Below the pieces are notes generated by a model. It was given only the letters and a program-made list of their open reading frames with translations, was not told where the DNA came from and searched no databases. DNA of 64,000 bases from Apostichopus japonicus (Eukaryota; Echinodermata; Holothuroidea; Aspidochirotida; Stichopodidae), in assembly GCF_037975245.1 (NCBI RefSeq), contig NC_092569.1:22038168-22102167 (forward strand), read 5' to 3'. Both the position numbers and the translations under genes were made by a program. Positions 1 to 64,000 of this stretch are shown here, in pieces; position 1 is the first letter of the stretch, and each line of letters opens with the position of its first letter.

Positions 1-3000
1 ACAACACACATCTCTGTCGTGTTTTCTTTGATTTGCGAATTATTTCGTTGCTTTATCAATTTGTTTTTGCCTTGCTATATGGATATATATATATATAAAG
101 AATTCACACCTAAGGACTTCTGTGATATTTCAACCAAGGACTGGACTGCAAATGATTTTCCGCCTAAGCTACCAGCATTCCATTAACACAGGCAAGACCA
201 GCTAATGTCTAGTGCATGTCAATCATACACCCACCATCATCTAAAAAGATCGAATAATAATAGTAGACTCGACGATACCACCATTTCTCTTCTGAAAGAT
301 CTTATTATTATTAAGTTACGTAGGCACAGACGATGGACTAAATTAAGGCGACCTACAAAACTGATCGACCAATATGCAACAATTAGATTTACCCGCCAAT
401 TTTCGCAGAACTGGACCAAAGGTTATAGACATCAACGAAACGTAAGCAATGTTGTTCTTTCTTTACCACCGGTATTTCTATTAGAGTCTATATCAATCCA
501 CCTCAATGTTCTCCTTCAGAAAAAAGGTGCCAAACTGCAGTAGGAGAACATTTTGTTTGGTATGCTATCACCCTGTGAATTTTGCATACTGAAAACTCTG
601 AAAATACATCTTCAGGGACCTAAAATGATAATTGCATAGACTTTTGTTATGGTTTATATTGTAAAGACTACAACAAGTATCACTTTGGAATTAAAAAAAC
701 AATTGATATGTCAATTAAGGTGGCTTCTTATTATAGTCTATATCAATCCGCCCGGATGTTCTCCTTTACGAAAGGTGCCATCTCTTTCCATGTTAAAGAG
801 CATGAATTAAAGTGCATGTGGTGAAAGAAATGGGTCAATTGATGTTAGGCCCCTTTAGGCTCACAGGAACAGTGTACGAAAACTTAATACTGAGTGAATA
901 GGTTTGTTTATAAGTGGCGAAAACTTCCGGCTCGTATAGCAAAAAAATCTGCATGATCATGATACCACAAATTGATAGTACCATGAAAGGCCAACTTGTC
1001 AGCTATCCGGTGATGTGTAGCTTTTAGCTAGTGAGAACTTCTGTCTAGACTAAGAGACCACATTACTTTGGTAATTTAGTGTGTAAGTCAATGGGGCTTG
1101 TAATTGGCATATGCTACCTTCTAGATCATCGGGTGCTGATGTTCAAGTTAGCATTACTCAATGCACTTTCCGTTAAGCTAATGGCTCTAGATATACATGA
1201 TATCGTTTGCGATCACAGAAACCTGGCTAGAGACAGACACCGATCAAGCCTCCATTACTGAAATTAGACCACCGGGTTACAAATTTCACCATCGGTCTAT
1301 GCCTATGTCGCAATGATTTTGTCAGGAATGCCATGAGACTGGCCAAACGAAAACACTAGAATGGTCTCATTGTTAACAACTCACCAAACCAGCCATTACT
1401 GTTCAAGAAAGTCAGTGAGCCTTTGGGGTGTAAATATAATGTACAAACTCTTCCCAAAAAATCAATATGCACTGTTACAATAAGATACATTTGTTAACTT
1501 CCTGTCCGAGCTAGAACAAGCTTTGTCCATCCCAAACAACGAACCTCCACTCTTCAACCAGCAGAACCATTGTCCAAATTCCAGCTTATCCGTAATTCCA
1601 GCTTATCCGTATTGAAACCTGTTACAATACATGAACTCATTGACATTATTCCTAATCCCCATGTATTTAGGTACTTGCAACATAATTTATATATATTGTT
1701 AACTTTTCTTTGTCCAGTGGTAAGTTCCCTTCTGTTTTAAAACAAGCTGTTGTATCACTATACCTGAAAACGGCTAATGTCGACCCAGATTGCTTGAAGA
1801 ATTACAGAAACATCTCTCAAATCAGCCATTCATTGCAAAAGTCAATGAGAAGGTTGTTAACTGCCGACGGTCGAGATATAAACGTATCATAGTACTAAAA
1901 CTGCGTAATTCGAGAACTGAATGAAATCCTGTCTGTCATTGATGATAATTCTTGTTCTTTTGGCTATAGCAGTGCAGTAAATTGTGCCTCAGCAGACATG
2001 ATTCACATACAACAGAGCTTAGTTAATGCCTCTACCAGTGATCTAATATATGAATATCCGAGAACGATATCGTAAGAATGCGTAGAAAGGGGATCCCATA
2101 AACGCCATACACTTATATATAGTGAATCGGTCAAGACATTTTAAATTTCCGATTATTTCGAGGTTATTTTGTGTTAGTATTCTCCGTTCTGTATTTTCTA
2201 CATTTCCGTACGTAGTCACGTATATTGCTGAGTAGCCAGCCATACTATTATCAATTGCTAGTTGGTCAAATATGCTTACTGTATAGTGCATGATACAGGA
2301 AGCGTAATGTTATTATGAATTAGCAAACTGCAGAGAGAACAAGTGCCAGTGCCAGAGTAATAACGCGAAGGGAATTTTTTTCACTGAATTTTGAAATATA
2401 CAGTTATGAAAAGCCATTATTTCAATTAGAATTACCAAGATATTGTATTTATTCTAGTGCACGATAATCTATTGATGTCAGGTAGGATACGTGACAGTTA
2501 TGATAGATTTGATCAGTCGTAACTAAATATTATTTTAAATGTGTACATGAAAGACTTACATGTTCATGTTTGTACAAGTCAAGCAGAAAATAACTCTCAA
2601 AATACTGCACGAAATAAACCAACAAGCTTTCGTTCTCTATTCCAGAGGCGCATGAAACATTCAGCTGAACAGCATTGCCAATCGTGCTCTGTGACATTCG
2701 CAAATTTTAAGTTTGTCCATTACATATCATATAAAGCAAAAAAAGTTTAGTTGGACACATGTGGATTTAGTTTAGTGTTAATGAGAAGATTCTTAGTTTG
2801 TTGGGCTGAACTATAACGAATATATAAATTAGCTGTAGTTTAGCGATATGTTAACTTTTTGAAGCTGCTTTAAATATTAAGTAAGATTGATATATTTGCT
2901 CGAACAAAACTGAAAATTTAAACGAAAGATTTTTTTATATATATTGATTTAATTGCACTCAATTTCATTACGATACACGACGATAGATAGATTAACGAGC

Positions 3001-3640
3001 TGAAACTCCTATATTAAGCCTTCATGACGTCATTGATAAATGTAACCACTTTTATATATGTAAGAGGCTTAAAATACTATGGTTACTCGAAAATAATGAT
3101 GACGCATGTCTTAGCTTGCTGCTATTGTAAAAAAAAAGAAGATGAATGCCAATGTCAGTACTGAACCGCTAAACAAGTGTTACTGAATACACTGAGAGTT
3201 TCCAGCATCTTTAATTTCAGTACATGCCTGTGTAATAATTCCATGATCATATGTTTGTTAATTTGCATCTTTTTGTAGAGCTACGAATATTATCTTGACA
3301 TCCCTTCCCCTTCGAAATTGTACGATTATTTGGGATGAGAACAAGTGAGTACTATTTCATTTTGAATAAGAAAGCCAAGAGAAGTGAACGAAGATACAGT
3401 GAATATAGTTTTGTGTCAGTAGTCTCATCAGAATTGTCACATCGTTCACAACAAATATTAACATAATGTAATGCACTTTTCTTTTAAACTTACTTGATAT
3501 ATTTACAAAGAAAATTAGTAAAAATATGAAAACATTACACACAGTGAAATAAACATAACAATAGTCACTAGTTTTAACTCCTTTAGCACAAGCACATTGT
3601 TGAGCTTAGTTGTTTGTTTCTGGTATTATCCTGGTAGTAA
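1..3640. repeat. Segmental duplication block alpha, copy 1
   Basis: This block aligns in direct orientation with 43785-47708 over almost its full length. Its second half also aligns with 20872-22599 plus 28627-28985. Shared landmarks are the opening ACAACAC...GTCGTGTTTTCTTTGATT, the LINE relic, and the run from CAGAGCTTAGT (about 2018) through AGTGAAATAAACAT (about 3543). It holds only decayed LINE and anonymous sequence. The copies differ by scattered substitutions and small indels, so the duplication is not very recent. No host gene is recognised inside. Confidence 0.85.
1080..1895 (+). pseudogene. LINE (CR1/L2-like) endonuclease-RT relic, copy 1
   Basis: Two degraded pieces of a non-LTR retrotransposon ORF2 are visible. 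Around 1208-1300 the translation reads FAITETW then RPPGYKFHH, the ITETWL motif of the APE-type endonuclease. Around 1715-1890 it reads GKFPSVLKQAVVS then DPDCLKNYRNIS, the start of the reverse transcriptase (LK-A-V-P-K---NYRPIS). Frames change between the pieces and stops are present, so it is dead. A better-preserved duplicate lies at 44780-45600. The clade assignment is from motif style only. Confidence 0.7.
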
Positions 3641-6600
3641 TCCTGACAACTTCCTGGCATGATCCATGGAAGCTATGCATATTCTTGGAAGTGTATACGG
3701 AATGTTAAACTTGACTTACGTAACTTCCAGGACCATTAGAACCAAAGCAGAACAAGAAGCTAATTTCAGAAGTCTGACAATTCATTGACGATTTTCTTTT
3801 ACGAAGCTGAAAGAGTAATTCTTCTGCAATACCATGTCGGTGTAACAGTGTAAAACCCCCCTGCCCCTCCCGAGCATTTTAACCCCAGTGTAATTCTTAA
3901 AAAGTCATGCTGTGTCCAAGGACAGTTTCTGGTATGGAATTAGTATTAGGTTGTTTGAAACTGAAAAAAGAGTATATAGTCCTCCCGTTCCGTAGACGCA
4001 TTTTCTATCCATATCTTGAATGACTGTATGATTTGTCAAACCTTGTCATGTAAACTAACCTCTTTATCAAGACGGAGAAGTTTGACAAAAGAGCAACAGA
4101 ACCACTGTCACGACGTTAAGGAACCTTGAAAGCTGCTATTGGAGAGATACAACATTCAGATGCAATGAAATCACGCAGGCAACTTTTCGATTCTACGTTT
4201 GATATACACTTTGGGTTCCGTAGAATACGAATGAACTAAATATGTACAAAATATTAACTCAATAGGATTCGCCACTCCCCGCGCCCCCGCCCGCTCCCCG
4301 TGGGGTTTACATGATTTCAAAGGTGGTTGGGAAGGACAAATTCACAATTTCTACTATTGATTTAGGTAAGGGCATGAACTGTTATGGGAGGGCAAGAAGT
4401 TAACTAGGAATGTTATTAGGGAATGGTTGCTCTGATTGGGTCATTAAAGCCAGTTCTTAACAAGAGGAAGGACAGGTGTTGGGGCCTCTCAGAGATTCTG
4501 CATTTCTGAGCCATATGTAATCTATAAATGAACCATACATGCATTGCTTGTAAATAATTTGAGTGAGGTTGGAAAATAGTTGGGTGAGGTAAACCTGTAG
4601 TATTTGTACAACTCTTCCGCTGCTAAATCAATTTCCAGAGTGTACCATATTCTGTCGACCGACAATCGCAAATAGGGCCTGTTAATCGCCACCATGATTT
4701 TAAACATCTCTCTGTGACACATTTGATATATAACAAGTACCCCTTTGGAAAGATTTACCTATTTCATTCCAGTTTTGTACTGAAAGACCCTTTCTTGAAG
4801 CTATATAAAATTTAATTTAAAAGTGTCCCGTTGTTACCAACTTAAAGAAAAATGTGATACCAGTGTCCATATGTAGAAATAACATTCAAATAGTGGAATG
4901 TATGGTTAGGAATGCACTGCGTATTCATTTTGTCGGGAAATGTTGAAGTCACTTTGTGCGTTGATCTCTTTAAGAAAGACTGTTGAAGGTAATTTAGGGT
5001 TTAGACTTTAGAGAAGACTTGGTGATAGTTGAGATCCCCTCCAGCCCCTCCTTCCAGGTTTAATACTCATAGGAGGATCATTCACTTTAAAAATGGATTC
5101 ACTTAAAGTACCGAAGGCGCGGTTCTATAGACTAGTGGTGTGCACAATTGGATGGGGAGGATGACTCGATGCAATCGGGGATTCCTTTTACAATCAGCGG
5201 AGCAAACATAAACCACTTCTTTAGGTGTACCACTCACCCATCTCTCTCAGCTTCACACACAATTTAAAGAGTAGTTACAAACAAAACATTCCTTTAAGGC
5301 CTAATCATGAACCTAATTTATGAACCTAATTTAAAGTCTAAAAGTGACTCAGAATGCACCATTTGCCATCTAAATATTTGTTTCAAGTTGATACCCTACT
5401 TAAGTCAGTATGGGGAAGTTTACACACCAACTCTCCGCCTCACGTTGAAATTAAGTTTAGGCTTATTGTATAAACCACCCTAACTTCTTTGTAGGGTATT
5501 GAGGATAATGCACTAAAAACAATAAGCTACCCTTAATTTCTCCGATTTCGCTATCACTATTTTAACACTCTGTTTATCTTTTCTGATGTTAGTTTGCTAA
5601 TTTTTGACAAATAAGTATTTTGTGTTGACCTTTCTGGTAATGATGGCAAAATAAACTGTAAATACTTTTAAGAAAATAATTACAAATGTTAATTTGAATG
5701 TTGTAAGTATCACAATTTCTAAACATCATCACTTATGTGTGTGTGAAAGAACAACGAAAAGCTGAAGGCCAATCTACAGAGCTTAATATCTCTTCGCAAA
5801 TACCCCAATGTAGTATCATGTTAATGTGTTGAAAAATATTTTATTTGTCGACATTTTGAGGAAAACATCGAAAGTTTGTCAAATTATGCAGTAAATGAAA
5901 CACAAATGGTCATGTTCTTGCTAGGAACATTTGTATTACGAGAAGGATCTCTTTGAGAAATACAACACACCGATGTACAACTTTTATCACGTTATTAATG
6001 ACGTTATGTATTGTGAAAACAAATTTCTATTAATTTAAAACCTAATGTCAGATTAACCAAATATTTCCTTTACCACTCTGTGCTTTATCTTTAATTTTTC
6101 CCGCTTTTTTATTCCTGTTTCTTTTACTTTTGAAAATCGTTTTGTTGCAGTAGTTAAATTGAACTATTGATATTACTGTATAAAAGCATGGTTAAAAGTT
6201 GACATAATATATAACAAATGATTAAATCGATACCTGTAAAATTAAAACAATGATGTATCTTATGTCATACGTCTGTTAATATGCGTAAAAGTGACTTCTT
6301 ATTTAACTTTCATCACATCTAGAAGTATAAATACATAAATCCAATTAAAGGAACGATTCGACAAACTATTTTTCTTTCTTGAACCCTAAAATTTACTTAC
6401 TGCTGTCATGATAGCAGTACTAAGCCAATATGTAATCATTGTCTGCAAATAAAGCATTGAATTCAATTGAACCTTCTCGCGTTGGAATTAAGAAAAATGT
6501 TATGTGAATGCTTGTTTTCGGTAATGTTTCAAACTTAAAGGCATGAAAATGAAGAAAAGACCCATTTTATACATGCTATTTCTAATCTTCTTCTACAGTT

Positions 6601-6706
6601 AGAAGGAAATTCACTGCTCTATTGAGAATTACGGCATAAATAATGTCAATGTAAGTGTAAATTAAAATACAATCGATGGAGCAACGCGAGTCGCTATTGT
6701 ATTTAT
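3641..6706. other. 3' flank of SRCR gene 1, no gene seen
   Basis: This is anonymous AT-rich sequence downstream of the minus-strand SRCR gene 1. From about 3900 on it aligns with 31317-34236, the matching flank of SRCR gene 2, so it belongs to duplication block beta. No SRCR relic, RNA gene or convincing ORF was recognised. Short open frames (e.g. 4522-4722) are not conserved as reading frames in the paralogous copy. Confidence 0.6.
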
Positions 6707-20521
<13,815 letters not shown>

Positions 20522-20871
20522 GTTTCCTCTCTTGAGAACAGGTCATATATTGAACACAAAGTGTGTAATACAATCTTCAGTAGGATCACTAGCTTTATTT
20601 CCTTAACGGAAATAGCGACAAACATTTGAAACGGGATACTGACAGTTAAGGATACAGTCTTGTTATGCATCGTTGCCATTTAAGAGGAAACTTACATCTT
20701 CATATTTTGATTTCTTAACTGATGCCCTTCCGTCCAACCTTAGATTTCATGAAAACTTGTTTCACCTTTTTCTTGGAAAGAACTCAACGTTTGCTATTAG
20801 ATCATATTTGGTATTAGATGGGCAAAGCAGCCATGTAATGTTAAATGATATTTTTATTATTATCATGGCAG

Positions 20872-22599
20872 ACATGTTTCTCATATAACAGAGCTTAGTA
20901 AATGCCTCTACCAGTGATCTAATATATGAAGATCCGAGAACGCTATCGTGAAGATGCGTAGGAAGGGGATTCCATAAACGCCATACACTTATAGTGAAAT
21001 GGTCAAGACTTTCTACACTTCCGTACGTAGTCACGTATATTGCTGAGTAGCCAACCATGCTATTATCAATTGCTTGTTGGTCAAATAGGCTTACTGTATA
21101 GTGCACGGTACAGGAAGCGTAATGTTATTATGAGTTAGCAAACTGCAGAGAGAACAAGTCCTAGTGCCAGAGAAATATCACGAAGTGAATTTATTCACTG
21201 AATTTTGAAATATACAGCTATGAAAAGCCATTATTTCAATTAGAATTACCAAGATAATGCATTTATTCTAGTGCACGATAATCTATTAATGTCAGATAGG
21301 ATACGTGACAGTTATGAGAGATTTGATCAATCGTAACTAAATATTATTTTGAATGTGTACATGAAAGACTTACATGTTCATGTTTGTACAAGTCAAGCAG
21401 AAAATAACTCTCACAATATTGCACGAATTAAACCAACAAGCTTTCGTTCTCTATTGCAGAGGCGCATGAAGCTTTCAGCTGAACGGCATTGCCAATCGTG
21501 CTCTGTGACATTCGCAAATCTTAAGCTGTGTCCATTACATATCATATAAAGCAGAAAAAACGATAACTTTGGATGGACTCATGTGGATTTAGTTAATTCT
21601 AAATGAGAATTTTCTTAATGTTTCTGGGCTGAACTATAACAAATATATTAAATTAGCCGTAGTTGAGCGATATGTTAACTTTCTGAGGCTGCCTTAAATT
21701 TAAAGATTGATGTATTTGCTCGAACAAAACTGAAAATGTAAACGACAGATTTTTTTGTAAATTTATTTAAATGCACTCTTTTTGGTTACGACACACGACG
21801 ATATATAGGTTAACGAGCAGTAACTCCGTTATTTAACTTTCATGACGTCATTGATAAATGTCATAACTTTGATATATGTAAAAGGCTAAAATGCTATGGT
21901 TACTCGAAAATGATGGTGCCGTATGTCTGAGCTTGCAGATATTGTAAAAAAAAAAGTTGAAAGCCAAGGTCAGTACTGAACCGCTTCACAAATGTTACTG
22001 AATACCACTCAGAGTTTCCAGCATCTTTAATTTCAGTACATGCCTGTGTACTAATTCCATGATCATATGTTTGTTAATTTGTATTATTTTGGAGAGCTTA
22101 AATTGTTATCTCGGCATCCTTTCACCTTCGAAATTGTACGATTCTTTGAGATGAGAACAAGTGAGTACTATTTCATTTTGAATAAGAAAGCTAAGAGAAG
22201 TGAACAACGATAAAGTGAATATAATTTTATTTTATTCAATGAATTCACGGACAGCAGTCTCATAAGACTGTTTTCATAGTTCAAAACCAGCCAAACCGAA
22301 TTGTACAGTTGCTTATAATAGCGTTTTCGACTTGAATATATTGCGCATTTATATACATCTGTGTTATATCATGATAACACGTGTAATGCTAGAGACACAT
22401 TTTATTGCGGCCTGCGTTAAAAAAAAAACTAATCACGTAAGCAAGATGCATGTGATGATAACGACTGTCCATTGGAGTCTACACAGGCCTAGTTTCAGTG
22501 ATTACCTTCGTACACAGTACAGCGTTTACTGATAGAAACGAGCTGGAAAACAAAATCCCACGCGCGAGTAGTCTTCGTTTACCAGTCGTCCAACCATTA
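20872..22599. repeat. Segmental duplication block alpha, copy 2 (left part)
   Basis: This aligns with 45694-47418 (and from CAGAGCTTAGT with 2018 onwards) at high identity. It stops at 22599, where a 6-kb element is inserted, and resumes at 28627. Both other copies run past this point or lack the element. No gene is recognised in it. Confidence 0.88.
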
Positions 22600-22826
22600 C
22601 ACTGCAAAAACAAATTGGTTAATTTCATAACCAATTCCATTGTTTGGAATGTAATTGGTCAAGCCAACCATTATATTGTTTACTTGTAACCAACGTACAC
22701 CAATTTAGTAGGTAGTCCTGAACATTAGCAATAGGTTAACTACACCAACAATAATTGGTTCTAAGTACGTCATTATATGAGTCATATCCGTGACTTTGTT
22801 CTCTGCATGCTTTGGCTCGCCACGCG

Positions 22827-23810
22827 CGTATGGAAAGCCATTTTAACATTTAATCGGGAATTTTAGATATCTGAAATTGTTTCTTATTTCAGATATCTGA
22901 AATTGAATTCGAGATATCTAAAACAGATTTCGAGATATCTGAAATTCTAATTCAGATATCTGAAATTGAATTCGAGATATCTGAAATTGAATTCGAGATA
23001 TCTAAAATAGATTTCGAGATATCTGAAATTCTAATTCAGATATCTGAAATTGAAATCGAGATATCTGAAATTGAATTCGAGATATCCGAAATTGAATTCG
23101 AGATATCTGAAATTCTATTTCAGATATCTTACATTTAATTCGAGATATCTGAAATTGAATTCGAGATATCTGAAATAAAATTCAAGATATCTACAATTCT
23201 AATTCGAGATATCTGAAATTGAATTCGAGATATCTGCAATTGAATTCGAGATATCTGAAATGCATATGCATAAATTCCCGATTAAATGTTAAAATGGCAC
23301 GTATGGAAAGCCATTTTAACATTTAATCGGTAATTTTCATATATCTCTAATTGAATTCGAGATATCTGAAATTGAATTCGAGATATCTAAAATTCTATTT
23401 CAGATATCTGAAATTGAATTCGAGATATCTGAAATTGAATTCGAGATATCTGAAAATGAATTCGAGATATCTGAAATTTTATTTCAGATATCTGAATTGA
23501 ATTCAAGATATCTGAAATTGAATTCGAGATATCCAAAATTCTATTTCAGATATCTGAAATTGAATTCGAGATATCTGAAATTGAATTCGAGATATCTGAA
23601 ATTGAATTCGAGATATCTCGAATTCAATCTCATATATCTGAAATTCCCTGGTATTTCGAGATATCTGAAATTGATTTTAAGATATCTGCAAATATTTGTA
23701 GATATCTTAAATAAATTGGAGATATCTGTAATTTAATTTGAGATATCTGAAATTATTTCGAGATATCTGAAATTCGTTATTAAATGTTAAAACGGCTTTC
23801 CATACGCGCG
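22827..23810. repeat. GATATC palindromic repeat array (nested MITE-like element)
   Basis: Dozens of degenerate units of about 21 bp (GAGATATCTGAAATTGAATTC) form two arrays, about 22862-23262 and 23337-23775. They are bounded by CGTATGGAAAGCCATTTTAA at 22828 and its inverted form at about 23790-23806. A middle copy at about 23268-23330 carries both orientations, so two related palindromic elements seem to be fused. Each unit has an internal GATATC palindrome, giving strong hairpin potential. The reading frames here are artefacts. Confidence 0.85.
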
Positions 23811-23976
23811 GGAAACCGCTCTCCGTTTAATTGTGTGCGTCCACCACTAGCACTGCACTGCAATTTATTGTGTTAACCACCCAGTTACGTACGTACACAA
23901 CACTGATGAGTGCACTCCAGGCACAACGGCAAGGTGTACCAGGTAAACTAAGCTAATTCCGCTCATTTTAATCGAC

Positions 23977-24043
23977 ATGGACCATTACGTGAAGAACATT
24001 CTAACAGAATGGAACCTAGAAATGCTTCACGAAGTCTTTGAAG
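23977..24043 (+). CDS. SAMD3-like gene exon 1
   Basis: Begins at ATG and reads MDHYVKNILTEWNLEMLHEV, ending in donor G|GTAAGA in phase 1. The LxEWxLExLxxxFE pattern is like the first helices of a SAM domain. The upstream sequence holds no clear TATA box. The link to exon 2 is out of phase, so a connecting exon is presumed. Confidence 0.5.
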
Positions 24044-27000
24044 GTAAGAAGATTATGTAAATTGTGCAGTAATAATCAATGTATTGGCATTACTGTAGGC
24101 TAAGGTTATACGGCCTAGCCTACCAATACAACTTTAGTGACATGACAAGCGACGTTCGCCTAGTGTTACCACTAAATGTTAAGCCTAACATTATGATATA
24201 ATAGCGCTGTAGGCCTAGGCCTCCTACAGTGCTGCGTACACTACTGTACCTGCAGGCTGAGGTCTGTCCTAAGCTAGCACTGGACTAGTGTTATACTTGC
24301 TTAGTGCTAGACCTAGGTCCCAGGCTACTTTTTTTTTAATTTTGTTTCTCTGGAACTTGGAGGGTAGCTATCCAGTCAAAATGTCCCCAGACCAAAACAT
24401 CCCTGCATTTTTAGCAACCAAAATGTCCCCGCTTTTTACCAAAATGTACATGGTATTGTAATGGCCTATTGCCAGTATTGGGTACAAAAATGTCCCAGCA
24501 GCTAGGAAATGTGAGAGGAATTTGAAAACTGAGTGTAAGGACGGAATTAGGAATGCTGAATTTTTTTCATTAACACGTTTTTATAATGTTAGGCCTGGGC
24601 TACTTGCTCAAGAAGAGGGATCGAATAATGAAGAAAAGTATACTTAGGGCCGTCAACCACTTCAATCCTTCGCATATGGGCTGTATGGTAGTACATTGCA
24701 CCACGTACTAGCCTATATACTAGCCTAGTCACTCATTGTAGCCTATACTAGATGCACGTAACCCAAGCACTCATTGTGTTGCAAGTACTGCAGTAGGCTA
24801 GCACTCTTCAATTTTCCAGAAAACTACTGTGCCTTATCAGTCACACCATCAACTGTGTTTTATTTTAGTTATTTTGCATTAACAAGACTCAGAGATTAAG
24901 TAGCATGCTAAATCATGTTTCAAGAGTGGAGTATATCACACAATTTTAGAAAGGAATAGATGAGACAGTTCTTAAAGGGCTGTTTGCTCGGTGAGGGTGG
25001 GTTTAGTGGCATGTCACATGTCCCCCTAAAAATTATCGCTGCCCCCAAGTACCCCCATTCTGTTTACTTTTCATATTTAAGATTGAAGAAGATTTCCAGA
25101 AATTGCATGAAGGGTCCCAAAGAGGTTTTTCAAGACAAGTAGTCAGCCGTGTTGCTCTAGACGTGAAGGATCCTGCCATAAAACGGACTTTAGCACTTAT
25201 GGATAAGGAACCAGAATTACCCCAAGGTAGAGTGTGTCTTCGGTATTCAGTGTAGAAGTTGTGTTGGAGAATTCCCCTGGCTCATTATTGTAATGTTCTC
25301 TGAGTTGCTATGTTAATAAGAACTGTGTTGGTTGCTAAATATAATACTGGTCAGATGACAAACACCAAGAAAAGTTCACACATAAAATCACTTGCAATAT
25401 GTTTAAGAGGAATGCATTCTAAGTGATTTGGTGAAAATTTGAGTAAATGTACTGTAGGTGCGTGGATTGAAAGTTCCTATTCTTTAAAAATTTTCAGCTT
25501 TGTCCCATGTAGTGAACTGTAGCAAATAGGTGTGACATCATCTTCAATATCCTCAATGACACTATCATATATTCCAAAAAGAACCCATAGCTCTTAATTT
25601 TAATTATGTATAATACTTTATAACATCCTCTTCAGTGTACAGTTCTAGGTCATAATTCAGGGTAAAAAACTAAGGCTGTACAAAACAAAGAACTTCTGGT
25701 AGTATTAAGGAGGTGATTTCATAAAGCTTCAAGGTCCTGTCTAACATCAGCTGTCATTTGTAGGCTACATGTGTTTTCATCCCATATCTTGTACTGAGTC
25801 AAACACACCCAAAATTTTCTAAACAGCTTAACTAAGGGCACTCCCATCTGGCGACACTGCAGAACCCCCAGAGGTTATTCCCCAAATTTATACAGGGGAA
25901 ACATATCAGTAGTAATTCAAAACTGCTGTTTGTACTGGCAGCTTTCAGAGTATCATGCTTTGGAGAGGCTAAATGGTTACACATCTCCCCCAACCCCCAC
26001 ATTTTCAAAGCACTTGTAGGCACAATCCTCCATTCAGATTACCCCCCCCCCCAAAAAAAAAAAAATACTTCTCTTGTTCAGATATTATCACAGCTTCACA
26101 TATTTTCCAATTTCTAGTTCAAGTTTCTGTTCCTTTCTTATAGATACCTATGGGGCTGCTTCCTTGTATTTGATGCCAAGTCTGTTTACACCTGGCAGTG
26201 TTGCCATCAAGAAGGGAAGCCAGAAGAGATGGAAGCCAACCATATCGGAGAGCATGAGGGCTTTCATTGCAGTGCTACCAGTTAGTATTTTGCTTAGAGT
26301 ATTATTGCATGTTGTGGACGGTAGCAGTCATGAGTGCAGAGTTTACTGCTTCAGCATTTTAAAGAAACTGTTATTTCATGGTATATATACACGAAGAAAC
26401 TTTGTTTCAAAACATTTTGTAAATAATTGGTTGTAAGTTAAAAAAATTGTTTGGAACTTTGTGCTAGAAATGAAAGTTGTAAAAAGACTGATAGAATGGT
26501 TTGGTTAAAGTGATAATTAAGCAGCCTAAATGTGTTTTAACTACCTGGTCAAAACACAGCATCACAAATGCTAAGGAATAGGACATGCAGGGAGGCTGGT
26601 GTAGTTGTAACCCATTTAACTATACCTTACTTTCTTATTTCTTTTAAATGCCTTTCAGTTCCAGTACCATTTTGATTATGATGGTTTGTTTCTTACATAT
26701 CTTGTTCCCAATTGTGAACAGCTCATTTCAGTAACACATTTACTCATTTACATTGCAGGTTGGAGCGGACTTGGAGAAATTCAAGGAAGAAAGACACACA
26801 GAATGCCGAAACCATTCTGTTACCTGGCAGCCGCAGGTCGTAGTAATTGGCACTTCTGTTCTGGATGTTCAGCAAGTCTTCGTATTTTTGAACAACATTG
26901 TATATTCCGTGCCCTCGGTTGTTAAAGGCATAGATGTCTGCTTTAAAACTTTTCAGGTCTTCAATATTGAATATCCATTGGAGTGTAAGTCTCCGTGGAC

Positions 27001-27100
27001 CTTTCTGCAGAGAGGCATTTATAATATTGAAACACAGTATGATTCTGTAACACCACGGGTAAGAGAACTGCTGTCGATCCTGAGACCGGACTCTGACTAA
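23977..27100 (+). CDS. SAMD3-like gene carried in the TIR element (whole gene, partial model)
   Basis: Four plus-strand exons are visible: 23977-24043, 25082-25226, 26144-26280 and 26759-27100 with TAA. Exons 2-4 join in phase (1, then 0) to about 207 residues. Exon 1 ends in phase 1 but exon 2 begins in phase 0, so at least one exon (probably the rest of a SAM domain) is missing from my model or lost. The style (ILTEWNLE start, RWKPTISES, CFKTFQVFNIEYP, WTFLQRGIY) matches the large family of invertebrate and fish proteins annotated as SAMD3-like, whose function is unknown. Polyadenylation signals AATAAA lie at about 27364 and 28066. The family recall is from memory, not a search. Confidence 0.6.
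24044..25081. other. Intron; expected SAM exon not found
   Basis: About 1 kb with AGGCCTA-rich sequence and a short run of AAATGTCCCC-type repeats (about 24375-24495). The missing phase-1-to-0 exon should lie here, but I could not recognise one. Confidence 0.4.
25082..25226 (+). CDS. SAMD3-like gene exon 2
   Basis: A 145-nt exon, phase 0 to 1, with acceptor ATTTAAG and donor G|GTAGAG. It reads IEEDFQKLHEGSQRGFSRQV then VSRVALDVKDPAIKRTLALM and DKEPELPQ. It is helical and charged. RQVVSRVALD resembles the region after the SAM domain in SAMD3-like proteins. No catalytic motif is visible. Confidence 0.6.
25227..26143. other. Intron, no feature seen
   Basis: About 900 bp of intron sequence with C- and A-homopolymers at about 26041-26065. 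Nothing else was recognised. Confidence 0.5.
26144..26280 (+). CDS. SAMD3-like gene exon 3
   Basis: A 137-nt exon, phase 1 to 0, with acceptor CTTATAG and donor GTTAGT. It reads (D)TYGAASLYLMPSLFTPGS, VAIKKGSQKRWKPTISESMR, AFIAVLP. The pattern LP.L....KRWKPTI.ES...FI is typical of the SAMD3-like family. Confidence 0.72.
26759..27100 (+). CDS. SAMD3-like gene exon 4 (terminal)
   Basis: Phase 0 start after CATTGCAG, ending in TAA at 27098-27100; 113 residues. It reads VGADLEKFKEERHTECRNHS, PQVVVIGTSVLDVQQVFVFL, CFKTFQVFNIEYPLECKSPW, TFLQRGIYNIETQYDSVTPR, VRELLSIL. The FNIEYPxECKxxWTFLQ and YDSVTPRVRELL segments are the most family-like. The long open frame without decay suggests it was recently functional. 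Confidence 0.75.
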   Translation, partial: VGADLEKFKEERHTECRNHSVTWQPQVVVIGTSVLDVQQVFVFLNNIVYSVPSVVKGIDVCFKTFQVFNIEYPLECKSPWTFLQRGIYNIETQYDSVTPRVRELLSILRPDSD

Positions 27101-28379
27101 ACTTTGGTGGACATGTGCAAGGCTTCTGCTTGGCCATTAAATGGGCTTACTGAGTTGATATTGATTATTTTTTGACAAGTCTGAAAAGAGATCATTGCAT
27201 GACAATATTTGTAATTAGCCTCCTTATTCATGTATCACTTCCTGTAGTTACTGAAAATGTTGGAAATTGGTGTTTTTGTGGACGGGTTGCATAAGATTAA
27301 TACTTGCAATACCAGGGAGGGGGTTACATGTCCCTTTTTGTAAATTTTGTAAATTTTTATGGAATAAAAAAACAGGCAAAGTTAACATGTTACAATGTGA
27401 CTAAATTTAAGTCTGATGTAATGCATACCGTGAAAGTATGTCACCAACTTTTTGTGGCATGCAGTTTTAGAGTATGAATTTCTGACCCTTGATATCTGTT
27501 TATTATAACCATGTTTGCACTCCTTAAGTATCATTTATTTTATTACTTGAAGATACTAAACATCCACCTGAGTTATATGATAAGGTTTCAGTGGAGTAAG
27601 GGTTAAATTCTTTCATTCATTTGTCCGTCCACTAATTTTGGTTATGTTGTTACTCAAACTGATGAAGTTTTCTGAATATTAAAGCTTGGGAATGTTTGTT
27701 TTTGAAGCTTTTCTTCAAATTGAACAGCTATAGTTTTCCTTATATTTAGCAACATGAATTTTTGGGGAATGTTTTATCTATCCGTCCTTATTGCAACTTT
27801 TATGATACTGTTTTTATGATTTCAAGTGTAAACATTCAACTAAGTGTGCTATAAAACTAAAGCCATTTTACCAAGTGGTTTCTCTGATCAGTATTATGAA
27901 TTCTACCATTAAAATTGTCTTGACAGCAGTTTCCCTTTTCTGATAGGCTATTGTGCTCATTATAAAACTATGCACAATATTGCTGTTTACTTTCTTCAGA
28001 AAGGTTGGAATGGCAAATGTTTTAACAATGCAGATTCCGTCCATAGTGCTTGCCTGCCCTTTATTTAATAAAAGCTCCATTTCCTGTTGTTTTTCTTTAT
28101 TTGCACACGCACAGTCGGCACAGAAAATTGTAAAATCCTATATGCATTGTTGCATCGATATTGTTTCTTTGCAAATGAACTAACCTTGACTGTATACCTC
28201 ATATCATCCTTGCCATATCATTTTATGTAAATTGCATGCTGTTGTAGAGTTCCAAGAGCAATACATGATTGTGTTAAAGCTATAATACCATAAAAAAATG
28301 TTGTTCGATTCATTTTTGGCCTACACTGGAGAGCTGCAGTGCTGGACGCTGGAACAGATGAGGGAGAGCTGACTGAAGT
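27101..28379. other. 3' flank of SAMD3-like gene inside the element
   Basis: Contains AATAAA at about 27364 and again near 28066 (possible polyadenylation signals), and otherwise AT-rich sequence. No transposase-like frame was found on either strand here. Confidence 0.5.
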
Positions 28380-28626
28380 CAACAACCAATAACCAATTAA
28401 TTGGTTAAGGAACAGGATTGGTTATGTCAACCACATAAATTGGTTGCATAATTGGTGGACTTAACCAATTTTATTGGTTAATGTAACCAATTTTCATTGT
28501 TTAATGACTTAACCAATTGATGTTGGTTATGGTAGCCAATTTATTGGTGGGACTCACAACAAGTGATCAAATTGGTTGAAATTAACCATTTTTTTGGTTG
28601 CATTCAACCAATTTGTTTTTGCAGTG

Positions 28627-28985
28627 TACTAATCTATAATACCACTACGATATTCTGTATTGTATCTTTAACATATCTAGCTCTCGCCTGCTCCCAAAAC
28701 ATAACACGTGTTAGTATGTCATAACACCCTGGCATATAAATGCATAATATGCTACACGTTAAGAACAAATATAAGCTCACACCTTTTCGGCTTGGGTGTC
28801 AAAACAAGTATTTACAGAATTTGATGCACTTTTCTTTTAAACTCAGAACTTTACAAAGGAAATTGGTAAAAATCTTGACACATTATTCACAGTGAAATAA
28901 ACATAAATATAGTCACTATTTTTTACTCCTTTAGCACAAATACATCATTAACCTAAGTTGGTTGTCTCTGGTATTGAACTTCTGT
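28627..28985. repeat. Segmental duplication block alpha, copy 2 (right part)
   Basis: Resumes the alignment interrupted at 22599: TACTAATCTATAATACCAC matches 47417-47435 and continues to AACATAAATATAG. The rest matches 3545-3630 (ACTCCTTTAGCACAA...CTCTGGTATT), where the 47.7-kb copy is itself interrupted by a SINE. Confidence 0.88.
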
Positions 28986-29757
28986 TGTAATATAATTGAA
29001 ATAAAATGATAGATGAATATTGCTCTCAAGCTCGTTTAAGTGTTGCGTGTATTATAAACTAAATTAACCTAAGCGTCTATCACCAGACTGAATGGCAAAT
29101 ATGCTTCTTGTATGGGAATGGATATAATCTGACTGAAATATTGTGAAGCATCCATCATTTTTTTTTCAAAATCTTCATGTAAATTACAATACGGTACTTG
29201 ATCTTTTAAGTGAAAAGTAGAAAACCTTTAAAATCACATTCATAGTAGACTGTTCGTTTTTTATCAGAAATTATTCCTTTGATTGTTTTTGTTTAAAAAA
29301 ATCTTCCCGTTGTAGCTCAGGATGAGGAAACGGTAATATTCCATCAACCTTCTTAAATTAGATGTGAATAGCACATGACAATGAACCCTTTTTGCTCTTA
29401 CAAGATATTTTGCTTTGATGTGACCTTTCACTTTTGACAAATAACTTTTGTCTTGAGTAATTTCAAATTATGGAACGCTTTGCTCGTCAATTTATTAAAG
29501 AAAGAACATTTGTATTGCTATGGAGAGAAAGTAATTATATCTGGCAACGCAAACTGGCTACTCTTTAGTAAAATTATTAAATGACGCTGATAAATATTTA
29601 ACATTGACCAGCAGTTTTCGTTTACATATCATATTGTCCTTATAGAGATAGAAACAAAGGCGCTGTATCTAACTTCGACTGTAACAACAGGTGGCGGTGA
29701 AAGTCAAAACCAGTAGTTGTACATCAAGTAAGAAAGACGCTAAAAGTTTTCAGCATC

Positions 29758-29990
29758 TACCTCAATCCGCAATATACCCAGCATCTATGTAATGTTCCCA
29801 ATCACAGTCTTCAATGTGCGTGTCTAATCCAGAACATTGAACATCCTCTAAGCAAATCTAACCCTATCACTGGCCAAACTTCCCGCAACAACTAACGATT
29901 CCTATATATGTTTCCGTAGCCTTTTTGACGGCATGCTACTGTGGCATCAAAGTCATCCCAATAATCATCACATATTTCAGGAGTAACCCC
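29758..29990 (-). pseudogene. SRCR pseudo-exon
   Basis: The minus strand reads [28 protein letters not shown] then a stop, then in a shifted frame EDVQCSGLDTHIEDC. The ends of the domain and its splice sites are lost. It is clearly SRCR-derived but dead. Confidence 0.8.
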
Positions 29991-30325
29991 CTGCGTCTAG
30001 AAATTTGATGAGACACTATATGCGCACGTTACAACAAGAGAAATAAGCAATTATATTCATCAGTAAAGTATAATGTTGTAATTGTTATATTTTGCTTTGG
30101 TACGTTTAAAGTATGTGTATATTGAATTTTATAATAATGCATTACATATTTATCAAGAGTAGCACTATGTGGTCAAATTGATAGCGTCTACGCACTAGGG
30201 TGTGTCATATTTTTATATGTTGTGAAGACACATTACTACGATTCTTTACTAATTGTAATGTGTTATCGAAGAGTTCAACGGTGTGACATCCATCTTGACA
30301 ATTTATTCGTGCCATCTAACCTTTA

Positions 30326-30440
30326 CTACACAACACTCCAGCATCTTCGTGATGTCTACAATGATGTTTTCCCCAGTCGAAGATGTCACAGTTCTCAATG
30401 TTCTCCTCTCCTCCGGACCAGTGGACATCATCTAACCAAA
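30326..30440 (-). pseudogene. SRCR C-terminal half relic
   Basis: The minus strand reads IWLDDVHWSGGEENIENCDI, FDWGKHHCRHHEDAGVL. The VACSG cysteine is Trp and the last Cys is followed by TAG. The 5' half of the exon is absent. With the piece at 29.76 kb it suggests a former SRCR array here. Confidence 0.78.
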
Positions 30441-32894
30441 TTTAATCCGATCCATGGAGTTACATTAAAAATTATGTATTAACATAGCAACATACAAACG
30501 GTTATCACTAAATTAGAAGAAACGATAAGTTGAATGCACCTCTTTTGGAAACAGATGAGATTTTTGACAGGAAAATGAAAATAAATTGTGGAGGCCGAAT
30601 TGTTTTGAGGTTTTGTAAAGGATCTTCTCTTTTCGATTTCTTTCGATACTCTGATATTAGTCGAATTGATACAATTCATTTAGCAAATGAGAATAAGATG
30701 CGGGGTGGGGGGTTACAAAAAGTAGAGAGGCGAACATAAGCAGCTGTGCCCATGAGACTGATGTGATCGTTACATAGAATAAGTTCCATTAACCTCATCT
30801 CTTCATGTAATTAGAAACAAATTAAGATGTAATTTCACGGATGATTTAGCAATTGGCTAGAGAGAAAATCGACATGCTGTTTGTATTTTATTGGTTTCAA
30901 ATTTCTCAGCGAATGTGGCTCTTTCTGTCCTTTTGTATAACCATCGTCCCAACGAATGTTGAAACGCACGTATGTCTCTATTTGCACATTATCATAACCC
31001 ATGAGCAATGTATGTGATTACACCGTTTTTTTTAAAGACACTAATATGGCCTATATAGTGGGTCCTTTTCAAGTAATAGTTTTAATCGATGTTTTATGTT
31101 ATAAATTATGCAATTATCAAACATCATACTGCTGAACGTCATACAAATAAAAATCAGCTTTCATAACTTCTATCGCTATGAAAAGAAAATCACTCGCATA
31201 TAAGCTATAGTTACAACTGTTTACAGAAAAAAAAATTAATCTGTCAGTGTATGTAAATAATTTAGGCAATTATTTATTAATTATTAAAATTAGGCAATTT
31301 AGGTTATTATTGCAATGTCATGGCGTGTCGAAGGACAGTTTTGACGGTTCGCAGTACTATGGTTTTAGTATGTTAATGTTTGTGAATGAAAAAAACAGCC
31401 TATGGTCAGACCCTTCCGTAGGCGCTTTCAATCCGAATCTTGAGTCACTGCGTGATTGTCAAACCTTATAATGTGAACTAACCTCTCTATCAAGACAATG
31501 CAAAACAATCCCCGGCTCTACCATTTTTCATCGACTACAGATTGCATGTGGGGCCTGTTCCTCGCCACCGTAGGGAAATGCCACTGCCCTCCAACTTTTC
31601 AACACCTCCCAGTGCCACCTTTCATATATAAAAAGTAACCCGTTTGGAAAGAAGTACCCTTTTTCATTCTAGTTATCTACAAGAGGGTTCCGTTCTTGAA
31701 GCTTTATAACATTCAATTAAAAAGTGTCCTGTCGTTTCCAATTTAAAGGAAAATGTAAACACAACCGTGCCCATATGTAGAAATAACATTCAAATACTAG
31801 AATTATTGGTTCCGAATGTATTGCAGATCAATTTGTCGGGAAATGTTTAAGTAACTTTGTGCTATTCCCCTTCAAAAAGAATTTGAGAGATTTTATACTT
31901 TAGAGAAGATTTTGTAATAGTTAACACACGCCCTTTAGCCCCTCCCATCGGGTAAAATACTCAAAAAAGGATCTTTCACTTTCAAAATGGACTCACTTGA
32001 AACACCGAAGGGGAGATTTTATAGATTAGTGGTGTGCCCAGTGAGGTGGCCTAGTTCAGTCGGGGAAGTTGTTTGCAATCAAAAGAGCAAACTTACACCA
32101 CTCGTCCCGGTGTTACCCTCCCACATCTATTTCAGCATCACACACAACATTCCTTTTCAGGCTTATTATGGACCTAATTTATTAACCTAATGTATAAGTC
32201 TAAATGTGACTCAGAAGACACAATTTGCAATTTAAATATTTGTACAGGTTAATTCCCTACTTAATTCAGTCTGGGGAATTTTATACACTACCCCTCCGCC
32301 TCACTTTCAAATTCTGTTCACACCTATGGTATAAACCTCCCTAATTTCTTATAAACAGTTAGCTATCATTGGTCTCTTCGATTTTGCTATCACTCGCTTG
32401 ACACTCTGTTTATCTTTTCTGATTTTAGTTTGCTCATTGTTGATAAGTAAGTATTTTGTATTGACCTTTTTGGTAACCATGGCAAAACAAACTGTAAGTA
32501 CTTTTAAGAAAATAATTATAAACGTTAATTTGAATATTGTAAGTATCACAATTTCTAAAAATCATCACTGACGTGTGTTTGAGAGCAACGAAATACTGAT
32601 GGGCAATCAACAGAGCTGCATATCTCATCGCAAATACTCCAATATCGTAAGAAGTAAGTGTGTTGAAATGTCTTCTATATGTTGACATTTTGAGGAGGAA
32701 CATCAAAAGTTTGATAAATTATGCAGTAAATGAGACAAAAGTGTCATTTTCTTGCCAGGCACATTTGTATTATGCAAACGATCTCTTTGAGAAATACAGC
32801 ACACAGCTGTACTAATTTTTATCGCGTTATTAATGACGTTATATTATGTGAAAACAAATTTATATTAATTTAAGACATATTGTCTTAATTTCTT

Positions 32895-33591
32895 TTAATT
32901 TAAGACCTATCCTCCACTCCCTGTTGTTGTCAAAGGAAGTGTAGTTGATCGTGTTACGTCATATAAGTGTCTTGGGGTAGTGCTGAATGATCACTTGGCA
33001 AGGGGAGATCATATTGATATATTGGTTAAAAGTTGACTTCTAGATTGAACTGCCTCCGTAAGATGTCGAATTTTGATGTTCGTCATGACATCCTTGAAAT
33101 GTTTTATAATTGTACCATTAGCGGGGTTTGGCATCATTGCTTGATTTGCTGGGGAGGGAATGTCAACAAACATGAAAAAGATCGTATTAACAGCATCATT
33201 AAGAAAGCGGAGAGAGTAGTCGGGGAACCATTGCCTTCCATTGACTCGGTTTACCACAGCCTTCTCGAGTCCAATCTGGACGCGGTATGGAAGGACCATA
33301 CCCACCCCCTCTATGAGCTACTTCATAGTAGTCAGATGTCCAGAGAAAGAGGCAGGTTAGACTTACGTGTCTCAAAACCAATAAATACAGAGATTTTTTC
33401 ATACCCCGTGCAATTAGGCTTTTCAATGAGGTTTTGTTGCATTGACTCTCATATATTGACTTTTTCTTATTATTCTTACTGTCTTATTGTACAATATACA
33501 CATCTATTTTTGTAACATTTTCATTGTTTTATGAGCCTGTGCCTGGATTTCCCTTTAGGATTAATACAGTTTTACTTACTTACTTACTTAT
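32895..33591 (+). mobile_element. LINE 3'-end fragment with TTAC tail
   Basis: The translation gives YKCLGVVLNDHLARGDHI, then after a stop and frame change RLNCLRKMSNFDVRHDILEM, FYNCTISGVWHHCLICWGGN, INSIIKKAERVVGE. This is the C-terminal part of a non-LTR reverse transcriptase ORF (YK-LGV...W...FY...I...I..W.GN...KAER). It ends in a (TTAC)n microsatellite tail at 33568-33591. Block beta copy 1 runs uninterrupted at the matching site (about 6035), so it inserted after the duplication. It is 5'-truncated and broken. Confidence 0.82.
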
Positions 33592-33599
33592 CTTGTCAG

Positions 33600-33900
33600 A
33601 TTAATCACCAATTTCGCTCACCACTTTGTGCTTTATCTTGGATTTTACCCGTTTTTTTGTTGTTCCTGTTCCTTTACTTTTAGAAATGGTATTGTTGCAA
33701 TAATAAGTATTAATGCAATAATTGGTATTGTTGCAATAAATGGTATTGTTGCAATAAAGTTCCATAAAATTAATCACCTATTTCGCTCACCACTTTGTAA
33801 TTTATCTTGGATTTTACCCGTTTTTTTTCCTGTTCCTTTACTTTTAGAAATGGTCTTGTTGCAATATTTGTTATTGTTGCAATAAAGTTCAATTCAATTA
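33600..33900. repeat. Local ~175-bp tandem duplication
   Basis: ATTAATCACC(A/T)ATTTCGCTC...TTTACTTTTAGAAATGGT...TTGTTGCAATAA occurs twice, starting at about 33600 and 33770. Block beta copy 1 has one unit (about 6053-6180). Confidence 0.8.
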
Positions 33901-34236
33901 TTCTTTCTTGAACCCTAAAATTTACATACTGCTGTCATCATAGTAGTACTAAGCCAAGATTTAATCATTGCCAGAAAGTAAAGCATTGAATTCAACTACC
34001 TTTCACTTTGGAATTAAGAAATAATTGTTATGTGAATGCTTGTTTTCGGTATTATTTCAAACTTTAAGACATGAAAATGAATAAAAGACCCATTTTGTAC
34101 TTTGCTATTTCTAATCTTCTTCTGCAATAAGAAGGAAATCAACTGCTCCATTGAGAATGACAACGTAAAGAATTTCAATGTTAGTGTAAGTTTAAAAATA
34201 AATCGATGGATCAACGCGAGTCGCTGTTAAATTTAT

Positions 34237-34538
34237 TCAACAGAATACACCAGCATCCTCACTATGTCCACAATTATGTATACCCCAGCCTCTGCTTCCG
34301 CATTCATCAATATTTGCCTCATGTCCTAAGCAGGCAACATCATCAATCCAAATTTCGCCAGATCCTTCACCAAAGTTTGCACTACCAATGGCGGTTCCAC
34401 TGCTTCCAAAGCCAAGTTGACGACATATTACTGAGGCATCAGTATCATCCCAGTAATCATCGCAGATCGTTCCCCACTGGCCGTCATGGTAAACTTCAAT
34501 TCGCCCTTCATTCGAGGTTTGACCGCCAACCAGGCGCA
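34237..34538 (-). CDS. SRCR gene 2, terminal exon: SRCR7 and stop
   Basis: Phase 1 start after TAACAG. It reads [77 protein letters not shown] and TGA (34239-34237). Six Cys are present. As in gene 1, AATAAA overlaps the stop codon (34237-34232). Confidence 0.9.
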
Positions 34539-34564
34539 CTGTTAGAACAATTACGGTGTTTTGC

Positions 34565-34649
<85 letters not shown>

Positions 34650-37600
34650 TATATTATATTATATTATATATTCAGATTATTCAGAATAATTTCAATAATA
34701 TTTTCAGAGACAGACATTACTTTTGTACATAGAAAGCTAAGCTTGTAATCGATGCCATGAGCATGCAAGCGACAGTCCACAAAGTTGTCTAGAAGGAACC
34801 CTGCTAAAAATTAAACAAATATCATTTGTCATCCCATTGCATGGGACGTTTTATTCAATTTCAAGTTGTATTAGCTTTATATAATATCTTGCAACCCAAT
34901 AACGTATTTAACTGAAATAAAATAACGCAATTTTTCCAAATGTAATCTGTTGTCCTTAATATACTAATACAACAGTGCATCTCCCACAATAAACAGAAGT
35001 ATATGCACTTGCCCACAATTTCCTCCTCCTCCCAAATCGTTGCTGATACAATTCTAATCCTAAAAGCGGTGTTATAAAATATTAAGGTAGTATAAACTAG
35101 AAAATAAGGTATTTTGATGGAAACACTTCCTTTTTCCTTACAGGCTGAATTTTTTTTAAATGTGTTGCTAATATGTACATCTGTAGTTTTACCTGGCCCA
35201 CAAGAAACAGAAGCATCTTCATGATGTCCACAATTGTGCTCTCCCCAGTGAGTGCTATCGCATTCTTGAATATGTTGTTCTGATCCAGAGCAAGCAACAT
35301 CATCCAGCCAAATTGGGTCTGATCCTTGACCAAATTTTGCACTTTGCCATCCAACTCCGATGCCTTCATAACCAAGTTGACGACATATAACTGATGCATC
35401 GTTGTCATCCCATCCGTCATCACATATTGTTCCCCACTGACCATCGTGGTACACTTCTACCCGACCTTCCTGTAAAGAAACACCACCAACCAGGCGCACT
35501 GCAGTAAATGAAGAGAAAATTATAAAGGAACAAACATTATCAACATTGCTTAAACTTTCAAGATACTTGCATAATTCTTCGGAACAATTTCGCGTGCTTG
35601 ATCATAAAAACAATCTTAATAACATGATAAGAGGAAGTCATGCAGGTGGAAGACATGTTGGAACATGCAAGCCTAACTGAGATAAGTCGTTTAGAGAGGA
35701 CCTGCTAACTAGTACACAGATATCAGTTACCATTCCATTGCCTTTAATTAGACGGGACATTTTATTAAAGTTTAAATAATACATGTTTTACCGTTTATAA
35801 TATACTGCAATACAATCACCGTTTTAAGCTAAAACAAATTACTTTCAATGAAATATTTTGTTCTTGTTATATTCATCTACCCGTACCTGTCCTACAAGAA
35901 ACAGAAGCATCTTCACTATGTCCACAATTGTGCACTCCCCAATCATTGCTCCCGCATTCTTGAATATGTTGTTCTGACCCAGAGCAAGCAACATCATCCA
36001 ACCAAATTGGGTCTGATCCTTGACCAAATTTTGCACTTTGCCATCCAACTCCGATGCCTTCATAACCAAGTTGACGACATATAACTGATGCATCGTTGTC
36101 ATCCCAATAGTCATCACATATTGTTCCCCACTGACCATCGTGGTACACTTCTACCCGACCTTCCTGTAAAGAAACACCACCAACCAGGCGCACTGCAGTA
36201 AATGAAGAGAAAATTATAAAGGAACAAACATTTTATTTATCAACATTGCTTAAACTTTCAAGATACTTGCATAATTCTTCGGAACAATTTCGCGTGCTTG
36301 ATCAAAAAATAATTTTAAAATATTCATAGAGGAATCCATTGATTTTGTACATAGGAAACTATACTTCCAAGCGATGCTGGGACCAAGGAAGAGATAGTCG
36401 GATGACGTCTAGAGGGGACCTGCTAACAAGTACACCAAAATCATTTGCCATTACATTGCCTTTAATCAGACGGGAGGTAACATTAAAATTATTATAATAA
36501 AGTTGTTATTCTTGCAGTGTTCATTCCTAATTTCCAGTCTTATATCATAAAAAACATAGTCATGGGTACCGGATGTATGAAGTTTAGTAGGCCTGTATTT
36601 ATATATGATTTAATTTAGTTAATAACACTGGAAATGTAATTGACAAAAATTGTAACACTATAACGATGATTGTTTATATACCGGGGTTATAAACCATTAA
36701 GGTATTGTATATTAAAATTTACGGTAGTCTTGGGGGAAAATGTCTTCACTCCCTACAGGATGGAAATATTTTAAATCTGTTCCTAACATTTACTTCTGTA
36801 GTATTACCTGGCCCACAAGAAACAGACGCATCTTCATGATGTCCACAATTGTGCGCTCCCCAATCATTGCTCCCGCATTCTTCAATAAGTTGTTCTGATC
36901 CAGAACAAGCAACATCATCCAACCAAATTGGGTTGGATCCTTGACCAAATTTTGCACTTTGCCATCCAACTCCGATGCCCTCATAACCAAGTTGACGACA
37001 TATAACTGATGCATCGTTGTCATCCCATCCGTCATCACATATTGTTCCCCACTGACCATCGTGATACACCTCTACCCGACCTTCTTGCAGAGAAAAACCA
37101 CCAACCAGGCGCACTTCAGTAAATGAAGAGGATAGGATGAAGGAACCATAATTCTCAATTTTGCTATATTCTTAAAGATATTTGTATAATTCTTCGGAAC
37201 AATTTCGCGTGCTTGATCATAAAAACAATTTTAATAATATGATAAGAGGAAGTCATGCAGGTGGAAGACATGTTGCAACACGCAAGCCAAACTGGGATAA
37301 GTCGTTTAGAGAGGACCTGCTTACAATTACACAGATATCAGTTACCATTCCATTGTCTTTAATTAGACGGGACGTAATATTAACGTTTAAATTATACATG
37401 TTTCACCGTATATAATATACTGCAATGCAATCACCGTTTTTAGCTGAAACCAAATTACTTAAGTTTTTGAAGTAAAATATTTTGTTCTTGTCCTATTCAT
37501 CTTACCGTACCTGTCCTACAAGAAACAGAAGCATCTTCACTATGTCCACAGTTGTGCACTCCCCAACCAGTGCTCTCGCATTCTTCAATATGTTGTTCTG

Positions 37601-40600
37601 ATCCAGAGCAGGCAACATTATCCAACCATATTGGGTCAGATCCTTGACCAAATTTAGCACTTTGCCATCCAACTGCGATGCCTTCATAACCAAGTTGACG
37701 ACATATAACTGATGCATCGTTGTCATCCCATTCGTCATCACATATTGTACCCCACTGACCATCGTGGTACACTTCTACCCGACCTTCGTGCAAAGAAACA
37801 CTACCAACCAGACGCACTGCAATAAATGAAGAGAATAAATATAATCGTGGTAAACTTCTACTCGACTTTCTCGTTGACTAGTCCTGCCAACCAGACGTAC
37901 TTGCAATTTATAATTGTTACGAATTGAATTGTTGGCGTTTCCAAAGTTCCATGTGCCTAATTTACAGAATGTAGAACGTCATCTTGAGGTGTTCAGACAC
38001 AACCTGTAATCGTATTTCAAACAAAACGCATATTAATGGGTATAAGGTGTATTAAAGTTAGTAGACTTTTTTAAACTGATGAATTTATTTAATTACTAAT
38101 ATCGGTAATGTAAATGACAAATAATTTAGCACTAGTATTATTATTATTTAGATAACAGCAGTATAAACTAAAATGTATTATTAATTATAAGATAAGGTAT
38201 AGGTTATTGCAAACATTTCGTTTTTTCTGACAGTATCAAAATAAATTCATCTGTTACTGATATTTTACTTCTGTAATCTTACCTGGACCACAAGAAACAG
38301 AAGCATCTTTACTATGTCCACAATCGTGCACTCCCCAATCATTACTCCCGCATTCTTCGATATGGTGTTCTGATCCAGAGCAAGTAACATCATTCAACCA
38401 AATTCGGTCTGATCCTTGACCAAATTTTGCACTTTGCCATCCAATTCCGATGCCTCCATAACCAAGTTGACGACATATAACTGATGCATCGTTGTCATCC
38501 CATCCGTCATCACATATTGTCCCCCACTGACCATGGTGGTAAACTTCAACCCGACCTTCCCTTGGAACATTTCCATCAACCAGGCGTACTGTAGTAATTA
38601 AAAAGAGAAAAAGTATCATTTTCGCAGTAAGTTTGTTATAACCTCGAAAGGTTTATGCTTACTTTACAACTCTTTACACCTTAATGTTTTCTCCGTCACT
38701 AATCCCACCCACCAGGTGAATTATGGAAAAAATATGACTGCTTTAATATATTGTGAAGCTGTTTGTTTAAATATTATCACTATTGTTAATCATTTGGTAA
38801 ACGGACTGTTCGATTTACATGCCGTTACTAATAGAAACTGTCCTAGCTACTTATCAACACATTTTAATAAAACCATTTATTTCTCCAACAGGACTGTTCC
38901 TAAAATCGTACGTTGTCCTTACACATATGAATATATCTACGTTAAATGTCTTGTATATGCAACTTACACCTGTGACAAGGAATATACATATATATATACA
39001 TAATTAAATACCCCTGGCATATCCTCGAAAGATATATTGCCCTATCAAAATGGACCTGCGCCAAACAATGTAATGTTTACAGCAGTCTATGCGATCCCAT
39101 AACCAAGTAGAAGGCAAAGTTCTGATGTAACTGTGTCATTTCCACTTGTTATAAAACATTGTAACCCCATCATGACTTCACCAAACATACATATTAGACT
39201 ACTTAAGTTACAAAGCGAAATACACGTAACCGTAACGTGAATTTTGCTAATCATGAATTGGCGCCCTTATCAAACAAACTAATGCAGATATCCTAGTAGT
39301 ATAGGCTATCCAAGGAACAAGTTTGGAACTTTTGTTAAATTAAAGAATTTTTGAGCATACATTCATAATACGTTGTATTTACACAGTACGTTCAGTGTGA
39401 CACCTCTTCCCAGATGATGTCACCAACGAAGGGCTACCAGGCTGGGAGGTATTATGAAGTTTGGTTCTATTCACTTTCATGTTATATCTAAAATGCAAAG
39501 AGGGATTCAATGTGTTGTACTTGTTTGGATACGAGGAAATCAGGAGTTACAACATGACATTTTGATGATCATTTTGAAGTCATTCATGCTGGAATTATGA
39601 ATTATCCCACTGAATAAACATTTGTAACCAAAGCAAAATTTGATCATACTTGAATAAGAACGGATTCGTCTATTGGTGATTTGGAACCTAGAATCTGTTC
39701 AATTCGTTAGAGAAAAGAACAAAGTATTTTTTTTATATATAAATTAATCAAACTCATTGAATTTTATGGGCGTTTAAACGTACTTACAATCGATTATATA
39801 TGTTAGTATAGGCTAACCTGTGATACAACGTAATCCAGCATCCTCGTTATGACTACAATGTGTTTGTCCCCATCCAGCGTTACCGCAGTGATCAATGCTG
39901 CCCTCTTCTCCGGAACAAGCAATATTTTCCAGCCATATTGGGCCTGTCCCTTCACCATAGCTAGCGTTACCTGTTGCTATCCCAGTATCACTATAACCAA
40001 GTTGACGGCAAGCCACCGACGCGTCATTGTCATCCCAATATTTACCACAAACAGTACCCCATTGGACATTATGGTAAATCTCGACACGTCCTTCTAAGTT
40101 AGTGGTGCCATTAACAAGTCGAACTGTTAGAAGATGTGCATTTGTAAAGACAAAATAAAACATGATCAATATCAGGGAGTATTCTAAAAACTCAAAAAGT
40201 GTTTGGTTTTGAGGAAAATACTGCAAGTAGACCATTATCCGTTTGTTAATGTTATTTCGTTAAAATATGATCGGAAGATAAAAGCCATACTAATTGTAAC
40301 TTTTGAATGAAGTTACTCCATCCTATAGGCATTCTTCGGAGTACAGGTTAGTCACAGTTTATTATTGTGTGGAGTGACTATATCTGAAGGTGAATGTGAT
40401 TGAGAGCGTCATGTTGTATTTAAAACATTCATTAAAGCACCCACAACTAAACGTTTTGCATTGTACTCAATAAGTGACTGAAATATGATATAATCCGCAG
40501 ACTTTATGAATTACGTTTGATTTCGAATATATTTAAAATTGCTAAAATTGTTTAAATACATCTTCCTCACCAAGTTTAGCCATTTTAATCGCTCTTTTTT

Positions 40601-43266
40601 CCTTCACTAATAATAGTTCTATTATTCTTTTCAGTATCGTTAGAGGGCATCAGCAAACATGCAAATTGATTATTAATTACGCTTACTATGATTTGAGATA
40701 TGTAACTGCAGACTGGAGAGTGTGTATCTTCCCCATTCGTCTGTGATCCTAAAGTAGTCATAGTGCAGCCCATATGTAATATTTAACTCGGTGAAAATGT
40801 CCACACGAAGTTGGTAGTCTCTTTGGTTTGTTAAGTACGCTATTTTTTCAAGTCCGAGCCAAAATTCACTACCAGAGAAACCGAAACCATTTTTGTAGTC
40901 ATACCAGGTGCGATTAAAACCAACAGATCCGTCCAAGCGCCTTTCTAAGACCTGGAACCGTCAAAGAGAAACGTTTTATTAAATGCATAGATTGTTTTTC
41001 TGCGATGTCAATTTCATCGACACCACGTTATGAAAACATCGTTGCTTTCAATAAGATATTGTTTATCTGGTTTGTTAAAACACATATTAAATAGGCCGAA
41101 AAAGGTATATAATGATATTGTTGTATACTTCTTTTTCCCGTAACGGTTGTTTTTTTCTTACTTATATGTTTATATTTATATATGTCTAATAGAATCTTAT
41201 ACGCACCGTCCAAACCACATTTTCTAAATCAGTTTCGCAGTACACATCGAATGGTTCTGCACTCCCATCGGGCTTGATCTGGTAGACACCAGCGCCCGTA
41301 TTATATGTAGAGAACATGGTGAAGGCTTCATTACAATCACTCGGATACAGAGGTTGTTGAAGGAGGTCAAATATGTTTTTGTCTGCTCAGAAAAGGGAAT
41401 CGTAATGTCATGTGAAATTATAGTATTGGTTATTGTTAGGATACATTTCAATGTGTACTATTTTCGCCCTTTCGTCCAAGGATATCCCGGAATGACACAG
41501 AACGTTTTTAGGTAGTAACTACTACCATAATTTTTACTACACTGTATATTAGTGAATGACTCCTACGAAGATGATGGAAACTTCTCGAAGCAGGCATTGC
41601 TTCTATGCTTAGAAATCATGCAACGAGAGTATACAAGAAACTTCCAGAACACAGCTTGCACGCAAACATCAAGTAACTTAACAGCATCCCCATGCGACCG
41701 CCACGTTATTCTCTCTGTGTTCAGAAGCTCTATGTAGCCTAATGTAAAACTAGCTCCATTTTCACAATATTACTGCAAATAATGGTCTATAGACCAAACC
41801 GTTCACTGGTACTTAGTAAGATACTTTTGAGTATCGCATACTGTATATAAGCTTAAGTTAAGTGTCAAAGTAAGTAACTACAGTAATTGATTTCACCCTA
41901 ACCAATAATACTGTACTGATTGGTTTGGAAGAAGGTGTGTGAACGAGAATTCTATTTGAACGAAACATTGAACGATGCTTTATTTTTCCATTAATCGTCT
42001 TCCCGGTTTACGTAAGTTATTTGCATGCATTATCTGATGCCATTCCATTAATAACATTACTTTAATAGAAACATGAAAGGATAAACGTGCTGAATTGATT
42101 GTAACAACATGAGGTGCTAAAGGTTTGCAGAAGTGACAACATAGAACTCACCCAATGAAAGTGCAGTTACGTCCCTAGTTGCGGTAATCTTCCATTAAAA
42201 AAAAGGAATAAAGGGAAACGTTTTATCCATGCACAGTTGCATTATGAGGAATATAAGTAGTTTGTGTGTTACATGCACCCTTAGTTGATTTCATTAGTTT
42301 TCAATTAACCACCATATTAAAAGAAAATTAAGCAAATAACGAAATATATTAATTGCACTATATTAGTGCTATATTACCAATTTTTGCACTATATTACAAA
42401 CTGCTGCATGTCTATCAAATATCTAGCGACTGGACTTTCGCCCGGTCATATAAACATGTTTCATTTATAGAAATGTCTTACTTTTCAATGGATAAAAGTG
42501 TAGTGTTTTCTAGACTAAACACAAAAGTATTTTGAGGCAGGTCTGTCCCAGTTGCTATTTGTATCGCAGTTAGGCGTATTGTTGTTATGAGCACAAACAA
42601 CCATAAGCCAAATACTGCAAATACTGCATACGAAATAAAGCATTCATGTTGTATTAATCCTAGCTAGTCTATATCACGTGATGCACTCTTCCATAAGAGT
42701 TTTTACATTGTTTTCTAAAGAGCTAAACTATCAGTTACAGTATTAAGCAGCTGAGAGTAGACGAGTATTGCACCATGTCACAGTGCTTTCTCGTGTAACT
42801 TTAAACTAAAATGCAAAGTTAAGTAAAGATACGTCGAGGATGAAACAAAATAATGTAAATCAAAGCGATAATTTAATCACTTTTGTCGCAAATCCCTAAA
42901 CTTACAATAAAAAAACAATTGCAATTTTTCAACTTTTCTTGAGAAGAATTTTAGGTTCATGAGTTTTTACCTTTCCAATATGTAGTGCATGTTAAGGGTG
43001 GCCCTGGGATCGTTTAAGCAATTTCTCTTGAATTGTTGGGCATAGTTAGGGTATAAATTTAGTCACTCTCTTCTTAGATCTATACGTAAGTTGTGCTAAA
43101 TACTATGTTTATTCTCGTTGGAGTTGATAAGGAGAACTGGTACTGCTGCACACATAACATTCCTCCCCTGTATTCCCCCCTACATCCAACTTACCGTAGT
43201 ATTCCTATGAACGAAAGCAATGAACAGTACCCAATATAACCGTTGAATTAGCTTTAAAAGTTCCAT
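34237..43266 (-). CDS. Secreted FReD(N-half)-SRCR7 protein, gene 2 (whole gene)
   Basis: Eleven exons on the minus strand join in phase to a predicted protein of about 896 residues. The exons are 43266-43195, 42188-42152, 41385-41207, 40951-40687, 40123-39818, 38588-38283, 37816-37511, 37113-36808, 36192-35887, 35498-35193 and 34538-34237. The architecture is the same as gene 1: signal peptide, short linker, first half of a fibrinogen-related domain, then seven SRCR domains and an immediate stop. It probably arose by the tandem duplication that copied gene 1. The central SRCR exons were then amplified or lost separately. It is presumably secreted, and function is unknown. Confidence 0.75.
34569..34665. 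repeat. (AT)n microsatellite
   Basis: About 75 bp of TA repeat plus a degenerate ATATT tail, in the last intron of SRCR gene 2 beside the acceptor of the terminal exon. It corresponds to 7023-7262 in gene 1. Confidence 0.92.
35193..35498 (-). CDS. SRCR gene 2 exon: SRCR6
   Basis: 306 nt, phase 1-1, acceptor CTGCAG, donor G|GTAAAA. It reads [66 protein letters not shown]. It is almost identical to SRCR5 (35887-36192), including the flanking intron. Confidence 0.92.
35887..36192 (-). CDS. SRCR gene 2 exon: SRCR5
   Basis: 306 nt, phase 1-1, acceptor CTGCAG, donor G|GTACGG. It reads [73 protein letters not shown]. It is part of a recent exon-plus-intron duplication with SRCR6 (spacing 694 bp). 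Confidence 0.92.
36808..37113 (-). CDS. SRCR gene 2 exon: SRCR4
   Basis: 306 nt, phase 1-1, acceptor CTGAAG (instead of CTGCAG), donor G|GTAATA. It reads [66 protein letters not shown], with six Cys. Confidence 0.9.
37511..37816 (-). CDS. SRCR gene 2 exon: SRCR3
   Basis: 306 nt, phase 1-1, acceptor TTGCAG, donor G|GTACGG. It reads [73 protein letters not shown]. It corresponds to SRCR2 of gene 1, judged from the shared half-exon relic upstream. Confidence 0.9.
37845..37905 (-). pseudogene. SRCR exon 5'-end relic (shared by both paralogues)
   Basis: The minus strand reads [18 protein letters not shown] after an SRCR-type start, then passes without a break into the acceptor region of the SRCR3 exon. 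It is the counterpart of 15820-15885 in gene 1. Confidence 0.75.
38283..38588 (-). CDS. SRCR gene 2 exon: SRCR2
   Basis: 306 nt, phase 1-1, acceptor CTACAG, donor G|GTAAGA. It reads [66 protein letters not shown], with six Cys. Its 3' intron matches that of the broken exon at 16261-16475, so gene 1 has lost this domain. Confidence 0.9.
38685..38722 (-). pseudogene. SRCR exon 5'-end relic
   Basis: The minus strand has CACCTGGTGGGTGGGATTAG followed by TGACGGAG, a decayed [13 protein letters not shown] SRCR start, about 100 bp 5' of the SRCR2 exon. The rest of the domain is missing. Confidence 0.55.
38723..39817. other. Intron, no intact feature
   Basis: Intron between SRCR1 and SRCR2 of gene 2. 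From about 39095 (CCCATAACCAAGTAGAAGGC) it aligns with 16470-17219 of gene 1. A scrap of SRCR-like sequence (CCCATAACCAAG) may remain at that boundary. Confidence 0.5.
39818..40123 (-). CDS. SRCR gene 2 exon: SRCR1
   Basis: 306 nt, phase 1-1, acceptor CTAACAG, donor G|GTTAGC. It reads [73 protein letters not shown], with six Cys. It is the direct paralogue of 17220-17525. Confidence 0.9.
40687..40951 (-). CDS. SRCR gene 2 exon: FReD second segment
   Basis: 265 nt, phase 0 to 1, acceptor TTCCAG, donor A|GTAAGC. It reads [74 protein letters not shown]. Like gene 1 it lacks the FReD C-terminal (P) subdomain. The truncation therefore predates the duplication and has been kept in frame in both copies. 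Confidence 0.86.
41207..41385 (-). CDS. SRCR gene 2 exon: FReD first segment
   Basis: Phase 1 to 0, ending VVWT|GTGCGT. It reads [56 protein letters not shown]. It keeps the two Cys of the FReD N-terminus. The acceptor has the same CTGAG/CTGAGCAG ambiguity as gene 1. Confidence 0.85.
42152..42188 (-). CDS. SRCR gene 2 exon 2: 37-nt linker exon
   Basis: Reads [12 protein letters not shown] plus one base, with donor G|GTGAGT. Length, phase and position are the same as 19563-19599. The alternative frame contains TAG, which supports the chosen frame. Confidence 0.6.
43195..43266 (-). CDS. SRCR gene 2 exon 1: signal peptide
   Basis: Reads [20 protein letters not shown] then RNTT, with donor GTAAGT, phase 0. 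It has a hydrophobic core LYWVLFIAF after basic residues. Codon-level agreement with gene 1 exon 1 (same 72 nt length, changes mostly conservative) supports the start. Confidence 0.72.
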
Positions 43267-43484
43267 GTTTCCTCTCTTGAGAACAGGTCATATATTGAAC
43301 ACAAACTGTGTAATACAATCTTTAGTAAAATTACTAGTTTTATCTCCCTAACGGAAATAGCGGCAAACATTTTCAAACGGGATACTGACAGCTAAGGATG
43401 CAGTCTTGTTATGCATCGTTGCCATTTAAGAGGAAACCTCTACAGATGTTGCTTTAACCCTTTTACTAATGCCCTCCTCCCTTC

Positions 43485-43487
<3 letters not shown>

Positions 43488-43544
<57 letters not shown>
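43488..43544. repeat. (AT)n microsatellite
   Basis: About 57 bp of TA repeat at the junction between block beta copy 2 and block alpha copy 3. Confidence 0.92.
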
Positions 43545-43546
<2 letters not shown>

Positions 43547-43903
43547 CTGCTGCTATAAGGAAGTCAGTTATTGCTTCTATAATGAAATCAGTTGCTCGTC
43601 TGGGTATTCATTAAAACTAATCTTCCAGTTTAGCGAGCTTTGTGTCACCAATAGAACAGTTATAAAGAGTTTAGAATATAAGTCAGCTTCGAAGAGAGAT
43701 ACAAGTTTTAACTAAACAGAATGTGGTTATTGCTAAGGATGTGACTATATAATAGGATGATACAAGGCGCTGAGTATGCTGCTGTCACAACACTCATCAC
43801 TGTCGTGTTTTTCTTTGATTTGCGAATTATTTCGTTGTTTTATCATCTTTGTTTTGCCTTGATTCATAGATATATATTAAGATTCGCATCCATGGATCTC
43901 AGT

Positions 43904-44479
43904 CATAGGCGTAGGAGGCGGGGAGGGGGCTGGGGGGGGACTGCAGTCTCCCCCAACCAACATTTGCTGTGAAAATTCGGGCAGTATGCTGAGAATTTTT
44001 CGGGTACCTAGTGAAAGAAGAATAATTTGCAATGTGTTTTTCAATTTTTTTTTGTGAAAATTCGGCAATATGCTGAGAATTTTTCGGGCACCTACTGAAA
44101 GAAGAATAATTTTCAGGGTGTTTTTTATTTTATTTTTTTTGTGAAAGTTTGGGCAATATGCTGAGAATTTTTCGGGCACCTAGTGAAAGAAGAATAATTT
44201 GCAAGGTGCTTTTCAATGGTTAAACTTATATTTTTATCATCATGATTGTTGTAACGACTCCCCCAATAATTCTAACCAATATGGAAGGGTAATAACACGG
44301 AAAATGACTGTATGTTATTGGCATGTGATGTAATACCCGATGAATACCTGTATGATATGCACATTAACATGTTGAACGCGCGGGGAGAAGGGGAAATATT
44401 TTAGTTATATTTTTCGGGCAAGTCGTTACAAGCCCCCCCCCCCCCAAAAAAAAAATCATATTAGGCTCCTACGCCTATA
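43904..44479. mobile_element. hAT-like MITE with 8-bp target duplication
   Basis: The ends are CATAGGCGTAGGAG and its inverse CTCCTACGCCTATA. They are flanked on both sides by ATCTCAGT (43896-43903 and 44480-44487). Block alpha copy 1 lacks the element at the matching site (about 118-130). Inside are three tandem units of about 85 bp (TATGCTGAGAATTTTTCGGG...GAAGAATAAT) and G- and C-homopolymers near the two ends. The 8-bp duplication points to the hAT superfamily. No coding capacity. Confidence 0.85.
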
Positions 44480-44779
44480 ATCTCAGTGATATTTGAACCA
44501 AACAGGACTGGTCTGCAAATGATCTTCCACCTAAGCTACCAGCTCTCCATTCACACAGGTAAATCCAACGAATGTCAAATGCATGTCAATCATACATCCA
44601 AATGGAATAATAATAATTAACTAGATCACAACACCATTTATCTACTGAAAGATCTTATTATATTCAAGTTTCATCGGCACAGATGATAGACAAATTTACG
44701 CCGACAGTTAGCTTAACCCGCCAATCGTCGCAGAGCTGGACCAAAGGCAATACACATCAACAAAATGTAAACAATGTTG

Positions 44780-45600
44780 TATTTACTTTATCACCGGTTT
44801 TCTAGATCATCAAGTGCTGACGTCCAAGTTAGCCTTACTCAATCCACTTTCCGTGAAGCACAAGCTCTTGGTACACATGATATCTTTTGAGAGAAGCATT
44901 TTGACTTTTTTGCCATCACAGAAACCTGGCTAGGGACAGACATCGATCAGGCCACCATTGCTGAAATAAGACCACCGGGTTACAAATTTCACCATTAGTC
45001 ACTTCAAATTAGAAGAGGGGGTTTAGTTTGGCTATGTCGCAATGAAAGTCTTGTCGTGAATGCCATAAGACTGGCTAAACGTAAACACAAGGATGATCTC
45101 ATTTGTAACAACTCACCAAACCAGAAGTTTCTGTTCAAGACAGTCAGGGGGATTTAAGGGTGTAAAGATAATGTAACAAACCCTTCCCAAAAGTTTGTAT
45201 GCACCGTTACAATGAGATACATTTGTTGACTTCCTGTCGGAGCTAGAATAAGCTTGGTCCAACGATTAGCCTTCACTCTTCAACCAGCAGTACCATTGTC
45301 CAAACTCTAGCTTATCCGTAATTCCAGCTTACCCGTTTTGACATTATTCCTAATCCCCATGTATTTACGTACTTGCAACATAATTTATATATATTGTTAA
45401 CTTTTCTTTGTCCAGTGGTAAGTTCCCTTCTGCTTTAAAACAAGCTATGGTATCACCGTACCTGAAAACGGCTAATGTCGACCCAGATTGCTTGAAGAAT
45501 TACAGAAACTTCTCTCAAATCAACCATTCATTGCAAAAGTCAATGAGAAGGTTGTTTACTGCCGACGGTCGAGATATAAACGTATCATAGTACTAAGACT
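44780..45600 (+). pseudogene. LINE (CR1/L2-like) endonuclease-RT relic, copy 3
   Basis: Around 44905-45000 it reads HFDFFAITETWLGTDIDQAT then IAEIRPPGYKFHH, part of an APE endonuclease. Around 45408-45590 it reads SGKFPSALKQAMVSPYLKTA, NVDPDCLKNYRNFSQ, the start of the reverse transcriptase. Stops and frame breaks are present. It is better preserved than 1080-1895, which has lost the HFDF segment. Confidence 0.75.
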
Positions 45601-47708
45601 GCGTAATTCGAGAACTGAATGAAATCCTGTCTGTCATTGATGATAATAAACTTGTACTTTTTGCTATAGCAGTGCAGTTATTTGTGACTCAGCAGACATG
45701 TTTCTCATATATCAGAGCTTAGTAAATGCCTCTACCAGTGATCTAATATATGAAGATTCAAGAACGCTATCGTGAAGATGCGTAGGAAGGGATCCCATAA
45801 ACGCCATACACTTGTAGTGAAATGGTCAAGACTTTCTACACTTCCGTACGTAGTCACGTATATTGCTGAGTCGCCAACCATACTATTATCAATTGCTTGT
45901 TGGTCAAATAGGCTTACTGTGTAGTGCACGGTGCAGGAAGCGAGTTATTATGAGTTAGCAAACTGCAGAGAGAACAAGTCCTAGTGCCAGAGAAATAACA
46001 CGAAGTGAATTTATTCACTGAATTTTGAAATATACAGCTATGAAAAGCCATTATTTCAATTAGAATTAACAAGATAATGCATTTATTCTAGTGCACGATA
46101 ATCTATTAATGTCAGGTAGGATACGTGACGGTTATGACAGATTTGATCAATCGTAACTAAATATTATTTTGAATGTGTACATGAAAGACTTACATGTTCA
46201 TGTTTGTACAAGTCAAGCAGAAAATAACTCTCACAATATTGCACGAATTAAACCAAGCTTTCGTTCTCTATTGCAGAGGCGCATGGCAACCATTCAGCTG
46301 AACGGCATTGCCAATCGTGCTCTGTTACATTCGCAAACCTTAAGCTTTGTCCATTACATATCATATAATGCAGAAAAAAACGATAAGTTTGGATGGAATC
46401 ATATGGATTTAGTTAATTCTAAATGAGAATTTTCTTAATGTTTTTGGGCTGAACTATAACAAATATTTTAAATTAGCCGTAGTTGAGCGATATGTTAACT
46501 TTCTGAGGCTGCCTTAAATTTAAAGATTTATGTATTTGCTCGAACAAAACTGAAAATGTAAACGACAGATTTTTTTGTAAATTTATTTAATTGCACTCAT
46601 TTTGGTTACGACACACGACGATATATAGGTTCACGAGCAGTAACTCCGTTATTTAACTTTCATGACGTCATTGATAAATGTCATAACTTTTATATATGTA
46701 AGAGGCTAAAATGCTATGGTTACTCGAAAATGATGGTGCCGTATGTCTGAGCTACCAGATATTGTAAAAAAAAAAGTTGAAAGCCAAGGTCAGTACTGAA
46801 CCGCTTCACAAATGTTACTGAATACCACTCAGAGTTTCCAGCATCTTTAATTTCAGTACATGCCTGTGTACTAATTCCATGATAATATGTTTGTTAATTT
46901 GTATTATTTTGGAGAGCTTAAATTGTTATCTCGACATCCTTTACCCTTCGAAATTGTACGATTCTTTGAGATGAGAACAAGTGAGTACTATTTCATTTTG
47001 AATAAGAAAGCTAAGAGAAGTGAACAACGATAAAGTGAATATAATTTTATTTTATTCAATGAATCCACGGACAGCAGTCTCATAAGACTGTTTTCATAGT
47101 TCAAAACCAGCCAAACCGAATTGTACAGCTTTGCTTATAATAGCGTTTTCGACTTGAATATATTGCGCATTTATATGCATCTGTGTTATATCATGATAAC
47201 ACGTGTAATGCTAGAGACACATTTTATTGCGGCCTGCGTTAAAAAAAATATAAAAAAAATACGTAAGCAAGATGCATGTGATGATAACGACTGTCCATTG
47301 GAGTCTACACAGGCCTAGTTTCAGTGATTACCTTCGTACACAGTACAGCGTTTACCGATAGAAACGAGCTGGAAAACAAAATCCCACGCGCGAGTAGTCT
47401 TCGTTTACCAGTCGTCCAACCATTACTAATCTATAATACCACTACGATATTCTGTATTGTATCTTTAACATATCTAGCTCTCGCATGCTCCCAAAACATA
47501 ACACGTGTTAGTATGTCATAACACCCTGGCATATAAATGCATAATATGCTACACGTTAAGAACAAATATAAGCTCACACCTTTTCGGCTTGGGTGTCAAA
47601 ACAAGTATTTACAGAATTTGATGCACTTTTCTTTTAAACTCAGAACTTTACAAAGGAAATTGGTAAAAATCTTGACACATTATTCACAGTGAAATAAACA
47701 TAAATATA

Positions 47709-47935
47709 GGCGGAGTGTATAGGCTAGTGGTTAACGCCGGCGTCTCCCAGTCATGAGATCCCCGGTTCGATTCCCCGCCGACAGCAATGTGTGTCGTCTG
47801 GCAAGGGTGTTGTTCAATAACAACTTCCTGACATGGACGTTAAATGGATGTGTGCCGAGAGATTGGCTTCGGTCAGCTTGCGAGTCTACAAGCCTCCATG
47901 GCTTCTTTCGCGAGTTCCTGCTTGCGGGAAGATCA
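47709..47935 (+). mobile_element. tRNA-derived SINE, copy 1
   Basis: Begins GGCGGAGTGTATAGGCTAGT, a tRNA-like head whose 5' GGCGG pairs with CCGCC at 47775-47781. It has a perfect polymerase III B box GGTTCGATTCC at 47764-47774 and an A-box-like TAGGCTAGTGG. A ~150-bp tRNA-unrelated body follows, ending GCGGGAAGATC before the CATA repeat. It interrupts block alpha copy 3 exactly at 47708/47709. A second copy at 48897-49083 is inverted. Confidence 0.82.
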
Positions 47936-48434
47936 TACATACATACATACATACATACATACATACATACATACATACATACATACATACATACATACAT
48001 ACATACATACATACATACATACATACATACATACATACATACATACATACATACATACATACATACATACATACATACATACATACATACATACATACAT
48101 ACATACATACATACATACATACATACATACATACATACATACATACATACATACATACATACATACATACATACATACATACATACATACATACATACAT
48201 ACATACATACATACATACATACATACATACATACATACATACATACATACATACATACATACATACATACATACATACATACATACATACATACATACAT
48301 ACATACATACATACATACATACATACATACATACATACATACATACATACATACATACATACATACATACATACATACATACATACATACATACATACAT
48401 ACATACATACATACATACATACATACATACATAC
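47934..48434. repeat. (CATA)n microsatellite, about 500 bp
   Basis: About 125 uninterrupted tetranucleotide units directly follow the SINE, whose other copy also ends in ATAC repeats. It is therefore most simply an expanded SINE tail. The His-Thr-Tyr-Ile and Met-Tyr-Val-Cys frames in all directions are artefacts. Confidence 0.95.
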
Positions 48435-48599
48435 GCACCCAATGAGTAAAGTCGGGACATGCTTTTTCATCCCATTTTCTCCACATAACCCGGGACCTGT
48501 AGGAAACTTGTGTGTAGGGTGGGGACATGTCTGTAAAATATACTATTTACCATTTAAGGGCAAAATAACCCTTTGAGCTAAATAAAATACTATAAAAGA

Positions 48600-49450
48600 T
48601 GTAAAGAAATGAAAGAAATGGCTAGTTTGTAAATGCACAATCCCCCAAAACACAGGACATGATTAGGCACCACGTGCAATGTCAGGACATAGTGTGCATG
48701 TACCAATAAACCCAAGACATCAAAAATAACTCAAATAATGTGCATGCATTTACCCAGGTTAGGGCAAAACTTGCTGTTTGACTTACTAAAATACTGCAAA
48801 ACATGTAAATAAATGAAGGAAATGGCTAGTCTGAAAAAAATGACACAATCCCCCAAAACACAGGACATTATTAAGCACCACGTGCAATGCCAGGACATGT
48901 ATGTATGTATGTATAGTGATCTTCCCGCAAGCAGGAACTCGCGAAAGAAGCCATGGAGGCTTATAGACTCGCAAGCTGACCGTAGCCAATCTCTCGGCAC
49001 ACATCCATTTAACGTCCATGTCGGGAAGTTGTTATTGAACAACACCCTTGCCAGACGACACACATTGCTGTCGGCGGGGAATCGCCGACATAGAGTGAAT
49101 GTACCAATAAACCCAAGACATCAAAAATAACTCAAATAATGTGCATGCATTTACCCAGGTTAGGGCAAAACTTGCTGTTTGACTTACTAAAATACTGCAA
49201 AACATGTAAATAAATGAAGGAAATGGCTAGTCTGAAAAAAATGACACAATCCCCCAAAACACAGGACATGATTAGGCACCACGTGCAATGCCAGGACATA
49301 GAGTGAACGTACCAATAAACCCAAGACATAAAAAATAACTCAAATAATGTGCATGCATATATCCAGGTTAGGGCAAAACTTGCTGTTTGACTTATTAAAA
49401 TACTACAAAACATGTAAATAAATGAAGGAAATGGCTAGTCTGAAAAAAAT
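48600..49450. repeat. 208-bp tandem repeat with inserted SINE
   Basis: CACAGGACAT(G/T)ATTA(G)GCACCACGTGCAATG starts a unit at about 48651, 48859 and 49260. Each runs through CCAATAAACCCAAGACAT and GTTAGGGCAAAACTTGCTGT. The first two starts are 208 bp apart. The third unit is displaced by the SINE at 48897-49083. Confidence 0.85.
48897..49083 (-). mobile_element. tRNA-derived SINE, copy 2 (5'-truncated)
   Basis: The reverse complement of 47768-47935 with a few changes. It includes GTGTGTCGTCTGGCAAGGGT and ends CTTGCGGGAAGATC with a short (ATAC)n tail. It begins inside the B box. It interrupts the 208-bp tandem repeat, with GACAT on both sides as a possible target duplication. Confidence 0.82.
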
Positions 49451-50780
49451 GCGCTTAAATTTCAGGGGGCTTCTTTCCCTGGACCCTCCAATAACGCGGG
49501 TCACTTGACACCACACCAGGTACCTACAACATACAATTTAATCGTTGGCACTTGGGCCCACCCGGTTTGACTAAAAAACTGGCGAGAACCCTGACACATG
49601 ATAAGTTCAGTCAAATAAAGTATTTCTCAGAATTTTTTTTTAATGCAAGCAAGATTTAAATAATGCAGCCAGGGCTTAGATCATTTTTTTATGCCGGGTG
49701 TGATGTTCATGCTTAACAATTATGCATTAGGAAACAATAACTTCAACAGTAATGAGAATCCACTCTCAAACACAGGTCATGTAAGGCAGGAAATGACGAC
49801 AACAAGGCTCAGTGGTAGATTTTCTAATTTATTTATAAAATAAAGCAACACCCTGCAAGAGGAATAATAGAGTTAAGAAAATGTTAGAATGTTCTGATAT
49901 ATTAGCGTGTACACAAATTTTGCTATTATAACATATCCGACTGACATAGTGTTACATTCATACAGTATGTTAACTTAATATTCCCTCATTCCTATATGTG
50001 CGAGAATTTCATCAGAGTCCACTTAAAATAAATTAAGCAACTCTTTCAACAAGAAATATGGTATTAAATCAATTGGATTATGAAGTAAATGTTATGACAA
50101 TAAGTATACAATAACTTATGCTACCATTGTTTAAATAACTCCTGGTTCTGCAGTTGGCAGCGAAACGTGTGAGAACACAAAGTTACCCTGGGCTATAACA
50201 CATTTTTCGGAACATCAAGTTACCCTGTGGACACATGAGGGAACACTCATTACCACTACTTTAAATACGGAAAAGTAGGCAGGAACACACTGTATACCTT
50301 TTACTAAATTCTGGCAGGAACACAGTACACCTGGTCCGTACAGAGTACGTCATCACTCTCGCAACGACATAATAATAATAGCCACGCCACAATTGCCTCT
50401 ACTGCTTTTTTATGTTAACCCTCAGACCATGTAAGAAAATAATTAGGGGCGAGTACTACATCTTGTCTGCAACATGAGCACATGAATTCATATCACTTTA
50501 TTTTACTCTTTTGAGGGCTGATTTGTTTTGTTTTACCAATATGTCAGTTGACGCTAACTCTCATACATGCAGAAGAAAATGTTGTAAGATTTACTCTCAA
50601 ACATATAAGGACTTACAACATCTTCTTTTGCAACATAATGGGCTAAATCCTCACATAAAAACCATTTATATTTTAAATGGAATATATACTTGAAGAATAG
50701 AGGCCATATGGTTCATTGTTCCTGTTTGCCTGAAGGTAATGCCATTACAAATACTCTAGCCCAGGGCTATTAAAAGGTAT
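49451..50780. other. Intergenic, no gene seen
   Basis: AT-rich sequence with one isolated repeat-family core (AATCCACTCTCAAACACAGG at about 49748). No ORF with recognisable motifs was found. Confidence 0.5.
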
Positions 50781-52112
50781 ATCCCTGATAAAGTCGGAGG
50801 ACATTGCTAAAAATTAAGGTAATACAGATATCCATCCTCACACACATGTCCATGCATACTTGATAAAGTTGGGTATAATATAAATATTTAATGCATGGCT
50901 GAACTATAAACTCCAGCAGGACAATTTGAATCTATACTTAAGCTCATATAACCATTTGGACTATATTTAATATAGTAGGAGACCATGGCCATTAACTAAA
51001 GATAACTTCATTAGGCATAACTTACGTATATAAACAACAAAAAGGACACTGTAACAGGCATATGGCCTATATAAATGTCTGTGATAGTACTACAGCAAAC
51101 TTCACCAGGAAGATAGAAAGCAACCATACCCAAAATACTTTAATCAAAAGTGAATTCTTGTTAAACTAGGTTGTTGTAAAAAAAAGTATGGTAATCCATT
51201 CTCAAATGCAGGACAATGTAACAGGCATATAGCCAATATGGGAGTCAATGACGATTTTACAGGTGATTTCAACAGAATGATTGAATGACAACTTTAAGCA
51301 TAAGCCCTTGTTGAAAGGTATGCTCTTGATGAAAGAGTTAGAAGAACATAAATGGAGAAAATGTCAGGAAATATGGAAATCCATGAAACATGTTAATAGC
51401 GATAGGGCCTTTACAAAAGTCAATGACTTTAACACAAGACATTTCATCATGAAGATTGAAAGCTATCCAAAATCACAGGCCCCTATTGAAAGGTACAACT
51501 GTGTTTGATAGAATAGCTAGAACATTAAAACAGTCAGGAAATATTTAGATCCATCCTACACACAGGACAATTGTATCTAACATAGGGCCTATATAAGAGT
51601 CCAGGATAATACTACAGTAAACTTCACCATGCAAGATGATTGAAAGCCATCCTAAATCACAGGCACTTGTTAATTGGTGATTCCATGATAAAATAGGAGA
51701 ACATAAATAAAAAATCAAATGTCATAACATTACTTAAGTCATCCCCAAACACAGGATAAAGTTACATGCATAAATCCTCTACGTATGGGAGTCAATGACT
51801 ATAACACAAAAACTTCACCAAAATGTATGAAAGCTGCCAAAATCACAGGCCTTTGTTGAAAGGTACAAATGTTCTGATAGAACAGGAGAACATTAAAAAA
51901 TAGAAGGAAATTTATCTGGGATAGGGCCTATATTAGAGTCCAGGATAATACTACAGTAAACTTCACGATACAAGATGACAGAAAGCCATCCTAGATCACA
52001 GGCACTAGATCACAGGCATACAAGGCAGGGGGGGGGACAGACTGCCCCCCCCAAATTTACAGAGGACAAATTCTGGCAAAAGTCCTGAAAAATTCGGACA
52101 GTCTAAGTAAAT

Positions 52113-52175
<63 letters not shown>

Positions 52176-54680
52176 CAATAGCTTGCCCGAATCTTTTTCA
52201 AATATATGCCCGACAATGCCATGATTTTCTTTATTTAGCATCATGATGCCCAAATATTTCTGTGTAACACCACCGCAAGCGCAGCTCATCTGGGCTACTA
52301 GCTTTTTGCACGATCAAATTTTTCAACTAGTCAACTGTATACCTGGACATTCCCGACATGAGTGTATATCAGACACATTTTTTTTCATAGATGGGGGCGG
52401 GGGGGGGATGCCTACAAGCCTAAAAGTACAGGTTTATCATATTCTTTGTTATATTTTATTTTTTCTGTGAGACAAATTGCAGTCTTACCCGACACATGGA
52501 CAATATCCCGCCTACGTGTCATTGAACAATGTATGTTTTTCTGGAGGTAGCTGAGTACTGCGTTAAAATAATAAATATGGTAACTAAATAGGAGCTTAAG
52601 AAATATACTGTCCTATTTTTCCCCTTCAAAATGATGTTACAATTTTTCAACTTGTAATTTACCGATATTTTAGGGAAGTGTAAATTTCTAAACTGTGAGG
52701 TTATAAAATAAAGAATGTTTAGATGCAACTTGCAAGGCCTCAGAAGTGCCGTTTCCGGCAATCTGAGAGGCACCTTTCGCCCAAAATTTTCTTGTACGCT
52801 ATGCGCCAACCGATGGTGGCGCTCCGCTTAGATAGTGTCACGGGAACTTTCGAGCACAACAATTTCTGCCCCCCCCCCAAACTTAAATGGTCCCCTACGC
52901 CTATGATAGAAGAACAATAATATCAGAAAAAAGGTTAGGAATTAGTTAAAGCTATCCTCAAAAACAGAACAATGTAACAGGCAGAGGGCCTCTATGGGAG
53001 TCAATGACTTTAACAAAACAAACTTCATCAGAAAAATTGAAGGCTATCCTAAATCATAGGCCTAGGTTCAAAGGTATTTCCATGGTAAAATAGGAAAATA
53101 GAAATAAAAAATCAACAGTCATAAAATTAGCAAACCATCCCCAAACACAGGACAAAATTACATGCATAAATCCTCTATGTATGGGAGTCAATGACTATAG
53201 AATAGGAGAATATTCAAAAAGTCAGGAAATATTTGTATCCAATCTCAAGCACAGGACAATTTTATCTGGCATAGGGCCTATATTAGAGTCCAGGATTATA
53301 CTACAGTTAACTTCACCGAGCAAGATGATTGAAAGCCATCCTAAATCACAGGCACTTGTTAATTGGTATGTTCTTGATGACATAGAAGAACATCTATATC
53401 AGAAAAGGTCAGGAAATATTTAAATCTATCCTCAAAAACAGAACAATGTAACAGGCACAGGGCCTCTATGGGAGCTGTCAATGACTTTAACAAAACAAAT
53501 TCATCAGAAAACTTGAAGGTTATCCTAAATCATAGGCCTAGGTTCAAAGGTATTTCCATGATAAAATAGGAAAATAGAAATAAAAAATCAAAGGTCATAA
53601 AATTAGTTAACCATCCCCAAACACAGGACAAAATTACATTCATAATTCTCTATGTATGGGAGTCAATGACTATAGAATAGGAGAACATTAAAAAAAAGGA
53701 AATATTTGTACCCAATCTCAAGCACAGGACAATTTTATCTGGCATAGGGCCTATATTAGGGTCTAGGATAATACTACAGTTAACTTCACAATGCAAGATG
53801 ACTAAAAGCCGTCCTAAATCACAGGCACTTGTTGATTGGTATGTTCTTGATGACATTGAAGAACAATAATAACAGGAAAGGTCAGGAAATATTTAAATCT
53901 ATCCTCAAAAACAGAACAATGTAACAGGCAGAGGGCCTCTATGGGAGTCAATGACTTTAACAAAACAAACTTCATCAGAAAAATTGAAGGCTATCCTAAA
54001 TCATAGGCCTAGGTTCAAAGGTATATCCATGATAAAATAGGAAAATAGAAATAAAAAATCAAAGGTCATAAAATTAGTTAACCATCCTCAAACACAGGAC
54101 AAAATTACATTCATAAATCCTCTATGTATGGGAGTGAATGACTATAGAATAGGAGAACACTAAAAAGGAAATATTTGTACCCAATCTCAAGCACAGGACA
54201 ATTTTATCTGGCATAGGGCCTATATTAGAGTCCAGGATTATACTACAGTTAACTTCACCGAGCAAGATGATTGAAAGCCATCCTAAATCACAGGCACTTG
54301 TTAATTGGTATGTTCTTGATGACATAGAAGAACAATTATATCAGAAAAGGTCAGGAAATATTTAAATCTATCCTCAAAAACAGAACAATGTAACAGGCAC
54401 AGGGCCTCTATGGGAGCCAATGACATTAACAAAACAAATTTCATCAGAAAAATTGAAGGTTATCCTAAATCGTAGGCCTAGGTTCAAAGGTATTTCCATG
54501 ATAAAATAGGAAAATAGAAATAAAAAATCAAAGGTCATAAAATTAGTTAACCATCCTCAAACACAGGACAAAATTACATTCATAAATCCTCTATGTATGG
54601 GAGTCAATGACTATAGAATAGGAGAATATTAAAAAAGTCAGGAAATATTTGTATCCAATCTCAAGCACAGGACAATTTTA
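50780..54680. repeat. Diverged 472-bp tandem repeat field
   Basis: GCACAGGACAATTTTATCTG recurs at about 53254, 53728, 54196 and (cut off) 54667, a spacing near 472 bp. Each unit holds sub-units with CTCAAA(A)ACAGAACAATGTAAC, TAGGCCTAGGTTCAAAGGTA and CTATGTATGGGAGTCAATGA. Older, more diverged units extend back to about 50.8 kb. The field is broken by a foreign insert at about 52.0-52.9 kb. Confidence 0.82.
52015..52905. mobile_element. Possible second CATAGGCGTAGG-type MITE
   Basis: The right end CCCCTACGCCTATG (52892-52905) is the inverse of the CATAGGCGTAGG terminus of the MITE at 43904. Inside are C- and G-homopolymers and GAAAAATTCGGACAG / TTGCCCGAATC pieces like that element. The tandem repeat resumes right after it. 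The left end (CATACAAGGCAGGGG) is degraded and no clean target duplication is seen. It includes an (AT)n tract at 52112-52173. Confidence 0.45.
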
Positions 54681-54792
<112 letters not shown>

Positions 54793-54794
54793 TT

Positions 54795-55150
54795 TCTGTT
54801 AACCATGGTTGCTGCCATAGATCACTGTCAGTGAAAAATAAATTTGTGTCATCTTCAACATAACCAATGAGAAATTTTCAGAAATAAGTACATCAATAAC
54901 ATAACTTTTGAAAAGCAGAGACCCAAAGATAGACCAGGGGTCACCACAAATGAGGTCTAATGGATCAGAACTGCCTATTTAAAACATGTGAATTTTCTTT
55001 TTGTAATTGTCTTAAGGGTTTCTGATCCAGTGTAACCAATTTGCCACAGAAACCATATGCATATTTTTGTAAGAAATATATTATGGTCATTTGCATCAGA
55101 CGCCTTTGTAGTGGTCTAAAGACATGTGATAGAAATATAAATGTTACTAG
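54795..55150 (-). pseudogene. LINE reverse transcriptase relic
   Basis: In three frames of the minus strand: SDANDHNIFL then YAYGFCGK (like FDxVDHxIL...GxxGK), GDPWSIFGSLLF (like GVPQGSxLGPLLF), and EDDTNLFFTDSDLW, the catalytic FADDTNLFFS box. The motif order and spacing are right for a non-LTR reverse transcriptase, but frames shift between motifs. It lies directly 3' of the BRCT exon's stop. Confidence 0.75.
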
Positions 55151-55333
55151 TATCATCACCACATGATTTCACATGCTTAGACATTTTAAACTTCACAATT
55201 GGCCCTCTTTCCCTACAATGTACTAACAAAATGATTTCCCAATGATACAAAAAGTAAAAGTAAATTGGTTTCCCCCAAAACAGAATTTGTAATGAGAAAT
55301 GAACAACTCTCATGTAAATCACCTTCAGGACCG

Positions 55334-55500
55334 CTACTTGATTCCCCAAGCAGGGAGATGGAGTATTTGGATAAGAGAGGCTTTTCCTTCTCTTCTGCTC
55401 CTTGCCCTCATAGGGCCATAATGGACACCCAAAGAGTCACCAATGATTTCGAAGTCTGCTTCTGCAAGAAGCCTGCCAGCTTTGAGGGAAGATTGTACCC
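55334..55500 (-). CDS. BRCT exon 4 with stop
   Basis: Phase 1 start after AATATAG: T|GG makes the conserved BRCT Trp. It reads (W)VQSSLKAGRLLAEADFEI, IGDSLGVHYGPMRARSRREG, KASLIQIL then a stop at 55336-55334. WVxxSxKxxxLLxExxFEixGD...GPxRAR closely follows the end of BRCT1 and the linker of BRCA1. The second BRCT of BRCA1 is absent; the frame ends where it should begin. Confidence 0.78.
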
Positions 55501-58500
55501 CTATATTACAAAGGTATGAGAATAGACAAAACATGAAGAACCATTATCTACAGTACATTACATTTTTAATGGCTGATTTTCAGAACTTCTTAAAATCTCA
55601 AGTGCTGTACCTCTTAATTATTATAGAAATTTCCAAAACTACCATCAGCAAAGAAATAAAATTGGAAGCTTAATATCTACCATTAGCAACTGCTTTCAAC
55701 ATATATTCAATGAAGTAATAGCAAGAGATCATTCTCAATATATGCACATTTGCTGAGCTGAAATACATTTGTCTATTTATGATCATTATCACTTTAAACT
55801 TCCCCTGTTCAAAATACAAGAAGTTCAGGAACCAACATGGCTCAGCAAAATTTCAAAAACTCATTCAAATGAGTGGCATGCAAAGAAGCACCCCTAATGC
55901 AAACAGGTGGACAGAACAAAATTGTTTCTTAATTTGCACGCATTAACATATCATCATTAGCTGCTGCCATACCACACATGCTCCAAGCATAAAGGAGTGA
56001 AACCTACACATATAGTCAGTATATTTCAAATTCCAATAACACACAAATGTTTTGAAACTGTATGCCCAATGCAACTTCCATTTAACTGTCTAATCACTCT
56101 CAATATGTCAAGTTACTGTGTTGTACCATATATAACTTCCATTTACAAAATGACCTGTTTCAAACAAGGATGATTATAAGTGCTTAGCAGAGAGACATAT
56201 AATTGGAAACAATTCCATATTTAAATGTTGTAACTGAAAAAGTTTTTTAAAGATAGTTCTATATGAGTTCTGCTATCACTGAAGCAACTGATGGGTGTTG
56301 CTTATTTTGGTTAACATTTTGTCCAAAGGCCAAAGCCACTCTTGAACTTTAATCTATCGTCACCGTTTGATGTTCTACAGTTTTGACTTCTTTATCCTTT
56401 TCTGCCCTGACACTGCCTTACTGAGTGACCAACATCTACATACTGAATGACTTTTGTCCTACTATATAGGGCATAGTCCTAAATCAGAAACAGAATCTTT
56501 GTACAACACTGCAGGTAAAAGGACTGATCAAGCATATGTGCAGGTGATAAGAACATATTATAAACATATATAGTCACATGGACAGACAAATTCATTTAAA
56601 CTTACATGAGTAGCTCACTATCCACAATCCAGCAGCAATGCCTGTAATATACTTCATAGTTCTGGGACATTTCCCCTTTTCTGCAAAAAAGATTTAAAAC
56701 ACAAAGTGATTTTGCTTCCTTTATTGTTTGTGAAATTACCTAATCAGTCCTTGATAAAATGTATGTACACAACCTGCACTAGTTAATAAAGTTTATGAAT
56801 GACATTCAAGAAGGTCAGCCTGAGGTCAGAATTTTGACAATGTCAACAAGTGCACACTTCTAAGGGTATTAAAGAACTCCTTATCACACCCAGCAATTAA
56901 ACTCAAACATGAAGATATATGTAAGAATACTGAAATCCATGAGTTTACACATTTTATTCACATGTGCTGTTGGTTAATGATTACTTAAAAGATTTTGAAG
57001 TTTCCAATAACATGAAGCGAGTTAACTAACTGATAAAAGAATGAGAAGACATTAAAATAGAGTTACAACAATACTCACCAGCAATGAGAATAACATGGGT
57101 TGTGGTACTCTCTATCATTGCAGTATATCTACAACCATGGAGGTCTGCCAGCTTCTGTATATGATTCTGTATAGCAAAATCAGATAGGTTAAAAAAAATT
57201 GAAGTGAGTATAATTTGTCACTTATAAATGTGAATATAAACCACATTTATGCTCTTAATTGAAGAGTATATTTAGGATCTTACTTTTGATCAATTTTCAA
57301 AGTCTGAAGCACAATCATGTAAATTCTAACACTAGAAATAACAGATAGTGAATAACTTTCTTTACAAGTCAGTAATATTCATATCCATGCATGCACAAAA
57401 GAGAATGTTCACATAAATGTCAAATAACCTCTTAAAGGAGTTCACAAGAGCACCAATGGTACAGTAACTCATACCATAATGACAGTATGAATTAGAGCAG
57501 CTAATAAGAGTCCAATTAAAAACCCTTTGTCACAGCGTGAGCTGAATTTCAACCAAAGCTATTAGTATTCTGGATAATCACAAGTCTTTGACCAAAAAGT
57601 CCTTAAGATTAATGATAAGGGCACAATAATGGACAGCCTGCACCGAATAATACAACTCACACTGCAATGAATGAATAGGCCTAACCTATATGCATATTGC
57701 ATTAGCAAAGTTAAGTTTGGTATGGAGAGCAAAAATGTTTACAGTATGTTGTTTTCACTTGCCTTCAAGTTTTGAAAAGATCCCTAAATCTGCCTGTTGT
57801 TGTCAAAAATGGCTGTTGATAACCCAAACTCTGACAAAATATTCCCCAACACACGCATAAACAAAAAACTGTACAGCAATAGGAAGGATATATTTATCTC
57901 CCTTTTCATAAAAATAGCTATCAGCTGTGTGAGTGTGTCCTGACATCTGCTCTTGATAACAGAAAGTTTCTTAAGTTAACACACATGTCCATGGACAGAA
58001 TACCACTCACCTGCTGGAACCGATGCTTTAAGCCACTTGACACAAATGAGAATGCACTTAGGACAGTCTCTGCATCCATCTGGTCTGGCAAAGGATCACT
58101 TAGATTTTTTGTGTCTGCAGATCCACTAGGGACAGTCTCTGCATCCATTTGGTCTGGCAAAGGATCACTTTGATTTTTGGTGTCTGCAGATCCACTAGGG
58201 ACAGTCTCTGCATCCATCTGGTCTGGCAAAGGATCACTTTGATTTTTGGTGTCTGCAGATCCACTAGGGACAGTCTCTGCATCCATTTGGTCTGGCAAAG
58301 GATCACTTTGATTTTTGGTGTCTGCAGATCCACTAGGGACAGTCTCTGCATCCATCTGGTCTGGCAAAGGATCACTTTGATTTTTGGTGTCTGCAGATCC
58401 ACTAGGGACAGTCTCTGCATCCATCTGGTCTGGCAAAGGATCACTTTGATTTTTGGTGTCTGCAGATCCACTAGGGACAGTCTCTGCATCCATCTGGTCT

Positions 58501-59332
58501 GGCAAAGGATCACTTTGATTTTTGGTGCATGCAGATCCACTAGGGACAGTCTCTGAATCCATCTGGTCTGGCAAAGGATCACTTTGATTTTTGGTGTCTG
58601 CAGATCCACTAGGGACAGTCTCTGCATCCATCTGGTCTGGCAAAGGATCACTTTGATTTTTGGTGTCTGCAGATCCACTAAAGACAGTCTCTGCATCCAT
58701 CTGGTCTGGCAAAGGATCGCTTTGATTTTTGGTGTCTGCAGATCCACTAAAGACAGTCTCTGCATCCATTTGGTCTGGCAAAGGATCACTTTGATTTTTG
58801 GTGCACGCAGATCCACTAGGGACAGTCTCTGAATCCATCTGGTCTGGCAAAGGATCACTTTGATTTTTGGTGTCTGCAGATCCACTAAAGACAGTCTCTG
58901 CATCAACCTGGTCTGGCAAAGGATCACTTTGATTTTTGGTGTCTGCAGATCCACTAGGGACAGTCTCTGCATCCATCTGGTCTGGCAAAGGATCACTTTG
59001 ATTTTTGGTGTCTGCAGATCCACTAGGGACAGTCTCTGCATCCATTTGCTCTGGCAAAGGATCACTTTGATTTTTGGTGTCTGCACAATATTGTATGGTG
59101 CAACTATCAGGATTGAGATGATTTTCTAAAAAAGAAAAAATAATTGAATATGATAACAACACAAAGATCAGAGTGATTTTCGACATAGCCGAAGTGGCCA
59201 ATGGTTCATATAAACAGGCCATATATTGGCAGATTTGATGCCCCAAAACAGTGAACAATTAAACAGATACATGCCTGCTTATATGCAAACATTTTGTAAA
59301 ATCAACTTTTAATCAAACTCGTCCTTGAATTG

Positions 59333-59420
<88 letters not shown>

Positions 59421-62400
59421 TTATATGCCTCTTGATCATTCAACTTAATTAGTATTCAACTGATGAATTCCAAAGACAGTAGAATCCTACAATCCAGCTG
59501 CATAGTCACTTGCAAAATTCATAAAGACTTTCAAATTACTTGATATAGAAATGTAATAACAAGCATTTACAAATATCCCAAGCTGAGAACAATTGGGAAT
59601 TGTGCAGTTTTAATTGTATGGCACTGCTCCAGCATTACTGCACTGTTACTTGTCTTTGACTGTGCTCTTGGTACATATTTGTAAGTATATATGCTATATT
59701 TGTGGGTTGGTTCCAACAATCTATTTAATGACACAACTTTTGTGGCCTTACTATATGCTCTGTAAGAACTAAAAGCTTGTGAAACAAGAAATGTAGGTGA
59801 GCTCCAAAACAATATTTACATTCAAAACAAACAATACATGAAAACTCTGAAAAGCACTTTCTGAGAGGTATACGTACCTTTGACAGTTTTGAATTCATAT
59901 TTATACCGTACTTTCATACTTTAAACATACCAGTTTTTAAGAATTGCTTCTTAATCTGCTTTCACCTAACCAACCCTAAATCAAGCAGTGTTGAAGGTTT
60001 TACTCAGTCAATGGTGAGGCATAGAAGTTTTAGCCTAATAACTTACCCTCATAAAATGCTATGCAATCCTCAATAGTGGGCCTCAGTTTTTCATCTCTGT
60101 TAAGCATGTTTTCCAATAGTGGCTGAAAAGTGTCATGTGTTCCAAGATGTTTAAGGCTATATTGACCCTTTTTCATGTTTGTCACCAGACCTTCTGGCTG
60201 ATCAGTGTAAGGCACTGTGGTTTCGAATGGGACATGTCCATCACTCAAAATGTAATACATACCAACATCTGAAAGAAGGAAAAATACTTACAAAATAATT
60301 AAAATTGATCATAACTTTCAAATGTAATGTTTAAATTGTATGTTAATCAATTTCAAAAAGTGAGATTGAAGATTTCCTTTTTTTTTCAAGACCGTCTCCT
60401 TAGTAGTGGATCCATAACTAACGTACCGCTGAAAATCATTTTGAAAATTGACTGTTTAATGATTTATGGCATAAAAAAAGTAAAAATATTGTATAATAAT
60501 GTTGTCAGATTGCTGCCAGTTTCCTGTACAGTAGAGGTGCTTGTGGCATTTGTCTTCACAGAAATAACTAAATAGATAGTGGTGCAGTAGTTGTGTGGAG
60601 ACAGGTTAGTGAGAAGTGAAGTCAATTTTAAAGATTTCCACCATCCAGTGACTAACATATTTTGCATTGCTTATGGGGAAAAATCACTGCAAACCAGTTG
60701 TTTTAGGTATCATGCACTCAACTTTTACAAAATGTTATGGTTATGATCGCATGGATAGTTATGCAATTGGTTTTGAAGGACAGAAACCTGTTAAAGTTTT
60801 AAGTGTACATTATACAGTCTGTGCAATCATGATATTTTGGGATGTTGGGCCAAATTCTCTGTGTATCAGATAGTAATTAGAATGCAAGGCAAGCACATGT
60901 CGAGGTAATACAATGCAACACAATTACATTTTCAATTGAAAATTTGTTTGGGAAGTGTTTTATTATACAAATAATTTATTTTAGCATAAAAGAGTCATTT
61001 GATAACATGGTGTTTATAATCTAAGAAGAAAAGAGAGGTTGTTGCATGGATGAGTAGTTAGATCTATGTAGATTGGACAAGGTGTTTTCATAACAGTTAT
61101 TAAGATTGATTATTTGTAATCTATGTAACACTAAGTAGGAGTAAAGTGGAGAAGCGTTATACTCCTTACCCAATTCCATGCTTTATCACTGATCAGAAGT
61201 AGTCTTGAAAATAACATGGAGTTAACAATATTCAAGATTGAGGCATATGAATAATAGATTCCACAATCACATTACCAGAGGTGACCGTCCACCGAACAGT
61301 GACCCTTCTTAATTTGCAAATAAGCTAACAGGGCTAAATAAACCTTCCATCGCAAAAAGTATTACTGTCATGGCAAATGAAGTTATCCCATGACTTATGG
61401 AGTACATGGCAAAACAATGTGAAATCACCCACAGTTGTCTCATTTCCAATTTTCAATTGTGACTTATAATCATTGTACAAATGTACTGTAAGTCCTTTAG
61501 TGTAAAACAAGAACTTGTATTGTTTTCTCTCGTCATCTTTCTTTACCAGGAAAACTTTCTGTCTCTACGGGAAAATCCTACTGTCCCAAAATCAAGAGCT
61601 TGTCCATTCTATTGATTTTTTTGTGACAAAATATATAATAGTCAACTCTTCAAAGAGGGCTTCACTGTTCATATATTATTGACCTAACAGTAATTGTATG
61701 AAAGCAATAGCAGGATCATTGCAAAAGCTATCACATTTTATTTTGATATCTTGAAAATGAAATATATATACTTATAATGTAATTAACATGTCTAATCTCA
61801 AGGAAGTGGTATGTAAGTGCAACCAACATAATGACATAAAGAACAGACTGGATAAAGTGGTATATACTTCACTATTCCCTCGTTAAACAAACGCTGGCTG
61901 AAACAGACAGTTTAAATCAATTTGTGAGTAATTTTTTGGCTGCCAAGATATATTTAAGTAGCTTGACAGTGGCTCAAATACAGCAGCAATCCTGTTAATC
62001 AAAGCAAATAGTTGTTATGTCTCACCTGGATATCAGATGACTTCTTGTATCGGCAACGATTGTTGCTGGTGTTTTCAGGACTTGTCGAGCAGAGAGTTCC
62101 CATTGCTTTTGTAAGAAGGGTAGTGCCATGGGTAAATTGTCTAGAAATACCAAAATCTCCCAGAAGTATCTTTTCATTGTGATCTATGAACAAACAAAAG
62201 CAATTAATGTGCAATTAGTATAGACAATAAATCCATAAAAGACAATTTGATTTCTGCACAGAATGGTGACTATTGTTACTTTTACATTACTAATAAAATA
62301 AAATTATACCTTTATATATGATTTTCTGTTTTAATTGAAGCTGTAAAGCTATTAAATTAAAAGTTTCTTCTACATGATTTTAATACCACTACAATGTTTG

Positions 62401-63218
62401 TGGACATTTACAAATTTAATTTGGAAAATTTGGAATGAATAACATCATTCAAAAGATTTGACTGTAAAATATAAATCAATACTGAGAGTGATAACTTGAA
62501 GGCAAACTGGGACTAACAGTTTTAGCATGCTTAAAATTGAGGGCAATTCTCATTGACCTGTGACCAAAATTACAATCATGCATGGCTCTTCTGCTGCTGT
62601 TGGTTTTTGTAATGCTGTGCAAAAGTTGTGTTGAATTTGATACAAACAAGTTAATGACCAGCACCATGGAATGGAAATCTCTAATACTCAATACAACATT
62701 CTGAAATGACTCTCAAACAAGCCCTGTGACTGCTTACCTAAGAGAACATTACTTGGTTTCAAGTCCCGGTGGAGAATGTTCAGTTGATGCAATTCTGCAA
62801 TGCCGAGCATAAGTTGATAAGTTAGAGATGCTCTTTTGTTTGCTGTGAGCTGAGGTCTTAATGGGTTCCCCTTGTTTTCAATTATTTCCTCTAAGTTATA
62901 TTCACAAAGGGGTGAAGCTAAATAGAGAAAGTCATCATCTTCTTCCGAAAGTGTGTTTCTTAACAAATGCTTTGATCCTTGCATGCCCTCATTAAGCACT
63001 TTATTCACAGTTTGTTCCATAGAGTGGGTGCCCTGGTTCAGTCTTTTGATTGCTACAGGCCATTGCTCATCTACCAGTCCAATGAAAATTTGTGCGCCAT
63101 TGCTACCATCAGCAATTTTGTACTGCCTGCTGAAAGAAAGTCGCCCAATTGACTTGAAACAAACTCCAGAGTCTTTGTTTAGGAGCTGCTCTAACTGATG
63201 AGCCCATCGCTGTTGGTT
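55334..63218 (-). CDS. IRE1-like kinase / 23-residue repeats / BRCT locus (possible single gene)
   Basis: Seven minus-strand exons: 63218-62738, 62183-62026, 60268-60047, 59125-58011, 57166-57079, 56680-56606 and 55500-55334. Exons 1-3 code a protein kinase resembling IRE1/RNase L, exon 4 fifteen 23-residue repeats plus the start of a BRCT domain, and exons 5-7 the rest of a BRCA1-like BRCT with a stop. All junctions fit in phase except exon 2 to exon 3 (phase 0 to phase 1), where a tiny exon may be missing or the kinase may be broken. The kinase-to-repeat junction is in phase (GAG G|AA). It could instead be two genes: an ATG near 59186 opens exon 4's frame. The 5' end is outside the window. 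No KEN RNase domain was seen. Confidence 0.55.
55501..56605. other. Intron, no feature seen
   Basis: About 1.1 kb of AT-rich intron between BRCT exons. Nothing else was recognised. Confidence 0.5.
56606..56680 (-). CDS. BRCT exon 3
   Basis: 75 nt, phase 1-1, acceptor TTTGCAG, donor T|GTAAGT. It reads (E)KGKCPRTMKYITGIAAGL, WIVSYS. The RTxKYxxGIAxGxWIVSY core is very close to BRCA1 BRCT1 (RTLKYFLGIAGGKWVVSY). Confidence 0.82.
57079..57166 (-). CDS. BRCT exon 2
   Basis: 88 nt, phase 0-1, acceptor TATACAG, donor G|GTGAGT. It reads NHIQKLADLHGCRYTAMIES, TTTHVILIA, the first helix and second strand of a BRCT domain (xxTTHVIxxA). It follows in phase from FVSSGLKHRFQQ in the repeat exon. Confidence 0.78.
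57167..58010. other. Intron, no feature seen
   Basis: Intron of about 840 bp between the repeat exon and BRCT exon 2, AT-rich. Nothing recognised. Confidence 0.5.
58011..59125 (-). CDS. Exon with 15 x 23-residue repeats and BRCT start
   Basis: An 1115-nt exon, phase 1 to 0, acceptor CTTTTTTAG, donor CAGCAG|GTGAGT. It codes ENHLNPDSCTIQYC, then exactly 15 units of ADTKNQSDPLPDQMDAETV plus PSGS, then FVSSGLKHRFQQ, which is the first strand of the BRCT domain. Variants are few: D to C at position 2 in two units, P to F at position 20 in three, and A to S in two. The repeat is acidic, rich in Ser, Pro, Asp and Gln, and probably disordered. The frame stays open upstream to about 59258, with ATGs at 59258 and about 59186 (MSKITLIFVLL). 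This could be a signal-like start, or just translated polypyrimidine tract. Confidence 0.75.
58050..59084. repeat. 69-bp coding minisatellite, 15 copies
   Basis: Fifteen adjacent 69-bp units, most differing at 0-4 positions, fill 1035 bp. The unit length is a multiple of three, so the frame is preserved. Near identity, including at third codon positions, implies recent expansion or homogenisation. Confidence 0.95.
59334..59425. repeat. (AT)n microsatellite in intron
   Basis: About 90 bp of TA repeat in the intron between the kinase C-lobe exon and the repeat exon. Confidence 0.93.
60047..60268 (-). CDS. Kinase exon 3: C-lobe
   Basis: 222 nt, phase 1-1, acceptor TTTCAG, donor G|GTAAGT. It reads (D)VGMYYILSDGHVPFETTV, NMKKGQYSLKHLGTHDTFQP, LLENMLNRDEKLRPTIEDCI, AFYE. 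YYILSDGHxPF and the LLxxMLxxDxxxRPT motif are typical of IRE1/RNase L-type kinases. Compared with them, about two residues before YYIL seem missing, at the same place as the phase mismatch with kinase exon 2. Confidence 0.78.
60269..62025. other. Intron, no feature seen
   Basis: About 1.75 kb intron inside the kinase. I searched by eye for a micro-exon that would repair the phase between kinase exons 2 and 3 and did not find one. Confidence 0.5.
62026..62183 (-). CDS. Kinase exon 2: activation segment
   Basis: 158 nt, phase 1-0, acceptor TCATAG, donor CAG|GTGAGA. It reads (D)HNEKILLGDFGISRQFTH, GTTLLTKAMGTLCSTSPENT, RYKKSSDIQ. DFG is present, the activation loop has Thr and Ser, GTLCSTSPE replaces the usual GTxxWxAPE, and KKSSDIQ is the IRE1-like helix F region. 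Confidence 0.82.
62738..63218 (-). CDS. Kinase exon 1: N-lobe and catalytic loop
   Basis: 481 nt, phase 0-1, acceptor TTATTAG, donor G|GTAAGC. Residues 1-30 are NQQRWAHQLEQLLNK... before the kinase. The glycine loop is IADGSNGAQIFIG (35-47), VAIK lysine is at about residue 58, and YLASPLCEYNLEEIIE is the hinge. HRDLKPSNVLL sits at 150-160 with the catalytic Asp. The spacing and hinge wording fit the IRE1/RNase L kinase family. The catalytic residues VAIK, HRD and DFG are all kept, so it may be active. Earlier exons lie beyond the window. Confidence 0.85.
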
Positions 63219-63334
63219 CTAATAAAGAACAAAAATCAATTGCATTAAATCAATTTCTAACAAAACACTGACTTGAGGGAAAGAACATCCAACAGTTATT
63301 TTAACATAACTTCATCCAAGAGACCTGTATATGC

Positions 63335-64000
63335 TAATTAGGTAAACACTTTACACTCAGGTGGCCATGATTTTAAAACGTAAATGTAACAGACAGGTTA
63401 GAATCCACCCTCAAACACAGGACCATAGTAAGGGTCATTAGGTATACACTGTTCATTCAGTAGCCATGAAAAAGTAACTGTAACAGACAGGTTAGAATCC
63501 ACCCTAAACACAGGACCATGGTAAGGGTCATTAGGTATACACTGTACATTCAGGTGGTCATATGAAAGTAACTGTAACAGACAGGTTAGAATCCACCCTC
63601 AAACACATGACCATAGTCATTAGGTATACACTGTACATTCAGTAGCCATGAAAAAGTAACTGTAACAGACGAGTTAGAATCCACCCTCAAACACAGGACC
63701 ATAGTAAGGGTCATTAGGTTTACACTATACATTCAGTAGCCATGAAAAAGTAAAGTTCTGTAACAGACAGGTTAGAATCCACCCTCAAACACAGGACCAT
63801 AGTAAGGGTCATAAGGTATACACTGTACATTCAGTAGCCATGAAAAAGTAACTGTAACAGACAGGTTAGAATCCACCCTCAAACACAGGACCATGGTAAG
63901 GGTCATTAGGTATACACTGTACATTCAGGTGGTCATATAAAAGTAACTGTAACAGACAGGTTAGAATCCACCCTCAAACACAGGACCATAGTAAGGGTCA
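63335..64000. repeat. ~95-bp tandem repeat running off the window
   Basis: TAACAGACAGGTTAGAATCC starts a unit at about 63388, 63480, 63574, 63664, 63761, 63857 and 63947. Each is followed by ACCCTCAAACACAGGACCAT and ATTAGGTATACACTGTACAT. Spacing is 90-97 bp. It shares the core AATCCxCCCTCAAACACAGGAC with the repeats at 48.6-54.7 kb. Confidence 0.92.

Follow-up and report, generated by a model that had tools for sequence, protein, structure and literature searches.

A degenerate kinase, acidic-repeat and BRCA1-like BRCT gene in Apostichopus japonicus and its copies across the genome

The BRCA1 tail normally reads phosphorylation made by other kinases. To our knowledge, no named protein carries an IRE1-type kinase and a BRCA1-type reader on one chain, and no kinase-BRCA1-tail architecture was found in a literature search of open-access papers. 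In IRE1 and RNase L, a KEN RNase domain follows the kinase (PMC3710099). An earlier note on the 64,000-nucleotide stretch of DNA analysed here (the window) had proposed that an IRE1-like kinase lacking the RNase domain, a 15-unit repeat and a single BRCA1-like BRCT are fused in one gene, and this overall interpretation is partly supported. With a probability of about 0.64, the window gene is a degenerate member of an old multi-copy kinase/acidic-repeat/BRCA1-BRCT family, in which the kinase half became unconstrained after dispersal and the reader was retained.

The kinase, repeat and BRCT exons lie in that order on the minus strand, as had been claimed, and form seven exons (E1-E7), whose reading frame fits from E3, the last kinase exon, onward. 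E1 (62738..63218, minus strand) covers the kinase N-lobe to HRDLKPSN with VAIK and HRD present, and is also open at the copies on contigs C10, C12, C13 and C19. E2 (62026..62183, minus strand) contains DFG, the activation segment and the start of helix F and ends in a phase 0 donor, and E3 (60047..60268, minus strand) contains the kinase C-lobe in a frame that is broken relative to E2. E4 (58011..59125, minus strand) encodes a short linker, fifteen 23-aa acidic repeats and the start of BRCT1 with the phosphate-pocket Ser-Gly. E5 (57079..57166, minus strand, 88 nt) and E6 (56606..56680, minus strand) form the BRCT1 core, E6 with the phosphate-pocket Arg-Thr-x-Lys, so that both pocket elements are kept, and E7 (55334..55500, minus strand) completes BRCT1 with a stop at 55334. 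The proposed phase 1 to 1 junction from kinase to repeat (E3 to E4) is borne out, as are the later ones (E4 to E5, 0/0; E5 to E6, 1/1; E6 to E7, 1/1), and the E2 to E3 junction of the window copy misfits (phase 0 to 1). Scored with a splice-site consensus matrix, none of the six donors falls below the 99th percentile of the GTs in the window, and the acceptors lie between the 86th and 99.9th. The GC content is 0.40-0.49 in exons and 0.30-0.34 in introns. An acceptor precedes E1, which places the start of the gene beyond the window.

Two lesions were identified in the window copy. E3 has lost 7 bp close to its 5' end compared with the five other loci with E3 aligned, and E7 has a 1-bp insertion relative to the six other loci, which leads to the early stop at 55334 where the others read on. 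With its frame broken at two sites, the window copy is degenerate, and no unbroken kinase fused to the BRCT can be made from it. A missed microexon between E2 and E3 was also considered and rejected: the best of 60 candidates had a total of 11.0, equalled by 63.5% of random stretches, and the 7-bp deletion revealed by the other copies displaced this reading.

The HMM search recommended earlier recovered both domains. E1+E2 scored 81.1 bits against Pkinase (Pfam) and E3 alone was weak (11.6 bits, E 0.18), while E1-E3 read through with X at the break reached 100.5 bits over profile positions 6-258 of 263. The closest solved kinases are IRE1 and RNase L, which make up the 17 best of the 60 PDB matches listed, as the earlier reading of the kinase would have it. 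A KEN RNase domain was not found in the 20 of 47 minus-strand ORFs tested (two of the 20 being E2 and E3 themselves), and of the 12 gene-strand ORFs of at least 90 aa in the 20 kb upstream of the window, the 10 tested showed no domain, whether luminal or ankyrin sensor or any other. NCBIfam returned kinase names only, all far under the cut-offs, and no BRCT match. The C-terminal partners of the related kinases on C16 gave no significant match in Pfam or PDB.

The tandem repeat (58061..59085, no strand assigned) consists of 14.9 copies of a 69-bp unit with 96% matches, giving 15 units of 23 aa with a net charge of -4 per unit, and the repeat number varies among loci. Its open frame alone is weak coding evidence, because any unit free of stops remains open however often it is repeated. 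There is also a second open frame, the unit variants favour the E4 frame only slightly, and the repeat alone was rejected as coding evidence since non-synonymous and synonymous counts differ little among frames.

E4-E7 scored 41.1 bits against the Pfam BRCT profile and matched human BRCA1 BRCT1 in PDB with E 4.4e-18, BRCA1 being the 18 best of 27 matches. Together with the shared intron positions, this upholds the BRCA1-like assignment, and BRCT1 in the family is certain. No match to BRCT2 below E 0.5 was found in the window, where human BRCT1 as a positive control recovered two of its exons (8e-6 and 1e-4); when 200 shuffled BRCT1 queries were made, 185 gave any match, the best at 0.07. The joined BRCT2-like pieces of C19 alone matched only BRCT_2 (E 0.14) and no BRCT in PDB, and single BRCT2-like exons gave no Pfam BRCT match. 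The single BRCT claimed earlier thus stands for the window, but it is probably a loss: the BRCT2-like exons at C19 and C17, weak evidence as they are, suggest that the ancestor probably had the second BRCT. No RING was found in the sequence retrieved, which covered among other parts the 20 kb preceding the window copy, and in a whole-genome RING query the matches were swamped by other RING genes. A locus on C23 was rejected as the animal's own BRCA1; we take it to resemble BARD1. A genome-wide Pfam BRCT search listed 10 places, and absence from this list proves nothing, because each exon was searched separately and even the window family was not recovered.

When the whole genome (671.6 Mb) was searched, the exon series was found at seven loci on seven contigs in nine copies (C9, C10, C12, C13 with three, C17, C19 and C22), E5-E7 and E1-E2 occupying matching places at all seven. 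Five of the seven loci have all seven exons in order; C22 is without E3, and at C17 E3-E7 were read with E1 and E2 further upstream. Each locus shows at least one loss, and an intact kinase with both BRCTs attached occurs at none. There are two frameshifts at C9, the E4 frame is broken at C10, DFG has become DFC at C13, the E1 acceptor is lost at C19, E1 is broken and E3 missing at C22, and C17 is heavily decayed; C12 is open from E1 to E7 but without the BRCT2-like exons. Two diverged kinase relatives, about 48% identical, are also present on C17, both damaged too. The one at 20.15 Mb has a kinase and one BRCT exon, and the one at 23.91 Mb a kinase followed by several BRCA1-like BRCT exons, whose joined pieces matched BRCA1 in all 18 of 18 PDB matches (best 2.6e-7) and scored 18.8 bits for BRCT, under the Pfam cut-off of 21.3. 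The fusion claim therefore survives for the exon series, which recurs at seven loci and in diverged relatives, and fails for the window copy, which is broken twice. Two scans of viral contigs gave no relatives.

The gene sits in a duplicated stretch of about 30-35 kb, whose 5' end coincides at a (TATG)n tract in five loci. A 94-bp minisatellite (63337..64000, no strand assigned) lies just 5' of E1, extends past the window end and is non-coding as far as seen. Beyond a TA microsatellite (54687..54792, no strand assigned), the sequence at C9, C10, C12, C13 and C22 departs from that at C17 and C19, where the BRCT2-like exons are retained. Homology among those five extends to a (CATA)n microsatellite (47934..48434, no strand assigned), where C10 and C13 diverge and C9 and C22 remain alike slightly further. 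Terminal inverted repeats of the duplicated unit were unsupported (38 of 1000 shuffles scored as high).

Among the young copies, the kinase has 20 non-synonymous and 6 synonymous changes, almost neutral drift, and BRCT1 is constrained, with 4 non-synonymous changes, two of them in the decayed C17 copy, and 8 synonymous (Fisher p 0.014 for 20:6 versus 4:8). C12, alone or with C19, accounts for 11 of the 19 non-synonymous kinase codon changes, and excluding those leaves 8 codon changes versus 3 synonymous. E6 is identical at all seven loci, and E5 has zero substitutions among them and a 5-bp insertion at C17; E5+E6 have 0 of 163 variable columns versus 121 of 2348 (5%) in introns i4-i6 (p 4e-4). 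Within the young copies, signs of protection by selection are confined to the BRCA1-like part.

This contrast could also come from two functional units, a dying kinase gene whose last exon is E3, and a live BRCT gene driven by a separate promoter within E4 or immediately ahead of it. The near-neutral kinase beside a constrained BRCT1, the kinase damage in E1-E3 at every locus except C10 and C12, and an open frame with an ATG from 59258 into E4 would fit. However, the E3 donor (99.7th percentile) and the E4 acceptor (98.7th) are strong and match in phase, the donor is kept at the six loci compared and the acceptor AG at all seven, the kinase-then-BRCT order is repeated in a diverged relative, and the open frame ahead of E4 is simply the acceptor pyrimidine tract. 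We consider this explanation somewhat unlikely. Doubtful as well is a family without any remaining function, derived from a fused pseudogene through segmental duplication, the sameness of BRCT1 being chance or gene conversion; the losses at all seven loci and the neutral kinase ratio agree with it, but invariant E5 and E6 between varying introns, and the low BRCT1 ratio, argue against it. It is very unlikely that assembly or base-calling errors broke an intact gene: the E7 insertion lies within a short single-base run, and the two C13 tandem units, identical across the 10 kb compared, are possibly an assembly effect, but a 7-bp deletion is atypical of base-calling, and the BRCT2-like segment is missing from the window copy and likewise from four other loci. 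The earlier proposal, in which an unbroken kinase on a tether to one BRCT couples the sensing of stress or RNA to the reading of DNA damage, is hardly credible even with the exon order, the phases and the nearest solved kinases in its favour, since the breaks within the kinase and in E7 contradict it for the window copy and no RNase domain was found in the 20 ORFs tested.

For the preferred reading, a degenerate family that retained its reader, the join would most likely have come through intron recombination, in which the last kinase exon, with its phase-1 donor, was brought up to the exon-16 equivalent of BRCA1, whose acceptor is also in phase 1. By analogy with BRCA1, the ancestral working protein, if expressed, most likely bound phosphoserine partners through its BRCT, which would place the kinase, active or a pseudokinase, beside them. 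The stretch of about 30-35 kb with the gene would then have been copied onto several chromosomes, after which constraint on the kinase half would have ended and BRCT1 stayed constrained. Because of this difference, any surviving function is more likely that of a phosphopeptide reader than of a kinase, and its product may be kinase-less or a decoy. The recent copies offer a natural test of the relative importance of the two halves, with BRCT1 kept while the kinase decays. A more specific idea, tentative and in our view quite unlikely, is that a dispersing unit of this size with microsatellite tracts at both ends carries the kinase-BRCT gene and spread a BRCA1-type phosphopeptide reader over several chromosomes, shedding the kinase and keeping the reader; if true, this would have produced BRCA1-tail decoys or regulators that could rival the animal's own BRCA1 in binding phosphorylated partners.

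Compared with IRE1 and RNase L (PDB 4pl3 and 4o1o), the window kinase is alike in its VAIK, HRD and DFG in E1/E2 and in its match (E 4.5e-16 for E1+E2, 3.5e-19 with E3 read on). It differs in that E3 splices toward E4 where the KEN RNase domain would be expected, that the helix-F glycine is Ala in the window kinase subfamily and one C16 relative, and that the frame of the window copy is discontinuous between E2 and E3. The BRCTs of BARD1 and microcephalin match window BRCT1 more weakly, with scores far under BRCA1. The window family differs from BRCA1, which binds pSer-x-x-Phe peptides, in having Ile for Phe1704 of the +3 pocket and its BRCT after a kinase, and the window copy in having no tandem BRCT, BRCT2 not being found in the window. 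The likeness to BRCA1 is weak for the BRCT2-like exons at C19 and C17 (tblastn 0.018 and 0.017). For BRCT1, it includes 42% identity to the human sequence over 95 aa, an E5 with the length (88 nt) and phases of human BRCA1 exon 17, and three successive introns at the human positions 16/17, 17/18 and 18/19, where the E4/E5, E5/E6 and E6/E7 junctions correspond to c.4986/4987, c.5074/5075 and c.5152/5153. These results show that the BRCA1 tail can move as a module together with its introns.

The gene consists of seven exons on the minus strand, running from 63218 to 55334 of the window. Three exons (E1–E3) encode the kinase domain, E4 contains an acidic unit of 23 aa repeated 15 times and the first part of a BRCT domain, and three more exons (E5–E7) complete the BRCT. 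The splice sites score strongly with a consensus matrix, and GC content is higher in exons than in introns. E1 is preceded by a splice acceptor, indicating that the gene starts outside the window, and a 94-bp minisatellite lies between E1 of the window copy and the upstream gene start. Both domains named in the earlier note were recovered by HMM search. E1 and E2 together matched Pkinase in Pfam with 81.1 bits, E3 by itself with only 11.6 bits, and all three, with an X placed at the frame break in E3, with 100.5 bits across almost the entire profile. Consistent with the IRE1-like kinase and BRCA1-like BRCT proposed there, the 17 best of the 60 PDB matches shown for the kinase are IRE1 or RNase L, with bacterial kinases next, and the BRCT matches the first BRCT of BRCA1 (BRCT1; PDB, E 4.4e-18), well above microcephalin and BARD1. 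Of 47 ORFs on the minus strand within or close to the gene, 20 were searched for an RNase domain, E2 and E3 among them, and none had one.

The junction from kinase to repeat (E3 to E4) and every later junction are in frame as claimed, and the same exon series recurs at other loci of this genome, so the unusual kinase-repeat-BRCT architecture is real, but the copy in the window is broken. Its E3 lacks 7 bp that are present in all five other loci aligned, and its E7 has one extra base that is absent from six of six other loci, which shifts both the kinase and the BRCT frames. The E2 to E3 junction is accordingly out of frame in the window copy, and the other loci read through the position of its early stop.

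A genome search (assembly of 671.6 Mb, the window being C9:22038168-22102167) gave nine E7 matches, on contigs C9, C10, C12, C13 (three), C17, C19 and C22, and kinase exons were found alongside them. The three C13 copies lie at 9.23-9.32 Mb, exactly 40,027 bp apart, and one of them represents the three among the loci read. Two of these copies do not differ anywhere in the 10 kb compared, which reflects either amplification in the very recent past or an artefact of the assembly. All of E1–E7 are in order at C9, C10, C12, C13 and C19; at C17, E3–E7 were read and E1 lies upstream with six stops. The E4 acceptor is retained at 7 of 7 loci. Some loss is seen at every locus: the E4 frame is broken at C10, DFG has become DFC at C13, the E1 acceptor is gone at C19, C22 has a 1-bp deletion in E1 and lacks E3, C17 has many losses, and C12 has E1–E7 open without the exons resembling the second BRCT of BRCA1 (BRCT2). 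The number of repeat units in E4 varies (C9, 15; C13, about 17; C19, 11; C12, 5; C22, 4), making it a coding VNTR, and the E4 frame is also disrupted at C17.

The gene is carried by a duplicated unit. Its 5' homology starts at the identical place in all five loci where it was reached (C9, C10, C13 at the tandem junction, C19 and C22; the C12 sequence analysed ends short of it), always immediately after a (TATG)n tract, which is short in C10. At the other side, homology extends to a (TATG)n tract at C9, C10, C12, C13 and C22, the distance between 5' end and 3' tract being 34.9 kb (C9), 34.4 kb (C10) and 29.9 kb (C22). Beyond this tract C10 and C13 diverge, C9 and C22 are alike over the ~110 bases compared and C12 is partly alike, so this tract is only a provisional 3' end of the unit. 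Terminal inverted repeats of the unit gave nothing significant. The stretch may be a mobile unit, may have spread by reinsertion of circular DNA at microsatellites, or may be a segmental duplication. The region 47768-49451 of the window holds a perfect (CATA)n microsatellite of 501 bp, with direct repeats and a pair of ~189-bp inverted repeats close by.

Two remoter relatives on C17, at 20.15 and 23.91 Mb, have kinase exons ~48% identical (38-59% by piece), and both have BRCA1-like BRCT sequence downstream. At 23.91 Mb, the joined pieces gave BRCA1 in 18 of 18 PDB matches (E up to 0.01, best 2.6e-7) and 18.8 bits to Pfam BRCT, below the 21.3 cut-off; two single ORFs tested there gave no BRCT, E6 was identified by visual inspection and no E4 was recovered. 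At 20.15 Mb only the kinase and E5 were found, and the ORFs between them presumably resemble reverse transcriptase. In four other kinase relatives whose sequence was retrieved (C8, C17:17.92 Mb and two on C16), the ~5 kb downstream held no BRCT match with E of 0.1 or less. These results indicate that the fusion is a trait of a subfamily and predates the recent copies. At C8:15.27-15.28 Mb and C17:17.92-17.93 Mb, ORFs within ~3-5 kb after the kinase weakly match Phage_integrase, a tyrosine recombinase (E 5e-4 and 0.002, below cut-off), and may represent a further partner of this kinase module. The C16 relatives (~1.16 and ~1.58 Mb) share a similar downstream ORF with no significant Pfam match, and the one tried had no PDB match.

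Differences among the copies were scored against the majority codon without a tree, and the numbers are small. The broken rows of C9 and C17 (E3), C9 (E7), C22 (E1) and C17 (E5) were left out, and neither E1/E2 of C17 nor E3 of C22 contributed a row. The kinase has 20 non-synonymous and 6 synonymous differences (per-site ratio 0.89) versus 4 and 8 in BRCT1 (0.15; Fisher p 0.014); the 20 represent 19 codon changes, and C12 is involved in 11 of these. Variable columns number 0 of 163 in E5 and E6 versus 121 of 2348 in the introns after E4, E5 and E6 (p 4e-4), and 32 of 868 in the kinase exons (p 0.09 versus introns). This contrast indicates that since dispersal the BRCT half has mattered and the kinase half little. 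From the domains, the BRCT part would have bound phosphoserine partners, the acidic repeat would serve as a flexible linker whose length varies, and a kinase or pseudokinase would be delivered to the BRCT-bound partners. Because the kinase is undergoing loss in recent copies, a surviving role as BRCT-only reader or decoy appears more likely than catalysis. The proposed link from stress or RNA sensing to DNA-damage reading is not supported. Paper searches in an open-access library listed no matching kinase-BRCT protein, and the family merits further study.

Elsewhere in the window, two SRCR-like exon blocks lie on the minus strand at 6707-17631 and 34237-40259 (3 of 3 ORFs tested are SRCR in Pfam), as might be expected of an SRCR-rich invertebrate such as an echinoderm or another deuterostome. 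With 150 of 320 candidates scored, the genome has at least 137 RING-domain matches with E of 0.001 or less. Many of them sit in long open frames that cluster on C1, C7, C10 and C17, so that the RING family is greatly expanded, probably with TRIM-like genes.

The BRCT retains the gene structure of BRCA1, which is present in invertebrates, with a purple sea urchin orthologue listed in PMC8483008. As given in PMC3519833 and PMC10504444, human BRCA1 exons end at c.4986, c.5074 and c.5152, the last splitting Trp1718, and exon 15 has its last base in codon 1559 (c.4675). In the PDB-match alignment, E4/E5, E5/E6 and E6/E7 fall at these three places with equal phases. The E6/E7 intron interrupts the Trp codon matching Trp1718, E5 has the 88-nt length of human exon 17, and E4 is entered in phase 1, like human exon 16. 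These shared features show that BRCA1 DNA moved together with its introns and that the BRCT is neither a retrocopy nor a chance resemblance. The PDB match of the window BRCT stops where human exon 20 ends. BRCT2-like exons lie 1-2 kb beyond E7 at C19 and C17 (tblastn E 0.018 and 0.017, with human BRCT2 as query), one at C17 having a 19-base gap; the segment is absent at C9, C10, C12, C13 and C22. The C19 pieces alone gave no BRCT in PDB and only BRCT_2 in Pfam (E 0.14); when they were joined to BRCT1, the score against BRCA1 rose from 68.8 to 77.9 bits and the alignment extended to residue 199 of 202. A second BRCT was probably ancestral. At 52906-54681 of the window, the place of these exons, lies a 469-bp tandem array of 3.8 copies. 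Compared with the human phosphopeptide pocket as described in PMC3380633 and PMC10386641, BRCT1 retains the phosphate-pocket residues Ser-Gly and Arg-Thr-x-Lys and has Ile in place of Phe1704 of the +3 pocket.
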